Assembly (NCBI RefSeq): GCF_000177535.2
Contig: NC_015673.1
Location: 2,170,001 to 2,234,000 of the forward strand
Length of the DNA: 64,000 nt
DNA from: Corynebacterium resistens DSM 45100
Lineage (GTDB): Bacteria; Actinomycetota; Actinomycetes; Mycobacteriales; Mycobacteriaceae
Reading direction: 5' to 3'
Below are positions 1 to 64,000 of the stretch, in pieces (the stretch's first letter is position 1; each line of letters begins with the position of its first letter). A program made the translations under genes and the position numbers. A model generated the notes under the pieces. That model had not been told where the DNA came from. It saw nothing but the letters and a program-made list of their open reading frames with translations, and searched no databases.

Positions 1-325
1 ACTCAATTTCCTCGTCCGTCAAGTCCCCACCCTCTTCTCCAACGAAGAGAACTGGCCCTAGGATCGCACGGGTTGGGTCCGAAATGAAACGGGAATCACC
101 GGTCTCACTTTCCTTGCGACCCATGCTGGCTAGCGGATTCGGTTCAAGCACTTCTGCATTCTTCGCATCATCAGAGTAGACAGCTGCAACGCGGGTGCCG
201 GTCTCATTGAATACGACATGCAACTTGGACTGCGAGCCGCCACCCAACAGCTCAGCAGCCTGGGAAAGATCCGTGTCCACCTCACGGGTCTGCAGGTCAG
301 GGGTAACTAGGTAGCAACGTGCCAT
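1..325 (-). CDS. Hypothetical protein, partial (N-terminal part)
   Basis: The ATG is at 325-323 and the frame stays open to the window edge, giving about 108 residues of an acidic, soluble-looking protein that begins MARCYLVTPDL. The visible part has no membrane segment or recognisable domain. It lies directly upstream of the TsaB-RimI-TsaD fusion on the same strand. In related actinobacteria groES/groEL follow tsaD, so this could be a small conserved corynebacterial gene between them; that placement is inference. I do not recognise the family, and the C-terminus is outside the window. Confidence 0.6.
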   Translation of the reverse strand, partial: MARCYLVTPDLQTREVDTDLSQAAELLGGGSQSKLHVVFNETGTRVAAVYSDDAKNAEVLEPNPLASMGRKESETGDSRFISDPTRAILGPVLFVGEEGGDLTDEEIE

Positions 326-449
326 TTGTGTTTCTCTCCTTTGCTGGAAACTTATGGCTAATTGTGCCAGTAAAACCTCGTTAATGCAGCGCTCACCCCA
401 AAATCATTCGAGGCCACAACTCACAACAAATTCGCACCACACAACGAAC

Positions 450-536
450 AAAACAAGCACCACGCGCCTAACCCACCTGCTGGAATCGATATCGCTGCCA
501 GCACAGAGCGAAAACAAGCACCACGCGCCTAACCCA
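450..536. repeat. 26-bp direct repeat pair
   Basis: The same 26-bp sequence occurs at 450-475 and 511-536. The core reads AAGCACCACGCGCCTAACCC, and the two copies start 61 bp apart. They lie in the short gap between the partial gene and the stop codon of the TsaB-RimI-TsaD gene at 541. They may be a small intergenic duplication or a paired binding site. No function can be read from them. Confidence 0.7.
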
Positions 537-540
537 TGTA

Positions 541-3138
541 CTAGGCCAATACTTGTGGCACCTCAACCTCCAGCCCAGGATCAGTCCCCACTGTTAGGGC
601 GCTAGGCTGCACACCATTGCGCACCAAGTGCGCAGCCAACGCAGCCACCATCACTCCATTATCTGTACACAGTTTTAGCGGAGGAACATGCAGTTCCACG
701 CCAGCGCTCGCGCACCGGGCAGCCGCCAACTCACGCAAACGGCGATTAGCCGAAACGCCTCCGCCTAGCAGCAGCACCCTCGCCCCAGTGTCCGAGCACG
801 CGCGTAGGGCTTTTTTAGTCAGTACATCCACCACGGCTTCTTGGAAGGACGCACACACATCTTCCACCGGAATCGTCTCCCCGGCCGCTTCTTTGCTTTC
901 CACATACCGTGCAACCGCAGTCTTTAATCCGGAGAACGAAAAGTCGTATGCCGAATCCTGCTGCCGCATCATCCCACGCGGGAACCTAATCGCATTCGCA
1001 TCACCCTGTTGTGCCAAACGATCAATGATCGGCCCGCCAGGGTAGCCCAACCCCAACAGCCTGGCTACCTTGTCATAGGCCTCACCCGCAGCATCATCGA
1101 CGGTGCTACCCAGCTCTTTCATGGGCTTCCCCACACCGGAAACGTGCAAGATTTGCGTGTGTCCCCCACTGACTAGCAAGGCGATGGCATTCTCGAGGGC
1201 GTCGGACCGAACTCCCGGCACCAAGGTATCCACTGCGACATGGCCCCCAAGATGATTCACAGCAAGGAATGGAACTTCCCAGGCGGCTGCATATGCCTTA
1301 GCAGCGGCAGCACCAACTAGAAGAGCGCCCGCTAGTCCCGGCCCGATAGTGGCCGCGACGGCATCTGGCTTGGTGAACCCGGGATCGATCCCCCGGGCTT
1401 CTTGCAACGCCGCACGCATCGTCGGTTGCATCGCCTCCAGGTGCGCGCGGGAGGCAATCTCGGGCACTACGCCGCCGAAGCGGGCATGCTCGCTCATAGA
1501 TGACGCCACCTTATCGGCAAGGATGTGCAGATCAGGCTGAGACGGGTCCGAATCTTGGTTGATCTGCACTATGCCCACACCGGTTTCATCACACGAACTC
1601 TCTATGCCCAAGATGACGCGGGGTGCAGAGTTGTCCGTGGTGGATTGTGGCCCGTCACCCGTGGTGGATTGCGGATCGGTACCCACAGTCGATTGGGAAC
1701 CGTCGGTGGCGGTGTGCCCATCGTCAGGCTCCACCGCGGCCCGAACCATCGTCCACGCATTCGCGCCTGATGGCTGATAGTAGTTCTTTCGCAGCCCCGC
1801 CTTTTCGAAGCCATAGCTTTCGTACAGGCCCACAGCGGGCTCGTTACCCTCGCGCACCTCTAGGAACATGGGCGCATGCAACCGATCCGCGACCTGCAAC
1901 AACGGTTGCAGCAATCGATGCGAAAGCCCCTTGCCCTGATACTCCGGCAACAGGCCGATCGTGTGGATCTCTCCCTCCGGGTCCGCTGCCGAACCATTGA
2001 TCGCCAAAATCGCAAACCCGATCAACTTCTCGCCATCCCACATGCCGAGCGCCAACGTATTCGGCGCCTCAACATGCTGTGCGAACGATGCCGCCGACCA
2101 CGGAGATTCATCGGCGAACAAGGTCATCTCCACCTCTGCACAGGCCTCGGCATGTTCTGCCCGCAGCACACCGACGCCCACCCGTTCCCCACCAGCACCT
2201 TGCCCAGGCGCGGAGTTATCCACAGCAACACCATCCTCCGCGCTGACTGGTTGCGGAGTGTGGCCTAAAACCCCGTCCTGCCCTTCGACCGCGGTGAAGT
2301 CGAGTGCTTGGCTGACGGCCTTGGCGGTGGGCACGGTGGCGTCGGGCCGGCGCAGGTAGAGAGCGCGCAAAGGTGGAGCTTGGCGTAACAAGCCTAAGTA
2401 GCCGCCCTGCTGTTGTATGGCGGCCAAAACCAGCCCCTCGGGCGTGGGGTGTGCGCCATCGATGAGTGGCGCGGCTTCCCACTCGTCCGAGGAAAAAATC
2501 TCCCGAGCACGTTCCGCAACCGCACCCGCCATGGCGGCGATGCGAACGCGGGGCTTGGCAGGTTCGTGCGTTCCGCTACTTGCAGAAAAACCAGCGTGGT
2601 GGTTTACCCCAGCCCGCTTCAGGATTTCGCGCGTGACCTCGCCATTGAGCTGTTCCACGACCTCCGGCTTGTGCACGCCCGGGTCCACGAGCGTGCCCAA
2701 GCGCAAACCGTTCGGGATAATGCGGGCGTGATAGCGAGCGTGATACCACTCGCGACGGCGGGCATCGGACACCACAATCGTGTCACCCACCCACGTGGGA
2801 TCCTGTACGTGTTGTGCCCAGGCAGTCGCGAGTGGACTTTCCACGCCGTGGACGGGGATCTCAAGGGCGTCACCAAAAGCCGCAGCGGTAGCCATGCCAA
2901 CCCGCAAGCCTGTAAAGGGACCAGGGCCGGTGCCCACGACAACAGAATCAAAATCACCCGGCGCGATGCGCGCCCGATCCATGCATTCGCGGATATGGGG
3001 AACCAACAACTCCATGTGACCGCGGACATTGTCAGTGGACAGCTGAGCGAGGACTTTCGTCTTGCCATTGGCGTGCACCTGGACAATGCCACAGGTGACG
3101 AAGTTCGTGGAGGTATCAACAGCAAGGACAGTAATCAT
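541..3138 (-). CDS. TsaB-RimI-TsaD triple fusion (t6A synthesis / N-acetyltransferase)
   Basis: This 865-residue protein joins three enzymes that are usually separate. Residues 1-270 are TsaB, the dimerisation partner ([11 protein letters not shown] start, [13 protein letters not shown] at 70-82, LYLRRPDA near 260). Residues about 318-467 are a GNAT acetyltransferase of the RimI type, with the acetyl-CoA loop [10 protein letters not shown] at 401-410. Residues 507-865 are TsaD, with [10 protein letters not shown] at 511-520, the HLGGH metal-binding motif and SGGHTQ. TsaD with TsaB and TsaE transfers threonylcarbamoyl to A37 of tRNAs reading ANN codons. A low-complexity Ser/Thr/Gln/Asp linker (about 470-505) joins RimI to TsaD. 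The next gene upstream carries TsaE, so the t6A complex is encoded by two adjacent fusion genes. Confidence 0.93.
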
Positions 3139-3176
3139 GGGTACTTATTTTAGAGCGATGTTCGGACACAAGAAAT

Positions 3177-3209
3177 CCCCGGTAAGCTCTCGCAGTCAAC
3201 TTACCGGGG
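3177..3209 (-). terminator. Inverted repeat downstream of alr-tsaE
   Basis: A perfect 10-bp stem (CCCCGGTAAG at 3177-3186, CTTACCGGGG at 3200-3209) encloses a 13-nt loop. It lies between the stop of the Alr-TsaE fusion at 3414 and the start of the TsaB fusion at 3138. On the minus strand it is followed by ATTTCTT, a weak U-tract. It probably terminates or attenuates transcription between the two genes. Confidence 0.55.
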
Positions 3210-3413
3210 ACGTTATACAACCGACGGGTTGATCAGACCCATTGTGTCGGCCGTTCTTGTGAAGCACCCCTCACGGTGATTCAAGATCATTGTGCCATAG
3301 AACAAGGTGACATTTCAGCTAGTTCGTATTCAGGCTCCCCCGGCAGTGGGGATAGGAGTTCCCAGCTGTCATGCGCTTAGGGATCCCCTTTGCCGTTATC
3401 GCGAACCCTCCAT

Positions 3414-5093
3414 CTACTTCCACTCCCAGCGCAGAATACGCTCATCGGCGGCTCGGTCAATCTCGATATCTAAGACCTTGTCGCTGAGGGTTTCCACCAC
3501 TCCGCGCCCCCATTCCGCAATAACCACAACCTGGTCGAGGTCCGAATCGATGTCCAAGGATTCCAACGCATCCAGGACCACATCGCGATCAACGTGCTTA
3601 CCGGGTTCCACACCTTCGGATACATCCGCTCCCAACAGGCGGTATGCATCCATGTGCAGCATGCCAGGGCGCCCACTGCCACTTGGTTTGTGGGTTCGCA
3701 CGATGGTGAACGTTGGCGATTGCACGCGCCCCTTCACCTCGAGGCCAGCAGCGAGCCCCTGCGTGAGCGTTGTTTTTCCTGCGCCCAGCGGTCCGGTAAG
3801 CACCACTACCGTGCCTGCTTCCAGCTGCTCGCCAATTCTCCGGCCGGCTTCGACCATATCTTCTGACGTGGAAGCCGTTGCATGCCCGTTGCTGTGGGAT
3901 AGGTCGAGCTGTTCTTTCTCCTCTCCTACCCATCGACGCCACACTCGTGGCCCCCTCGGCATCGTCAGGATTTCGTAGTCAATGGTCTCGGCCGCCGCAG
4001 CCAATTCGGAAGCGCTGATGCCACCCTCTCCGAAGATCGTGGCCCAATCCCCCGGTTTCACATCGGTAGGCTCTTCGGAGTCACCCAGGTTCACCACGAT
4101 CTGGTCCATACACACGCGCCCAATCTGGGGATATAGCTTTCCGCCGATGCCCACGTGGAATTTTCCGGATGCGGCGCGGGGCACGCCGTCTGCGTAACCG
4201 GCTGCGACAACTGCGGTGCGGGTGTCGCGTGTGGCGGTCCAGGTACCACCGTAACTAACGGACTCCCCTGCTCGGATGGTCTTGGTGGTGATGACCTTCG
4301 CTCGAAACGTAATGGCTGGGCGCAGCTGACCCGCATTACCGCCAGAGCCCCCAACCACCGGATCAATGCCGTAAATCCCCACTCCCGGCCGGACCATTTG
4401 GTGGTGCAGATCCGGACGGGTTAGCGCTGCTGGGGTGTTTGCGATGTGATTGGTGCGTGGGTCAATCCCGTGTTCACGGCAAATCTCGATTGCCCGCTGG
4501 AAACGGCGGTTTTGAACATCCGTGAAGGCCGCCCGAGCGGAATCGTCCGCGCTGGCTAGGTGGCTCATCACACCGCGAACGTCGAAGCTAGCGCTGTACT
4601 TGGCAATCAGTTCCACTACCGTGGCCCACTGGTCCGGGGTGATCCCGGATCGCGATAGACCAGTATCTGCCATGAGGGAGATAGCAATGGGCGTGGAATT
4701 GGAATCTGATTGCTCTAGGGTGTCCACCAACTCAACCAGTGCTTCCGCGTGAGCCAAGGAAGGTACACCGATTGTGATGTCTTGCTGAATCGCCCGTGAG
4801 AGGTCCTCCCCCGGGATCCACATCCACGCAGTGATAGGGGCGGTAATGCCCGCTGTTCGCAGGCTTAGTGCCTCGCCTATCGTCGCCACGCCCAATTGGG
4901 TGGCACCGCTTTCTAGGCAGGCTCGGGCTACCGAAAATGCACCGTGGTTATAGGCGTCCGCCTTAACAACCGCCATGACCTCTGCCGACGGGGCGGCGTC
5001 GGCAAAAAGGGAAACATTGGAACGGACAGCTGAGAGGTCAATGATGACCTCTGCAAGCGCATGTTCTGCGGGGACGGGCAGCGGTTGGTACAT
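3414..5093 (-). CDS. Alanine racemase fused to TsaE (Alr-TsaE)
   Basis: This 559-residue protein has two unrelated enzymes in tandem. Residues 1 to about 388 are a complete PLP alanine racemase: VKADAYNHG carries the Schiff-base Lys44, SYGGT near 280-284 supplies the catalytic Tyr281, and the domain ends around MPRGPRVWRR. It converts L-Ala to D-Ala for peptidoglycan. Residues about 405-559 are TsaE, the P-loop ATPase of the t6A complex, with Walker A GPLGAGKTT at 434-442 and the SPTFTIVRTH segment. In mycobacteria alr and tsaE are adjacent separate genes, so this looks like a fusion of neighbours. The TsaB-RimI-TsaD fusion follows on the same strand. Confidence 0.93.
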   Translation of the reverse strand: MYQPLPVPAEHALAEVIIDLSAVRSNVSLFADAAPSAEVMAVVKADAYNHGAFSVARACLESGATQLGVATIGEALSLRTAGITAPITAWMWIPGEDLSRAIQQDITIGVPSLAHAEALVELVDTLEQSDSNSTPIAISLMADTGLSRSGITPDQWATVVELIAKYSASFDVRGVMSHLASADDSARAAFTDVQNRRFQRAIEICREHGIDPRTNHIANTPAALTRPDLHHQMVRPGVGIYGIDPVVGGSGGNAGQLRPAITFRAKVITTKTIRAGESVSYGGTWTATRDTRTAVVAAGYADGVPRAASGKFHVGIGGKLYPQIGRVCMDQIVVNLGDSEEPTDVKPGDWATIFGEGGISASELAAAAETIDYEILTMPRGPRVWRRWVGEEKEQLDLSHSNGHATASTSEDMVEAGRRIGEQLEAGTVVVLTGPLGAGKTTLTQGLAAGLEVKGRVQSPTFTIVRTHKPSGSGRPGMLHMDAYRLLGADVSEGVEPGKHVDRDVVLDALESLDIDSDLDQVVVIAEWGRGVVETLSDKVLDIEIDRAADERILRWEWK

Positions 5094-5123
5094 GGTGATA
5101 ACCCTAGTCCCCGGCGTTAGGGG

Positions 5124-5573
5124 TTAGCGTTTGTGGGTCATCCAGACAGCGGCACCAGCGGCCACCGCACCAACGACAGCAGCTACACCACCGAGAATCA
5201 ACACCGCACGAGAGACCATGCGGTTATCGCCGAATGCGCCGAAGGAGCCGAGGGCAGCGGCCTCAGTACTACCTTCAACGCTGAGCTTCGCCTTATCGGA
5301 GGAGGAGGAAGCAGTGGAAAGCTGCTGGGAACCGCGCGCAAACTCCGGGCCAGAGGTGGCAATATTCGCCTGACCCATGAAGCCCCAGAACATATCCCAG
5401 AAGTCTGGGGTTTTGTTCTCCTCGCTAAGCGCTGCGGAACCCTTGGTGGCGGACTTAGCTGGGTCAGCCTGGTTTTCTGTGCCCTCTGCAGCGGCAGCGT
5501 AACCGTTGAGAGAGGAAGCGGCGACAGTCGCGGTCACCGCCAGAGTGAGGAATTTGCGTCGCATGTTTTTCAT
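5124..5573 (-). CDS. Small secreted or membrane-anchored protein, function unknown
   Basis: The product has 149 residues. Residues 1-29 form a Sec-type signal peptide (KNMRRKF charged start, hydrophobic core, AAAAEG cleavage region). The middle is a Ser/Ala/Glu-rich linker containing an aromatic patch, FWDMFWGFMG. Residues about 122-145 form a single transmembrane helix (VLILGGVAAVVGAVAAGAAV) followed by the short basic tail MTHKR. This predicts an extracytoplasmic domain held in the membrane at its C-terminus. It starts 10 nt after the glmS stop on the same strand, so it is probably cotranscribed with glmS. I do not recognise the family; it resembles other short corynebacterial envelope proteins only in layout. 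Confidence 0.75.
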   Translation of the reverse strand: MKNMRRKFLTLAVTATVAASSLNGYAAAAEGTENQADPAKSATKGSAALSEENKTPDFWDMFWGFMGQANIATSGPEFARGSQQLSTASSSSDKAKLSVEGSTEAAALGSFGAFGDNRMVSRAVLILGGVAAVVGAVAAGAAVWMTHKR

Positions 5574-5583
5574 GCGAAACAGA

Positions 5584-7446
5584 TTATTCCACGGTCACAG
5601 ACTTAGCCAAGTTTCGCGGTTTATCGATGTCCTCGTTTCCGCACTTGATAGCGATATCTGCTGCGAGGAACTGCAGCGGAACCGTGGACAGGATTGGCTG
5701 CAACAGAGTTGCAGACTTCGGAATCTCCAGCAACCAGTTTGCGAAAGGCTTGACGGCTTCATCGCCTTCTTCCGCAATAACAATGGTTTTCGCACCACGC
5801 GCGCGGATCTCTTGGATATTGGAGACAATCTTGGAGTGCAGCACCGGACGGCCAGCTGCAGACGGGACAACAACCACGACAGGCAGGTCGTCTTCAATCA
5901 GAGCAATGGGGCCATGCTTCAGCTCGCCCGCTGCAAAACCTTCGGCGTGGATGTAAGCAAGCTCCTTGAGCTTCAAAGCACCCTCGAGAGCCACGGGGAA
6001 GCCCACGTGACGGCCGAGGAAGAGCATGGTACGAACGGCGCCGAGTTCATCAGCAAGATCTGCGATCTGATTCCGCAGCTGAAGCGTGTGCTCGATCTTG
6101 TCTGGCAGTGCTTCGAGCTCCTCGTAGATCTGAGCGATCTCATCGGGGTATTTTGTTCCACGGGCTTGTGCCAGCGCTAGGCCGACAACATAGTTCGCCG
6201 CTACCTGGGCGAGGAAAGCTTTGGTCGACGCCACCCCGATCTCAGGGCCAGCGTGCGTGTACAGGACAGCATCGGATTCGCGCGGGATCTGCGAACCGTT
6301 GGTGTTACACACAGCCAATACCCGAGCGCCCTGCTTGCGTGCGTGACGCACTGCTTCCAGTGTGTCCGCGGTTTCACCGGACTGAGAGATTGCGAGGACA
6401 AGAGTGGAACGGTCCAGAACAGGATCACGATAGCGGAACTCGGAAGCTACCTCGATTTCCACGGGTACGCGCACCCAGTGTTCGATGGCATATTTGGCCA
6501 GCAGGCCGGAGTGGTATGCAGAACCACAGGCGACGACAAAGACTTTGTCGACATTGCGAAGATCGTCATCCGAGAGGCGTTGCTCGTCCAAAACGATACG
6601 ACCGTCAACGAAGTGACCGGCGAGAGTATCGCGCACCGCTTCTGGCTGCTCATGGATCTCCTTCATCATGAAGGAATCAAAGCCATTCTTCTGGGCAGCC
6701 TCTAGATCCCAATCGATGGTGAAAGGCTTTCCTTCAACTGGGTTTCCCTTGAAGTCGAAGATCTCGTAGCCGTTTTCGGTGATTACCACGGCATTGTCTT
6801 GGCCGAGTTCCACTGCATTCTTCGTGCGGTCAATGAAAGCTGCAACGTCGGAGCCGATAAACATCTCGCCCTCGCCTACGCCCACGATCAGTGGAGTGGA
6901 ACGTCGGCCAGCAACAATCGTGCCCGGGTGATCGGCGTGTGTGAACAAGACAGTGAACGCGCCTTCAAGTCGGTCGAGGACTGCCAGCGCGGATGCTTGG
7001 AAATCCCCCTTGGTTTCGCCCTCATTGTAGGCAAGCGCCAGCAGGTGAGCTGCAACCTCGGAGTCGGTTTCGGAGGCCATCTCAATATCGTGGGATTCAA
7101 CCTCTGCACGCAATATGGCGAAGTTTTCGATGATGCCATTGTGGACGATCGCAGCTTTGCCATCGTAGGAACGATGCGGGTGAGCGTTGACATCGTTGGG
7201 GCGACCGTGGGTCGCCCAACGGGTATGGCCGATGCAGGTATGGCCTCCGAAGTTTTCGCGACCCGCTTCATCCAATTTCTTCAGAAGGTTGGCAATCTTG
7301 CCTTCCTTCTTCTCTAGATGAATCTCATTTTTCTCAACGACGGCAATACCTGCGGAGTCGTAACCGCGGTATTCCATTCGCTCTAGAGCGTCAAGCCCGA
7401 TTTTGAGGGCGTCCGCTTTACCTACATAGCCAACGATTGCACACAT
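5584..7446 (-). CDS. glmS: Glutamine-fructose-6-phosphate aminotransferase GlmS
   Basis: The 620-residue protein makes glucosamine-6-phosphate from fructose-6-phosphate and glutamine, the first step to UDP-GlcNAc. I start it at the ATG at 7446 because the next codon is Cys (MCAIVGYVG): after Met removal that Cys is the Ntn glutaminase nucleophile. The longer in-frame extension to 7500 would bury it. The N-terminal glutaminase domain carries RWATHG and HNGIIEN. Two SIS isomerase domains follow, and the terminus ends with the family-typical DKPRNLAKSVTVE. TAAAAT lies 8 nt upstream of the ATG and there is no good Shine-Dalgarno sequence, suggesting leaderless translation. GlmM, the next enzyme of the pathway, is encoded at 11.3-12.7 kb. 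Confidence 0.97.
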   Translation of the reverse strand: MCAIVGYVGKADALKIGLDALERMEYRGYDSAGIAVVEKNEIHLEKKEGKIANLLKKLDEAGRENFGGHTCIGHTRWATHGRPNDVNAHPHRSYDGKAAIVHNGIIENFAILRAEVESHDIEMASETDSEVAAHLLALAYNEGETKGDFQASALAVLDRLEGAFTVLFTHADHPGTIVAGRRSTPLIVGVGEGEMFIGSDVAAFIDRTKNAVELGQDNAVVITENGYEIFDFKGNPVEGKPFTIDWDLEAAQKNGFDSFMMKEIHEQPEAVRDTLAGHFVDGRIVLDEQRLSDDDLRNVDKVFVVACGSAYHSGLLAKYAIEHWVRVPVEIEVASEFRYRDPVLDRSTLVLAISQSGETADTLEAVRHARKQGARVLAVCNTNGSQIPRESDAVLYTHAGPEIGVASTKAFLAQVAANYVVGLALAQARGTKYPDEIAQIYEELEALPDKIEHTLQLRNQIADLADELGAVRTMLFLGRHVGFPVALEGALKLKELAYIHAEGFAAGELKHGPIALIEDDLPVVVVVPSAAGRPVLHSKIVSNIQEIRARGAKTIVIAEEGDEAVKPFANWLLEIPKSATLLQPILSTVPLQFLAADIAIKCGNEDIDKPRNLAKSVTVE

Positions 7447-7555
7447 AGGTTCGCATTTTACAACATGCTTCGACATCCAAAGAGTCTCAACTTGGCTCAT
7501 CGAACTTGTGGCTTCGTTGCACCCACCTAGCGGGGTTCTTGTAGGCTAGTTCACT

Positions 7556-8440
7556 GTGGCTGACAAGTTGAAGAACCTCATTCCGACTCTTGGTAAGCGC
7601 GGTCCACACCGCGTTTTGACCGGCGACCTGAATTTCGCTGGCATCCCCGGCAAGGTTTACACCCCTGCCGAAGGTAAAGGCATCCCCGGTGTGGCCTTCG
7701 GGCACGATTGGCGCCTAGGCGTTGATGCCTACCATGCAACTTTCCGCCACCTCGCTAGCTGGGGAATTGCGGTTGCTGCGCCCGATACTGAAAAAGGTTG
7801 GGTTCCCAATCACCGTGGTTTTGCCGCAGACCTTGAAACCGCGCTCCAGATTCTCGCGGGCGTGCGCCTGGGGAATGGGAATGTAGTTGTACAGCCGAAC
7901 AACCTTTTCCTAGCAGGTCACGGCATGGGAGCCTCCGCGGCCGTAATTGCCGCAACAAGTCGCCCATATGCCAAAATTTCAAAGGCTCGTCACACCCCCA
8001 CGATTAAGGGCGTGATGGCCATTTACCCGTCGGATGCCACCCCTAATCCCTATGAGGCAGCCAAGCACGTCAGCGCCCCTGGCCTCGTTCTGGAACCAGG
8101 CTCCCTCGTAAACGTTCCTTCTGGCAACGCTGCACGCATGGCAGCCCAATGGGAAGGCGACGTTATTTATCGCAAAATCGATGCTGCAACCCACGATGGC
8201 TTCCACGAGAAGGCTCTACGTAAGTTCTTGTTTGGCACGGCTAGCCTAGAGTTTTCCAAGCAAGAATTGGTTCGCGCGCTGATGACGGGCTTCGTTTTGG
8301 CGGAAGATTCCAACAAGTACAAGGAATTCCGCGAAACCAATTTGAAGCTCAAGGGCACCGAAACCGCCACCCAGCACGAGCTTTTCACCCGTTTGCCAGA
8401 AAACGCGGATGTCCAAGAACATTTGAAAGCCCTGCTCTAG
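7556..8440 (+). CDS. Alpha/beta-hydrolase-fold protein lacking the nucleophilic Ser
   Basis: The 294-residue protein has the layout of dienelactone-hydrolase/lipase-like alpha/beta hydrolases: a GHDWRLG oxyanion-loop-like segment near 49-55, a nucleophile elbow, an acid-loop region around PGLVLEPGS, and a His-containing DAATHDGFHE near the end. The elbow reads GHGMG at 121-125, so the usual GxSxG serine is Gly123 (codon GGC). As read, it cannot use the standard serine mechanism; it may be a pseudo-enzyme or scaffold. The GTG start at 7556 has TAGGCT about 8 nt upstream and no Shine-Dalgarno sequence, suggesting a leaderless mRNA. It is divergent from glmS, with 109 bp between the starts. Confidence 0.8.
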   Translation: MADKLKNLIPTLGKRGPHRVLTGDLNFAGIPGKVYTPAEGKGIPGVAFGHDWRLGVDAYHATFRHLASWGIAVAAPDTEKGWVPNHRGFAADLETALQILAGVRLGNGNVVVQPNNLFLAGHGMGASAAVIAATSRPYAKISKARHTPTIKGVMAIYPSDATPNPYEAAKHVSAPGLVLEPGSLVNVPSGNAARMAAQWEGDVIYRKIDAATHDGFHEKALRKFLFGTASLEFSKQELVRALMTGFVLAEDSNKYKEFRETNLKLKGTETATQHELFTRLPENADVQEHLKALL

Positions 8441-8468
8441 ACGTTAGTGCCGCGCCACCCCAGTATTC

Positions 8469-8714
8469 TCAATCAAAAATGCTGGGGCCAATTCCACCGG
8501 CTTTGCCCTGACCTGGATGCGGGGACCCTGGCTGAGTTTGCGGCTGCCGCATGGCCGGATCCTGCGATTGGGGCTGCCTACCTTTTTCCTCGTCAATCAA
8601 CTGTTGCAGGGCTGCAGTCTGTTGCTTCAAAACGTCCTCAAATTGCACTGCAGCTGCCGCTACCTCGGCTAGATAATCATCGAGCAGCTGCTGGTAGTTA
8701 TCCGGTTTTACCAC
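8469..8714 (-). CDS. Small helical protein with Pro/Gln-rich tail, unknown
   Basis: The product has 81 residues. Residues 1-43 are predicted helical and probably coiled-coil (YQQLLDDYLAEVAAAAVQFE then LKQQTAALQQLIDEE). Residues 44-81 are Gln/Pro/Gly-rich. Its ATG overlaps the end of the preceding 525-codon frame by 7 nt, so it is the last member of a translationally coupled four-gene operon (11111 to 8469). It is too short and low in complexity for family assignment. It faces the hydrolase gene convergently, with only 28 bp between the stops. Confidence 0.6.
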   Translation of the reverse strand: MVKPDNYQQLLDDYLAEVAAAAVQFEDVLKQQTAALQQLIDEEKGRQPQSQDPAMRQPQTQPGSPHPGQGKAGGIGPSIFD

Positions 8715-10426
8715 GCCCCACTCCTTTCAATTTCGACGCCAAAGGCTGCCGCCCCCGCTAATTCGAGTGAAACACCGCTTCCAGCGGTCTGGACTTCCGC
8801 ACTGACTCCCGCCCCAACCCAAATATCCGGTGACCATGAACTCTGCGGATTCGACAGCTCTGGAGCATTTGGTGCAGGTGTAGGCCCTGCAGGTGCGGGT
8901 TTTTGCTGGGGTGATTCACCGGTTGGTTCCTGATGAGACGGGGATTCTTTAGCCGGAGGTGACATGTCCGCTGGTCCAACTGCGGACGGGGTTCCCGGCG
9001 CCGGCGATTGGTCGTGCTCCACAATCCCACCTGAGAGATGTGGCGCGGGATCAGCTTGCCCACCGTTTCCGGGAAATGATGGGTGTTGGGATTTATCAAA
9101 CCCGTGGTATCCATCGGAAGGTGCTTTGTCATTGCTAAGGGGAGGTACTGGCGCCTCGCTTTTAGATTTCTCTTCAGGCTTCTCATCCTTGGGAGTGGTC
9201 TTGTCATCTTCACAAGGATGACGTTCGTGCTCGCACTCCTCGTGTGGCTCTTGTTTGACGGGTTCACACTTCTCCGTGGCCTCTTGCTTGGCAGGTTCGC
9301 ATTTTTCGGGCGCTTCAGGCCTAGTCGCTTCACATTTCTCGGGCGCTTCAGGCCTAGTCGCTTCGCATTTTTCGGGCGCTTCAGGCCTAGTGGCTTCACA
9401 TCTCTCGGGCGCTTCAGGCTTAGCGGGTTCTGAGTGACTAGCAGTACAGGGAGCAGGCTCCTTTGTTTCCACAGGATGTTGTTCGCATGACTGTGGTTGG
9501 GAGCTTGGTGCAGGAGGAGTCTCCGCACTGGAAGGTCTCGGAGGTTCAGAGGGGGCCGGTTGCGTGTGACCGGGCGGCTCGGTAACGCTGGTGCCATCAG
9601 CTGGTGGGCATAGAAGCTCGACCACCAGTTTCAAGAACCCATGCCACTGCACCGATCCTAGGCCGGGCTGTCCACAAATCATGCCGGGTACCTGCTGCGG
9701 TGGAACCGCAGGTGGTTGCACTCTCTCCACAGGTAAAAGTGGTGTTCCTGCAGGTTTAACTTCCTGTACCTGTGATGCGCACTCAGGCGACGGCGAAGAT
9801 GGCGTAACTGGAGGCGCAGGGCATTCGGTGACGACCGCTTGTTGAACTGTAACCGTTTGTTGCACCGGCGGTAGCCCGCACTCCGGTGGATTTGCCTGCT
9901 GATTTGGTGCAGGCGTGCACTCAGCAGGACTGACTTGTTGAACTGGCGGGACAGCTGCTTTCGGAGCTGGGGCCGTAGATTCCTTCGGCTCCCCGCATTC
10001 CTTTTCCGCCTGCTCGGTAACCGATGGCTTCTCCTCTGGACGCTCACAGGTAGGTGTGGAAGTACTATGCGACGGGGTTTCTTCCTCTCCGTGGCAAACA
10101 GCCTTGCCCGAATTTCCCGGTAAGGCAGGCTTTTGCATGTCCTGGCATAAGTTCTGCATGCACCCAGTTACCGTCATGTTTCTTCCCATGACGAGAGTCT
10201 CAATGAACTTGGCTGCTCCTTTCAGAACCGTTACAACAATGTTTGCGATTGCGGGGTGCCCTCCAGCGATTAATCCCATCTTCAAAAAGTTCAGAACTTT
10301 ATCAACGACAGATTCCGCCGCCGCGGCACACTGGTCATGAGCTTGATCGATGACATTTAGCGCATTACTGGCGCATTGCTTGCTTTTAGCTACCTCCGAT
10401 TCGTGCTGGCGCTGTTCTTTCCCCCT
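8708..10426 (-). CDS. Long Pro/Glu/Cys-rich repeat protein, start unresolved (possible frameshift product)
   Basis: The frame is open from 10426 to 8708. The first usable start is a TTG at 10285 (525 residues; ATG at 10279) without a convincing ribosome site. The 47 codons upstream of it also look coding (CASNALNVIDQAHDQC then AAAAESVVDKVLNFLKMG). They join the preceding gene at a GGGAAAG heptamer at 10423-10417 if the ribosome slips by -1. The N-terminal part is hydrophobic/helical and Cys-bearing. The rest is Pro/Glu/Thr-rich with many regularly spaced Cys, including four 11-residue units of the type KCEATRPEAPE. The C-terminal part is Pro/Ser-rich. It may be a secreted or wall-spanning protein exported by the nearby ESX locus, but that is inference. 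The family is unknown. Confidence 0.65.
   Translation of the reverse strand, partial: RGKEQRQHESEVAKSKQCASNALNVIDQAHDQCAAAAESVVDKVLNFLKMGLIAGGHPAIANIVVTVLKGAAKFIETLVMGRNMTVTGCMQNLCQDMQKPALPGNSGKAVCHGEEETPSHSTSTPTCERPEEKPSVTEQAEKECGEPKESTAPAPKAAVPPVQQVSPAECTPAPNQQANPPECGLPPVQQTVTVQQAVVTECPAPPVTPSSPSPECASQVQEVKPAGTPLLPVERVQPPAVPPQQVPGMICGQPGLGSVQWHGFLKLVVELLCPPADGTSVTEPPGHTQPAPSEPPRPSSAETPPAPSSQPQSCEQHPVETKEPAPCTASHSEPAKPEAPERCEATRPEAPEKCEATRPEAPEKCEATRPEAPEKCEPAKQEATEKCEPVKQEPHEECEHERHPCEDDKTTPKDEKPEEKSKSEAPVPPLSNDKAPSDGYHGFDKSQHPSFPGNGGQADPAPHLSGGIVEHDQSPAPGTPSAVGPADMSPPAKESPSHQEPTGESPQQKPAPAGPTPAPNAPELSNPQSSWSPDIWVGAGVSAEVQTAGSGVSLELAGAAAFGVEIERSGAW
9298..9425 (-). repeat. Four 33-bp tandem repeats inside the Pro-rich gene
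   Basis: GGGCGCTTCAGGCCTAG recurs at 9308, 9341 and 9374, with a slightly diverged copy at 9407, at an exact 33-bp period. Each unit encodes 11 residues of the form KCEATRPEAPE on the minus strand. The repeats keep frame and are contiguous, so they are a protein tandem repeat and not a CRISPR array. The unit number is likely to vary between strains. Confidence 0.85.
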
Positions 10427-10782
10427 TCATCAATTGCTTTCTGTGGCTTGTCCCCGCCAATTCCTTGCAAGAAGGATGCAATGGAAGATGCTGCGCCGAT
10501 GATATTCAAAAGATCGGAAGCTGCAGAGAATTTTGTGCCTCCCCCTAAGGCTCCCGTTCCCCGACCCACGCTGCCCATCCCTCTACCCAGACTGCCCGCT
10601 CCCCGGCTCAGGCCCCCTATGCCACCAAAACGAGCATGCTCAATCCCCATCCCATGACGGATGGACGCGGTATCCAATCCATCAGACATCCGCACTGCTG
10701 GCCATGTGGTTTCTACTGGCGCACCGACCGACTCTAGCGCCCCCACCGCAGCGCTCAATCGAGCTTGTCCTTGCATGCTCAT
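10390..10782 (-). CDS. Gly/Arg-rich helical protein, second gene of coupled operon
   Basis: The product has 130 residues. The centre is rich in Gly/Arg/Ser (GIGGLSRGAGSLGRGMGSVG), followed by a hydrophobic helix (LLNIIGAASSIASFLQGIGG) and a short charged end. Its ATG overlaps the stop of the upstream gene as ATGA (10782-10779). Eleven codons before its stop the mRNA contains GGGAAAG in the phase required for -1 slippage (G GGA AAG). Slipping there would fuse it to the 525-residue Pro-rich frame. The family is unknown. It could be part of a type VII secretion substrate set because it lies next to an EspC-like small protein and near the ESX-4 locus, but that is inference. Confidence 0.6.
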   Translation of the reverse strand: MSMQGQARLSAAVGALESVGAPVETTWPAVRMSDGLDTASIRHGMGIEHARFGGIGGLSRGAGSLGRGMGSVGRGTGALGGGTKFSAASDLLNIIGAASSIASFLQGIGGDKPQKAIDEGGKNSASTNRR

Positions 10783-11111
10783 AACGCTGTTCGACCTTCC
10801 GGCGTAATCCCCGGTTGCAGATCATCCGCCGAGACACGATCGGACCATTGAACAGTATTGATGAGTGCGCGCCCAGCCCGGGCTGCCTCCACCAGCCGCT
10901 GTGCATGTGCTATTCGAACGTCGTGCGCTCGGGACACCATTCCGGCAATCTTGGTGCCGAAGTGCCCATACCCACTTCCAAAAGAACTAATCGCGACGGC
11001 CGGGCGCATCCCGTTCAAAGTATCCGCCCATTGCTGCTGGGCTAATTCCAACTGACGCGCACCATCCAGCGCTGCAGTCGGACTCGTTGTCAACGAGGTT
11101 GAATCCCCCAT
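10779..11111 (-). CDS. Small helical protein, EspC/ESX-substrate-like (tentative)
   Basis: The product has 110 residues with no signal peptide, and is helix-rich apart from a Gly-rich turn (FGSGYGHFG) in the middle. A Trp lies in the first helix (QQQWADTLNG) and the C-terminal tail is polar. This helix-turn-helix size class is shared with secreted ESX-associated proteins of the EspC/WXG type, but the canonical WXG triplet is missing, so the assignment is weak. It is the first gene of a coupled operon (ATGA overlap with the next gene). GAGAGGGACAG upstream of the ATG can serve as ribosome site. Confidence 0.6.
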   Translation of the reverse strand: MGDSTSLTTSPTAALDGARQLELAQQQWADTLNGMRPAVAISSFGSGYGHFGTKIAGMVSRAHDVRIAHAQRLVEAARAGRALINTVQWSDRVSADDLQPGITPEGRTAL

Positions 11112-11323
11112 GTCTGTCCCTCTCCCATTGCGGGGTTGCCGTTAGCAACCTTTCTGAACTATCCCCGGCTCACCGTGATTGTTCATCACGGATAATGCCA
11201 AGGGCCGGCTACACAGTCATTAGACTGTGTACCCGACCCAAAAGTTCATCCGCGCCGACAGCCTTCGCGAAGGTATTGAGCTGACAGATCTGCACCGCAA
11301 TTGCGCGGACCGGCCAAAACCAG

Positions 11324-12667
11324 CTAAACCTGCGCTACCACCGCGGCTAGGGAACCAGCAATTTTTCGGGCTGTGGCCGCATCCTTAGCTTCCACCATCA
11401 CTCGGAACAACTCCTCGGTACCGGAAGGTCGCAAGAGAACGCGTCCAGAATCACCGAGCTCAACCTCAGCTTCATTCACGGCCTGTTTCACTGCGGTGTT
11501 TCCAAGCACAGCAGCTTTGTTCTCTACGGGCACGTTGATCAAGGTCTGTGGCAAAACCGTCATGACGGATGCAAGGTCCTTCAAACTCTTGCCCGTGCGT
11601 GCCATTCGGGCCATCAAACTCAAACCAGTCAAAGTGCCGTCACCGGTGGTGCCATGTTCGGGAATTACTAGGTGACCTGACTGCTCACCGCCTAGGGAAA
11701 GATCGCTCGCACGCAACTCCGCCAGGACGTACCGGTCCCCCACCTTGGTTTCGCGCATCTTAATGCCGGCTTCCTGCATGGCCAGCTTCAATCCCAAATT
11801 GGACATTACGGTCGCAACGAGGGTGTTTTTCTTCAACTCGCCATCTTCTTTCATGGCGATAGCCAAAATTGCCATGATCTGATCACCGTCAACAACGTTG
11901 CCTTCAGAATCAACTGCCAAGCAACGGTCCGCGTCCCCATCGTGGGCAAGCCCCAAATCGGCATGATGTTCGATCACAGCCTTTTGAATCACCTCGATAT
12001 GCGTGGAACCCACCCCATCATTGATATTGAAAGAGTTCGGTTCGTTGTGGATTGCCACAACGTCGGCTCCAGCCTGCTTGTATGCTTCAGGAGCAGCCTT
12101 AAATGCGGCACCATTAGCGCAGTCAACAACTACCCGAATACCGTCGAGTGGCGTAGTAACAGCCGAACGTAGATGAGCTAAGTAGCGTTCCAGTGCTTCT
12201 TCGGATTCCTCAATTACGCGCCCAATAGCGGCCCCGGTTGGACCATCTTCCGGTAGGTCCAGCATCATCTCTTCAATAGCGTCTTCAACCTGGTCGTCCA
12301 ACTTATGCCCACCGGCAGCGAAGAACTTGATGCCGTTATCTGGCATGGGGTTATGAGAAGCGGAAATCATCACACCCATGTCCGCCCCGAAGTCATCCGT
12401 CAAGAACGCCACCGCTGGAGTTGGCAGCACACCAACCTTCAAGACATTCACGCCTTGGCTAGCCATGCCAGCTGCTATTGCAGCTTCCAGCATTTCCCCA
12501 GATACGCGCGGATCGCGCCCAATCACCGCAGTAGGGCGACGTTGACCCAGCCCCTCCTTGTTAACCAGCACGCACGCTGCAGCTGCACCTAGCTTCATTG
12601 CCAGCGGTGCGGTCAACTTCTTGTTGGCAAGGCCACGAACTCCGTCAGTTCCGAACAATTTTCCCAT
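11324..12667 (-). CDS. glmM: Phosphoglucosamine mutase GlmM
   Basis: This 447-residue alpha-D-phosphohexomutase converts glucosamine-6-phosphate to glucosamine-1-phosphate on the path to UDP-GlcNAc. It begins [12 protein letters not shown]. The phosphoserine loop MISASHNP places the catalytic Ser at 104. The metal loop is HDGDADRC, the sugar loop GGEQSGH, and the C-terminal phosphate-binding loop [12 protein letters not shown]. The length is normal for the family. GlmS, the previous enzyme, is encoded about 4 kb away on the same strand. In M. tuberculosis glmM also precedes rpsI-rplM and the ESX-4 genes, matching the order here. Confidence 0.97.
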
Positions 12668-13055
12668 GATTAGGCATTCTAACTTTTACCTGCCGGTCAT
12701 GCCCTGTATGTCACCCGCTAATACCCCGTTTCCACCCCTAAAGCCCCGTGGATACACTCCACACGCTAATCCAACCCCTAGGTCTCGCCTGTTAACGCCC
12801 ACACTGGGCTCGCGCTACACACTCACCCCCGCGATCTCTGGAGCAGCGCGGCTGAAGCTATCTCGAGAAATCGCTGCCCGGCAGCTCACCTCAGTAATCA
12901 CCGGAGCAACGAGACTGATAACCGGCCCGACCTCAGGCATAAAATGCCACAAACGCCCCACCCGGCAAAAACTGCCGAACGGGGCGTTGCGTAAACGGTG
13001 CTGCTCGGGGGCGTCGAATAAAAACAACCCGAACAAGCAGCCAATAAGCGCCGAC
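12668..13055. other. Intergenic region glmM-rpsI
   Basis: This 388-bp stretch has no supported gene. The part near 13055 holds the rpsI terminator hairpin. The part near 12668 should carry the glmM promoter. Several short Pro/Thr-coding frames on the plus strand are antisense noise. Confidence 0.6.
12952..12988 (-). terminator. Terminator after rpsI
   Basis: AACGCCCC (12952-12959) pairs with GGGGCGTT (12981-12988), and an inner GGCA/TGCC pair closes a small loop. It lies about 67 nt beyond the rpsI stop on the minus strand and should end the rplM-rpsI transcript. Confidence 0.7.
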
Positions 13056-13595
13056 TTAACGCTTGGAGTACTGAGGTGCACGACGGGCCTTGTGCAGACC
13101 AGCCTTCTTACGCTCCACAGCACGAGCGTCACGAGTGAGGAAGCCAGCCTTCTTCAGCTCGGTGCGCTCTTCTGGGTTGTACTTGTTCAGTGCGCGGGCG
13201 ATAGCCAAACGCATTGCACCAGCCTGACCGGAAGGGCCGCCGCCCTGCAGGTTGGCCTGGATGTCGAACTGACCCTCGCGCTCCAGCAGAACCAGTGGAG
13301 CCTTGATCAGCTGCTGGTGCAGCTTGTTCGGGAAGTAATCCTCGAGGCTGCGACCGTTGCAGGTGAACTCGCCGGAACCAGCAACGAGGCGTACGCGAAC
13401 GACAGCCTCCTTGCGGCGACCAACGGTCTGGATTGGGCCGTCGAATACTGGAGCCGGAGCTGCCTCAGCAGCCTCATTCTCGGACTCAGCTGCAACGGAG
13501 TCACCGATGGTAGCAACGAATTCTTCGTTGACAGCGTCGGTTGCTGCGTACTCGCCCTCGTAGTTTTCTACGTTGTTCTCGTTGTACTCAGTCAT
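13056..13595 (-). CDS. rpsI: 30S ribosomal protein S9
   Basis: The 179-residue protein has an acidic N-terminal extension of about 50 residues (Glu/Asn/Ala-rich) typical of actinobacterial S9. The conserved body follows: [17 protein letters not shown], the [10 protein letters not shown] segment, and the basic C-terminal tail APQYSKR that reaches the P-site tRNA. The start codon overlaps the rplM stop (TAATG), so the pair is translationally coupled. It ends at the hairpin at 12952-12988. Confidence 0.97.
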
Positions 13596-14038
13596 TACTG
13601 TGCCACCTGCTTGATCTCGTAGGTCTCAGGCTTCTTGTCCTCGAATGGGTGCTCAGAACCTGCGTAGACGTGAAGCTTCTTAACGGAAGCGTTGGACAGC
13701 TTGTTGGACGGCATCATGCCGCGAACAGCTTCCTCAATCACACGCTCTGGGTGCAGCTCCAAGGAGCGTCCCAGGGACATGGTCTTCAGACCACCTGGGT
13801 AGCCGGAGTGGCGGTAACGCATTTCGCGCTCCCGCTTGTTGGAGGAAATGTGCACCTTGTCAGCGTTGATGATGATGACGTTGTCACCACAGTCAACGTT
13901 GGGAGCGTAGTATGGCTTCTTCTTGCCGCGCAGCAGATCAGCTGCGGAAACAGCAAGACGGCCCAGGACCACGTCAGTGGCGTCGATGACAAACCACTTA
14001 CGGGTAATGTCACCGCTCTTTGGGTGGAAAGTCGTCAC
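13595..14038 (-). CDS. rplM: 50S ribosomal protein L13
   Basis: The 147-residue L13 has the signature stretch [20 protein letters not shown], the [13 protein letters not shown] segment and [12 protein letters not shown]. It is an early-assembly 23S rRNA-binding protein. It is the first gene of the rplM-rpsI operon. Its leader lies in 14039-14248, where the gap to the DUF2382 gene also holds that gene's terminator. Confidence 0.97.
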
Positions 14039-14248
14039 GTTGGACTCCTTAAAGTCTTGTCTTGGAACTGCCAGCCAGTGTTGTCACGCGTTAGTGGGTT
14101 TTGCTGTGGCGCGTACACAGGGTTTTTACTTCCTTTTGACGCCACGCTGGTGCCCGTTAACGGTGTGCAGCGGCGGCCGGTGGAGACCCGCTGCAAGAAC
14201 CTATTTCACAACCTGAATAACTGTAGTTGATCGAGTCGCGATAACCAA

Positions 14249-14286
14249 AAAGTCCCAGCCGGGGATGAACCCCTAACTGGGACTTT
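14249..14286 (-). terminator. Terminator after the DUF2382 gene
   Basis: AAAGTCCCAG (14249-14258) and CTGGGACTTT (14277-14286) form a perfect 10-bp stem with a GC-rich inner loop. On the minus strand the stem runs into TTTTT, a classical Rho-independent terminator, 38 nt beyond the stop at 14324. Confidence 0.85.
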
Positions 14287-14323
14287 GCAGATGCCTAGCG
14301 CCTAGCGCGCTGGAGGTGCAAGA

Positions 14324-15181
14324 TTACTTGCGATCGTCCAAGCGACCCTCGTGGCCTTCAACACCATCAACGTCGATGCGCTCCTTGCGCAGCTCCTCGG
14401 TGTGGCGCTCGGTCTCGGTAACCTGCTGCTTACCCAGGTTGACCTTCTCAACTGGAACAGTGCTCTTGGAAACGTCTACGCGCTCCTCGTGCAGGGTGAC
14501 AGAAGCCTCTTCCTCACCGATGCGCGCGTTGTGGTTCGCAGCCTCGTCAGCGCTGATTGGGGTGCGCTCAACGCGAACCTCTTCGCGGGTTACTGGAACC
14601 TCAACGGTCTCAGAGTCGGTAACAACGTACTTACGCAGGCGAGCCTCGCCGGTTGCAACGCGCTCCTTATTGACGTTCAGCTGCTCCTCGGAACGGATCA
14701 TTTCACCATCGTTGGCTGCAACGCGATTGCGGTCTGCAGCAACACCATCACGGTCAGCATCAACGCGATCGCCAGCAACGCGGTCACGGTTTGCGAACTC
14801 ACCGTTTTCGGTGTGAACGCCACGGTCTTGCTCGGTGCGGCCACCCTGAACACCCTCGTAGCGGGTCTGATCCTCGAGGCCGTCAACACCGTAGTGACGC
14901 AGAACCTCGTTCTGCTGGTCTGGGGTCAGGGCCTGGTCAGCGTCTAGGTTTGGAGCATCCTTGATGCGGTCCTTAGCGAAAGCCAGGTTCAGGTCCTTGC
15001 CATCGAACTTGTGGCCACGCAGTGGAACCAGGGAGGAGCTCATGCCGAACAGTCCGTGGTTAACCTCAACGAAGGTTGGCTGACCGGTGTTGTCGTCAAC
15101 GAAAACTTCCTTGACGGAGCCCAGCTTGTCGCCAGAGTTGTCGTATGCGGTTGCGTTGAACAGATCCTTGATGTTGCTCAT
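14324..15181 (-). CDS. PRC-barrel and DUF2382 (YsnF/AvaK) domain protein
   Basis: The 285-residue protein is soluble and acidic. Residues about 5-75 form a PRC-barrel (DLFNATAYDNSGDKLGSVKE then VFVDDNTGQPTFVEV). A highly charged Asp/Arg linker follows at about 105-165, with repeated DRD/ADR units. Residues about 170-275 are the DUF2382 domain (LNVNKERVATGEARLRKYVV, VPVTREEVRVERTPI, LHEERVDVSKSTVPVEKV). Such proteins are associated with general stress or envelope adaptation in actinobacteria, but the biochemical role is not established. It appears to be a single-gene unit with its own terminator. Confidence 0.9.
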   Translation of the reverse strand: MSNIKDLFNATAYDNSGDKLGSVKEVFVDDNTGQPTFVEVNHGLFGMSSSLVPLRGHKFDGKDLNLAFAKDRIKDAPNLDADQALTPDQQNEVLRHYGVDGLEDQTRYEGVQGGRTEQDRGVHTENGEFANRDRVAGDRVDADRDGVAADRNRVAANDGEMIRSEEQLNVNKERVATGEARLRKYVVTDSETVEVPVTREEVRVERTPISADEAANHNARIGEEEASVTLHEERVDVSKSTVPVEKVNLGKQQVTETERHTEELRKERIDVDGVEGHEGRLDDRK

Positions 15182-15669
15182 TGCTAAGTCCTTTCATGCC
15201 CACATTCGACAGCGGGCGCATTGTTGTGTTTGGTAATGCAAGGCGTACGACTCATTGGTGATGGCAGCATTCCCCGCTGGGTATAAAAATTCCAGAGGAA
15301 TCTCGTTGATGGACGAGGGATGCAGACTCAGAACAGTGGTGAAGCTTCCGAGCCGTAGCGCCCTTTTGCCGTACATCAACCACGGTACGTAAGAACCCTC
15401 AATCGCGCAGCGACCCAGACCCCTCGTAACCCGACGACAATCCCCACTTGCGTGCATTCTTCATAAATATTCCAGACATATCAAGGCAAAACGAGTGCAT
15501 AATATACACCTTTGCATTAATCTGGCATTTTCCTGAATCTAGCCGAAAAGCCCCAACCCCCGCGTTTCAACACCTATCCCCCGTCGTCCGGATCTAAAGC
15601 CCAGAAGACGGGGGATAGGGAAACGCCTGGCAATCGAAGGCTAGCGATCGCTACCGGGAGTTAAACCGG
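15182..15669. other. Intergenic region between DUF2382 and esx genes
   Basis: This 488-bp stretch has no supported coding sequence. A minus-strand open frame at 15194-15457 lacks a coding look. The part nearest 15182 carries the promoter region of the DUF2382 gene. The part nearest 15669 holds a strong inverted repeat. Confidence 0.6.
15573..15619 (-). terminator. Inverted repeat after the esx pair
   Basis: CCTATCCCCCGTC (15573-15585) is perfectly complementary to GACGGGGGATAGG (15607-15619), a 13-bp stem with a 21-nt loop. It lies about 50 nt beyond the last esx stop codon. No U-tract follows, so it may act as a transcript-end stabiliser or Rho-assisted stop. Confidence 0.6.
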
Positions 15670-15951
15670 TTATGCCCAACTATTAGCTGCGCTCTTATTG
15701 ATATGCCGCATGCGGTCATTGGACACGCCGACCTTGCGTGAGATCTGCTCAAGAATCTGGTTGAGCTCAGCAGCACTGCGATCCCAGCGAGCTTGGGCCA
15801 TCTTGTACGCATCAGCCGAATCGCCTTCCCATTCAGCGACCATAGGCTTCAAACTCTTTTTCAAAGCCCCCAGCGAATTATTGATATTGCCGCTTGTTCG
15901 CTTGATATCGGCAGCCGCCTGATCAATTCGTGCGAAGTTGTAATGAATCAT
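15670..15951 (-). CDS. WXG100 protein (ESX-4 substrate)
   Basis: The 93-residue protein has the WXG100 layout: two long helices separated by WEG at 41-43 and no signal peptide. I start it at ATG 15951 (MIHYNFARID) because GGGGGAAG sits just upstream. The longer frame to 15963 would begin inside that ribosome site. It forms a tandem pair with the next WXG100 gene, as esxT/esxU do beside rplM in mycobacteria, so it is a likely heterodimer partner and substrate of the EccC motor encoded upstream. Confidence 0.92.
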   Translation of the reverse strand: MIHYNFARIDQAAADIKRTSGNINNSLGALKKSLKPMVAEWEGDSADAYKMAQARWDRSAAELNQILEQISRKVGVSNDRMRHINKSAANSWA

Positions 15952-16020
15952 TTCTTCCCCCAATTATGTGGATTGAATTGTATGCCAGAAGTGGTGAAAC
16001 TAGTTCACCAGCTCACGCAA

Positions 16021-16305
16021 TTAACGCAAGCTGTCCGCGTTCTCTCCATCGGTATCGCTAAAGGAACCAGCGTTGCGACGGATATTGTCCGCAATACTGC
16101 GCAGCGCTTCGCTGAGTTCACGCGCATTGGTATCCCACCGAAGCATCAGATTCTGAAACGCCCCTTGCGCGTCCCCCTTCCACGAACTGGAAGTTTCCTG
16201 CACCACCCCACGCAAACGCTTTAGCTCCGACTGCACCTCATCATTGGTTCCATCAACATTGCTCGCTGCCTTATGCATTGTGGCAACGTCTGTCCGAAAG
16301 CTCAT
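16021..16305 (-). CDS. WXG100 protein (ESX-4 substrate partner)
   Basis: The product has 94 residues, with WKG at 42-44 between two amphipathic helices and a polar tail ending SDTDGENADSLR. It is about the standard ESAT-6/CFP-10 length. It pairs with the WXG100 gene 69 nt downstream on the same strand. By family knowledge such pairs fold as helical-hairpin dimers and are exported through the EccB/C/D channel. Which one carries the export signal is not clear here, as neither shows an unambiguous YxxxD/E tail. Confidence 0.92.
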   Translation of the reverse strand: MSFRTDVATMHKAASNVDGTNDEVQSELKRLRGVVQETSSSWKGDAQGAFQNLMLRWDTNARELSEALRSIADNIRRNAGSFSDTDGENADSLR

Positions 16306-16472
16306 CGAGCTCCCCTCCCCTTGAATACATTTCAGGTTTTGACCTGCACTCCAGACTGAATGCTATGTGCCGGTAACTCCCGACATCACCTCGTTAGACC
16401 ATTGGCCCACGCAAAAGGTTCACCCCATTCAATGAATTTCACCCCGAGTTGCCCCATACTCACTCCCCACGT

Positions 16473-17768
16473 TCATTCCGGACGCGCTGCGCGAACAATC
16501 TTCCGGCACTGTTCATCCCGGTGAGCAGTGTGTTCGCGAACTTGGCACCCCACCGAAACCTGATGGCCGTCTCTCAACACCACATGCCACTGAGTAGCAG
16601 ACCCCGGATATTTCTCCTCGTAGACCACAGGGGATTGTTTCACCACCCGCACCCCCTGAGCTTGCTCCAATGCACGCAGTACCGCCTGATCCAAATCCGC
16701 TTGCCGGCGCAACGGTGTTGGTTTCGCTGCAATCAACACGCGCATGCCCTCATCTGCCGATCGATACTCTTCGCGCCCTTTCGTTGCACCCGCGCGTTTC
16801 CACCCAGGCACTCCCACCGTCACTGGCACATCTGCCCGCGGTGCATGCGTTTCCCGCTTGCCGCCCATCTTCTGCGGGTCCTCGAATCGCCCCTGCCCAC
16901 GGCCCTCATTGTGCGCTTTCGGTTTCTGCTTATCTTTCTGCGGAGGTTGAGGTGGGGCAGAACTCGGCGTCGAAATAGGTGGTTCAGGTGAGCCGGCCGA
17001 TTCATCGGGTTGTGCTGGGTTTTCTCCCGACGCCACCGCGCCCTCCGCAACCACATCCTCCCTAGGGGTATCGCGCCCCGTGACCAAGGAAGCCACCATC
17101 ACCCCGATACCCGCAACTACAACCACCAAGGCCACCGCTATCAGAGCCTTAAGCGTGCTAGATTCTTGACGTTCACGGTCATGTTCACCGTCACCATCCT
17201 CGGAATCGGCGGGCTCTGGAGCGGGCGTGGAACAAGCCTCTTTCTCAACGAACGAACCCGCCGCCGTCAGCTCCGCAGCGATGCTCAGGGCCTCATTCTC
17301 ATCAACCACCCGCGCCCGATACCCCATCACTCGCAAGTACGCAGCGATAATCTTGGCATGCGCACCGGCGACGAGGATATCGACGGTATCCAGCCCGATT
17401 CCCCAAGGGAAAGTCTCCCGGGGAACCGCCGGGTTCACACTAGCTGCATCTGGGTTTTCCTCGCGTTGCTGAACAACCTCGTCAAGCAAAACAGTGAGCT
17501 CCCCCAGGCGAGCAACGCTGATCTTCGTTCCCCATAAAGCAATATCATCGCCCAAGGAATGTTTGCCGGAAGTCGTTTCCGGATCAACGAGAACATAATC
17601 TGGCGACATTGCCTCGGGAGGGCCCTCTACGCAAAAGCCGGTGGAAAGATCCGTAACGCTCATGCCCTGCACAAGAATTCCGGATTCCTGCAGGGCGAGG
17701 GCTTGCGCCAGAATGCTCCATTCGCGCGTATCCGAGTGGGATTGATGTGGCTGAACGGCACTGGTCAT
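16473..17768 (-). CDS. Type VII secretion-associated protein (Rv3446c-like)
   Basis: The 431-residue protein has an N-terminal cytoplasmic domain, one transmembrane helix near residues 208-230 (IAVALVVVVAGIGVMVASLV), a long Pro/Glu/Lys-rich linker, and a C-terminal extracytoplasmic domain with two Cys (VGCQVREHT, DEQCRKIV). This matches the T7SS-associated protein encoded between esxU and eccC4 in M. tuberculosis (Rv3446c). The start at ATG 17768 overlaps the eccC stop as ATGA. The longer frame to 17912 would lie inside eccC and is rejected. The function is unknown beyond ESX-4 association. Confidence 0.85.
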   Translation of the reverse strand: MTSAVQPHQSHSDTREWSILAQALALQESGILVQGMSVTDLSTGFCVEGPPEAMSPDYVLVDPETTSGKHSLGDDIALWGTKISVARLGELTVLLDEVVQQREENPDAASVNPAVPRETFPWGIGLDTVDILVAGAHAKIIAAYLRVMGYRARVVDENEALSIAAELTAAGSFVEKEACSTPAPEPADSEDGDGEHDRERQESSTLKALIAVALVVVVAGIGVMVASLVTGRDTPREDVVAEGAVASGENPAQPDESAGSPEPPISTPSSAPPQPPQKDKQKPKAHNEGRGQGRFEDPQKMGGKRETHAPRADVPVTVGVPGWKRAGATKGREEYRSADEGMRVLIAAKPTPLRRQADLDQAVLRALEQAQGVRVVKQSPVVYEEKYPGSATQWHVVLRDGHQVSVGCQVREHTAHRDEQCRKIVRAARPE

Positions 17769-20700
17769 GACGCCGCCTCCAGGATGTCCTGATGAGCGAT
17801 ATGGATCTCCCACGTTTCCGAATGCACGAACATCGCGCGACCTGGAGGCCGCTTCATCGTGCGCACACCAGCAATCGGGCCATCGTCGCGCGGAGCGGAA
17901 AGCACCACCCACGCAGTTTGATCACGAATAGTCTGCATCACGGGTTCGAAGGAGGCCCGCTGGAACTGTCCACTGCGGCGCCCTTGCACCAGATGGAGCC
18001 CGATATCTGCGGCGAATGGCAAGAGTTCGAGCAACGCATCCAGGCCTGGATCACTATCGGCATCATCGACAACCACAAACAATTCCGGCCCGTCCCACCA
18101 CGAACGATCTCTCAACTGCGCGGGGCTGATGTCACCGGATGGAATGCGCGCTCGCAAAATTTCCACCCATTCAGCTAGGCGGGAACGGAAATGCTCTGGA
18201 ACTGAGTATTCCGGTGTTCCCAGCAGGCCACGGCGAGTATCGGTGACGAGGATTTCGATGTTTTCTGCGCGCAGACATTGAATGATTGTCCGCAGCGCGG
18301 TTGTAGTGCCGCTGCCGGCTTGCCCGACGACCACGAGGTGCGGAAACTGTCGATGATCCCAGCGGACTGGATCCAACCGAGGCCCACCCTGGGCAAAAGC
18401 CAATCTATCGCCGAGGTCACTGTGCGAGAGGTTAGTGGGTAGAACACGCATATTGAGATCTTCTTCGCCTCGTTCGGCAGTGAGTTTTCGAATATGTTCG
18501 ACATCCTGCCCGGTCGTCAGCGCAATGTGAACATGTTTTCCACGGTGACCTACGCCCCGGCCAGGAATGTCAGGCAGGGACTTTTGGGCGTCGCGAAACT
18601 CGGCGTCCAGAGGTGTCATCCTTAACTCCAACTGGCCGGTAAGTACGTCGCGGAGTGAGGGGCGAAGGTTCCATCGCAATGAGGTGACCACAACATGCAA
18701 TCCGCGTTCCAACCCAGTGGTGGCCAGCTGGATCAGTCGGTGTTCTTCCTCCCCCACCAAATCGATGCCATCGATGACCAGCAAACGTGGACCAGTAGTT
18801 TGTTCCATTTCATCGAATAATCGTGGCAGCCCATCCACTCCCACCACTGCCGCTACCTGCGGCAAACGGGCTAGGTGCTGCAGCCCACCGCCGGGATCGA
18901 ATACATAGACGGCCAGCCCCGGCGTACTCCAGATAGCTCCCAAGATGATGGTGCGTACCGCGTTCGTTTTGCCCGTACGGGGTTGCCCCACCACCGCCCA
19001 GTGCTTGCGGGATAGGTCCACGTGATAGGCCAATTGCTGCCCTTCGAAAGGCAAGTCCTCCAAACCGATGCGAGCAACCAACGGTTCCACCGCCTCCATT
19101 ACTTCCGGAGCGTTGAGTTGTTCGGGCAGTGGTGGCAACCACACGGGATTGTGATTCGGGCCCGCTAGCCTATCCACCACCAGCTGCAAAGTGGTGGTTT
19201 CCGCCTCCACAGTGGTGCCGAGGCGGCGGACCAGGCGCTGGTCACGGGGAAGCTCCGGGCCTGACACATAAGCCGATTGGAAACGAACTTGGTCTTGCGC
19301 TGCCAAAATGGCGGCGCCGGGTTGGCTGGGCAGCTCATAGGCTGCCGTCGATCCAATCAGTGACCTGGATTCCACAGCGGAAAACGTGCGCAACGCAATG
19401 CGGTAGCTCAAGTGCGATTCCAAACCACGCAGACGGCCTTCCTCAAGGCGCTGACTTGCCAGCAACAAGTGCATCCGCAAACTTCGCCCGAGCCTGCCGA
19501 TTGCGGCGAAGACTTCCGCGAACTCTGGCCGTGCGTGCAGAAGCTCAGAGAACTCGTCGACCACGATGAAAAGCGCAGGCATCTTGCCCGGAAAAGCTCG
19601 GTTGAATTCTGCCGCTGTAGTCATATTGGCTCGTCGCAAGCGTTCTTGCCGGCGGTGCATCTCGCCCAACAGGCTATCTTGCATGCGATCGACCAACCCG
19701 GCTTCATCGGCAAGGTTCGTGATCACCGCGCTGGTGTGGGGCAACCGCTCCAAACCGAGGAAGGAAGCTCCACCCTTGAAGTCCACCAGAATGAAGTTGA
19801 GCTCTTCGGCGGTGTGTTGATGGGCGAAGCTGACTACTACCGACTTCAATAGTTCAGACTTTCCACTACCCGTTGCACCAATACACAACCCATGCGGACC
19901 AATGCCTCCCAACGCCGCTTCTTTGATGTCCAGATACACCGGCGAAGAGGAGAACCCAATGGGCGCCCGCAGATCACCGCCGGGCAATTCCAGCAGCGAC
20001 GTATTCCCCTTCACCGTGGCACGCGCCCGACACACTCGTGCCAGCTCCACCTCAGAGAGCGTGTCCGCCACGCCAAACGGCGCCCAGCCGTCGACCGTCC
20101 ACGCATGCATCACTAGGTCCGGATCCACCTTCAGCAACAGCCCCTGTGTCTTTGCCACACTGACCCATTCACTGGTCGGTTCAACCACCACTGCCCCAGT
20201 CGTGACGGGATGTTCCCCGGTAACAAAATGAGTCCGCTTCGGCCCATCGTGAGGCAACCACTCATCAAATGGCCCGGTAATGCCAACCTGCGCTGGGTCT
20301 TGCATCGCTAGTTGTGCCTGCATCGCCCGCGCCAACCCCGGCGCGCCGTCGCCCACTAACACCACGCACTGAAAACTCGACAGATCCACCGCTACCGGCG
20401 CCTCAATCGTGGCCGAACGGATCGCGAGGTCACGCAAGCTCATTGCGCTGACCGGTTCCAAATCCTCTGGTGGCGCTGTAACCGGAATATCCAGTGGATC
20501 CTCTGGCGCCTGCACAGCCACACCTAGCCGCACGACTCCCACCGGTGCTTGCGGAACTTCATCGTGGGCCAGCAACGTCCACAACGCAGCTGGATGAGGA
20601 TGGGTTGCCTCCATCGCGCGTAGTTGTTCGTGGCGTTTCCGGCGGACCGTATCGCTGAGGGCATCGATGTGGCGGTGAAAAGACCGCCGAATCTCATCGA

Positions 20701-20902
20701 CATTCTGCCCCGGTTGAATCATCATGGCCATTGACCCCAGCAACATCAGCGGAAAAATGAATGTCATCGGGCTACGGCCCGCCCCGCTCATAACCATCGC
20801 GGCGACCATTCCCACCACCGCAATGAGCATCACGGCTGGCATCAAAAATCTAATAAACGGCTGCTTGTCCTTCGGCAGCGTAGGCGGCGATTGCGTTTGC
20901 AT
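17765..20902 (-). CDS. eccC: ESX-4 FtsK/SpoIIIE-type ATPase EccC
   Basis: The 1045-residue motor has two N-terminal transmembrane helices (about 18-38 and 45-62) and three FtsK-like ATPase domains in one chain. The first P-loop is intact (GATGSGKSE at 342-350, Walker B ALFIVVDEFSE). The second reads GQPRTGKTN. The third reads GQAGSGTTT, so its Walker Lys is Thr, a degeneration common in the distal EccC domains. EccC recognises WXG substrates and powers type VII export. It is divergent from eccD with about 307 bp between them, and coupled downstream to the Rv3446c-like gene. Confidence 0.95.
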   Translation of the reverse strand: MQTQSPPTLPKDKQPFIRFLMPAVMLIAVVGMVAAMVMSGAGRSPMTFIFPLMLLGSMAMMIQPGQNVDEIRRSFHRHIDALSDTVRRKRHEQLRAMEATHPHPAALWTLLAHDEVPQAPVGVVRLGVAVQAPEDPLDIPVTAPPEDLEPVSAMSLRDLAIRSATIEAPVAVDLSSFQCVVLVGDGAPGLARAMQAQLAMQDPAQVGITGPFDEWLPHDGPKRTHFVTGEHPVTTGAVVVEPTSEWVSVAKTQGLLLKVDPDLVMHAWTVDGWAPFGVADTLSEVELARVCRARATVKGNTSLLELPGGDLRAPIGFSSSPVYLDIKEAALGGIGPHGLCIGATGSGKSELLKSVVVSFAHQHTAEELNFILVDFKGGASFLGLERLPHTSAVITNLADEAGLVDRMQDSLLGEMHRRQERLRRANMTTAAEFNRAFPGKMPALFIVVDEFSELLHARPEFAEVFAAIGRLGRSLRMHLLLASQRLEEGRLRGLESHLSYRIALRTFSAVESRSLIGSTAAYELPSQPGAAILAAQDQVRFQSAYVSGPELPRDQRLVRRLGTTVEAETTTLQLVVDRLAGPNHNPVWLPPLPEQLNAPEVMEAVEPLVARIGLEDLPFEGQQLAYHVDLSRKHWAVVGQPRTGKTNAVRTIILGAIWSTPGLAVYVFDPGGGLQHLARLPQVAAVVGVDGLPRLFDEMEQTTGPRLLVIDGIDLVGEEEHRLIQLATTGLERGLHVVVTSLRWNLRPSLRDVLTGQLELRMTPLDAEFRDAQKSLPDIPGRGVGHRGKHVHIALTTGQDVEHIRKLTAERGEEDLNMRVLPTNLSHSDLGDRLAFAQGGPRLDPVRWDHRQFPHLVVVGQAGSGTTTALRTIIQCLRAENIEILVTDTRRGLLGTPEYSVPEHFRSRLAEWVEILRARIPSGDISPAQLRDRSWWDGPELFVVVDDADSDPGLDALLELLPFAADIGLHLVQGRRSGQFQRASFEPVMQTIRDQTAWVVLSAPRDDGPIAGVRTMKRPPGRAMFVHSETWEIHIAHQDILEAAS

Positions 20903-21209
20903 GCGTGAATCCCCCGATTCCCCCTCTTTGAACCGACCTATTCTCGATTCTTAGCACGCGTTTGCGTTCTGTGCACCTTGAATGGTGGTGGCTGACTTTA
21001 CTTCTTTTCCAGTGTCCGCAGTTGTTCGCTCCGTCTTTTTCTTTTTATTTCGACGCCTCCCCGGCCCCAGCTGCCGGCGCTCTCATGTGGGTTTCGAAAG
21101 ATTCCCCCTGCGAGTGTCTGTGCATCCCGCTACAGTTAGTTTCCACAGGCGCTCGAAGATCCGACCACCAGGATCAACGGGGTGAGCGCATCATGAGGGG
21201 GATTCATTC
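20903..21209. promoter_or_regulatory. Divergent eccC/eccD promoter region
   Basis: This 307-bp gap between divergent starts must hold promoters for both arms of the ESX-4 locus. GAGGGGGATTC at 21195-21205 provides a good ribosome site for the eccD ATG at 21210. I see no clear operator palindrome. Confidence 0.5.
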
Positions 21210-22379
21210 ATGCTGGCTTTAAGCATTTCCGTGCCCAGTCAAGGCACAACCATCAACGCAGCCATCGCCGATCACGTTCCGGTGGCCGAACTCATTCCAC
21301 ACCTTGTCACGCCCGAGCCCGGGCAGCACTGGGTGCTCGGGCGCTCGATAGGCCGGATACGCCCGGAACACACACTTGCGGAGGCGGGAGTTCGGCCGGG
21401 CGAAATGCTCACGCTGGACATTGCCTCCACGCCTGCGCCTCCGGCGGAGGCAGTGGAGGAACTCAGCGGTGATGTCGGTTCCTCCCCTGCGGTGTGGGTG
21501 ATGGCGATCATCGCGGGGCTTTTCGCAATCCGTGCCACTCCGCTCTGGCATCCACTGGCGTTCCACGGCGCGGAGCAATTTGGCGTCGGAGCAGATAAAA
21601 CACCCAGCGATGCCACCGCGACCATAGCCATCGTCGTGGCAGTGGTAGCGGGTTTCCTCGCAGCGGGAGCTTCATTGCGAGACAAACGGTACTGCGCCGT
21701 GGCCGCGGTCGTAGGTTTTGGAGTGGGGCTCAACGTGAACGTGCTGGTCGGATGCGTGGTAGCAACGCTCTTGGTCTGGCGAAGCGGGCCGGTAAGGATT
21801 GTGTGCGTGACATGCTTGGTGCTCGCAGCGATTAATTTTTGGCCGGGGCTGACGTTAATCTTCGCAGCAATGGGATTGGCGTACGCCGGGCAGTTGGCGA
21901 TCGTGCTCGCGCGGATACGACTACCCCGAGTACCGGCAACAGGAGTGTTCCAACAGCCAGTGGAAACACGAGCCGGAAACGTGGTTGAGGTGCACTCAGC
22001 ACTCGTGGTGGGGCTGTGCATCGCGATTGCAGCAAGTGTGGTGCAGTTGGCGCCGTGGAATAGCGCACCGGATAAATGGACCTGTGCTTTGCTAGTAGCT
22101 GTTGCGGTCATGGGGGTCAGCAGTCGCGGCACTCGCCCTGTCCACGCCGTCGCGGTCACGGCGCTCTCAGCAGCCACAGCGCTGTGGTTGGCGCTGCTGG
22201 TGCCGTGGGGATTCTTGGTATTCGCGCTGGTTGGAATACCCGCGTGGCAAGTGAAATCCCCAATGGTAGGGCGCATCATCGATTGGGTGGAAACATTAGC
22301 TTTCGCAGTCATGGTGCCACTCGCGCTGCACACCACGGGGCTATTCAACGCGATCCGCCAGCTGGGCATCGGAAGCTAG
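21210..22379 (+). CDS. eccD: ESX-4 membrane channel component EccD
   Basis: The 389-residue protein has an N-terminal ubiquitin-like (YukD) domain, residues 1 to about 75 (VPVAELIPHLV, GRIRPEHTLAEAGVRPGEML), joined by a Pro-rich hinge to about eleven transmembrane helices from residue 92 onward. EccD forms the bulk of the membrane channel in type VII systems. It is followed after 8 nt by mycP on the same strand, as in the mycobacterial eccD4-mycP4 pair. It is somewhat shorter than mycobacterial EccD. Confidence 0.92.
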   Translation: MLALSISVPSQGTTINAAIADHVPVAELIPHLVTPEPGQHWVLGRSIGRIRPEHTLAEAGVRPGEMLTLDIASTPAPPAEAVEELSGDVGSSPAVWVMAIIAGLFAIRATPLWHPLAFHGAEQFGVGADKTPSDATATIAIVVAVVAGFLAAGASLRDKRYCAVAAVVGFGVGLNVNVLVGCVVATLLVWRSGPVRIVCVTCLVLAAINFWPGLTLIFAAMGLAYAGQLAIVLARIRLPRVPATGVFQQPVETRAGNVVEVHSALVVGLCIAIAASVVQLAPWNSAPDKWTCALLVAVAVMGVSSRGTRPVHAVAVTALSAATALWLALLVPWGFLVFALVGIPAWQVKSPMVGRIIDWVETLAFAVMVPLALHTTGLFNAIRQLGIGS

Positions 22380-22387
22380 GGGGAACC

Positions 22388-23674
22388 ATGGTTGGTGTGC
22401 GCGATGACAAACCGCATAATCCTTGCGATCAGCCCATCAGTGGCCCACGTTTGCCCTTGGACGTGGATCTCGGCCAGTCCCTAGGAATCGCCAATGGCCA
22501 CGGGGTCACCATTGCAATTATCGATACCGGCTCGGCCACTCCCACTTCCCGCGGTGATCGTGATCATTGCGTGCTGCACGGCACCGCAGTAGCTTCCGTG
22601 GCCAGCGCGATTGCTCCCGGCGCGACTATTACGGCGTATCGGCATTCCGAACGGCCAGAAGAAGCCGATGGCACGGTGAAGACCCTCGTACGCGCCATCG
22701 ATCGTGCAGTCCACGACAAGGCGAAAATCATCAACATCTCAATGGTGGCGTGCACGGACACGGTGGCACTTCGCGATGCCATTGTGCGAGCGGTGAAGTC
22801 CGGGGCGCTCGTGGTAGCTTCGGCCGGTAACCGCGATCAATGCGAACCGGGGCAATCCGCTTATCCCGCTGCCCTACCATCGGTGTTGTCGGTCGGTGCG
22901 GTGGAAAAGCGAATCCCCACCGAGGTACGCGATGGGCATCCGGAATCACGGGGTTCCGCTGGCCACAATGCTCCTCACGCGCATCCTGCGGCGCCAGCTG
23001 CTAAAGGGGCCACGCCGGCAAACCAGACGGGTATCGAAGCTCCCGCACAGACCTCTAACCCAGACAGCGGCGCAGTTCCGGCGGAATACTCCATGCCCGC
23101 CGAACACATCGATATTTACGCGCCGGGCGGCCCAGTTTCCGCCCGCTTGCGTACGAAAGACGGCGCCACGCACACCATCATCGGCGGCCCCGATCCCTTC
23201 CAGGGCACCAGCTTCGCTAGTCCAGTCGTCGCCGGCACTGCCGCACTGATTTGGCAACTTTGGCCTGGCGCCACGCCGTCCCAAATCAGGCAACTCCTCG
23301 AAGCTACGTCCATCCCCGGCGGTGCGGATGGAGCCACTGCTAAACCCGTTAAAATCGTTTCGCCTGCGCGCGCAGTCAGCGCCACTTTAGAAAAAACTTC
23401 AGCAAACCCCGAGAAGAATCCGAATGGAGACTCAACGACCAAGAATCCGGGTGGGGGCTCAGCGGGTAGGAATCCGGGCGAACACTTCACCGGCAATTCC
23501 GCAGCTATTGTTTCAGCCCAACCCCCAAACCCGGTTGCTACCGATTACCGGGTGGCCGTGGGGTTGGGGGCAGTTCTCGCGCTCGCTGTAATCATCGCCG
23601 TTGTAGCCCGGGCATTGACTTCGGATAACAACCCGCCATCCGGCAATCCGGCTACCACCCGCCAAGGCACATAG
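22388..23674 (+). CDS. mycP: Mycosin-type subtilisin protease MycP, no visible signal peptide
   Basis: The 428-residue subtilase has its catalytic triad at Asp46 (IAIIDTGS), His64 (LHGTAVAS) and Ser275 (QGTSFASP). A Pro/Ala/His-rich insertion (about 184-235) precedes the Ser block. A C-terminal transmembrane helix (about 393-415) is followed by a short polar tail. GGGGGAA lies just before the ATG. Mycosins normally carry a Sec signal peptide, but here the catalytic domain begins almost at once (MVGVRDDKPH) and no hydrophobic leader precedes it. The longer frame upstream lies inside eccD and is not hydrophobic. The last 130 bp overlap eccB antisense. Confidence 0.88.
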   Translation: MVGVRDDKPHNPCDQPISGPRLPLDVDLGQSLGIANGHGVTIAIIDTGSATPTSRGDRDHCVLHGTAVASVASAIAPGATITAYRHSERPEEADGTVKTLVRAIDRAVHDKAKIINISMVACTDTVALRDAIVRAVKSGALVVASAGNRDQCEPGQSAYPAALPSVLSVGAVEKRIPTEVRDGHPESRGSAGHNAPHAHPAAPAAKGATPANQTGIEAPAQTSNPDSGAVPAEYSMPAEHIDIYAPGGPVSARLRTKDGATHTIIGGPDPFQGTSFASPVVAGTAALIWQLWPGATPSQIRQLLEATSIPGGADGATAKPVKIVSPARAVSATLEKTSANPEKNPNGDSTTKNPGGGSAGRNPGEHFTGNSAAIVSAQPPNPVATDYRVAVGLGAVLALAVIIAVVARALTSDNNPPSGNPATTRQGT

Positions 23675-24780
23675 ACGGGATCGCGGAAGCCCAGCGCCTG
23701 CAGGTCCGCATGCGATCCCACGGGATAGCGCACACCCGTTTCGCTAACCACCGCGAGCCCCCGTTCCGTGCGGATCACCGAGGTGCCGCGGGGGCCGGTG
23801 AAGCGGGGCGTGGGGGCGTCAGATAAAGAACCAAAGCTCTCGACGGGTTGCGACAAGCCATCCTGACCTGCACAAAGATAGCCAGCGGGCGCGAAGTCGA
23901 CGGACTCGCCCGGCAGAATGCCCAAAGTGCGCGGCCCCGGCTGCACACTAGGTTGGGCGAGGATATCAGCCAGCGTGGTTGCTTGGGGTGCGGTGCCAAT
24001 GATCGCTTCGGCATATGTGCGCCGAAGGCCTGTCAGTTCGAGGAGCCCGCCGTGCTGTGTGAGGAAGACACGTCCATCGGCCTCTAGCAACCTACCGGTG
24101 CGATCAAATGGTTTGGGCAGGCCAGTCGGGTGGTTTGTTTTCAGGGAGACTGCGGTGATATCCGGCAACCGATCGAACTGCTGAATGACCTGATCGGAAA
24201 CCTTGTTCTCGGTCACGCCCAATAAGCGCGCGGTTTGCCCATCTACTTTCGCGCGTTCTGTGCCTTTAACCAGCCACACTCCGCTGGGTGCGCGTAACAC
24301 GCCCGCCTTAAACGTTCGTGCTTCCGGTGCCACCACGACCCGCCCGTCATCGCAGACCATCCATGTCCCACTGGGACCTTGGGTGAGCTCAGGCGCGGCG
24401 GGTACTCCGATCGCCGGCCCGTGGGGGAACTTCTGGATCTGCTGAAATGTGGTGCGCGTGGGCTGCACTGGTTGGCGGGTAACCAACCGTGCGGATGCCA
24501 CATTCGTCACCGGATGAAAGGCCTCCCCCAAGCGCACATACAATCCGCCTGCCTCGTCTTGCGCCAGTGCAGCTTCATTTACTGCTGGTTGTGGCCGCAA
24601 CAGTGCCAGCATCACTGCCCCGCCGGCAATCAGCAGACTCAACAAAACCCCCACCGCGATGGCCCGGCGTTGGCTGCGCAGCGGATCATGGGCCATTCTT
24701 GGATCCCCAATAACCAGTGCCAATTCCAACCGGCGCAGCAAAAATCCCACGCCCGATACCTGCAAACCAGTGGTCCGCAT
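23545..24780 (-). CDS. eccB: ESX-4 membrane protein EccB
   Basis: The 411-residue protein has the EccB signature N-terminus (TTGLQVSGVGFLLRRLELAL, then DPLRSQRRA), one transmembrane helix at about 40-61, and a long extracytoplasmic domain with two Cys (MVCDDGR, YLCAGQ). EccB is a periplasmic-side core subunit of type VII systems. It is transcribed towards mycP and the two coding ends overlap by 130 bp (23545-23674). The start at 24780 agrees with the family N-terminus. Confidence 0.92.
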   Translation of the reverse strand: MRTTGLQVSGVGFLLRRLELALVIGDPRMAHDPLRSQRRAIAVGVLLSLLIAGGAVMLALLRPQPAVNEAALAQDEAGGLYVRLGEAFHPVTNVASARLVTRQPVQPTRTTFQQIQKFPHGPAIGVPAAPELTQGPSGTWMVCDDGRVVVAPEARTFKAGVLRAPSGVWLVKGTERAKVDGQTARLLGVTENKVSDQVIQQFDRLPDITAVSLKTNHPTGLPKPFDRTGRLLEADGRVFLTQHGGLLELTGLRRTYAEAIIGTAPQATTLADILAQPSVQPGPRTLGILPGESVDFAPAGYLCAGQDGLSQPVESFGSLSDAPTPRFTGPRGTSVIRTERGLAVVSETGVRYPVGSHADLQALGFRDPVYVPWRVVAGLPDGGLLSEVNARATTAMITASARTAPNPTATR

Positions 24781-24992
24781 TCTTCCCCCTTTTATGCGTT
24801 CCGCCGAACGAGTTCATATTCCAGTGAATTCCCCATTGTTGGGCAGCCTTTTTGACTACCCGGTTTGTGACAGAACCCCCTCTCGCGCCTTTTACCCCAC
24901 GCGATGGTTCCCCCAGCGCCACTTAGTTTCGCATGGTTCAATAGAAACTGCTTGGCAATTGGGGGAAAGTTTTTACCAAGGGGGAACCACCG

Positions 24993-25874
24993 ATGGTGGA
25001 TGCACTGGCACTCACAACAACCACTCTGAGCGGACTGACCGCGGCCGTCGCAATGCTGGGCGGCGGGTGGGCGCGGCTGCGGGCACAACAGGCTGGCGAG
25101 ACTACTCGCACACATTTCTACCTCACTGCCCCGGCCGAACATTTGTGGCGCCCCACTCCTGGACGCTCGCTGGATATCGCCAGGTTGTGCGAGGGCGCGG
25201 GTTTCTCTTTAACCGACGCCACCTTCGCCCACCTCCCCGCCCCTACTTGGACACATTCTTTTAGCGGAGCCGGGGATTCGGGGCGTTGCCTAATCACGAT
25301 TCCCTCCGATGCTGCCGCTGGGTTCAAACATGCAGCGGCGGGGTGTGGTGCCATGGCTGTCAAAGTCCCCACCGAGCACACTCGTCAGGTAGAACGATCA
25401 GCACGTTTACCACTATCAGGGGGCTTTAAGATTCCAACTGAGCCAGGGTGGCTTTTGGGGCTCAACGGTTATGGGCGGGCGGTGGAAATCTTCCCGGTTC
25501 CCGGCAGCACAGTGATTGTGACTGGCCCTATTCCGCTAGTACAGATGGCGCTGCAACAAATGCCTTGGTTACCGGGATTGTTCTCGGTTACGCAGGCGGA
25601 ATCCCCCGCGCACATTCATGATCTAGAACCCGCCTGGCGCGCCGCGTGGGATGCTAGCCAAACACGAATCGTAGCTGCCCCACCCGGCGCCATCCCCGCA
25701 ACGCTTTTGGCGGTGGCGGACATTGCGGTTGAGCTTTCCTCGGAACCCGGCCGATGCGTTCTGCGCTGCCCGCGGGAAGTGCAATCAGATAAGTACGATG
25801 GCCTGCGAAATAAGCAAGTGTTCTTCAGCCTTCGCCTACATGAAGTCCGCACAGCTCGAACGCACTTTTCCTAG
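24993..25874 (+). CDS. Probable ESX-4-associated protein, EccE-like (tentative)
   Basis: The 293-residue protein has one N-terminal hydrophobic segment (about 10-24) and then a soluble domain with GWLLGLNGYGRAVEIFPVPG and TGPIPLVQMALQQMPWLPG. I do not recognise a firm signature. Its position beside eccB, its size and its single membrane segment suggest the EccE role, which is hard to recognise by sequence. It is divergent from eccB (212 bp apart), and its last 4 bp overlap the end of the convergent membrane-protein gene. Confidence 0.6.
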   Translation: MVDALALTTTTLSGLTAAVAMLGGGWARLRAQQAGETTRTHFYLTAPAEHLWRPTPGRSLDIARLCEGAGFSLTDATFAHLPAPTWTHSFSGAGDSGRCLITIPSDAAAGFKHAAAGCGAMAVKVPTEHTRQVERSARLPLSGGFKIPTEPGWLLGLNGYGRAVEIFPVPGSTVIVTGPIPLVQMALQQMPWLPGLFSVTQAESPAHIHDLEPAWRAAWDASQTRIVAAPPGAIPATLLAVADIAVELSSEPGRCVLRCPREVQSDKYDGLRNKQVFFSLRLHEVRTARTHFS

Positions 25875-28747
25875 AAGCCCAATCCTTGCCCAAGCGCTGG
25901 TGCTCCTATGCCCGCACCTGGAACTCCGTATCCCGGGTCAGCGCCGGGTGCAAGACCGGGATCGCCTGCTGGTGGGGCTTGCCAGCCCGGATACGCTGGG
26001 GCGACCGGGGCCTGTGGTGCGGGCGCATATGGGGCCGCGGGGACTGGCGCGGGCACTGGAGCTTGAGCTGGTCCCGTGCCGGGTGTTTGAGGCGCTACAG
26101 CACCAGGGCCGTGCGGGGCGTCTGGCTGGCCGGGCGTTGGGACTGCCGGGTTGCGTTGTGTCCCGCGTGCCGAAGGATCCTTTGGATCTTGAGGCTCTCC
26201 GGGTGCGGAATGCTCGCGCCCCCCAGCCGCGGCATCCTCCTTGGCAAGGTCGCGGTCCCACTTTGTTGGGCGGTGGAACTTCTGCTCCTTCGCAGACTTC
26301 TCGGCAGACTTCTTCCGTCCACGTTCACCAGCACCAGAGGCTCCAGCACCCTGCGGGTCAATTCCGGACGGATCGGCTTGCGCACCCGCGCCCGTAGCCG
26401 CATCCTCCCCATCGGATTTCACCTTTGGCAATGGCGGCAACTTATCCGGGGATTCTGCCTCGCCACTTTCTCGGGCCTTCGCCAACTCCTCGTCAGTCAA
26501 CTGCGCGTTAACCGCGAAAATCGCAGTCGCGCCATCCTTGTACACCGGGGTCAGCCCCGGAGCCTTCCACATCCCTTTGACCTGGGCCTCGATGTTCTTT
26601 TGCGAGGCGAAGAACGCAGGTGGCGAAATAATGTAGTACTTCACATTCAAATCTCGCGCCGCGAAGTCAGATATATTCGCGTAGTCACTACGATCGCCCT
26701 TCACCCCGGCAGTATCAGGGCTCCATTGGCGCATGGTCTCAGCCTCACTACCACGCACGGGGCTCAACCCCGCACCGATGATGTCTGGGTGCCAGAGCAG
26801 GGCTTGTGTCGCGGAGTCTTTGGGCGTCTTTGCTAAAAGGAAGTGGCGGTGCAGCGACGGGAGGTTGTGCAACGGATACATCCAGCCCGTGCCCTCGTGG
26901 GAGTTGTTCGCGATGATGCCGTCATAGGCCCCCGGCTGGCGCTTCAACCATTCAAAGGCGCCCTTTTCCTTCTCTCCGACCATGCGACCATCGCGAGAGG
27001 CCGTCACAGCCCATCTGTACTTACCCTCCATTGGAGCTTGAGTCCACGGCACCAAGCCAAACGCAATACCGATACACGTTGCGGTAGCCAGCGTTGCGGG
27101 AATGACCGATACCCATTGGATACCTTTTCGCCTACCCTTGGCATCCCGGCGTTTACGCAGGAAAGGAATGTCAAGGAACCCGCCGAGGACAAACCTCACC
27201 ACCGCTGCCGCTGCAACTGCTGCCAATGCCGTGGCTACCAACGCGAGTGGGTGGAACAAACGATGCGCGGAGTTGTAATTCAATCCCGAAAGGAATCCAG
27301 CCACCGCACCAGCGGGCCCATCGAAGTTCTTTAGGCTGTACGCACCCACTGCCGCAAGCAAACCGGTTGCAGCTGCGGCCCAAATGTTTCGACGCCACAA
27401 CAGCAGCACCACGGCCCCAGCAATCGCACCCCAGGTGACCCACCATTGGGTGGGTGCGTAGTGATTCGCGCGGGATTGCAATTCGAATACTCGTTGCCAC
27501 GCATCGCCGTAATCGGGAACCTGGCGCTTATTGAAAGCACTCACTTCACTAGCTTGCCCGCTGCCCACCATCCACTGTGGCAGCATGAGCGCGCCGCCGG
27601 CGATAGCTGTAACTCCAATGAGAAGCACGTCTTTACAGCGCAGCCACACTCCGCGGAAGAAACCTCGCTTGCCCTGTTCGCGCCCAGTGGGCACGAACAG
27701 TTTCCACAACAACCACCACAGCGCCACGATAACCGCAACGACCGGAATGGCCGAGGGATGTACCGCGCCCACGCCAGCAAAGCCGAGTGCCGCTGCGGGA
27801 ATCATTTTGGGCCGTTCCGGAACCTTCATCAAAGCTGCTGCCGCAATGCCCACCATGGACAACGCAGAAGCATTCGGCCACGCACCGGTGTAGTACTCAA
27901 CATAAAAAACGGGAATCACACCAACAACTGCCACGGGTGCAAGCCCCGCCGCTAGCGCCCCCGTCAGCCCACGGCGCCCCACCATGACCCATGCCAAGAA
28001 TGCCGCAGATAGCGCCAAGCTCACTGCTGGCAACACCACTGAGGTTACATTCAAAGCCTCCACCGGAGTGAGGTCAGCGTAGTCCTGCAATGCTGCGCCG
28101 AAAGTATGGAATCCCGTGGGGTAGAACAGTGGCTTTTGTGTTTCGATGTTTTGCAGCTCACCCATGCGGATCGAACTGGCCACACCGGTTTCGTGTATGA
28201 ACCGCAGCACTGAAGCATGCCAGTGAACGTCCCAACCTTGGAAGATGCTATCGAGCCCATCCTCTGACCCTTCGATGGCGTCCATGGCTCGCTGCGTAAG
28301 CAGTGTAAACCCGGTGACAACACCTGCCAACGGAAGGATCCACATCGGATCCAACACTCCGCCATGCCTATTTGGTGAACGGAACCAAGCCCGGAGTTGC
28401 TCGCGGCTCCACCACTTGCGTTGGTTATCGAGTTCAGCCGGCGAAAGTAGCTCGCGTTCCAGCTGTCGCTTTCGCCTGCCACGGAGTGCACTGATCAGGC
28501 TATAGCCGATTCGCCACACCAGACCGACGGCGGCGAAAACCGCCGTTCCCTTTATGAGCGAATCGAACGTGACAGCGATGTTGTGATTTCCATACCACCA
28601 CGCGAGTACGCCCCATACTCCCGCGGTGATTACCACACCGGTGCTGACCGCCCAGGGCAGTCGCATACCTGCACACCAACCCACCACCGCACCGGGCAGG
28701 ATGAAGATTAATAGCGCCGTAATTACGGCGGTTAGGGCGGTTACCAA
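25871..28747 (-). CDS. Large polytopic membrane protein (DUF6541-like)
   Basis: The 958-residue protein has about 12-14 transmembrane helices in residues 1-590. A soluble extracytoplasmic domain follows (about 590-720, with IANNSHEGTGWMYP and VKYYIISPPAFFAS). The C-terminal tail of about 230 residues is strongly charged and then Pro/Ala/Gly-rich (many APA/PGA units). The layout resembles actinobacterial DUF6541 membrane proteins and GT-C-fold glycosyltransferases, but I cannot identify a catalytic DD/DE motif with confidence. It lies between the ESX-4 genes and truA. The Pro/Ala tail may span the cell wall. The substrate is unknown. Confidence 0.75.
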   Translation of the reverse strand: MVTALTAVITALLIFILPGAVVGWCAGMRLPWAVSTGVVITAGVWGVLAWWYGNHNIAVTFDSLIKGTAVFAAVGLVWRIGYSLISALRGRRKRQLERELLSPAELDNQRKWWSREQLRAWFRSPNRHGGVLDPMWILPLAGVVTGFTLLTQRAMDAIEGSEDGLDSIFQGWDVHWHASVLRFIHETGVASSIRMGELQNIETQKPLFYPTGFHTFGAALQDYADLTPVEALNVTSVVLPAVSLALSAAFLAWVMVGRRGLTGALAAGLAPVAVVGVIPVFYVEYYTGAWPNASALSMVGIAAAALMKVPERPKMIPAAALGFAGVGAVHPSAIPVVAVIVALWWLLWKLFVPTGREQGKRGFFRGVWLRCKDVLLIGVTAIAGGALMLPQWMVGSGQASEVSAFNKRQVPDYGDAWQRVFELQSRANHYAPTQWWVTWGAIAGAVVLLLWRRNIWAAAATGLLAAVGAYSLKNFDGPAGAVAGFLSGLNYNSAHRLFHPLALVATALAAVAAAAVVRFVLGGFLDIPFLRKRRDAKGRRKGIQWVSVIPATLATATCIGIAFGLVPWTQAPMEGKYRWAVTASRDGRMVGEKEKGAFEWLKRQPGAYDGIIANNSHEGTGWMYPLHNLPSLHRHFLLAKTPKDSATQALLWHPDIIGAGLSPVRGSEAETMRQWSPDTAGVKGDRSDYANISDFAARDLNVKYYIISPPAFFASQKNIEAQVKGMWKAPGLTPVYKDGATAIFAVNAQLTDEELAKARESGEAESPDKLPPLPKVKSDGEDAATGAGAQADPSGIDPQGAGASGAGERGRKKSAEKSAKEQKFHRPTKWDRDLAKEDAAAGGREHSAPGEPQDPKDPSARGTQRNPAVPTPGQPDAPHGPGAVAPQTPGTGPAQAPVPAPVPAAPYAPAPQAPVAPAYPGWQAPPAGDPGLAPGADPGYGVPGAGIGAPALGQGLGF

Positions 28748-28870
28748 GTGCTATCTTCTCCTTGTGATGCGATGGTGGCAGCAAAATGCTCGAAAACAAT
28801 CATCGATAACAATAGCGCGTAGCGCCGAAATCTCTTTGTGGGCGTGCTGTGTTTTTAAGCAAGAATTCAA

Positions 28871-29845
28871 TCAAAAGTTTCTGTGATTACTTATCGCTTC
28901 TTCGGGTGTGCGCACCGCGCGCGTAACCTTCGCGCGTGCTGCTAGGTCTTCGTCCGCTGGATAGTCCACTTGCACCAGATTCAACCCCTCGGCAGGCGCT
29001 ACCGGAACTTTGGAACTCCGCTCGTTTTGCTTCAGCAATTCGGCGGTGAAATCTCCATCCCGCTTCCCCTCCCCCACAGTCAATACTGCTCCCACCAACG
29101 AGCGCACCATGGACCAGCAGAATGCATCGGCAGCCACCCTTGCTTCGTAGGTTTCGGGCTCGGCAGGCGTGGACACATCGAACCATTGGAACTGCTGCAG
29201 CTCGCGGATTGTTGTCGCGCCCTCGCGCGCCTTACAGAACGCGGCGAAATCATTGAGCCCCACAAGCACCTCACTTGCGGCCTTCACTTTGTCAAGGTCT
29301 ATTGGTCGACGCCACCTCGCCGTATCCCGCACCCGAACTGGCCTAGGGCCTGCGGTGGCAGTGGTGACACGGTACACGTAGTGGCGTCGAAGGGCAGAAA
29401 AGCGAGCATCAAAACCAACGGGGGCTTCGCTAGCTCCATGGACCCGCACGTCGGCCGGCAACATCCGGGACAAACGGCGAACCAAATCACCGGGGCGTTG
29501 CAGGCTGCGCTGAGTAAAGGTAGTGGCGGGGACATCGAAATGCGCGACCTGACCATCAGCGTGCACTCCCGCATCTGTGCGGCCTGCAACCGTGAGTTGA
29601 ACTGCGTGGCGCGTCACGAGGCTTAGCTTCTCTTCAAGTACTCCCTGGACTGTACGCAAGCCGAATTGGGCGGCCCAGCCATGAAAGTCGGTGCCATCGT
29701 AGGCAACATCGAGGCGCACGCGAACCATGTCATCAGTGGGTGTATCGACCGCATCATTAGTCGTCGGCCGTGGTGTGGCTTCGGCGATGTTGCGATCTCT
29801 ATCATCTGCGCCGGTTGCCTCGTCGTGCGTACTCTTTCCGTGCAT
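28871..29845 (-). CDS. truA: tRNA pseudouridine synthase TruA
   Basis: This pseudouridine synthase modifies positions 38-40 of tRNA anticodon arms. The catalytic Asp is in GRTDAGVHA, followed by QVAHFDVPA. Other family blocks are [28 protein letters not shown] and [14 protein letters not shown]. The frame extends to 29881, and the family core begins at [12 protein letters not shown] near residue 40 of this call. I chose ATG 29845 (MHGKST) because AAAGGC lies just upstream; either flanking start is possible. It precedes rplQ at a normal actinobacterial position. Confidence 0.93.
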
Positions 29846-29879
29846 GCCTTTAATTGTTCCTGTTACATGCAGACATAGC

Positions 29880-29924
29880 AAAAGGCCGATCGGGTGATCA
29901 CGGGGATCATCCGATCGGCCTTTT
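29880..29924 (-). terminator. Terminator after rplQ
   Basis: AAAAGGCCGATCGG (29880-29893) is perfectly complementary to CCGATCGGCCTTTT (29911-29924), and the loop is itself partly paired. Read on either strand it ends in TTTT. It lies 57 nt beyond the rplQ stop and ends the rpsM-rplQ operon. Confidence 0.9.
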
Positions 29925-29980
29925 CAGGTTTGCGCTTGCACAGCCGTCATGGGCGCGCGGCTGTGAGCGCTAGAGGGGAA

Positions 29981-30559
29981 TTACTTCTCCTCGGCATCCT
30001 TAGCTTCAGCCTCGGTGGACTCAGCGGTAGCCTCGTCAGCCTCAGCTTCCTTTGCCTCAGCCTCAGCCTGAGCGTCGGTTGCGGTATCGGCCTCAACCTC
30101 TGGTGCTTCGTCAGCCTTCTTGTCCTCAGCCTTAGCTTCTTCAGCCTGAGCCTTCTTGGAGTTAGCGGCGCGCACAGCACGCTCAGCTTCGGTGGAAGCG
30201 GTTGGCTCCAGAACCAGGGAGATCTGGCTTACTGGAGCGTTGTCGCCCTTGCGGTTCTCCAGCTTGATGATGCGGGTGTAACCGCCGTTACGGCCTTCGA
30301 ACTTAGGAGCCAGCTCGTTGAACAGGTAAGTAACAACTTGCTTGTTCGTGATGAGCTTCAAAACGTTGCGACGATCAGCCACGGTGCCACGCTTGGCCTT
30401 GGTGATGATCTTCTCAACGTATGGACGCAGCAGCTTAGCCTTTGCGTCAGTGGTCTTAATGGCGCCGTGCTCGATCAGCTGTGCTGCGAGGTTGGCCAGG
30501 ATCTTCTTCTGGTGGGAAGCAGAACCGCCAAGGCGGGCGCCCTTCTTTGGGGTAGGCAT
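29981..30559 (-). CDS. rplQ: 50S ribosomal protein L17
   Basis: The 192-residue L17 has the conserved body in residues 1 to about 120 ([52 protein letters not shown]). The C-terminal extension of about 70 residues is almost entirely Ala, Glu, Asp and Lys. Extended acidic L17 tails are common in corynebacteria; their role is not known. It is the last gene of the operon before the strong terminator. Confidence 0.97.
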
Positions 30560-30602
30560 TTGTTCTCCTCGTGTGGATTGTTATTGAGCGCAGTACGTGC
30601 GA

Positions 30603-31616
30603 CTACTCCGCGATGTCTTCGCCCTCGGTATCGATGAACTCGCCCGTTTCGGCGTCGTAGCCCTCGATGTCGTTGATGTCGAATCCCTCTGGGGCGTCCT
30701 TCAGACCCAAGCCCAAGCCAGCCAGCTTGACCTTGACCTCGTTGATGGACTTCTGGCCGAAGTTACGGATATCCAGCAAATCGGACTCCGTACGAGCAGC
30801 CAGCTCACCAACGGTGTGGATCTCCTCGCGCTTCAGGCAGTTGTAGGAGCGAACGGAGAAGTTGAGGTCCTCGATCGGCATGCTGTAGGCAGCGATGTGC
30901 TCGCTCTCCTGCGGCGATGGGCCGATCTCGATACCCTCTGCTTCGTTGTTCAGTTCCTGCGCCAGGCCGAACAGCTCCACCAATGTCTTGCCAGCAGATG
31001 CCATTGCATCGCGGGCGGTGATGGAGTTCTTGGTCTCCACGTCCAAGATCAGCTTGTCGAAGTCCGTGCGCTGTTCCACACGGGTGGCTTCAACCTTGTA
31101 GCTAACCTTCAGAACTGGGGAGTAGATCTGGTCAACGGGGATGCGTCCGATTTCAGAAGACGCGGTGGCAGCGGGAACGTAGCCACGTCCGCGCTCCACA
31201 ACCAGCTCGATATCCAGCTTGCCCTGCTCGTTAAGCGTTGCGATGTGCAGGTCTGGGTTGTGAACCTCAACACCTGCTGGTGGCATGATGTCTGCACCGG
31301 TGACCGCGCCTGGGCCCTCCTTGTGCAGGTTCATGACCACTGGTTCATCGGAATCGCTCGACAAAACGAGGGACTTGATGTTCAGGATGATGTCTGAAAC
31401 ATCTTCCTTCACGCCTGGGATGGTGGTGAACTCGTGCAGTACACCTTCAATCCGCACGGAGGTCACAGCTGCGCCTGGGATAGAGGACAGCAGCGTGCGA
31501 CGTAGGGAGTTGCCCAAGGTGTAGCCGAAGCCTGGCTCCAGTGGCTCGATGACGAACTTGGAACGCGATGCGTCGATGTATTCCTCGGTCAAAACCGGGC
31601 GCTGGGAAATCAGCAT
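30603..31616 (-). CDS. rpoA: RNA polymerase alpha subunit
   Basis: The 337-residue alpha subunit has an N-terminal assembly domain ([20 protein letters not shown], then [12 protein letters not shown]), a linker around 230, and a C-terminal domain ([34 protein letters not shown]) that contacts UP elements and activators. It ends in an acidic tail. Placed between rpsD and rplQ, as in nearly all actinobacteria. Confidence 0.98.
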
Positions 31617-31820
31617 GGTCTTTCGTTTCTCCTTCTCGGCGACCGCTATATGACGCCGTTAGAGGGTGACACACTTCTACTTGCCGCTTGGCAGCGTAAC
31701 AATTCCACTGGTTTTGTGGAATGACGCCACCACGGCGGCCAGCAAAAACGTGCCGACAATGGGTAGTCGGGTTGTGCCCTATTCTCGTGGTAAGGGGCTT
31801 CGCTAGAAAGCTTAGCCGGA

Positions 31821-32426
31821 TTACTTCGAGTAGAGCTCGACGATGAGCTGCTCTTGCAGCGGAATGTCGATCTGAGCGCGCTCGGGCAGCTGGTGCACGA
31901 GGATGCGCAGAGTTGCTGGGACAACCTGCAGCCATGCAGGAACCACAGCGTCAACGAGGCGCTCCTGGGCCTCTTCGAACCACAGCATCGAACGGGACTT
32001 CTCGCGAACGTCGATGATGTCGTACTGGGTAACGCGGAAAGAAGGCACGTTGGTCTTCTTACCGTTCACGGTGAAGTGGCCGTGGGAAACCAGCTGACGA
32101 GCCTGGCGACGGGTGCGTGCCAGACCTGCGCGGTAAACCACGTTGTCCAGGCGGGATTCCAGCAGGATCACCAGGTTGTCACCGGTCTTACCCGGACGGC
32201 GGTTAGCCTCCGCGTAGTAACGGCGGAACTGGCGCTCCAGTACACCGTAGGTGTACTTTGCCTTCTGCTTTTCCTGCAGCTGCAGGAGGTACTCGGACTC
32301 CTTGATGCGAGCGCGGCCAGCCTGCCCCGGTGGGTATGGGCGGCGCTCGAAGGAGCTGTCACCACCGACGAGGTCGACGCGGAGGCGACGGGACTTGCGG
32401 GTAACTGGGCCAGTATAACGAGCCAT
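31821..32426 (-). CDS. rpsD: 30S ribosomal protein S4
   Basis: The 201-residue S4 begins MARYTGPVTRKSRRL and contains the S4 RNA-binding fold (ESRLDNVVYRAGLARTRRQA, RQLVSHGHFTVNGKK). It is a primary 16S rRNA binder. A 204-bp gap separates it from rpoA, longer than other spacings in the operon, so an internal promoter or regulatory site is possible there. Confidence 0.98.
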   Translation of the reverse strand: MARYTGPVTRKSRRLRVDLVGGDSSFERRPYPPGQAGRARIKESEYLLQLQEKQKAKYTYGVLERQFRRYYAEANRRPGKTGDNLVILLESRLDNVVYRAGLARTRRQARQLVSHGHFTVNGKKTNVPSFRVTQYDIIDVREKSRSMLWFEEAQERLVDAVVPAWLQVVPATLRILVHQLPERAQIDIPLQEQLIVELYSK

Positions 32427-32451
32427 TTTTTATTCCCTATCCTTTCTTCTC

Positions 32452-32856
32452 TTAAACGCGACGACGCTTTGGTGGACGGCAGCCGTTGTGAGGCTGAGGC
32501 GTGACATCAGCGATGGAGCCAAGCTCTAGGCCAGCGGTGGCCAGAGAACGGATGGCGGTCTCGCGGCCGGAGCCGGGACCCTTGACGAAAACGTCAACCT
32601 TCTTCATGCCGTGCTCCATTGCCTTGCGAGCAGCAGACTCAGCAGCCAGCTGTGCAGCGAATGGGGTGGACTTACGGGAACCCTTGAAGCCGACGTGGCC
32701 GGAGGATGCCCAAGAGATAACAGCACCCTTCGGATCCGTGATGGAAACGATGGTGTTGTTGAAGGTGGACTTGATGTATGCGTGGCCGTTGGCCACATTC
32801 TTCTTTACGACGCGACGGCCGGTACGGCGTGCGCGAGTTGGAGTCTTAGGAGCCAT
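32452..32856 (-). CDS. rpsK: 30S ribosomal protein S11
   Basis: The 134-residue S11 carries [41 protein letters not shown] and the basic C-terminus [13 protein letters not shown]. It forms part of the 30S platform. Its ATG abuts the rpsM stop (both at 32856), implying translational coupling. Confidence 0.98.
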
Positions 32857-33224
32857 TACTTCTTCTTTCCTGCGATGGTCTTCTTAGGACCCTTGCGGGT
32901 ACGAGCGTTGGTCTTGGTGCGCTGGCCACGAACGGGCAAGCCGCGACGGTGGCGCAGACCTTGGTAAGAACCAATTTCGATCTTGCGACGGATATCGGCC
33001 TGTACCTGACGGCGGAGGTCACCCTCAACCTTCCAGGTGTTCTCGATAACGTCACGCAAAGCGGACAGCTGCTCGTCGGTCAGATCCTTGGAGCGCAGGT
33101 CAGGAGAGATGCCGGTCTTTTCCAGCAGCTCCTTGGAACGGGCAGGGCCAATTCCGAAGATGTAGGTAAGTGCAACCTCCATGCGCTTTTCGCGTGGGAG
33201 GTCAACACCAGCAAGGCGTGCCAT
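32856..33224 (-). CDS. rpsM: 30S ribosomal protein S13
   Basis: The 122-residue S13 starts at ATG 33224 ([20 protein letters not shown]), with GGAAGGA about 10 nt upstream; a 15-residue longer reading is not needed. It contains the [24 protein letters not shown] C-terminal block and the Lys-rich tail that contacts P-site tRNA. It is the first gene of the rpsM-rpsK-rpsD-rpoA-rplQ operon. rpmJ, often placed just before it in other actinobacteria, is not seen here. Confidence 0.97.
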
Positions 33225-33577
33225 GTGGCTTTTTCCTTCCGGATTAGCGGCGGTTTTCTCCACACTCATCCCTCGTCACCCAAGTTGCGCTCGGTGGGCT
33301 ATTCCCTCGAGGGCCTACGCCACAGTCTTTCGCTCACTGCGGAAAAATCTATCCCGCGGAGTTGTAACTGCCTTGCTGGAAGGCCGATAAGTCGAGTGAA
33401 TGCGCTTTGTTACACGCAAAACCAACGCTGCATACGCAAGCGTTGGGGGCTAAAGGGCTCCAGCCGCCGCGGCCGGAGGTAGTGCTTGGAACTCAAAAGG
33501 CTTGAGCCATTCGGCGTCAAAAAGACGTTAAGTGACCCGAAGCCCCTCATCCTAATGGATGTGCGGAGGCTTACGTT
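33225..33577. promoter_or_regulatory. infA-rpsM intergenic region
   Basis: This 353-bp stretch has no gene. It contains the infA terminator (33418-33446) and, closer to 33225, the promoter region expected for the rpsM operon. I do not see an rpmJ-like short frame in it. Confidence 0.55.
33418..33446 (-). terminator. Terminator after infA
   Basis: CCAACGCT (33422-33429) pairs with AGCGTTGG (33439-33446). On the minus strand the stem is followed by TTTT (33421-33418). It separates infA from the rpsM operon. Confidence 0.75.
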
Positions 33578-33799
33578 TTACTTGTAGCGGTAAACGATGC
33601 GTCCACGGGTCAGGTCGTATGGAGAAAGCTCCACAACAACCCGATCCTCGGGGAGGATGCGGATGTAGTGCTGGCGCATCTTGCCGGAGATGTGGGCCAA
33701 AACCTTGTGGCCATTATCCAGCTCGACACGGAACATCGCGTTGGGCAAAGGCTCGATGATGCGGCCTTCTACCTCAATTGCGCCTTCCTTCTTTGCCAT
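33578..33799 (-). CDS. infA: Translation initiation factor IF-1
   Basis: The 73-residue OB-fold protein begins [12 protein letters not shown] and includes [35 protein letters not shown] and the final RGRIVYRYK. It matches IF-1 throughout. I take ATG 33799 over the ATG three codons upstream because the family begins MAKK. It has its own terminator and is transcribed as a separate unit upstream of rpsM. Confidence 0.97.
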
Positions 33800-34056
33800 A
33801 TCCTCCACGTTTCCCCGGCGTTATAGTCGCCGGTTGCATGCTGTTTTGCTACGTACTTTGGTGCTTTAGCTGGTTTTAGCTGTGACACCAGCCCTTAACG
33901 ATACACGCGACCTGCGTGAATCCCAAATCTGATTGCCTACGGACGGGCTTTCTTCCCTATTCGAAATCAGCCAAGCCACGCCCTAAGCCGAAGCAGACTG
34001 CTTAGCTGCTTGCCTTGCGGGGTAGCTTCTCGCCTTGTGGCACCGTCGAGTCCAGA

Positions 34057-35271
34057 CTAGGCCGACGCAGGTTGTTCAGCTTCTTCCTGTTTGACGCCAC
34101 CGAGTTCCCCCTTAGCGAAACGGTTGATCATCATTGCAATTGCACCATCTCCGGTGACGTTGCAAGCAGTACCGAAGGAATCGATCGCAACATAGGCTGC
34201 GATCATGAGCGCCACCTGCGATTTATCGAACCCAAGTTGCGTTTCCAGCAGGCCAACGGCTGCCATGATGGCACCTCCTGGAACACCGGGGGCCGCTACC
34301 ATCATGATTCCCAGTAGGAAAATGAATCCCAGCGCGGCACCTGGCGTCAAAGGACTGTTCGTCATGAACATAATGGAGAATGCAAACAGGCCAATCTTCA
34401 TCATGGAGCCAGATAGGTGCACGGTCGCACAGAGAGGCACCACGAAGCCGGCGACGGATTCACTCACGCCGTTCTTGCGGGTGCACTTGTAGGTCACGGG
34501 AATCGTCGCTGCCGAGGACGCAGTGCCTAGAGCCGTGAAGTACGCGGGCAGCATATTCTTCAACGCCTTAAACGGGTTCCGCCCCGCCACCACTCCGGCG
34601 ACGATGTACTGCAAGACGAGCACCACCCACGTCATGATGGTGGCGAGAATCAGCACCTTCGCGAAAGCCACGAGAACGAACTTGAGATTGCCGTTCATCC
34701 CCATGGTGAGGAATACGCCGAAGATATAGAACGGCAATAGCGGAATCACGAAAGCTTGGATGACTTTCATGATCACATCGCGCAATTCGTTCGCACCGGC
34801 CTTAAGGGTCTTCGCGCCGATATTGGCGATGGCGATACCAACCGTGAATGCCAGCAATAGAGCAGCCATGACCTCCATGGGTGCGGGCATCTCAACGGTG
34901 AAATAAGGCGCAAGGCCACCCTTTTCAATATCGGGAGCCTCCACCATCGACTGCCCCTTGAGCAACCATGGGTAGACAGTCTGCGAAATGACCCACGCCA
35001 GCAGCCCCGACAGGATTGTTGATACGTAGGCCAGGCCAGCGGTCTGCGCAAACCACTTTCCCGCACCTTCACCGAGGTTAGCGATCGCGGGTGTAATGAG
35101 CGCGAAGATCAACACCGGAACGAAGAAGCCGAGGAAGTTTCCAAAAAGTCCGGTGAAGGTTGCTGCTGTACGCCCGAACCAGTCGGGAGCGAAAAAGCTG
35201 AAGATAATGCCAAGAATGATGGCGATAACAATCCACCCGAGGAGTGGCAGACGTCTCAATGCTGATTTCAT
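34057..35271 (-). CDS. Dicarboxylate/amino-acid:cation symporter (DAACS family)
   Basis: The 404-residue protein has about eight transmembrane helices and the two re-entrant loops of the glutamate/dicarboxylate transporter family. The first hairpin holds the Ser-rich TALGTASSAATIPVTYKC. The following helix has VHLSGSMMKI in place of the usual NMDG block, and helix 8 reads IDSFGTACNVTGDGAIAMMI with the substrate/cation Asp. It resembles SstT/DctA-like sodium-coupled carriers for Ser/Thr or C4-dicarboxylates; the substrate cannot be fixed by reading. It is a single gene between infA and map. Confidence 0.88.
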   Translation of the reverse strand: MKSALRRLPLLGWIVIAIILGIIFSFFAPDWFGRTAATFTGLFGNFLGFFVPVLIFALITPAIANLGEGAGKWFAQTAGLAYVSTILSGLLAWVISQTVYPWLLKGQSMVEAPDIEKGGLAPYFTVEMPAPMEVMAALLLAFTVGIAIANIGAKTLKAGANELRDVIMKVIQAFVIPLLPFYIFGVFLTMGMNGNLKFVLVAFAKVLILATIMTWVVLVLQYIVAGVVAGRNPFKALKNMLPAYFTALGTASSAATIPVTYKCTRKNGVSESVAGFVVPLCATVHLSGSMMKIGLFAFSIMFMTNSPLTPGAALGFIFLLGIMMVAAPGVPGGAIMAAVGLLETQLGFDKSQVALMIAAYVAIDSFGTACNVTGDGAIAMMINRFAKGELGGVKQEEAEQPASA

Positions 35272-35360
35272 ATCGCTAGATTAGTGGAACAGCAAAGAAT
35301 TGCATAATAATATGCACCTATACGCAAAGTGCGTGGGTGTACTCACCCAGGGGGCACGTA

Positions 35361-36155
35361 CTACTTCCGCGGCGTTAGAATCCGCGGACCGTCCGCCGTT
35401 GCTGCCACGGTGTGCTCCCAGTGTGAGGCGAACGAACCATCATCGGTCACCACTCCCCAGTCGTCATCCAGCACATACGAATCGCAACTGCCGTTGGTCA
35501 ACATAGGCTCAATCGCCAACACGCTACCCTCTTGAATTACCGGTCCGCGCCCCGGGCGGCCTTCATTCGCCAAGAATGGATCCTCGTGCATCGTACGGCC
35601 GATCCCATGCCCGCCATAGCCATCGACGATGAACAACTCGAGGCCGAACTTCTCCTCCGCTTGGCGGGTAGCTTCCTCCAGCGCCCAGGAAACATCCGTC
35701 AAGCGATTCCCCGGCACCATTGCCTGAAGGCCCTGATGAAGCACCCACTCCGTGGCTTCATTGAGCTTCCGGTTTTCCTCCGCGAGCTCCCCAATACCGA
35801 AAGTCCACGCCGAGTCCCCCACCCAACCATCGAGAGTCGCACCACAATCGATGGACACCAGATCGCCTTCCTTCAGCACCACATCAGCCGATGGAATGCC
35901 GTGCACGATCATGTCATTAACCGACGAACAAATGGAACCCGGGAATCCCTCATACCCTTTGAAGGTCGGCACAGCACCGGCATCCCGGATGGTTTGCTCT
36001 GCGATTTTGTCTAGCTCTAGGGTACTGACGCCCGGCTTCGCAGCGGCTTTCACTGCGACTAGGGCCCTGCCGACAATTTCTCCAGCAGCCTGCATGGCGT
36101 CGAGTTCTAAAGAAGTTTTGGCGGCGATTGCCTTGTTTTTCCGCCTGAAGCCCAT
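35361..36155 (-). CDS. map: Methionine aminopeptidase
   Basis: The 264-residue type I enzyme has the metal ligands in the expected blocks: [20 protein letters not shown] (two Asp), [14 protein letters not shown] (His), LAIEPML (Glu) and WEHTVA (Glu). It removes the initiator Met from nascent proteins. ATG 36155 has AAGGAAAGG just upstream; the longer frame to 36230 is rejected. A terminator lies between it and adk, so it may have its own promoter. Confidence 0.96.
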
Positions 36156-36238
36156 GATGACCTTTCCTTGAGACGTGAAGGGGGATTTGGGGTAAAGATG
36201 AGAGTCGCGAACTGGATTGAGCACGAGCATTAAATGCG

Positions 36239-36273
36239 AAAACCCGGGCTAGAGATGTTCAGTCTCGCCCGGG
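36239..36273 (-). terminator. Terminator after adk
   Basis: CCCGGGC (36243-36249) pairs with GCCCGGG (36267-36273) and is followed on the minus strand by TTTT (36242-36239). It ends the secY-adk transcript upstream of map. Confidence 0.8.
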
Positions 36274-36338
36274 GTGTTGCCTAAGTTGCGAGGGCGATGC
36301 AGAGATGATGCTCCCCACCCGCCGGTCGCGGTGCCGGA

Positions 36339-36884
36339 TTAGTTATCGAGTGCATCCAGCGTGGTGGTGGAAATATCCTCAACGCTGCCTTCTGCATCAA
36401 TGTTGAGCAAAAGGTCACCGTAGTGTTCTATCAGCGGAGCTGTTTCATCACGGTAGACCTGCAGGCGGGTACGGATCGTCTCCTCGTTGTCATCGTTACG
36501 ACCGCGAGCAAGCATGCGCTCGACCACAACGTCCTCGGAAACAACGTAGTTGATGACTGCGTCTAGGGACTCACCCTTTTCCTTGAGCATTTCTTCCAGC
36601 AGCTCGGCTTGCTCGATGGTGCGTGGGAAACCGTCCAAGAGGAATCCATCAGCAGCATCGGGCTGAGACAGGCGGTCACGGACCATGTTCGCCGTCACGG
36701 AAGTAGGCACCAGCTTGCCCGCATCCATGTACTCTTGCGCCTGCTTGCCCAGATCCGTGCCCTGGCTGATGTTCGCACGGAATAGATCACCGGTGGAGAT
36801 GTGTGGGATCTTCAGGGAATCGGAAAGCAGGGAGGCCTGCGTACCTTTACCTGCGCCGGGAGGGCCCAGCAGAACTAGTCTCAT
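36339..36884 (-). CDS. adk: Adenylate kinase
   Basis: The 181-residue short-form enzyme interconverts ATP plus AMP with 2 ADP. The P-loop is [10 protein letters not shown], the AMP-binding segment [12 protein letters not shown], and the [11 protein letters not shown] block carries the hinge. The LID is short ([11 protein letters not shown]) and lacks the Cys4 zinc site, as usual in actinobacteria. Its ATG overlaps the secY stop as ATGA (36884-36881), so the two genes are coupled. Confidence 0.98.
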
Positions 36885-38209
36885 TTGAGGAATCCTTCGT
36901 AGTTGGCTTGCATGAGCTGCGACTCAATCTGCTTCACCGTGGTCAGTGCCACGGAGACCAGAATCAGGATGGCCGTGCCACCGAATGGCATGGATTGGTT
37001 TCCGGCTGCAGAAGTCTGCACACCCATGTTAATCAGAATGTTCGGCAAGATGGCGATCAGGCCGAGGTAGACAGAACCGACAACCAGCAGACGGTTCATG
37101 ACGTAGCCCAAGTATTCGGCGGTTGGGCGCCCCGGGCGAATGCCTGGGATGAAGCCACCGTACTTCTTCATATTGTCCGCTTGATCGTTGGGATCGTATT
37201 GCACGGAGACGTAGAAGAAGGAGAAGAAGATGATCATCGCTAGGTAAATCACGATGTACTGCCATGCGGCGGGATTGTGCAGCACCGACATGACGTTGCG
37301 ATTCCACCAGTTGTCGTGGGCGGCCTGTGGACTACCCGATTGGATGATCTGAGTGATCAGAATCGGCACGGTCAGCAGCGAGGAAGCGAAAATCACGGGG
37401 ATAACGCCGGCCTGGTTGACCTTCAATGGCAAGTAGGTGGAGGTCTCACCGTACTGACGCCGGCCAATCATGCGCTTAGCGTACTGGACCGGGATGCGGC
37501 GCTGGCCCTGCTCCATGAATACGACGCCGACGACGAGGATCAGCACACCCACGACGACTGCGGCGAAAACTGGCCCGCCGGAGCTTTGCAGAATGGTAGC
37601 GCCTTCGCGTGGTAGCGACGTAGCGATACCCGCGAAGATCAACAGGGACATACCGTTGCCGATGCCACGGTCGGTGATCAGCTCACCGAGCCACATCACG
37701 AGTACAGCACCCGAGGTCATCACGAGAACCATGGTGACGAGGCCAAAGACACCCACGTTGTCCTTCAGGACTGGGATGCCTTGACCCAACAACTGCTTGC
37801 GGTCAGCCAGAGCCACGATGCCTGCAGACTGCAACAAAGCCAGCGCAACGGTCAGGTAACGGGTGTATTCCGTCATCTTGGCCTGGCCGGTCTGGCCTTC
37901 CTTCTTCAGCTGTTCGAACTTGGGGATCACCACTGTGAGCAGCTGAATAATGATGGACGCCGTAATGTACGGCATGATACCCACTGCGAATACCGATAGT
38001 CGCAATAGTGCGCCACCGGAGAAAAGGTTAATGAGCGAGTACACCGCGGAGTTATTCGTCAGTGACTTGATTTGGTTTGTGATTGCTGCGTAATCAACGC
38101 CTGGGGTCGGAATCTGCGATCCGACACGGAACAGGACGATCATCGCAAGAGTGAAAAGAATTTTCTTGCGGAGATCTGCGTTTTTGAACGCCGAGACGAT
38201 GGCGGACAA
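36881..38209 (-). CDS. secY: Protein translocase channel subunit SecY
   Basis: The 442-residue protein has ten transmembrane helices, starting [20 protein letters not shown]. It includes the plug-region segment [20 protein letters not shown], the [20 protein letters not shown] block and the ribosome-binding loop. It is the central pore of the Sec translocon. A 318-bp gap with a terminator separates it from rplO, so it should have its own promoter. Confidence 0.98.
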
Positions 38210-38441
38210 ATTAGCCTCCCGTGGGCTGGTGCTATAGGAAACGAGCTAAACGATGCGGGAAAGTGCTGGTACCCGGCACCTAATTAGCTACGTGCTACAA
38301 CCAACCGATCAGTATTTTGTCCCCTTTGCTGACAGCAAAAAGGCACACTTGGACATAGAACTACCCAAGATTAGCAGGGCGAAGCCATTCAATAAACTTG
38401 GGCCAACTTAAAAGCAGCTAAATTCGCTCGTAGGAATTAAA
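38210..38441 (-). promoter_or_regulatory. secY upstream region
   Basis: This non-coding sequence between the rplO terminator and the secY start is the presumed promoter and leader of secY-adk. No defined operator is visible. Confidence 0.45.
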
Positions 38442-38479
38442 AGAAGGGCACCCGTTCCCAGTGGAACGGATGCCCTTCT
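38442..38479 (-). terminator. Terminator after rplO
   Basis: AGAAGGGCACCCGTTCC (38442-38458) and GGAACGGATGCCCTTCT (38463-38479) form a 17-bp stem with one mismatch and a 4-nt loop. TTTT follows on the minus strand. It is a strong terminator for the rpsH-to-rplO operon. Confidence 0.92.
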
Positions 38480-38527
38480 AGCAAAAATCGAAAGCCTAGT
38501 ATGCACTAAGCTCCCGCGCGGGGCTTT

Positions 38528-38974
38528 TTAGGCCTCGGTCACGGAGCCGCCAGCGGCCTCGATCTTCTCCTGTGCAGACTTGGAGAACTTCTGTGCGGTG
38601 ACGTTCAGCTTCACGCTGATTTCGCCGTTGCCCAGAACCTTGACCGGCTGCTTAGCGCGGACCAAGCCTGCAGCGACGATGTCGGCTACTGCGACGTCGC
38701 CACCATTAGGGAAGGCCTTTGCCAGGTCGGATACGTTCACAACCTGGAAGGTGACCTTCGCTGGGTTCTTGAAGCCCTTCAGCTTTGGCAGGCGCATGTG
38801 CAGTGGCATCTGGCCACCCTCGAATGCTGCCGATACCTGCTTACGAGCCTTGGTGCCCTTGGTACCACGACCAGCGGTCTTACCCTTGGATGCCTCACCA
38901 CGACCCACGCGGGTCTTGGCCTTGTTAGCACCCTTGGCGGGACGGAGGTCGTGGAGCTTAATTGGATCGCTCAT
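38528..38974 (-). CDS. rplO: 50S ribosomal protein L15
   Basis: The 148-residue L15 has the basic Gly-rich N-terminus ([20 protein letters not shown]), [18 protein letters not shown] and the [13 protein letters not shown] segment. It is a late 50S assembly protein and the last gene of this spc-type operon, followed by a strong terminator. Confidence 0.98.
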
Positions 38975-38979
38975 GTTTC

Positions 38980-39165
38980 CTACTCCCCTGCCACTTCTTC
39001 GACCTGAACCATGTGGCGCACAGCGTTGATCTGACCGCGAACGGCTGGGGTGTCCTCGAGGACAACCGACTGACCGATGCGCTTCAGACCCAAAGTACGA
39101 ACTGCGTCGCGCTGGTTCTTCTTAGTTCCAATGAGACCCTTGGTTTGGGTGATCTTCAGAGCCAT
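38980..39165 (-). CDS. rpmD: 50S ribosomal protein L30
   Basis: The 61-residue L30 contains [20 protein letters not shown] and [20 protein letters not shown], the standard family blocks. It is packed between rpsE (2 nt) and rplO (5 nt), indicating one transcript. Confidence 0.97.
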
Positions 39166-39167
39166 GG

Positions 39168-39794
39168 TTATGCCCCCTGTCCTGCTGCACGAGCGCGCAG
39201 CATAGCGGCAGGTGCAACCTCTTCCAGAGTCTTGCCACGGCGTGCGGCAACCTCTTCTGGTCGAACAAGCTGCTTCAGGCCGTCGACGGTAGCGTGCACA
39301 ACGTTAATCGCGTTGTCGGTACCCAAGGACTTCGCGAGGATGTCCTGAACACCTGCGCACTCCAGAACTGGGCGGGCAGCGCCACCGGCGATAACACCGG
39401 TACCTGGGGCAGCTGGCTTCATCATGACCACACCAGCGGCGGCTTCGCCCTGGACTGGGTGGGTGATGGTGCCGTTGATCATTGGGACACGGAAGAAGTT
39501 CTTACGAGCCTCTTCTGCACCCTTCTGAATCGCAGCTGGAACTTCCTTGGCCTTACCGTAGCCAACGCCAACCATGCCCTGGCCGTCGCCAACGATTACG
39601 AGAGCGGTGAAGCTGAAGCGACGACCACCCTTCACAACCTTGGACACACGGTTGATGGTTACGACGCGCTCGATGTACTGGTTGCGCTCGTCCTGCTGCT
39701 GGTTGTTGCGACGATCGTTGCGGTTTCCGCGGTCGTTACGATCGTTGCGGTTGTTCTCGGCGGAGCGTCCGCCGTTACGTTCACGTTCCGACAT
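39168..39794 (-). CDS. rpsE: 30S ribosomal protein S5
   Basis: The 208-residue S5 has a long Asn/Arg/Asp-rich N-terminal extension (residues about 5-40, repeated NDRN units) before the conserved RNA-binding domain ([35 protein letters not shown]) and the C-terminal domain ([15 protein letters not shown]). The ATG at 39794 is preceded directly by an in-frame GTG at 39797; either may be used. Similar extensions occur in other actinobacterial S5. Confidence 0.97.
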
Positions 39795-39831
39795 CACGCG
39801 TTCCTTCCGTTGATGGTGTTGATGGTGATCA

Positions 39832-40242
39832 TTAGAACTTCAGACCACCTTCGCGAGCGGCGTCAGCCAGAGCGGCGACGCGGCCGTGGTACTTGTAGCC
39901 AGCGCGGTCAAAGACCACGTTCTCGATGCCTGCGGCCTTAGCGCGCTCGGCGATCAGCTGGCCAACCTTTGCTCCGCGAGCCTTCTTGTCGCCTTCCATC
40001 GCACGCACGTCGGCTTCCAAGGTGGAAGCAGCTGCCAGGGTGTGACCGGCGACATCGTCGATCAGCTGGGCGTGCATGTGACGAGAAGAACGGTGCACGA
40101 CGAGACGTGGGGTCTCGGCGGTGCCAGCCAAGTTCTTGCGGATACGGAAGTGACGACGTGCACGTGCGGTGCGACGGCGGGTGGAAATATCCTTGCCCAC
40201 TGGAAGTCGCTTTTCTGCCTTGTTGGTTGCAGTATTGCTCAT
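39832..40242 (-). CDS. rplR: 50S ribosomal protein L18
   Basis: The 136-residue L18 includes [36 protein letters not shown] and the C-terminal [20 protein letters not shown]. It carries 5S rRNA into the large subunit with L5. Its start abuts the rplF stop at 40242. Confidence 0.98.
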
Positions 40243-40778
40243 TACTTACCCGTCTTTCCGACCTTGCGACGGACCTGCTCACCTTCGTAACGGATGCCCT
40301 TACCCTTGTATGGGTCATCCTTCCGCAGACGGCGGATGTTGGCGGCGATCTGTCCAACCTGCTGCTTGTCGATACCAGTGATGGAGAACTTGGTGTTTCC
40401 ATCGACCGCGAAGGTGATACCTTCCGGTGCTTCAATCAACACAGGGTGAGAGTAACCCAGAGCGAACTCCAAGTTCTTACCCTTAGCCTGAACACGGTAA
40501 CCAACACCGAAGATTTCCATCTTGATGGTGTAACCCTCGGTCACGCCAATAACGGCGTTGTTGATCAGGGACCGGGACAGGCCGTGCAGGGAACGGTTCT
40601 TGCGGTGGTCATCTGGACGAGAAACAACAATGTTGCTCTCCTCCTGAGACACGGTGATAGGAGCCGGAACTTCGACGCTCAGGGTGCCCTTAGGGCCCTT
40701 AGCCTCGACAGTCTGGCCGTTGATGCTGATGGTGACGCCAGAGGGAACCGCCACCGGTGCCTTACCGACACGAGACAT
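40242..40778 (-). CDS. rplF: 50S ribosomal protein L6
   Basis: The 178-residue L6 has the two L6 repeats: N-terminal [20 protein letters not shown] and C-terminal [20 protein letters not shown], with the signature [19 protein letters not shown]. It supports the GTPase-associated region of the 50S subunit and is part of the rpsH-rplF-rplR-rpsE-rpmD-rplO unit. Confidence 0.98.
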
Positions 40779-40792
40779 TGGTTAACCTCCTC

Positions 40793-41191
40793 TTACCAGA
40801 CGTAGGCGAGAACTTCTCCGCCTACACCCTTGTTGGACGCCTCACGATCAGTCAGCAGACCCTGGGAGGTGGAGATGATAGCCACACCCAGGCCGCCGAG
40901 GACCTTTGGCAAGTTATTGGACTTTGCGTATACACGCAGACCTGGCTTGGATACACGGCGCACGCCAGCGATGGAACGCTCACGGGAAGGACCGTACTTC
41001 AGCTGCAGGGTCAGGGACTTGCCAACCTTCTCGTCAGCGACGGTGTAGTCAGCAATGTAACCTTCCTGCTTCAAGATCTCGGCGATGTTGGCCTTGATCT
41101 TGGAGGAAGGCATGGAGACAGAATCGTGGAATGCATTAGAAGCATTCCGCACGCGGGACAGCATGTCCGCGATTGGATCAGTCATGGTCAT
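40793..41191 (-). CDS. rpsH: 30S ribosomal protein S8
   Basis: The 132-residue S8 begins [20 protein letters not shown] and ends with [20 protein letters not shown] then VLAYVW. The open frame runs 25 codons further upstream without family similarity, so I start at ATG 41191. It is the first gene of the distal spc segment. In most bacteria it follows rplE (and rpsN), but here about 20 kb of other genes lie between. Confidence 0.97.
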
Positions 41192-41350
41192 AAGACTGTG
41201 ACCTGTGCCTTTCTCGTTGCGGTTCCCGATCTCACCTGGCGCGTGTACCGCGCGACTGAGGGCCACTAGCGCTCCCCACGCTCAATAACCTGGGGTGCTC
41301 GCTGCCACATTTTCCGCACGGCCGCTTGTCGGCAAGGGGCCTACAACAAA

Positions 41351-42301
41351 GTGGATTTACATGTTCTTGAGGAAAATTCGGCGCCACTGAAAAAGGGCGC
41401 GGAAGTCCAAAGGGAAAGAGTACAGCACGCTGGCTTTATCTCCAAAAAACGCCCAGTACAATGTGCTTCATGCCCGCTTCCCCGCACGATCCTCGCCGTG
41501 ACCGTGGGTTCCGCTTTGGCAGTTGCAGACGCGCTGATGCAGGGGCATACCCGTAACCCGTTGGCGGACCCCGGACTCTTGGGCATCAGCGCGGGCGCTG
41601 CCCTCGCAGTGGTGATCGGGTTCACGTGGTGCGGATTCACTAGTGTGACCGCTACTGGCGTAATGGCACTGATCGGCGCACTCATTGCTGCCACGATCGT
41701 GTTCGCCGCAGCGAATGTAGTGGGCGCGAGATCCGATCCACTGACGTTAGTACTGGCCGGCGCCGCGCTCAGTGCCGTATTCGCCTCCATCACCACGGCA
41801 ATCATTTACACCAGCACCACCAACCTGGATCACATGCGCATGTGGACCGTGGGATCTGTAGCGGGACGCGATGGCTCTTTCGTTTTCAGCATCGCCATTG
41901 CGCTAGTTGTATTCACGCTTCTTGCCCTATTCACCGCCCCGCACCTCAACTCCCTAGCGTTGGGCGAGGATATCGCTCGAAGCCTAGGAACTAACATTCT
42001 TCTCGCACGAATGCTGGGGCTGCTTTTCATCGCCTTGCTAGCGGGATTATCCACAGCTGCGGCTGGCCCGATAGGATTCGTAGCGTTTGCGGCTCCCCAC
42101 GTGGCACGAATCGTGGCGGGCGGCGAGGTTCCTCCGTTGGTTTCAAGCGCGCTGACCGGTGCAGTGCTGCTATTATCCGCTGACTTCGCGGTGCGAACGC
42201 TGACCCCTACCGAGGTTCCCGTCGGCCTCGTAACCAGCGCATGCGGTGGGGTGTTGCTATTGATCTTGCTCGCTCGAAGGCGACAGGCCGCGTTGATATG
42301 A
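41351..42301 (+). pseudogene. FecCD-type siderophore permease, 5'-truncated remnant
   Basis: Family similarity begins abruptly at PLPRTILAVTVG (about nt 41470) and continues through MQGHTRNPLADPGLLGISAG, GRDGSF and AAGPIGFVAFAAPH to a normal C-terminus. The 44 residues before it are hydrophilic and unrelated, whereas intact FecCD proteins begin with a membrane helix and about 60 more residues. The first helix is therefore missing and the protein is probably non-functional. Its stop overlaps the start of the broken ATPase gene as ATGA, as in an original permease-ATPase operon. The intact homologues in this window are at 57.1-59.3 kb. Confidence 0.8.
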
Positions 42302-42402
42302 CTTCTTCTTCTGGCTCGACGCCCCCTCTATCCACCCACAATCTTTCCGTGGGTTACGGCAAAAACTCGCTGGTGTTGCAGGACGTGACAGTGGCGATTC
42401 CC
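42298..42402 (+). pseudogene. Siderophore ABC ATPase remnant, piece 1 (N-terminus)
   Basis: From ATG 42298 the frame reads a typical FepC-like N-terminus (LSTHNLSVGYGKNSLVLQDV, then TVAIP) and is cut at the left end of the IS110 element. The frame resumes with PGKVTAII beyond the element at 43977. The original codons ATT CCC CCT GGG are reconstructed by joining 42402 to 43977. Confidence 0.85.
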
Positions 42403-42641
42403 GTTACCTTGTGAGTGTCCCTGATAATGGGGATAGTCGCTGGTCCCGGTATGGCTTACCTGCCCTGTAGTTTCCATAATCCGGGGGTGCTACCGCCGGG
42501 TTCCAGGGCTTTCGATGACAGCTGATAGGGACACGACCAGTTTCACACTAGGTCTCTTTGTAACGTGGGTGCTTGCAACGAAGGTCATGACGCCAGCGAC
42601 TGGAACAACGCCATACCCATCTCGTTTTCTAGGAGCTCATC
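42403..42641 (+). ncRNA. Candidate bridge-RNA region of the IS110 element
   Basis: This 239-bp non-coding left end precedes the transposase ATG. It contains several GC-rich complementary blocks (for example ATCCGGGGGT and ACCGCCGGGT). By analogy with IS621 and other IS110-group elements, it should encode a bridge RNA with target- and donor-binding loops. Placement is by family knowledge; I have not derived the fold. Confidence 0.4.
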
Positions 42642-43856
42642 ATGTCTCCGGAGCATTCCATCGACATATTCCTTGGCCTAGACGTCAGCAGATCTGAACA
42701 CCACGCCTGCGCCTTAAACCGTGATGGCAACAAGGTCTTCGACAAACCGTTGCCTCAACTCGAATCCAAACTAGCAGGCGGTTTTCACCAGCTACAAAAG
42801 CTTGGCACCGTACTCGTAATCGTCGACCAACCCAACACCATCGGCGCACTACCGATTGCTGTAGCCCGGGACTGCAGTTGCGAAGTCGGATACCTGCCAG
42901 ATCTTGCGATGCGCAAAACTGCAGATCTCTATCCCGGACGTGCAAAAACAGACAAACGCGACGCATTCATCATCGCCGACACCGCCCGCACAATGCCCCA
43001 CACGCTACGTGCCGTCGACCGCAATGATGAGGTACTCTCCGCCCTAAAGATGCTGTCCGGCTTCGATGATGACATCGCCCGCGATTGCACTCGCACTGTC
43101 AATCGGCTTCGCAGTATCCTCACCCAGATCTACCCCAGCCTGGAACGAGTTTTTGCTGGTAGCACCCTGACTCGCACGCCGATCCTGAAATTATTGATCC
43201 ATTACAAGGGACCGCAGGGGCTCAAAAGAGCCGGATACCAACGAGTGTTGAACTGGATGATCAAGCGCACACGTAAAGACCCCACCCCGCTGGTAGACGA
43301 CATTTTTGCAGCGCTGAAAGCTCAAACAGTCACCGTGCCTGGAAGCGATGCCACCGAGTTAGTAATTCCTCAACTGGCAGCAAACATCAAGGCCCTCAAA
43401 GAGCAACGAAACACCATCGCTGAACAGGTTGAAGAAATACTCGCTGATATCCCTCTTTGTGAGGACTTGGATCGAAGATGCCCAGAGTCGGCTATCTTGA
43501 CCGCAGCGCAGATCCTCCTTGCGATCGGTGATGGCTCCGACTTCGATAGTGCTGGCCACTTAGCTGCTTATGCTGGAATAGCACCCGTCACTAGACGATC
43601 CGGTTCGTCGATCAGAGGTGAGTTCCCAGCACGGTCAGGCAATAAACGACTGAAAAACGCCTTATTCTACTCCGCATTCGCGGTTATCCGCAGCCACGAA
43701 CCGTCACGGCGGTATTACGAACGCAAACGCGCTGAAGGAAAACGCCACAACGCAGCAGTCATCTGCCTGGCACGACGCCGATGCAATGTCATCTACGCGA
43801 TGCTGAAAAACAAGGAGTTCTTCCGCGAAATCCCGCCACGCCCCGTCGCCGCATAA
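42642..43856 (+). CDS. IS110-family transposase (DEDD recombinase)
   Basis: The 404-residue protein has the N-terminal RuvC-like DEDD domain (FLGLDVSRSEHHACALNRDG; TDKRDAFIIADTART), a helical middle, and the C-terminal Tnp_2 (transposase 20-type) domain (LAAYAGIAPVTRRSGSSIRG, GNKRLKNALFYSAF). The length is standard and no stop or frameshift is seen, so it may be active. The ATG follows TAGGAGCTCATC, a good ribosome site. Confidence 0.95.
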   Translation: MSPEHSIDIFLGLDVSRSEHHACALNRDGNKVFDKPLPQLESKLAGGFHQLQKLGTVLVIVDQPNTIGALPIAVARDCSCEVGYLPDLAMRKTADLYPGRAKTDKRDAFIIADTARTMPHTLRAVDRNDEVLSALKMLSGFDDDIARDCTRTVNRLRSILTQIYPSLERVFAGSTLTRTPILKLLIHYKGPQGLKRAGYQRVLNWMIKRTRKDPTPLVDDIFAALKAQTVTVPGSDATELVIPQLAANIKALKEQRNTIAEQVEEILADIPLCEDLDRRCPESAILTAAQILLAIGDGSDFDSAGHLAAYAGIAPVTRRSGSSIRGEFPARSGNKRLKNALFYSAFAVIRSHEPSRRYYERKRAEGKRHNAAVICLARRRCNVIYAMLKNKEFFREIPPRPVAA

Positions 43857-43976
43857 AGCCCAAAGACGAAGCCGACCAGCACACGCTGGCCGGCTCCTAG
43901 GCACACCTAAGAAACTACTCCCAAGACTGTACTTGCCAACATCGGCCCGACACTTGACAAAAACATAGGGACACCC

Positions 43977-44050
43977 CCTGGGAAAGTCACGGCCATCATC
44001 TGGTCGAATGGGTGCGGAAAGTCCACGCTACTGAAGGCGATGGCTGGGGA
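43977..44050 (+). pseudogene. Siderophore ABC ATPase remnant, piece 2 (Walker A region)
   Basis: The frame continues from piece 1 as PGKVTAIIWSNGCGKSTLLK then AMAG, after which similarity stops and a TAA follows within four codons. The Walker A motif GPNGCGKST is altered to WSNGCGKST, a sign of decay. The break at about 44050 is the left boundary of the recombinase/lanthipeptide island. Confidence 0.8.
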
Positions 44051-44070
44051 TACTGTTTACTAAGTATACG

Positions 44071-44637
44071 TCAATCAAACGCCGGCAAGCCTTCATCGAG
44101 CACCTTGTACAGCGTCGTTCTACTAATGTTTAGCCGTTGAGCGATCTTGCTCTTCGGAACTCCCGCCTCTAAGTCCCGCTTAGCTACTTTCCAATCATCT
44201 TGGCTAATGCGCGATGTGCGGTAGACCCCTCGTTTACGCGCTTGCGCGATACCTTCTGCTTGGTGCTGCCTAATTGACTCCCTTTCGAATTCAGCCACGG
44301 TTCCTAAGACCGTGATGACCAATTTGCCACTGATAGCATCGGTGTTGAACTCAAGGGAATCGATGAACTTAACCGTCACCCCTTTATTTTTGAACTCCTC
44401 AAGCGACTGCAGAAGATCAAGCGAGTTTCTTGCAAGCCTGTCAACCGCTTTCACCTTAACGACGTCGCCCACACGTACAAATGCACGGAGAGCGTTCAAC
44501 TGATCTCGAGTGACCGTGTTTTTACCGCTGACTTTATCCATGTAGATCTTGTCTACGTCACTCAGCGCAGCTACTTGCCTGGCTTCATTCTGTGAAGAGG
44601 TCGAAACTCGAACATAATCAAAGACCTGTCCGCTCAT
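44071..44637 (-). CDS. Serine recombinase (resolvase/invertase family)
   Basis: The 188-residue protein has the catalytic Ser12 in DYVRVSTSSQNEARQ, the RLARNSLDLL block with catalytic Arg residues, GKLVITVLGTVAEFERESIR before the long E-helix, and a C-terminal helix-turn-helix (SKIAQRLNISRTTLYKVL). It is full length for Tn3-type resolvases. No transposase accompanies it, so it may be a stand-alone site-specific recombinase that helped place or shape the island. Lower GC than the flanking core genes. Confidence 0.93.
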   Translation of the reverse strand: MSGQVFDYVRVSTSSQNEARQVAALSDVDKIYMDKVSGKNTVTRDQLNALRAFVRVGDVVKVKAVDRLARNSLDLLQSLEEFKNKGVTVKFIDSLEFNTDAISGKLVITVLGTVAEFERESIRQHQAEGIAQARKRGVYRTSRISQDDWKVAKRDLEAGVPKSKIAQRLNISRTTLYKVLDEGLPAFD

Positions 44638-45487
44638 TCACTTACTCCGTATTCCCTAACCACTGTTGAAGATTTATGTTTGTTTTAGCATTAATACACC
44701 ATATGAACAGACCCTGACCTGCTGTTTCTCAATCCAATTTCCCACCCTTACTATTTGCATAAAGAGTACAGACTTGCATCATCTGACCGGAGGGGCTCAC
44801 GTACTACGGAGTTGATTCCTTCCATCAGTTTTCACATGTTGCAGATTTCCACCAGTCCGGCTTCGCCCCAAGTCGGAGTGTTAAGAGTGTGGCTTATCGT
44901 ATCGGCTACCAGCTCGACCGGGTAGGTTCCAACTGAAGCATAGTGGGCGACGACGCGTTACTCGAAGGCTGTTGCGCCCTGCGAATGCAACGCTACACCA
45001 ACACCGCCCAAACATCGCCCAGGGTTTGGTCTTGTTTAAGTTACGGCTCCCGTGATTAGAAACCTTGCCACGACAGGAACCACCTCTTTTACTCGCAGAT
45101 CACATCCAGTATCCCCATGCAACGAATCAAGCAGTTATCGCGCCAGAACCCAGAAGGTTTCCTAAACACAAACTTATTTAACCGAAAGTGAGATTAGGCT
45201 AAAGGATCGCCGCGATTCTACGCTGCCTCAAAATGACACGAAAACTTTCCAAATAGTCTCGGATACTCGGCCCGAACAAGAACCGGGGTGATTCAAGAAT
45301 TGCGGGATTAACCACGATCGTCGCCAACTAGGGACGACAACCAGAAAATGGGAAATTACTCGCTACACCCCCATGTAGGGGAGAAAACGCACAAATCCAG
45401 CTGAACAGTAGGAACTCATGTAGGTTCTTTCTCGGGTGGAAATCCGCCCGAGTCCAAGTACAAGAGTTCAAGGCTTAAGGAGCCATC
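44638..45487. other. Non-coding or decayed stretch upstream of the lanthipeptide gene
   Basis: This 850-bp region has no supported gene. A minus-strand patch around 44840-44940 reads VGTYPVELVADTISHTLNTP without a start and may be a transposase or other gene remnant. The last 200 bp must contain the promoter and leader of the precursor gene. The hairpin CTCGGGTGG/CCGCCCGAG at 45431-45452 lies in that leader. Confidence 0.55.
45431..45452 (+). promoter_or_regulatory. Hairpin in the precursor-gene leader
   Basis: CTCGGGTGG pairs with CCGCCCGAG (one G-U pair) around AAAT, 35 nt upstream of the precursor ATG. It could stabilise the abundant short precursor mRNA or modulate its translation. It has no U-tract. 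Confidence 0.4.
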
Positions 45488-45613
45488 ATGTCCTACGCAC
45501 TAATTGACCTACAAAATCAAGATCACAATCAGGGCGAGCGAGCCCTGTGGTCTACCGTAAGCACTGGTTGCGAGCAGTCTTGGAGCACTAGCTCGGCCGG
45601 ATGCCACCACTAA
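45488..45613 (+). CDS. Class III lanthipeptide precursor (LanA), 41 residues
   Basis: The ATG is preceded by AAGGAG six nt upstream. The 41-residue peptide has a leader (about residues 1-18) containing ALIDLQ at 4-9, matching the LLDLQ-type motif recognised by class III synthetases. The Ser/Thr/Cys-rich core includes two perfect SxxSxxC motifs: STVSTGC at 22-28 and STSSAGC at 33-39, then HH. SxxSxxC is the labionin-forming motif of labyrinthopeptin-type peptides, so two labionins or methyl-lanthionine variants are predicted. The gene is directly upstream of the split synthetase. The cleavage point is not certain; core residues probably begin between Gly16 and Leu20. It is too short for routine gene callers. 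Confidence 0.88.
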   Translation: MSYALIDLQNQDHNQGERALWSTVSTGCEQSWSTSSAGCHH

Positions 45614-45657
45614 TTTGATACATGTCCTAAGCTCAAATTGCTTAGAATCGCCAGATT

Positions 45658-45687
45658 AAAAGCCATCGATGAAAATCGATGGCTTTT
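45658..45687 (+). terminator. Terminator/attenuator between precursor and synthetase genes
   Basis: AAAAGCCATCGAT (45658-45670), loop GAAA, and ATCGATGGCTTTT (45675-45687) form a perfect 13-bp stem ending in TTTT. Most transcripts should stop here, giving excess precursor mRNA, with read-through supplying the enzymes. It overlaps the first in-frame ATG of the synthetase frame (45679), which favours the later start at 45709. Confidence 0.92.
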
Positions 45688-45708
45688 CTCAGAAATACGA
45701 AGAACAAA

Positions 45709-47097
45709 ATGTTAAACTATTCGCTACTAACCAAACCGACTAGCCCCTTTTACGAACTTCCTAGCATAGACAAAAACAATAATTTTTTCGAGCTAAAGCA
45801 CCTACGCGCCAGCGATATCGTAGAAACAACACGTTGGTGGGTTTATATAAACAATATAGAAATTAACCGTGAAATTGGATGGAAAATCCACGTATCGGCA
45901 ACACTAAATAATGCGAGAGAAGTTTTGAACCTCGCCGGACAAGTTTGCTTGGAAATGGGGGTTCCCTTTAAATATATACCTACCATAGAAGAATTCAGAG
46001 CAAGAAACTCTAAGTACGCCGACCTAGCTTCAGCAGGAAAATTTATAACTGTTTACCCAGAAGAGTGTAATTTCGACGAAGTAAGTTATAAATTACGAGA
46101 TAAACTTAAAGGTTACAATGGGCCGGTTATCACTACCGACATACCCTCGGGTGACGCGCCTGTGTATTACCGTTATGGCCAATTTATTGACCGTTCGAGA
46201 GTGGGGCAATGGGGAGATGTATTAGCGGGAGCTTATGATAAGAACGGTCAGTGGACGGCAGACGAACGAAAATTCGTAACCATAGAGTCAATTAACGATT
46301 ATATTCCAAGAAGTGTGGCATTGGCATACAAAGACTTGACCGATAACGACCTAGAACTACCGTTTGATCCTGTAAATGTGCTACATAGATCCAATGCTGG
46401 AGGTGTATATGAAGCATACTATAAGGGCGAACGGTCGGTAGTGAAAGAAGCTAGGCCATATGCTGGCCTGGATGGCGCGGGCAATTATGGGATACTCAGA
46501 CTGCGTAACGAATGGAGAGCAATCAAAGCCCTAAACAATGTACCGGGCGTTGTAAAGGGCATTGACTTATTCGAATTCAGTGAACACCAATTCTTAGTGG
46601 AAGAATACATACCCGGTGACGACCTATATCAATTTTGTGCAAAGCGGTATCCTTTCTATGGCGACAATAAGATTAATACCTATTTCAATGAGGTAATTGA
46701 GATCATCGAAAAATCATTCGATGTTTTGCAAAAAATACATGAACAGAATGTCTTTCTGAATGACGTACATGTTAGAAACATCAAGTTAGACGAGTCAAAC
46801 AATCCTAGATTTATAGACTTGGAAAGTGCGACGTTTAGCGGGATTGATAAGGAACACCCGATTGCTACCCCCGGAGCCTATCTACCTCACATTTTAGAAA
46901 GTTGTGAGTATGATCGATCCGGGCTAGCGTTGGCCTTATTGCACATGCTTCATCCCTCAACGCCGTTAAGTCACAGAGATCCAAATGTCAATAAAAAGAG
47001 ACTGTATATAATCGGTGAAACGTTTGGACAACGAGCTGCAGCTAAAGTGAGGGAACTAATTAGTCTAATTAGCCCCCAGGTGCAAGCCACCATCTAA
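45709..47097 (+). CDS. Class III lanthipeptide synthetase, lyase-kinase part (LanKC without cyclase)
   Basis: From ATG 45709 the protein has 462 residues. The N-terminus (MLNYSLLTKPTSPFYELP) matches the usual start of LanKC enzymes; a start at 45679 would lie inside the terminator. Residues 1 to about 210 are the phosphoSer/Thr lyase domain (GWKIHVSATLNNAREVL at 57-73, SAGKFITVYP at 108-117, SGDAPVYYRYGQF at 147-159). Residues about 220-425 are the Ser/Thr kinase domain: Lys246 (VVKEARP), Glu268, hinge VEEYIPGDDL, catalytic loop NDVHVRNIKL with Asp352 and Asn357, and metal Asp370 (IDLES). The chain ends there. The cyclase domain normally fused at the C-terminus is encoded by the next gene. 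It phosphorylates and then eliminates Ser/Thr of the precursor. Confidence 0.9.
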   Translation: MLNYSLLTKPTSPFYELPSIDKNNNFFELKHLRASDIVETTRWWVYINNIEINREIGWKIHVSATLNNAREVLNLAGQVCLEMGVPFKYIPTIEEFRARNSKYADLASAGKFITVYPEECNFDEVSYKLRDKLKGYNGPVITTDIPSGDAPVYYRYGQFIDRSRVGQWGDVLAGAYDKNGQWTADERKFVTIESINDYIPRSVALAYKDLTDNDLELPFDPVNVLHRSNAGGVYEAYYKGERSVVKEARPYAGLDGAGNYGILRLRNEWRAIKALNNVPGVVKGIDLFEFSEHQFLVEEYIPGDDLYQFCAKRYPFYGDNKINTYFNEVIEIIEKSFDVLQKIHEQNVFLNDVHVRNIKLDESNNPRFIDLESATFSGIDKEHPIATPGAYLPHILESCEYDRSGLALALLHMLHPSTPLSHRDPNVNKKRLYIIGETFGQRAAAKVRELISLISPQVQATI

Positions 47098-47122
47098 TAG
47101 ACTGCAATCTAGGGAGAATAAT

Positions 47123-48253
47123 TTGTATAAACTTAACCATCATGTTATGCCAACTGATCCTTCAGAAACGCTTTTTCTCTTAAAACAGTCACTCTTAGGT
47201 GATGGTACCTCGGAGTGGGGTCTAGCTGCAGAGACGCTGTTCAAGCGGTCAGACCCTTCTGATCTGGGCCTAGTAAATGGCGCATTGGGCGTTGAGTCAA
47301 TATATTACGAAGATGACAAGAGAATTAAAAATTGGCTAACTCATCAATGTAGAAAAGAAATGTCTCTCAGATCTATCTTCACAGGTGAACCGCTGGGAAA
47401 TACAAAATTAAATTTGGTCGATTTGAGAAATAATCATAGTCTTGTGAAGAATATTTTAAATGAGAACTGGAGGAATTTGGGAGCTTTTAACGGAATCACT
47501 TCAATTATCACTACTGAAAGATTACTTGCCGGCCTGCGACTTCATTCAGTCGATGAGGCTCAGTTGGTTATTGGCTCAATAGAGCGTTGTATAATCGACA
47601 GGGTTGGTCCGATTGAAGGAGTTTCGAAACCAAATTTATTTTCTTTCAGCAATGGCGTTCTTGGGATGGTAGCCCTCGGCTGTAGTGAATACTCTTCCGA
47701 GGAATTCATTGATTGGTGTATTGAGTGCATATCGGTTATGCATATGAGTATGGAGATTCGTCCGGAGGGAGCGTTTGTTTCGGACGGCTCTCGGATGTTG
47801 CCCTACGTTGGGAATGGCACAGCGGGCGTACTGCTAGCTATGTTATCAATACCGTTGACATCGTGGCCAAGTGCTTGGTTCCATAAAATTGACAAGATGC
47901 TCGAAGCGATCGCACCGCGATTCACGTTGAATGGGGGCTTTGGTGAGGGCGCGGCGGGTCTAATTTATACTGCTGCAAGATGTGGAAACATTCTTAATCG
48001 AGATATTCCAAGGAATATGTTAGATTGTCTGGTGTCGGACATATTCATGACCCGTATTTTCAAGATTACCAGTCCTAATGATCGCGTAATGTTTCATCTA
48101 ATGTCTGATGGACAAATGGCTGTATCGCGTGATTTTTGGACGGGCACTGCAGGACTATGCGTTGCTTTGCAGGAGTACATTAATTTGGATACGGGAGGTC
48201 GCGTGAAGCCGGATTTGATTTCTAGTTTGTTTAATTTCGAGGTAGGTGTTTAA
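47123..48253 (+). CDS. Stand-alone LanC-like cyclase of the class III type
   Basis: The 376-residue protein starts at TTG 47123 with AGGGAG six nt upstream, 25 nt after the lyase-kinase stop. It shows the alpha-toroid repeat pattern of LanC-like domains (FSFSNGVLGMVALG, YVGNGTAGVLLAML, GGFGEGAAGLIYTA, FWTGTAGLCVALQEY). The zinc ligands of class I, II and IV cyclases (WCxG and CHG motifs) are absent, as in the cyclase domain of class III LanKC enzymes. It is read as the third domain of the synthetase encoded separately. With the lyase-kinase protein it should complete lanthionine/labionin ring formation. Confidence 0.82.
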   Translation: MYKLNHHVMPTDPSETLFLLKQSLLGDGTSEWGLAAETLFKRSDPSDLGLVNGALGVESIYYEDDKRIKNWLTHQCRKEMSLRSIFTGEPLGNTKLNLVDLRNNHSLVKNILNENWRNLGAFNGITSIITTERLLAGLRLHSVDEAQLVIGSIERCIIDRVGPIEGVSKPNLFSFSNGVLGMVALGCSEYSSEEFIDWCIECISVMHMSMEIRPEGAFVSDGSRMLPYVGNGTAGVLLAMLSIPLTSWPSAWFHKIDKMLEAIAPRFTLNGGFGEGAAGLIYTAARCGNILNRDIPRNMLDCLVSDIFMTRIFKITSPNDRVMFHLMSDGQMAVSRDFWTGTAGLCVALQEYINLDTGGRVKPDLISSLFNFEVGV

Positions 48254-48255
48254 AT

Positions 48256-48981
48256 ATGGATATACGTCTTGAATCTATATCAAAAAGCTATAATAAATTT
48301 GACGGTCCTGTAATTAATAATGTTTCGCACACATTTTCCTCTGGTAGTTTTACTGCTCTAATGGGCCGATCCGGTTCCGGAAAATCCACTCTACTCAATA
48401 TCATTTCCGGTCTTCTTACGCCTACCTCGGGGGATGTCCTGTACGGGGATAAAAGCCTCTATAGGTTAAACGATATGCAGAGGTCTTCTCTCAGAGCTCG
48501 GCGTACCGCGACAATTTTTCAAGACTATAATTTGTTAGAATTTCTTTCAGTCGAAGAGAATATTTTATTGGCGCAACGTATAAACGGGAAAGCCAAAAAT
48601 TCAATGTCTCCCCACGAGGCGCTTAGAATGGTCGGGCTTGAGGGGTATGAGAAAAAGATGCCGAATGAGATATCTGGTGGCCAAAAACAACGCGTAGCTA
48701 TTGCTCGCGCTATTTCTGTACGTCCGTCTGTAATATTTGCTGACGAGCCGACTGGTGCCCTAGATGAAAGCAATTCTAAGATCGTTGTAGATCTACTGAG
48801 GTCGGTTGCCCAAAATAACGTAACGGTCGTGATGGTCACTCACGATCCCTACATTGCAGCCGAGGCTCACTGTGTTTTGCAGCTTAGGGACGGTAGTATT
48901 ACAAATATTTTAAATAGTCCGACGCCGAAATCCATCTTGGAAGCCATGCGGTCAACCTCTAATAATGTCAAGGAGATGTGA
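48256..48981 (+). CDS. ABC transporter ATP-binding protein (lanthipeptide export or immunity)
   Basis: The 241-residue ATPase has Walker A GRSGSGKST, Q-loop FQDYNLLEF, signature ISGGQKQRVAIARA, Walker B VIFADEPTGALDES and the H-loop VMVTHDP. It is of the MacB/LolD type that partners with FtsX-like permeases. It starts 2 nt after the cyclase stop, and its own stop overlaps the permease start, so all four genes form one operon. It is likely to export the modified peptide or protect the producer. Confidence 0.93.
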   Translation: MDIRLESISKSYNKFDGPVINNVSHTFSSGSFTALMGRSGSGKSTLLNIISGLLTPTSGDVLYGDKSLYRLNDMQRSSLRARRTATIFQDYNLLEFLSVEENILLAQRINGKAKNSMSPHEALRMVGLEGYEKKMPNEISGGQKQRVAIARAISVRPSVIFADEPTGALDESNSKIVVDLLRSVAQNNVTVVMVTHDPYIAAEAHCVLQLRDGSITNILNSPTPKSILEAMRSTSNNVKEM

Positions 48982-50816
48982 GCATGCTAACGGTATCAAA
49001 GCTATTATGGCGCGGGCATCGTTCGTCCGTATCATCCCTGGTTGTTATTCTAGTTGCGTTGGTTGCTTGTATTAGTGGAATAGTAAGTGTTGCCATAAAT
49101 TCCTCTGAGAAGGCCGGCAGGCTAAAGACCCAAGGCGCTATAACGACCGAGGTGGTGAAGCGCGTAAACACTCTTGACGGGATCTCCGTTTTTACAACAC
49201 TTGTTGCCTCAATCGCGATAGTTGTAGCTTTACTTATGCTTTCGGCGATAACTCAGTTTACTATAGCCTCGTCTGCGCCTACCATGCGCTCTTTAAGGAC
49301 TTATGGGGTTTCGCGTTTTCAGGCTCGGAGTAGTTATTTAGTTATTATCAGTTTGGCATCATTGTTCGCTTTAGTGGTTGGAGTATTGCTCAGCCCGCTT
49401 GCGGCCTCCGGTCAAAAGTTTATTCTTGCGCGGACAGGTTTAAATGTTGATGACGTAAGCACTGGTGCGTCATTTTCTACCATTTGTTACGTTTCCGCTT
49501 TTATTTGGGTGTTTGTTTCTGTCGTTGCCTTATTGAGTTCAAACCAGGTTTGTTCTCTTGAGCCCCCCTCTGCAAACAAAAAACGAACTCCGGCCTTCGT
49601 TCGTCGTTTAGCTAGGTGTGTTCTTTTTGTCGCTTTCTCCGTCGCCTTGGCAGCGATCCTTCGAGTTGATGTTAATATGGAAAATATCAACCAGGTCACC
49701 TTCGGCGCATTGTTCACCTCCCTTATCGCCCTATGGCTCGCGTTCCCCTGGATCCTCAAGGGCTTTGCAAGGATATTGAAACGGGCTGGCGATGTGGGTT
49801 TAGCCTTGGGGGGCTTGATTTTCCGGAATGCAAATCGTGTTAGTGCTATCGCCTTAATTTCCGCGCTGTTGCTAGGTTTAGGGGGAACCAGTGCTATTTT
49901 AACTCTCGCTTCGTCAACCGCCGGAAAGTTTTTAGCAATGAATTCTATTTCCGCTGACGCGGTGAGTGATAAAGAAGTAAAAAGCTCTTCCGCCGATATT
50001 CATTTGTCACCTCTGGACTTCGATGGTGGCTGGATTTATAAAGATCAGGATGCGAAACAGGCTCCGGTGTTGTTATTCGATCCTTCTGTGATTGCTGGGA
50101 TGCTCGCGTCCGACACCATAGTTGATGGGGATTTGCAGAGGGTTGGGCGAGACGACGTCGTCGCTGATGCGAAACGTTATAAAATCGGTGATAAAATTGA
50201 AATCGCCAATGATGCTGGTGCCTCTCGTGAACTACGTGTTGTGGCCTTAGCTAATTCTAACTCTTTGTTGGGTGGTTCTTTTGGCGCAGATGCTAGTTCT
50301 TTTGTCCCCAGTAGTGATTCTCAGGTTAGTCACCGTACCTACGCGACAGCATCGGGTGGCTACGATCGCGTCTCCCGTGCCTTACCGGATGGCGAATGGC
50401 AAACAATTCCGGAATATGTAGAGGGAGATTTACGGTCTGTCCAAGAGTCACAAAGGGCTTCTGTCTTCGCGATGATTGGCGGTGTTGCAGTGGTCGCCTT
50501 TTGTGGGATGATGTATAGCGTTGTTGGATTTTCAGTTGATCTAAGGCCCGTTTCGGGTTCCCTAAGACGAGTCGGAATGGGCACTCGAGCTCGGTATCTT
50601 CTATTCGTATTGATCGGGCTTATAATCGCTGGCGGGTCGGCCGTAATGGCTGGTGCTGGGTTGGTAGCCGCTCTATCCCAGGTTGCAGACGTGTTTGGAT
50701 CCTTAGGTATTACTTATCCTTTAGATATTCCCTGGGGATTACTCTCCGGTATCTGGTTGGTATCTGGTGTTTTGACGTTGATTGGAATGATTGCTGGGCA
50801 GAAGAAGTACGCATAA
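48978..50816 (+). CDS. FtsX/MacB-type ABC permease
   Basis: The 612-residue permease has an N-terminal helix (about 18-38), a three-helix FtsX unit near 70-190, two further helices near 205-260, one near 285-305, a large extracytoplasmic domain (about 310-470) and a C-terminal FtsX unit (about 485-605). GTG 48978 overlaps the ATPase stop; an ATG two codons later (48984) is also possible, both after AAGGAG. Such permeases in class III clusters of actinobacteria act in export or immunity. It closes the synthetase operon. Confidence 0.9.
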   Translation: MSMLTVSKLLWRGHRSSVSSLVVILVALVACISGIVSVAINSSEKAGRLKTQGAITTEVVKRVNTLDGISVFTTLVASIAIVVALLMLSAITQFTIASSAPTMRSLRTYGVSRFQARSSYLVIISLASLFALVVGVLLSPLAASGQKFILARTGLNVDDVSTGASFSTICYVSAFIWVFVSVVALLSSNQVCSLEPPSANKKRTPAFVRRLARCVLFVAFSVALAAILRVDVNMENINQVTFGALFTSLIALWLAFPWILKGFARILKRAGDVGLALGGLIFRNANRVSAIALISALLLGLGGTSAILTLASSTAGKFLAMNSISADAVSDKEVKSSSADIHLSPLDFDGGWIYKDQDAKQAPVLLFDPSVIAGMLASDTIVDGDLQRVGRDDVVADAKRYKIGDKIEIANDAGASRELRVVALANSNSLLGGSFGADASSFVPSSDSQVSHRTYATASGGYDRVSRALPDGEWQTIPEYVEGDLRSVQESQRASVFAMIGGVAVVAFCGMMYSVVGFSVDLRPVSGSLRRVGMGTRARYLLFVLIGLIIAGGSAVMAGAGLVAALSQVADVFGSLGITYPLDIPWGLLSGIWLVSGVLTLIGMIAGQKKYA

Positions 50817-50922
50817 TTTAATCGTCGTAGGCAGTGTCGTTTGTGTCAGCCTTTTGCCTGGGCTACTGGTGTTAAAACCTCTGTAGCTAACCAGTTGCGG
50901 GCTGGCGTTCTTTGCTGTTAAG

Positions 50923-51135
50923 TTGATATCGGATATCTTTAAATTCGGTGCAGGTTTACCTAATTTTATTTCCGGTTTGGTTTCTAGTTTTGTTGATGCG
51001 CTCAGCGCTTATCTTGGTGGCCTCCTTGTGCAGTTCGTTAGTCGATGCCGTTTTGCCGTAATCATGGAAACATTGCACATGACGGTATTACTATCTGTTT
51101 TCGAAGCGGCTGTGTTGATGTGCAACCATGGCTAA
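50923..51135 (+). CDS. Candidate small hydrophobic peptide (low confidence)
   Basis: A TTG-initiated frame of 70 codons begins ISDIFKFGAGLPNFISGLVS, then SFVDALSAYLGGLLVQF, an amphipathic/hydrophobic stretch like small toxins, porin peptides or immunity peptides. The C-terminal half looks random. No good ribosome site is seen. It may be a remnant. Confidence 0.25.
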   Translation: MISDIFKFGAGLPNFISGLVSSFVDALSAYLGGLLVQFVSRCRFAVIMETLHMTVLLSVFEAAVLMCNHG

Positions 51136-51346
51136 CGTTAAAATATGAGGTTTGTGCAGGTCGTTGGGCCATTGGCTAGGCTGAGAACAATCTTAGGCAT
51201 CCCATAGCCTCCTAGAGGTAGGGGGCTAGCGCGGTTCTCCTATCCTGTACTTCCACGTGGATGCGTTTGAGTCACTCTCCATCCGTGTGCCGCAACAGTG
51301 AGGGATAGGGGGTCATTGCATTGATAGATTACCTTAGGAGGTGTAT

Positions 51347-51511
51347 TTGAAGTTGATTGATTTGCATCCCCGACTGCTTTTGTCCTTCAGTATAAAATTT
51401 TGTAACGTTTGCAAAAAACTGCGCTCCTCATTGGCTTGTCCGCAGTATAGGTCAATATTGACGGTGAGACCTGTATCAAGGGAATTGTGCGTCAAGCGTC
51501 GCAGACTATGA
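51347..51511 (+). CDS. Candidate 54-residue Cys-containing peptide (low confidence)
   Basis: A perfect AGGAGG (51336-51341) lies 5 nt before a TTG start. The 54-residue basic peptide begins MKLIDLHPRLLLSFSIKFC and has four Cys (19, 22, 31, 48). LIDLH recalls the LIDLQ leader motif of the precursor at 45488, but there is no SxxSxxC core. It could be a decayed precursor, a regulatory peptide or chance. Confidence 0.3.
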   Translation: MKLIDLHPRLLLSFSIKFCNVCKKLRSSLACPQYRSILTVRPVSRELCVKRRRL

Positions 51512-52024
51512 ATGACTGTTCGTTGCCCCGTGCTTGGCTTAGGTGGGTGGCGCCGATTCTGAATTTGGCTTGTTTTACTAGCATTATGGCGTTAATTTAT
51601 ACTGTCAGGCTAAACCTCTGGGTAGTTGTTTCAGTATGAAGGGGTAACGCCTTGTTCTGATTATGCCGGTTTTTGGGGCTTTTCAATCTAGCGGTTATTA
51701 ACCTTTTTGCAGTAAGGCTAAAAAATCTCTCTTTCTAGGATCAAAAGCTTCCGGCGTCGGTGGTTAGTATTTGATCATTATTAAGGTGATTGCCTATTTT
51801 CGCGTACACTAACGCGGCGTGATATGTTCATGATGACACTCCCCTTTTTAGTGCTTAAAAATATAAACATAGTGGTAAAACAGAGTTTTTAGCACGCAGT
51901 GCTTGATTAATCATTCGGCACAAGGCGCTGCCCATACCTTATTACCGCTCGGGGTTGTTAAATAAACCCAGAGAGCAATTATGAGGAGCGATCGATAAAA
52001 GCGGAGCTATTGTATTAATACAAG

Positions 52025-52079
52025 CCCTGGTTTTTGAGATAAACGGTTTCGTGGTCGTCAGTTGCGTTTATCTCCAGGG
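52025..52079. other. Long imperfect hairpin
   Basis: GAGATAAACG (52036-52045) is perfectly complementary to CGTTTATCTC (52065-52074). An outer CCCTG/CAGGG pair (52025-52029, 52075-52079) is separated on the left side by a 6-nt bulge. It could be a recombination site, a small RNA or a terminator; no U-tract follows. Confidence 0.4.
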
Positions 52080-52847
52080 AAGGATATGCGACGCTAAGTG
52101 TTTGAATATAGAATTCGCTGGAAACACGGATGCATTCATTCAAGGTGCCAATTCCGTGCCCTCATCCGGTTTCAAAGTTTGACGAAAGACATGGTTTGAG
52201 TCTCTGCCCGGGCCCACTCTTAGGGATAGCTAGATGTGTGATTCGGACATAAGCCTCTCCGGTGCAATAGAGGTAGCCGTTTCCGCGTTTGCTGCGGTGA
52301 CCCAGTGGTAGATTATAGGTGTGCTTTCGAGGGAAGAGTGAGGCGCTGGCGCATTCATTACTCAGCGTGTTGGGGATAGAGATGTACTTGCGTTTACGTT
52401 ACCGTGAGACCAGCTGCCTAAGTCTGGTGAGAATCTTGTTGAGCCGTTGTTATTAAGCTAATTCCAAAGGTAGCTTCACCTGGGTAAATCTCAGGAAGGG
52501 CTGGGATCAAGCCATAAAGGATCGGCGGCTATCTCTAGTTTCTTTTGCAAACAGGAGACATGGCTTTGGGAACAGGTCGTTTAGATTAGGAAAGTTTGCA
52601 ACTTTTAGAGCCTGTCAATGAATCATCGAACAGCTTTGTTGGATCGGCTCAAGGTTATTGAATCCCAGCCGGCGCGGGCACCGTTGCCTTTTACCCGTCC
52701 CAAAATTGCCGCGGTTATCAATTGATGAAGTTATTTTCCTAATCGGAGTTTATATGTATGCGGATGCTTAGGATGTATCTTGAGCTCGAATGTGCTAGAA
52801 TGCCTGAGATTGAGCTTCTTTTAGTAGGCACCAGGGGGGGTTAACTA

Positions 52848-54611
52848 ATGCTAGCGGAACAAGATCCGGTGAATTGCAATATACTTGCTCCTATGTCATC
52901 AACCTCTTCGCAAAAAGCGTTTCGAACTTTGTTACTTATGCTGGGAAAGCATAAATTGGATTTGTTCGTTGGCCTGGTATTATCAATTCTCGGCTCCATC
53001 GTCCAGTTGACCCAACCACTGGTCGTAAACAAAATGCTTCAGCAGATCGGAAGTACTTCAATAACGCCGAAAGTCGCACTGTTGGTAGTGCTGCTCTTTA
53101 TCGGTGCGATTGCTGGAGGGTTGAAAACCTACGTATTAACGCGCACCGCTGAGAGATCTGTTTATGTAACACGTCAACAGTTGATTGCGCGATTACTGCG
53201 ACTACCAATTTCTTCGTTCAATACCTTGCGTACAGGAGACTTGGTAAGTCGTTTGGGGTCAGACACCACGCTAATTCGAGCTGCGTTTACGGGGGGCTTG
53301 GTGGATTCGATGGCCAGTATCTTCGCGGTGGTTGGTGCAGTTGTCTTCATGGCTGTGTTGGACCCGATTCTTCTTCTAGTAGTGATAGTTGTACTGTCAG
53401 TGACTGTCGGAATCGTGATTGTGGCATCGGCCAGAATCCAACTTTTCACGAAGCGCTTACAAACTGCTGTAGGTGATTTGGGGGCAGATATGGAACGTTC
53501 ACTGGTAGCTGTACGAACCTTGCGAGCGTTAAATGCGGAGAATGAAGTTGAGCGTGAGCTAGTCGGGCAGGCAGATCGGGCATGGCGCCAAGGGAATAAA
53601 GTTGCACGATTTGAGGGGATGCTCGATCCACTTGTATTTGTGGCTTTACAACTGTGTTTCCTCTTTGTGCTGGGAGTGGGGGGAGTACGGGTGGCCGCAG
53701 GGAACATGCAGCTGGGTGAATTACTGGCTTTTATTATGTATCTGTTCACTCTCGCCATGCCGATAGGGTTGTTGTTCGGTGCGATCACCACCATCCGTTC
53801 GGCTATGGGAGCAGTGGAGAGAGTTAATGAAGTGTTGGCATTAGATGTGGAGGTTAATTCTGGACCTGATATTTCTCCGGCTTCAGAACTAGAGTTTCGC
53901 AACGTGTGCTTCGCCTATGATCAAGAGGAACCTACACCTACCGTAAAGTCTCTCACCTTTACTATTCAGCCGGGTAGTAAAGTAGCGATTGTGGGGCCAA
54001 GTGGTTCTGGGAAGTCTACTACTTTAGCCCTGATTCAACGATTTTATGACCCTAATGATGGGCAGATCTTGTTGGGTGGGCAGAATATTAGTGAGTATAG
54101 TCGTACCTCTCTTCGCAGGATTGTTGGTTTTCTGGAACAAGAAGCATCGATTCTTGCCGGCACTGTGCGGGAGAATTTAAAGCTTGGTGCTCGAGAAGCT
54201 ACCGATGTTCAGTGCTGGGAAGTCCTTCGTAAGGTAGGGTTAGAGGAAAAGTTTCAGCATATTAAGGGTTTGGATACGAAGTTGGGGGAGCGAGGCATTA
54301 GTTTGTCTGGAGGGCAACGTCAGCGGCTAGCTCTAGCTAGGACACTTCTGCTTGATACTCCTATTCTGCTTATGGACGAGCCTACGAGTGCTGTAGATTC
54401 TTACAATGAAAAGCTCATTTTGAGTACTATCTCAGAACAATGTCACGGTCGCACGATTGTGATGGTTGCGCACCGACTGTCAACAGTAATAGATGCCGAC
54501 CAAATTCTGGTAATGAATCAGGGAAGTATCGTGTCGAGTGGAACGCATTCAGAGTTGATGGATAACTGTCCACTATATCGCGACCTTGCTAAAAGACAAT
54601 CATTAGCTTGA
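52848..54611 (+). CDS. ABC exporter, fused membrane and ATPase domains
   Basis: The 587-residue half-transporter has a six-helix membrane domain (about 30-320) followed by a nucleotide-binding domain: Walker A GPSGSGKST, signature [15 protein letters not shown], Walker B ILLMDEPTSAVD and the H-loop MVAHRLS. There is no N-terminal C39 peptidase, so it would not cleave a leader. CAGGGGGGG before ATG 52848 supports the start; a second ATG at residue 16 lacks a good site. It probably homodimerises. It is separate from the lanthipeptide operon but on the same strand in the island, so it may export the peptide, give self-resistance, or be unrelated. Confidence 0.92.
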   Translation: MLAEQDPVNCNILAPMSSTSSQKAFRTLLLMLGKHKLDLFVGLVLSILGSIVQLTQPLVVNKMLQQIGSTSITPKVALLVVLLFIGAIAGGLKTYVLTRTAERSVYVTRQQLIARLLRLPISSFNTLRTGDLVSRLGSDTTLIRAAFTGGLVDSMASIFAVVGAVVFMAVLDPILLLVVIVVLSVTVGIVIVASARIQLFTKRLQTAVGDLGADMERSLVAVRTLRALNAENEVERELVGQADRAWRQGNKVARFEGMLDPLVFVALQLCFLFVLGVGGVRVAAGNMQLGELLAFIMYLFTLAMPIGLLFGAITTIRSAMGAVERVNEVLALDVEVNSGPDISPASELEFRNVCFAYDQEEPTPTVKSLTFTIQPGSKVAIVGPSGSGKSTTLALIQRFYDPNDGQILLGGQNISEYSRTSLRRIVGFLEQEASILAGTVRENLKLGAREATDVQCWEVLRKVGLEEKFQHIKGLDTKLGERGISLSGGQRQRLALARTLLLDTPILLMDEPTSAVDSYNEKLILSTISEQCHGRTIVMVAHRLSTVIDADQILVMNQGSIVSSGTHSELMDNCPLYRDLAKRQSLA

Positions 54612-55130
54612 TTGGTAGCTTCTTGATGTAACATAGATAAACTAGCGCCTAGGCTAGGCATCCTTCCATGAGTTGTTGTTACCAGGAGGGGAAAGACAGT
54701 CATTGTTGACGATGAAAGTATAAAGACTGAGATTATCGAACAGTATCAATATTGGTGATTAAGTTTTCTTTATTATGCGATATTCATCTTATGTGGCAGG
54801 GGGATTAACTGAGTAACTGTAGGTCATCTTGGTGCGTCATTCAACGATGGATCGGGCAATACACCTAGGTATCTAATAGATTGACGTTATGATTAGTTAG
54901 TCAGTATTTTTGAATAGTGTGGTAAATGCATGTTTTCACTCTTTAGTGAATCTATTATATAATCCCTAGTCGACTCGTATACGGCTGTATTCTACAGGCA
55001 TCGTCTATGTCTCCCTGCTGCCTTAAGGTTGCAGTGATTCGAATTTTGCGGTCAAGCTCTGTGTTGCAGTCAATATGTAGAATCAGCGGATTCCTAAACC
55101 GACGTTAAGTTTCTAAATCGTGAAAATGAA
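54612..55130. other. Intergenic region, nothing recognised
   Basis: This 519-bp AT-richer stretch lies between convergent genes. No reading frame, repeat or terminator could be supported. Confidence 0.5.
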
Positions 55131-55572
55131 TTACCTGGAGTCAAAGCTAGGTAAAATTGTTGAAATTGGAGATGTAACTTGCATGGACTCATGTGGTTGG
55201 GTGATCGGCCACCTCGTCTGGGTCCAGTGCTGATGTTTAATCCCTGCAGTGATGTCTCTCGTTCGTCTAGTTAGAGCCTTGGTGTAAGCGCTTACTGTGT
55301 TTGTCCATGCGCTCTTGACTATCGCTCGAATCTCATCGCTGTTTTCTCCATTGGGTAGAGGGAAAGTCAACACTCGCCTCGACGCATCCGCACCATCCAT
55401 GTCAAAATCGATGTTTGCGAGTTGCCTAGTCGGTGTAAGTTCGTTGAGAAGTTGCATGAACTCCGAATCGATCCACATCGCGAACAGTTGGGCTGCCTCT
55501 TCAACGAGCTTGCGCTGACTTGGCAAAAAAATTGCTTATCGTCTCCTCAAGGTCTGGGTTAGCGTCACTCAC
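55131..55572 (-). pseudogene. Hypothetical gene interrupted by a T7 homopolymer frameshift
   Basis: GTG 55572 opens a frame reading SDANPDLEETISNFF that closes within 25 codons. The coding-like frame from 55526 to 55131 (131 codons: LVEEAAQLFAMWIDSEFMQL; then NIDFDMDGADASRRVLTFPL) has no start except a TTG. The two meet at a run of seven T on the minus strand (55531-55525). Removing one T would join them into a protein of about 146 residues. I do not recognise the family. It is either a recent frameshift or a base-count error in the homopolymer. Confidence 0.5.
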
Positions 55573-55835
55573 AGCTTAAGGTAGTTGGGGAAAGGGGAGT
55601 GCGGTCTGCATTGTCATTGCCTCCGCTTATTATAGGCAACCACTATTTGTTTATGGCCTTAATTATATCAAATTACCGGTGTTAGCGGAAGTGACCTTCT
55701 TGATTTCAAGCTTCTTGAAGTGGCACATGGAAGAGTGGTCAACAATCGGTTGCTTTGTCATAGGTTGCCCAGATCGAGCACACAACGTCCCAGAATATGT
55801 CTGGGTCTTTCTCGCTTTTTGTAGGGAGTTGGCTG

Positions 55836-55985
55836 TTACCCGCGAACGCTATTTGGAGAGAAAACGATGTTTTGGCCGTTGGTTGCTGAAGTAATGATCT
55901 TGTCACGGTTCGCTAAGAAGGTATCTTCCAGTTCGAGTGCCTCAGCCCAATTTGTTAGGTTCCTGGCAATATACACATAGGAATC
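55836..55985 (-). pseudogene. 3' fragment of an unrecognised gene at the island edge
   Basis: The minus-strand frame ends at 55836 and reads back as [20 protein letters not shown], then DTFLANRDKIITSATNGQNI, which looks coding. At about 55985 it runs into the ATPase remnant, where the apparent frame is only a shadow. It is therefore probably the surviving C-terminus of a gene cut at the junction. Family unknown. Confidence 0.35.
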
Positions 55986-56232
55986 TTTGTTGGGTCTCGT
56001 TGCGCCGATCTGGCGAATCGGCCAGTCGCGCAGCTTTCGGGTGGTCAGCGCCAGCGCGCATGGTTGGGGTTGGTCCTCGCCCAAGGCGCGGAGATTTTGT
56101 TATTGGACGAACCGACAACGTTCTTGGATTTGGCAACGGCCCTGGAAGTGCTACGGACAGCGCGCATTCTGCCTCAATGCTCGCGTGATCGACGATCCAG
56201 ACACCGATGGCCCGCTAATTGTCCCCGAGTGA
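55986..56232 (+). pseudogene. Siderophore ABC ATPase remnant, piece 3 (signature to C-terminus)
   Basis: The frame gives [20 protein letters not shown], then [20 protein letters not shown] and [11 protein letters not shown]: the ABC signature, Walker B and D-loop of a FepC-type ATPase. The same gene's C-terminal end, [19 protein letters not shown], then appears in another frame and stops at 56232. The H-loop region between is missing, so there is an internal deletion as well as a frameshift. It matches pieces 1 and 2 at 42.3-44.05 kb in type and orientation, and marks the right edge of the island. Confidence 0.8.
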
Positions 56233-56303
56233 CGTCACAGTTCCCTTTAGGCCCTTACCGATTATCTTGATTCAGGTCTTCCGGACTCGCTTTTTCCGGA
56301 GAT

Positions 56304-57146
56304 TCACAACACTCCCCGAGGAACAATTACAGGACTGGAACCCCGTGGGTCATTCCATACCTCGGCGTCAAGCCCGTAAGCATCGGCGAGCACCTCTGGA
56401 GTCAGCGCTTCCCTTGGACTTCCTTGAGCAACAATTTGGCCCTGTTTCATCACTACTAGGGTATCCGAATACATTCCCGCCAACATCAAATCGTGCAGTA
56501 CCATCACCACTGCTTTCCCCTTTTCTGCCTGTTCACGCGCTAGTTCAAGCATCTCCAAGGCATGGGCAGGGTCTAGAAACGTTGTGGGTTCATCAAGCAA
56601 AAGAACGGGTGTATCCTGCGCCAGCGCCATGGCGAGCCACACCCGCTGGCGTTGCCCTCCAGAAAGTGCCGAAACTTTGCGATCAACTAAATCGCTTATC
56701 CCCGTTGCTTCACATGCTTTGGCGATTTCCTCCCGATCTTGAGGTGATTGGCCACGCATCCAGCTTTGATATGGATGTCGCCCGCGCGCCACGAGCTCGC
56801 CGACCAAAATGCCGTCGGGGGCGATGGGATGTTGGGGAAGCATCGCGATTAATCGGGCTGCCTCACGAATCCGCATGGTATGAATGGATTTTCCATTGAT
56901 GCAAACTTCTCCGCTTCGGGGAACTACCAGTTTGGACATCGTTTTGAGAAGCGTTGACTTCCCGCAACCGTTGGGGCCAATCAGGGTGGTGACGCTCCCC
57001 GCCGAGGCGCGAATACTGACACCCTTGAGCACATCGTGTTCTGGCAAGTATCCAGCGTGGATATTGGAGACAAGCAGTGTTGTACCCGCTGTATCCGTAT
57101 AACGCAGCGGTTTTTCATCTGTTTTGCTTTTGAGCTGATCAAGCAT
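56304..57146 (-). CDS. Ferric siderophore ABC transporter ATPase
   Basis: The 280-residue FepC-type ATPase is intact: Walker A GPNGCGKSTLLKT, signature [16 protein letters not shown], Walker [22 protein letters not shown]-loop MVLHDLMLAG, and the DPRGSSPVIVPRG C-terminus. It energises siderophore import with the two permeases encoded upstream. It overlaps the preceding permease by 8 bp. It is the functional counterpart of the broken ATPase that ends 72 bp away on the opposite strand. Confidence 0.95.
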   Translation of the reverse strand: MLDQLKSKTDEKPLRYTDTAGTTLLVSNIHAGYLPEHDVLKGVSIRASAGSVTTLIGPNGCGKSTLLKTMSKLVVPRSGEVCINGKSIHTMRIREAARLIAMLPQHPIAPDGILVGELVARGRHPYQSWMRGQSPQDREEIAKACEATGISDLVDRKVSALSGGQRQRVWLAMALAQDTPVLLLDEPTTFLDPAHALEMLELAREQAEKGKAVVMVLHDLMLAGMYSDTLVVMKQGQIVAQGSPREALTPEVLADAYGLDAEVWNDPRGSSPVIVPRGVL

Positions 57147-58185
57147 GCCCTATTCCTTTTCTACTTTTGCCCATCACCAATCCAATGAGCGCTATCCCAC
57201 CGATGGCCGAGGAAACCGCGCCCACCGGCGCGTTGGAGGGGATGAACCCAGCGATGACCGCACATACTCCCAAGAGGGCGGAACCCGCAGCTGCTGAAAC
57301 CAATGGTGATGCCGTGCCGCTGCGAGCCACGATTTTTCCCAGATGAGGTGCAAGGAGGGCAACGAAGCCGATCGGCCCTACAACGGAAACAACTACGGCA
57401 GCCACTCCGGTTGCCGCATACAGCAAAACTGTTCGTACTCTTTGGACGTTTACCCCCAGCATCGACGCCGAAATGTCATCGTGAGCAAGCAAAGGCAGGT
57501 CTCTTGAAACCCACAACCCCAAAATGAGGAAAGGTGCCAAGCTAGCAAGCAACAGGCAAACAGCATCCATGCGCACAAAACCTGTTGAACCTGCTAACCA
57601 CATCTGTGCCTGAGCAGCTTGAAGGATTCTGCCTTTGAGGAGCAGGTAACTCACAGCTGCCTGGAGCATTAGTGAAAGGGCGAACCCGATCAAGACAATT
57701 TTGTCGTTCGTGCCCACACCACCTAGGAAAGTGAGAACGGCGATTACTGCAACAGCCCCAACTATTGCTAGTCCGGCTCGCCACCAGAAATCTGGCACAT
57801 TTTCCGACCACTCCGGCCTGAGAGTCACTGTTCCCAAAACAACCATGACGGATGCGCCAGAGGCAACGCCGAGAATGTCAGGTGATGCCAGTGGATTGCG
57901 CGCCATGGTCTGAGTCCACGATCCGGCAATACCTAAAGCTGCACCGACAATGACAGTGGCTAGCGCCACGGGTAGACGTAAATCCCACACCACCGCTATC
58001 TCACGGGCTGTGCCGCCCCCATTTAAAACTTCGAGGACCCTGATAGGGCTCATTTTGACTGCACCTTGCCCCAGCAAAACGAGGTATGCGGCGAGGGCAA
58101 TGATGAGGAACAACAGCGTGGCCGCTATGACCTTCTTTGCTCGACGACGTTTCTGCTCCTGGAGATCTTGGACAATGGACGTCAT
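57139..58185 (-). CDS. Ferric siderophore ABC permease (FecCD family, second subunit)
   Basis: The 348-residue permease has about nine to ten transmembrane helices and the family blocks LRLPVALATVIVGAALGIAG, ARNPLASPDILGVASGAS and GPIGFVALLAPHLGK (the ATPase-contact region). ATG 58185 overlaps the stop of the first permease as ATGA; the slightly longer frame to 58209 is less likely. It heterodimerises with the upstream permease. Confidence 0.94.
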   Translation of the reverse strand: MTSIVQDLQEQKRRRAKKVIAATLLFLIIALAAYLVLLGQGAVKMSPIRVLEVLNGGGTAREIAVVWDLRLPVALATVIVGAALGIAGSWTQTMARNPLASPDILGVASGASVMVVLGTVTLRPEWSENVPDFWWRAGLAIVGAVAVIAVLTFLGGVGTNDKIVLIGFALSLMLQAAVSYLLLKGRILQAAQAQMWLAGSTGFVRMDAVCLLLASLAPFLILGLWVSRDLPLLAHDDISASMLGVNVQRVRTVLLYAATGVAAVVVSVVGPIGFVALLAPHLGKIVARSGTASPLVSAAAGSALLGVCAVIAGFIPSNAPVGAVSSAIGGIALIGLVMGKSRKGIGHA

Positions 58186-59255
58186 ACTCTTCCACCTGTC
58201 TGGCTCCATCCGGAGCGTTTCCGAACAACCGCGATGAAAAGCGGCGCTCCGATAAACGCGATAACGATGGACATTTCAAGTTCTCCCGGGCGAATCACCA
58301 ACCGACCAACTATGTCGGCACAGAGCACAAGAACTCCACCCAGCAACGCGGAAGGAAGAATCAAGCGCCTGATTTCGGGACCTAAGATGGCGCGCATCAA
58401 GTGCGGGGCGGCGAAGCCGACAAAAGCGATAGGCCCAGCTGCAGCGGTTGCACTCCCGGCAAGCACAACCACCCCCAACGCGGACAACTGACGTGCAATC
58501 TTGGGGGCGCCTCCTAAGGAGAGCGAGGCGTCATCCCCCATAGCCAACAAATCAAGTGGCCGAGCTGCCAAAAGAGCGAGAAGTAGGCCGATTGAAAGCC
58601 CGCCCCACGCTAGAGCCACATCGTCATAACCGCGCCCAAATGTTGAACCCACAACCCAATGCCGCATGTTATCGAGGACATCCGTATCGAATAACCCGAT
58701 TAGGACAGTGCCTGCGCGCAGCGTGGCATCTACCCCCAACCCGATAAGGATGAGAGTGACGGGGTCAGCCGTACGCCGCGCAATCATCATGACTAGCCCT
58801 GCTGCCAATCCAGCTCCAATAAACGCCAAGAGCGCCGTGCCGCCGAGGCCCGAAACTAGGCCAGTTAACGAACCAAGCGAGACGGCGAACGCCGCCCCTG
58901 AGGTCACGCCAATGAAGCCAGGATCAGCTAGAGGGTTTCGAGTCCATGCTTGGGCGAGTATTCCCGCCACTGCCAACGCTGCACCTGCCGCAAAGGCAAG
59001 AAACGTCCGGGGCATACGCAGATCCCACACAATGCTGTGGAGCTCTTGATTCCCTGTTCCGTTCAAGGCCGACAACATTTGCCCTATGGGAATGAAACGT
59101 GAGCCGATAAAGATGGAAGCCACCACAGCAAATCCAGTCAGCACAACTAAGAAAGCACACATCTGGCGAGCTTTCCCATTCATTTCTTTCCCCAGCGGTT
59201 CAGGCTGTGCGTTTGTTGAAGGGACGCGGCGTTTACGGTTAATAGTTGTCGTCAC
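58182..59255 (-). CDS. Ferric siderophore ABC permease (FecCD family, first subunit)
   Basis: The 357-residue permease has the signatures LRMPRTFLAFAAGAALAVAG, TRNPLADPGFIGVTSGAAFA and GPIAFVGFAAPHLMR. Unlike the truncated remnant at 41351, it has the first transmembrane helix (about 33-51). It is encoded just after the binding lipoprotein and coupled to the second permease. Confidence 0.94.
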   Translation of the reverse strand: MTTTINRKRRVPSTNAQPEPLGKEMNGKARQMCAFLVVLTGFAVVASIFIGSRFIPIGQMLSALNGTGNQELHSIVWDLRMPRTFLAFAAGAALAVAGILAQAWTRNPLADPGFIGVTSGAAFAVSLGSLTGLVSGLGGTALLAFIGAGLAAGLVMMIARRTADPVTLILIGLGVDATLRAGTVLIGLFDTDVLDNMRHWVVGSTFGRGYDDVALAWGGLSIGLLLALLAARPLDLLAMGDDASLSLGGAPKIARQLSALGVVVLAGSATAAAGPIAFVGFAAPHLMRAILGPEIRRLILPSALLGGVLVLCADIVGRLVIRPGELEMSIVIAFIGAPLFIAVVRKRSGWSQTGGRV

Positions 59256-59353
59256 GAAGAAGGTTGCTCCAAAATGATGGGGTTAGCCGAGCTAGGGAAA
59301 AGCGTTGGGCCGAGGGCGAGGTTTAGGGTTTTTTCTGCTTTAGTATCTCTGCC

Positions 59354-60304
59354 CTAGTTCTTCTGAAACTTGCCTTCGAACTGCTGGACAGCCCACGGGA
59401 TAGTCACCGGATTTGGCAGACTCATGGCGTTGCCAAGGTTGGTATCTAAGTAGCGCACTCTTCCGTCCTTGACCGGCACCAGATTCTGGAAAGCCTTATC
59501 CTTCTTCAACACCTCAGTGTCTCCGTGGTAATCGAGAACGAATAGGTAATCGACGTCATTGAGTTTCGAATAGTTCTCCGGCGCATAGGCCACGTAGAAC
59601 GAGGACCCATCGCCTTGGAGCTCCTTCGGGATCGTGAATCCCAGGTTCTCAACAAATTGACCGCGCCCGTCGCCAGAGGTGAATACGCCGATTTTTCCGT
59701 CGAACGGTGACACGACAGCTACACGCTTTCCCTGCAGTTCCGGGTGGTCTTGCTTGAACTTCTCCAAGGACCCTTTGGTCTCTTCGATGAGTTGCTCGCC
59801 CTCTGCTTGTTTGCCAACTGCCTTGGCAATCGTCTCAACCTGCTTGTCCCACGGAATCTGCCAATCTTTGAACCCTTCGGGTTTCAAAGTCGTGGGCGCA
59901 ATCTTTTCGAGGGATTCCTTGGCCTGCGCGTCTACAGCTTGATTGACAGCAATAATCTGGGAGGGGTTAGCAGCCGTGACCTTCTCAATCACTTGCGCCG
60001 TGATCCCTTGCGCAGTATCAAAGATTTTTTCTGGGTTGGAGTTTCCGAGCTTCGGTTGCGACCACGGCCCTACACCTGACTTTGACGACAAGTCCTGGGA
60101 TTCCCACGGTGCAATCGCTACCGGGGTGATCCCCAGCGCAAGCAGCGTATCTACATCACCCAATCCAAGGCTGACCACGCGATTCTCCTTGGTGCCTTGC
60201 GTGGATTCCTTTTCACCTTCTCCCCGCGAACATCCCACGAGCACAAGACTGGTCGCGATGAGGCTCGCCACGATGGCTTTGGTGCGCTTGCCGAAAAAGT
60301 GCAT
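59354..60304 (-). CDS. Siderophore-binding lipoprotein (FecB/FatB type)
   Basis: The 316-residue protein has a lipoprotein signal peptide with lipobox LVGC (Cys25) when started at ATG 60304 (MHFFGKRTKA). AGAGGAG lies upstream, so the longer frame to 60349 is rejected. The mature part is a class III periplasmic-binding fold (VVSLGLGDVDTLLALGITPV, NPEKIFDTAQ, then the second lobe from VAVVSPFDGKIGVFTSGDGR). It captures ferric siderophore at the membrane. It is first in the operon and divergent from the siderophore-interacting reductase, with a candidate DtxR box between them. Confidence 0.94.
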   Translation of the reverse strand: MHFFGKRTKAIVASLIATSLVLVGCSRGEGEKESTQGTKENRVVSLGLGDVDTLLALGITPVAIAPWESQDLSSKSGVGPWSQPKLGNSNPEKIFDTAQGITAQVIEKVTAANPSQIIAVNQAVDAQAKESLEKIAPTTLKPEGFKDWQIPWDKQVETIAKAVGKQAEGEQLIEETKGSLEKFKQDHPELQGKRVAVVSPFDGKIGVFTSGDGRGQFVENLGFTIPKELQGDGSSFYVAYAPENYSKLNDVDYLFVLDYHGDTEVLKKDKAFQNLVPVKDGRVRYLDTNLGNAMSLPNPVTIPWAVQQFEGKFQKN

Positions 60305-60408
60305 GCATTCTCCTCTTAATAAGCACTTTCCGCTCAAAGCCGCTTTCATCGTGTACTGACTAGCGCGAGACGGCGAAGGGTGCTGATTACATCTGACCGG
60401 GAAGATGG

Positions 60409-60445
60409 TATACTAACCCCTTGACCTAAGGCAAGCCTCACCTCA
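60409..60445. promoter_or_regulatory. Candidate promoter and DtxR (iron) box
   Basis: TAAGGCAAGCCTCACCTCA (60427-60445) matches 15 of 19 positions of the DtxR/IdeR consensus TWAGGTTAGSCTAACCTWA. It is next to TATACT (60409-60414), a good -10 element. The site lies between the divergent siderophore lipoprotein and reductase genes, where iron-dependent repression is expected. Confidence 0.65.
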
Positions 60446-60449
60446 TGTA

Positions 60450-61295
60450 GTGCGCCCTAAAGCATTGCAACCTCGACACCCCAGGAACCTTCCCTTGCGA
60501 GATCATCGACTTATTCCACTCACCGTTGTCTCGAACACCGCTATCCGCCCCCGCTTGCACCGCCTCACCTTCACTTCCACTGAATTTGCGGACTACAACC
60601 TGGATGGCCCCGATGAATTCTTCGGTTTACTCATGCCTAAAAGGGGCCAGGAATTCACGCCTTTCGAGATCGGGAGGTCCAATCTTCGCGCAACAGTCGC
60701 TGCTTTGCCGGATGAAATCCGCCCGGACCTGCGTTGGTACACAGTCCGCAGCATCGATCATGCTGCCCGCACGATAACCACCGACATAGTGACACACGGC
60801 GATAACGGCCCCGGCACAAGTTGGGTCAAGCGGGCATGCGCAGGCGTTACCGCTGGAATGTACACCTGTTCTGCCATATGGTCCCCAACCACTAGCGCGC
60901 AACTACTCGTTGCAGATGCTTCATCCCTTCCAGCCTTACGCCACATCCTCTCCTACCAATTCCGCAATGCACCCCAGGCACTTGCGCAAGCAGACGTAGT
61001 AGCGGTCGTTACGGATTTCGACGAGGTAGAGGAAGGGCTAGCGGAGCAATGGTCTCCACTTCTCCACACACTCACGGTGGTGAAGTGCGAGAAGACCCTC
61101 GAAACAACCACCACCTTAAGCACTATCAACGACCTCTTTGAGAGCCGGAAGCTACTTCCCCCCTCTTCCGTATGGGCATGCGGCGAAGGCAGCCTAGCTA
61201 AAGCGATACGTAAGGAAGCGATCGACGAATGGGGCCTTTCCCCCGATGACGTGACATGGTCACCATTCTGGTTCCATGGCAAGGCTCGGCCCTAG
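60450..61295 (+). CDS. Siderophore-interacting protein (FAD-dependent ferric reductase)
   Basis: The 281-residue protein belongs to the SIP/ViuB family: FAD-binding RWYTVRSID, the DIVTHGDNGPGTSWV block, and the C-terminal NAD(P)H-binding-like part ending VWACGEGSLAKAIRKE and VTWSPFWFHGKA. It reduces Fe3+ in the imported siderophore so that iron is released in the cytosol. The start is uncertain (GTG 60450); the family core begins around LIPLTVVSNTAIRPRLHRLT. It is convergent with rplE. Confidence 0.92.
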   Translation: MRPKALQPRHPRNLPLRDHRLIPLTVVSNTAIRPRLHRLTFTSTEFADYNLDGPDEFFGLLMPKRGQEFTPFEIGRSNLRATVAALPDEIRPDLRWYTVRSIDHAARTITTDIVTHGDNGPGTSWVKRACAGVTAGMYTCSAIWSPTTSAQLLVADASSLPALRHILSYQFRNAPQALAQADVVAVVTDFDEVEEGLAEQWSPLLHTLTVVKCEKTLETTTTLSTINDLFESRKLLPPSSVWACGEGSLAKAIRKEAIDEWGLSPDDVTWSPFWFHGKARP

Positions 61296-61317
61296 CTCGC
61301 CCCATTCGCCCCAAAAG

Positions 61318-61354
61318 AAAAACCGCTCCGCTAGCGCGCAGCTAGCGGAGCGGT
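61318..61354. terminator. Terminator between SIP gene and rplE
   Basis: ACCGCTCCGCTAG (61322-61334) and CTAGCGGAGCGGT (61342-61354) form a perfect 13-bp stem. On the minus strand it is followed by TTTTTCTTTT, so it is a strong terminator for rplE. It can also block read-through from the plus-strand gene. Confidence 0.9.
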
Positions 61355-61422
61355 AATTCGTGCTAGCGGGGCACTACCCCGCTATGACGGATCGAAGCCC
61401 ATAGCCTCGATCAGGACAGCTT

Positions 61423-61992
61423 TTAGTCCTTAGCGTTGTTGTCCTTGAACGGGAAGCCCAGCTCGCGCAGCAGCGCGCGGCCTTCGTCGTCGTTCGTTGC
61501 AGTGGTAACAACGGTGATGTTCATACCGCGTGGACGGTCGATCTTGTCAACGTCGATTTCGTAGAACATGGTCTGCTCGGACAGGCCGAAGGTGTAGTTA
61601 CCGTGGCCGTCGAACTGACGGTCGGACAGACCGCGGAAGTCACGAATACGTGGCAGAGCAACGGTCAGCAGGCGATCCAGGAACTCCCACATGCGGTCGC
61701 CGCGCATGGTTACGCGTGCACCAATGGGCATACCTTCACGCAGCTTGAAGTTAGCGATAGCCTTCTTCGCGGTGCGGATCTGTGGCTTCTGACCGGTGAT
61801 CAGGGTCAGGTCGTTGATTGCGCCGTTGATCAGCTTGGAGTCACGAGCCGCATCGCCAACACCCATGTTGACAACAACCTTGGTGACACCAGGGATCTGC
61901 ATGACATTGTCGTACTTGAACTCGGAGCTCAGCTTCTCGCGGATCTCCTCGCGGTAACGAGTCTTCAGGCGTGGGGTGTAGTTTTCACTCAT
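61423..61992 (-). CDS. rplE: 50S ribosomal protein L5
   Basis: The 189-residue L5 includes [40 protein letters not shown] and [20 protein letters not shown]. It binds 5S rRNA and P-site tRNA. It is the last gene of the rplN-rplX-rplE transcript here and is followed by a terminator, whereas in most bacteria rpsN/rpsH continue the operon. Confidence 0.98.
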
Positions 61993-61994
61993 CG

Positions 61995-62309
61995 TTAGAT
62001 GTCCTTCCCGTTGCGCTTGGAGACGCGGATCTTCTTACCGTCTTCATCGAAGCGGTAGCCGATACGGGTCGGGTTGCCGTCGGAATCCACAACCATCACG
62101 TTAGAAACGTGGATTGGGGCTTCCTGGGTCACGATGCCGCCGGATTCTGCGCCGCGCTCTGGAGCGGAGTTTGCAACGTGCTTCTTGATGCGGTTAACGC
62201 CCTCTACGAGGACCTTGTCCAGCTTTGGGTAGGCCTCGATGACCTTGCCCTTAGCACCCTTGTCTGGGCCGGAAATCACCAGCACGGTATCGCCCTTACG
62301 GATCTTCAT
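61995..62309 (-). CDS. rplX: 50S ribosomal protein L24
   Basis: The 104-residue L24 starts [20 protein letters not shown] (KOW motif) and contains [14 protein letters not shown] and [12 protein letters not shown]. It is an assembly initiator of the 50S subunit. It lies 2 nt before rplE and directly abuts rplN. Confidence 0.98.
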
Positions 62310-62681
62310 TTAGAGCACCTCCGGAGCGAGAGAAATGATCTTCATGAACTTCTTGTCACGAAGCTCGCGAGCCACTGGGCCAAAAATACGGGTACCACGT
62401 GGATCGTTGTCGTTGGACTTGATGATGACAGCTGCGTTCTCATCGAAAGCAATGTAGGAGCCGTCTGGACGACGGGTTTCCTTCTTCGCACGAACGATGA
62501 CGGCCTTAACAATTTCGCCTGCCTTGACGGTGCCACCTGGGGTTGCTTCCTTAACGGTTGCAACGACGACGTCACCGATACCAGCGGAGCGTCGAACAGA
62601 GCCTCCGAGCACGCGGATGACCAGGATTTCCCGGGCACCGGTGTTATCGGCAACTCGCAGACGCGATTCTTGCTGAATCAC
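62310..62681 (-). CDS. rplN: 50S ribosomal protein L14
   Basis: The 123-residue L14 begins [20 protein letters not shown] and ends with [20 protein letters not shown]. It binds 23S rRNA and forms an intersubunit bridge. It is the first gene of this short spc segment and is separated from rpsQ by about 1.2 kb that includes an unrelated plus-strand gene. Confidence 0.98.
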
Positions 62682-63218
62682 TATGAGTCTCCTTGATTGA
62701 CCTAGTTAATGTTCACGTGCGTGGGATTACCGACCCTCGCGCACACGGTCCGTTGACCTGCTATCACCGGTAAGGTCACACCTTTAAGCTTCGCTAGAGG
62801 CTCCCCTTACCGCGACACTCTCGCAGGCAACCTACGTATTATTCCACGCCCTACTTCACGTATCCAAATCGCGATTGCGTCGCTAGTACACCACCAAGCA
62901 ACATGCCCGACTTTAACCTTTTGTTAAGCTAACGGGGGTAATTCAGCCACCCCTTCTCTTAATCTCTTTATTTATCGACGCCGAAATGCCCGCGCTCACG
63001 CATAACCGCAGGCAGCTAGTGTTGTATGAGAAGTAGTTCTGTATTCATGAACAGTGGGTGCACGACTCTACTGCACCAATAGACCAGTCCCGAGCCAGAG
63101 AATTTTCATCTGGGGTGCTGTGAAATGCCAGCTTTCGTGTTAGATTAGCCCACGTACGAAGGCCGGGGTCCACTGAAACTCCGAGCCGCCACGAATCACC
63201 TACTTCAGAGGATTGATT
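62682..63218. promoter_or_regulatory. Region upstream of rplN and of the small secreted protein
   Basis: This 537-bp non-coding gap lies between divergent genes. It should hold the rplN promoter at the left and that of the 63219 gene at the right (TAGATT near 63143 is a possible -10). Overlapping minus-strand frames here are shadows. Confidence 0.5.
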
Positions 63219-63551
63219 ATGAAGAAGACCATCCTGGCTCTGGCCACCGCTTCCACCGTTGCTCTCGCCGGCACCTCCGTTGCTGTTGCTGAGGAAACCC
63301 AGGGCAACAACACTTCCGCTTCCCAGACCTCCCCAAACTCCAGCACTGCTGACTCCAAGGGTTCCAACGAGCTCTTCGGCTGGCACGATGAAGAATGGAC
63401 GGATGCTGACGGCAAGACGCAGAAGCCCACGACCATCGTAAAGAAGATCACCGACATCGGAGCTCTCTTCGGCGTAATCGTCACCATCGTTGGTGGCATC
63501 GCTACCCTGGCTGCAAACTTCCAGAAGATCGCTGACTCCTTCAAGAAGTAA
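63219..63551 (+). CDS. Small secreted protein, unknown (possible envelope or porin-like peptide)
   Basis: From ATG 63219 (AGAGGA upstream) the product has 110 residues. Residues 1-25 form a signal peptide (KKTILALATASTVALAGTSV, cleavage near AVAEE). A Ser/Thr/Asn-rich linker follows, then LFGWHDEEWTDADGK, and a C-terminal hydrophobic/amphipathic helix (ITDIGALFGVIVTIVGGIAT) ending FQKIADSFKK. Small corynebacterial envelope proteins and porins have similar amphipathic helices, but I cannot assign a family. It has its own terminator and lies inside the ribosomal gene region. Confidence 0.75.
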   Translation: MKKTILALATASTVALAGTSVAVAEETQGNNTSASQTSPNSSTADSKGSNELFGWHDEEWTDADGKTQKPTTIVKKITDIGALFGVIVTIVGGIATLAANFQKIADSFKK

Positions 63552-63616
63552 GCAATCCGCCGGCTATTCGTGGCCGGCTAACACCGTTCCCACCGGGTAT
63601 CGGTGCTGAAATTTAG

Positions 63617-63654
63617 AACCCGTTAGGTGCAAATTATTGCCCTAACGGGTTTTT
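63617..63654 (+). terminator. Terminator after the small secreted protein
   Basis: AACCCGTTAGG (63617-63627) pairs with CCTAACGGGTT (63641-63651) and is followed by T residues to 63654. It ends the plus-strand gene at 63219. Confidence 0.88.
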
Positions 63655-63732
63655 GCATGTCCGAAAGACCTAGCTTGACAAGCAAAGTGGGTCGGCCCGG
63701 GGTGGCGTCGAACCAAAAAGAGTAAACAAGAA

Positions 63733-63775
63733 GCCGGTGCCCACCGAAACAACATTTGTCTCAGTGAGCACCGGC
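63733..63775 (-). terminator. Terminator after rpsQ
   Basis: GCCGGTGC (63733-63740) pairs with GCACCGGC (63768-63775), with partial inner pairing. On the minus strand TTCTTGTTT follows. It lies about 107 nt beyond the rpsQ stop and closes the upstream ribosomal operon. Confidence 0.7.
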
Positions 63776-63881
63776 CTCAAGTTGCTAGTGCGTGATGGCC
63801 CCTACCTGTCGCAGGTCAGCCAAAAGGACTGGCTGAGCGAAGGGCGAAGACCATCGGAGCAAGATCCCCCGAGGGGAAGGC

Positions 63882-64000
63882 TTAACGAGCCTTCTCCAGG
63901 ACCTCGACGAGGCGGAAGTGCTTCGTCTTGGACAGTGGGCGGGTCTCCTCGATCAACACGCGGTCGCCAACACCAGCGGTGTCGTTCTCGTCGTGAACCT
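63882..64000 (-). CDS. rpsQ: 30S ribosomal protein S17, C-terminal part
   Basis: The minus-strand frame entering from the window edge reads [20 protein letters not shown], then [18 protein letters not shown] and stops at 63882. This is the C-terminal half of S17. The N-terminus lies outside the window. In the S10 cluster rpsQ precedes rplN, and here the two are separated by the small secreted protein gene and terminators. Confidence 0.95.

What the first reader, a model, noticed from the sequence alone, without database searches (positions are those of the whole stretch)
45488..50816. Class III lanthipeptide cluster with a split synthetase
Gene order is precursor, lyase-kinase protein, stand-alone cyclase, ABC ATPase, FtsX permease, in one operon-like block. 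Class III systems normally have a single lyase-kinase-cyclase enzyme (LanKC). Here the cyclase domain is a separate gene with its own ribosome site, 25 nt after a clean stop that follows the kinase domain. This may be a distinct subclass in corynebacteria or a fission of a standard LanKC that has stayed functional.
Basis: partly seen in the sequence, partly recalled or inferred. Interest (0 to 1): 0.9.

Follow-up and report, generated by a model that had tools for sequence, protein, structure and literature searches.

The report
Natural two-protein class III lanthipeptide synthetase
A bacterium carries a small gene set for a ring-bearing peptide in which the usual one-piece, three-part enzyme is made as two separate proteins, and relatives suggest that this break is an inherited arrangement and not a mistake.

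Summary
A 41-residue class III-type precursor (IDLQ leader, two SxxSxxC units) is followed by a lyase-kinase protein, a stand-alone class III-type cyclase, an ABC ATPase and an FtsX-like permease, in a low-GC island. Against the 833-position LanKC model the lyase-kinase covers 6-464 and the cyclase 523-833, so the break lies at the kinase/cyclase junction. The eight lyase residues listed for ThurKC and its main kinase residues are kept. A base error is unlikely: three further lyase-kinases (56-59% identical) stop within one residue of the same column, and three further stand-alone cyclases are 44-46% identical. None of 241 other genomes of the genus has the split; five intact genes there are single-chain. 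In a class survey, three genomes carry a second split system with precursors upstream; the lyase-kinase tree rejects one origin for both (AU p = 0.00018). ThurKC cut at the same junction in the laboratory works in trans only when both parts are present (published). I read this as a working split class III synthetase, probably one of two independent fissions. Activity, product and complex are untested. Caveat: the cyclase frame overlaps the kinase end at a C5 run, so a +1 shift could in principle make a fusion.

The parts
45488..45613 (+). Precursor peptide, 41 aa: IDLQ leader motif, core units STVSTGC (residues 22-28) and STSSAGC (33-39)
   Evidence: only ORF of its kind in the window; a database copy differs at one leader residue (P0047). 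The NCBIfam class III precursor model gives only 7.1 bits against a cut-off of 22.
45658..45687 (+). Hairpin (13 bp, 4-nt loop) between precursor and enzyme genes; possible attenuator or processing site
   Evidence: The 61-nt segment 45645-45705 folds at -20.6 kcal/mol, z -5.46, 0 of 200 shuffles as good. The terminator scan did not list it.
45709..47097 (+). Lyase-kinase half of the split LanKC (462 aa; the longest ORF begins at 45679)
   Evidence: RamC_N and Pkinase; LanKC model 6-464/833, 338 bits against a cut-off of 575; catalytic residues; start by relatives
47123..48253 (+). Stand-alone class III-type cyclase (376 aa, TTG start)
   Evidence: LanKC model 523-833/833, E 2.7e-14, 52.5 bits against a cut-off of 575; profile-profile match to the cyclase domains of 19 fused LanKC, probability 98.4%, 298 columns; former zinc positions Gly230, Gly274, Glu275
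48256..48981 (+). ABC transporter ATPase
   Evidence: ABC_tran 1.2e-33; best NCBIfam subfamily match L_ocin_972_ABC (bacteriocin export), 190.7 bits, below its cut-off of 254.85
48978..50816 (+). FtsX-like permease, ten predicted hydrophobic segments; partner of the ATPase
   Evidence: FtsX E 0.0036, 17.8 bits, below its cut-off of 25.5; segments
52848..54611 (+). ABC exporter (membrane and ATPase domains on one chain), 2 kb downstream; possible exporter of the peptide (membership in the cluster inferred only)
   Evidence: ABC_membrane 5e-41 and ABC_tran 2.6e-34; inside the low-GC island

Best explanation
A class III-type lanthipeptide cluster, probably gained horizontally, whose three-domain synthetase is made as two proteins after an ancestral gene fission at the kinase/cyclase linker. 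Proposed working: the lyase-kinase binds the leader, phosphorylates core Ser residues and removes the phosphate (inferred from conserved residues); the separate, zinc-free cyclase acts in trans, docking transiently on the lyase-kinase, and joins each Cys to dehydrated Ser of its SxxSxxC unit as lanthionine or labionin (inferred); the ABC ATPase/permease pair, perhaps with the ABC exporter downstream, exports the peptide or protects the producer (inferred); the leader is removed by a protease outside the cluster (inferred). Shown here: gene structure, domain identity, residue conservation, separate proteins in relatives, and a second split lineage.
For: Domain halves meet at the LanKC junction. 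Relatives P0002-P0004 (56-59%) end within one residue of the same column, with a similar C-terminus past the C5 run; P0044-P0046 (44-46%) and P0043 (93%) are stand-alone cyclases. All 8 lyase residues that PMC10604976 lists, and kinase Lys257, Glu279, Asp364, the D-x-E motif and Thr399, are kept in the window and in each relative that covers them. The cyclase matches fused LanKC cyclase domains. A second lineage, G733/G767/G939, is split at the same junction with precursors upstream. ThurKC cut between residues 486 and 487 modified a truncated precursor when lyase-kinase and cyclase were mixed, and not with lyase-kinase alone (PMC10604976 section 14).
Confidence: 0.8

Rival explanations
1. A single-chain LanKC that only looks split through a sequencing error, or a recent disabling frameshift, in the C5 run at 47073-47077.
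For: The cyclase frame is +1 to the kinase frame and is open from 47069, overlapping the kinase end; the intact LanKC genes found elsewhere in the genus are single-chain.
Against: P0002-P0004 end within one residue of the same column and share the I-S-x-x-[VI]-x-x-T-[VI] C-terminus that lies past the C5 run in the window; four other stand-alone cyclases are known; there is a Shine-Dalgarno-like AGGGAG before the TTG. In the survey two other short frames that looked like damage broke inside the kinase domain, not at the junction (G656, G865).
Confidence: 0.05
2. Programmed +1 frameshifting at the C5 run makes some fused LanKC besides the two separate proteins.
For: Open +1 frame of 18 codons reaching into the cyclase start, with a C5 run inside the overlap.
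Against: The overlap is short and may be chance; the frame-0 C-terminus is conserved and the cyclase has its own start signal. The DNA of the relatives could not be read, so conservation of the overlap is untested.
Confidence: 0.07
3. The lyase-kinase works but the separate cyclase no longer makes rings and serves only as a docking partner that enables dehydration.
For: The cyclase is highly divergent and the NisC-type catalytic and zinc positions are replaced; in ThurKC the cyclase part is needed for dehydration (PMC10604976 section 14).
Against: Class III cyclases lack the zinc ligands anyway (PMC10604976); Glu275, invariant in 5 of 5, stands where ThurKC has Asp771, which is needed for cyclisation; both Cys are kept in P0047.
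Confidence: 0.08

Closest known systems
Class III lanthipeptide synthetase LanKC (ThurKC, SalKC, PneKC, CurKC)
   Same: Same domain order lyase, kinase, zinc-free cyclase; catalytic residues kept; precursor with leader motif and SxxSxxC units; best PDB sequence matches of both halves
   Different: Two proteins in place of one; cyclase far diverged; Leu for Phe in the DFE motif and Gly-Glu for Phe-Asp at 770-771
Laboratory-split ThurKC (lyase-kinase 1-486 plus cyclase 487-872; PMC10604976 section 14)
   Same: Cut at the same junction; the two pieces act in trans
   Different: Artificial; here the break is encoded in the genome and shared with relatives
Second natural split lineage found here (G733, G767, G939)
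   Same: Precursor with two SxxSxxC units, lyase-kinase, then cyclase in separate genes
   Different: Separate clade on the lyase-kinase tree (AU p 0.00018); cyclase over the Pfam LANC_like cut-off
Corynebacterial LanKC cluster of G238 (L042)
   Same: LanKC followed by ABC ATPase (38% identical over 195 aa) and a permease with ten hydrophobic segments, and a two-unit precursor ORF upstream
   Different: LanKC is one chain of 843 aa; the permeases are barely alike by BLAST (E 0.010 over 43 aa)
Split LanB of class I lanthipeptides (pinensin type; PMC7268733 and PMC7296275, passages)
   Same: A lanthipeptide enzyme normally on one chain is divided between two genes
   Different: Other chemistry (glutamylation and elimination) and another division

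Membership tests
Class III lanthipeptide synthetase (LanKC) | Lyase and kinase domains with their catalytic residues | tested here: met
   RamC_N, Pkinase; 8 of 8 lyase residues and the main kinase residues
Class III lanthipeptide synthetase (LanKC) | LanC-like cyclase without zinc ligands | tested here: met
   LanKC model 523-833 and no LanL or LanM match; Gly230, Gly274, Glu275 at the zinc positions. Pfam LANC_like is below cut-off.
Class III lanthipeptide synthetase (LanKC) | All three domains on one polypeptide | tested here: not met
   Two ORFs with a 25-nt gap
Class III lanthipeptide synthetase (LanKC) | Score over the NCBIfam equivalog cut-off (575 bits) | tested here: not met
   338 and 52.5 bits for the two proteins
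Class III lanthipeptide synthetase (LanKC) | Precursor with [ILVMF]xLQ-type leader and SxxSx(2-5)C units (motifs recalled) | tested here: met
   the NCBIfam precursor model is not reached (7.1 against 22 bits)
Class III lanthipeptide synthetase (LanKC) | Makes dehydrated residues and lanthionine or labionin rings | not testable with these tools
   Needs mass spectrometry
Class IV synthetase (LanL) | Zinc-binding LanC-type cyclase (ligands as in NisC) | tested here: not met
   Zinc positions are Gly, Gly, Glu; the LanL model scores 225.6 against 338 for LanKC on the lyase-kinase and does not match the cyclase
Class V lanthipeptide system (lexapeptide type; definition recalled) | Kinase and HopA1-type lyase as separate proteins, no LanKC-type cyclase | tested here: not met
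   Lyase (RamC_N) and kinase are on one chain and a LanKC-type cyclase is present

The most novel reading that the evidence does not exclude
Class III synthetases have been divided at the kinase/cyclase linker at least twice in nature, giving inherited two-protein systems with a dissociable cyclase; the window lineage has diverged so far that rules asking for a kinase and a LanC domain on one chain do not see it, and its free cyclase may have changed its catalytic acid (Glu for Asp) and its way of forming rings.
Probability: 0.55. Interest if true: 0.72.

Novelty: new variant of a known kind. Interest (0 to 1): 0.62.

Why it matters
The ThurKC study left open why its lyase-kinase and cyclase act together in trans although no stable complex was seen (PMC10604976 section 14). 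Natural split enzymes would make that directly testable: two separate proteins have been kept that must find each other. They also let the cyclase be left out, swapped or added late, so the order of dehydration and ring formation can be studied.

Tried and rejected
Considered and rejected: base error or pseudogene (both protein ends alike among relatives). Class IV and class V (model scores and domain layout). Anti-phage system: PADLOC gives weak kinase-domain matches for the lyase-kinase (best 3.9e-09), none for the cyclase or permease, and general ABC-ATPase matches (mad3, 4.2e-35 and 1.6e-30) for the two ATPases. One common origin with the second split lineage: rejected on the lyase-kinase tree, only marginally on the cyclase tree (p-AU 0.048, with a long-branch warning).

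Led nowhere or left open: viral contigs, 59 stretches but no relative. Plasmids: 77 records match the lyase-kinase; of the 20 listed 18 are annotated LanKC and 2 have no annotation. 12 records match the cyclase: 7 LanKC, 1 kinase/LanC, 3 'LanC family protein' (Lactobacillus gasseri, not examined), 1 without annotation. The search with the precursor found only a near-copy. Fold models are weak: lyase-kinase pLDDT 57.5, pTM 0.50, with LanKC-type enzymes as its best 22 PDB matches; cyclase pLDDT 65.7, pTM 0.71, no Foldseek match at E <= 0.001. Promoter and terminator scans were at chance level. Of the 8 short RamC_N frames of the class survey, the 134-residue one in G790 was not examined. Around G733, 2 of 12 genomes of the genus and the same 2 of 22 of the order have the split. 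The script that screened loci for two-unit ORFs also gave one probable chance hit each in L074 and L040, and none in L039.

Full report
1. The observation. The precursor is MSYALIDLQNQDHNQGERALWSTVSTGCEQSWSTSSAGCHH: an IDLQ leader motif and two SxxSxxC units. It is the only ORF of 30-110 aa in the window with two such units (pattern SxxSx(2-5)C twice); simulated sequence of the island's composition gives 0.32 per 64 kb, and 0.015 with an early [ILVMF]xLQ (200 simulations; pattern chosen after the fact). The first enzyme has RamC_N (1.2e-40) and protein kinase (1.2e-09) domains and matches LanKC model positions 6-464 of 833. The second matches positions 523-833 of that model, and no other NCBIfam model at E <= 10. 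Its match to the cyclase domains of 19 fused LanKC is 98.4% probable over 298 columns.

2. Corrections. ATG 45679 lies in the 3' arm of a 13-bp hairpin (segment -20.6 kcal/mol, z -5.46). P0002 and P0003, which have a full N-terminus, start at the column of ATG 45709. So the enzyme is probably 462 aa, and the hairpin may act as an attenuator between precursor and enzyme genes; the terminator scan did not list it. The cyclase frame is +1 to the kinase frame and open from 47069, with a C5 run at 47073-47077: a single indel there would fuse the two, so the error reading had to be tested.

3. Error or inheritance. The search with the lyase-kinase gave 41 proteins; the first four are the window's own cluster and P0002-P0004, at 59, 56 and 58% identity (P0004 lacks the N-terminal third). 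All end within one residue of the window's stop, and the end past the C5 run is alike: ISPQVQATI, ISPHIYNTVV, ISKDVYDTVR, ISPHVYETVK. The search with the cyclase gave 5 proteins: the window's own cluster, one 93% and three 44-46% identical, all stand-alone at 364-391 aa. P0004 and P0044 share the longest-contig length 47,556, which suggests one contig; I could not open it. Both searches consider only lengths of 0.55-1.75 times the query and scored only the candidates sharing most words, so they favour separate proteins; genome searches, without a length limit, were run as a counterweight.

4. Genomes. In the genus 7 of 242 genomes match the lyase-kinase, the window's included. Four have single-chain LanKC (G218, G094, G238, and G027 with two: 831-905 aa), G017 has a 536-aa truncated gene whose first 40 residues equal G218's, and G150 a fragment. 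In the family 11 of 401 match the cyclase profile; the ten others lie in open frames of 861-918 aa. Of 18 loci from named genomes 15 are closed single ORFs of 717-952 aa and 3 run off the contig. Fused is the rule. In G238 a fused LanKC is followed by an ABC ATPase (38% identical over 195 aa) and a permease with ten hydrophobic segments like the window's, though barely alike by BLAST. That fits fission from a fused ancestor, but the trees do not resolve which fused enzyme is the sister.

5. A second split lineage. A RamC_N survey of the class found 117 matches in 78 of 394 genomes (summed). Eight lie in frames under 600 aa: the window's (474), G767, G733 and G939 (513-518), G656, G865, G834 and G790. 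G656 and G865 break inside the kinase part with overlapping frames, as errors or damage would; G834 is a fragment; G790 was not examined. G767, G733 and G939 break at the junction (model 458-465 | 487-496), each with a separate cyclase of 391-399 aa adjoining or slightly overlapping, and each with a small ORF upstream bearing two SxxSxxC units, for instance SGVSDHC and STFSNHC. On the lyase-kinase tree of 31 rows the window lineage (100/100) and this one (100/99) are separate; holding them together costs 52.2 log units, p-AU 0.00018. The cyclase tree agrees but weakly (p-AU 0.048), with a warning that long branches meet.

6. Mechanism. PMC10604976 (passages) lists eight lyase residues of ThurKC (several tested by mutation): all eight are kept in the window and in each relative that covers them, as are kinase Lys257, Glu279, Asp364, Asp382, Glu384 and Thr399. 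The numbering offset of +3 is mine; by it the paper's Asn366 is Gln, and the conserved Asn is 369. Leu replaces Phe in the DFE motif. Of ten mapped leader-contact residues Tyr243, Glu258, Phe306, Phe194 and Leu225 are kept, Ile230 is Val, and Arg112, Tyr148, Phe236 and Trp302 differ. In the cyclase the former zinc positions are Gly230, Gly274 and Glu275, the last invariant in all five; ThurKC has Phe770-Asp771 at the latter two, needed for cyclisation. Section 14 of that paper (read in full) cut ThurKC between 486 and 487: lyase-kinase alone gave no modification, lyase-kinase plus cyclase did, and no stable complex was seen; [quoted passage not shown] The natural break is at that junction. I infer a transient two-protein enzyme acting on the leader-bound peptide.

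7. Setting. In 1-kb windows GC is 0.40-0.50 from about 44 to 55.5 kb against 0.52-0.60 on either side within 38-63 kb. An IS110-like transposase ORF (42642-43856) and a resolvase-like ORF (44071-44637) stand at the left edge (named by reading, not searched). Horizontal gain is likely. No protease ORF was recognised in the cluster; the genome holds one prolyl oligopeptidase-type gene elsewhere, as does the C. glutamicum control, a family that (recalled) matures some class III peptides.

8. Literature. Seven searches of the held open-access library were judged by title and abstract start, and five papers by passages or a section. Phrases such as 'split LanKC' occur in 0 papers. 'Split' in the passages seen of PMC7268733 and PMC7296275 referred to LanB or to numbers of clusters. 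Most subscription papers are not held, so this is no proof of absence. PMC12188740 (passages) reports six lanthipeptide clusters in respiratory Corynebacterium; 'class III' does not occur in its main text.

9. Verdict. A real and, by its relatives, inherited split class III-type synthetase; a new variant of a known kind; function inferred.

Noticed in passing
   Followed up: partly
window 45658-45687: Strong hairpin between precursor and lyase-kinase genes that contains the first ATG of the longest ORF.
   Followed up: partly
window 50923-51135: ORF of 70 aa with a hydrophobic, amphipathic-looking first half between the permease and the ABC exporter; no Pfam match.
   Followed up: no
window 42642-43856 and 44071-44637: IS110-like transposase ORF and resolvase-like ORF at the left edge of the low-GC island (names by reading).
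   Followed up: no
L042 1417-8078 (G238): Corynebacterial cluster with a two-unit precursor ORF, ABC exporter, fused LanKC, ABC ATPase and permease.
   Followed up: partly
L038 8280-9890 (G017): LanKC truncated at 536 aa, matching model positions 5-530, next to repeated ORFs that look like an insertion element; G218 has the full-length gene.
   Followed up: partly
P0018, P0020, P0021, P0028, P0033: Database proteins of 442-502 aa with lyase and kinase domains and no LanC domain; P0028 groups with the second split lineage, so some may belong to further split systems, others may be partial genes.
   Followed up: partly
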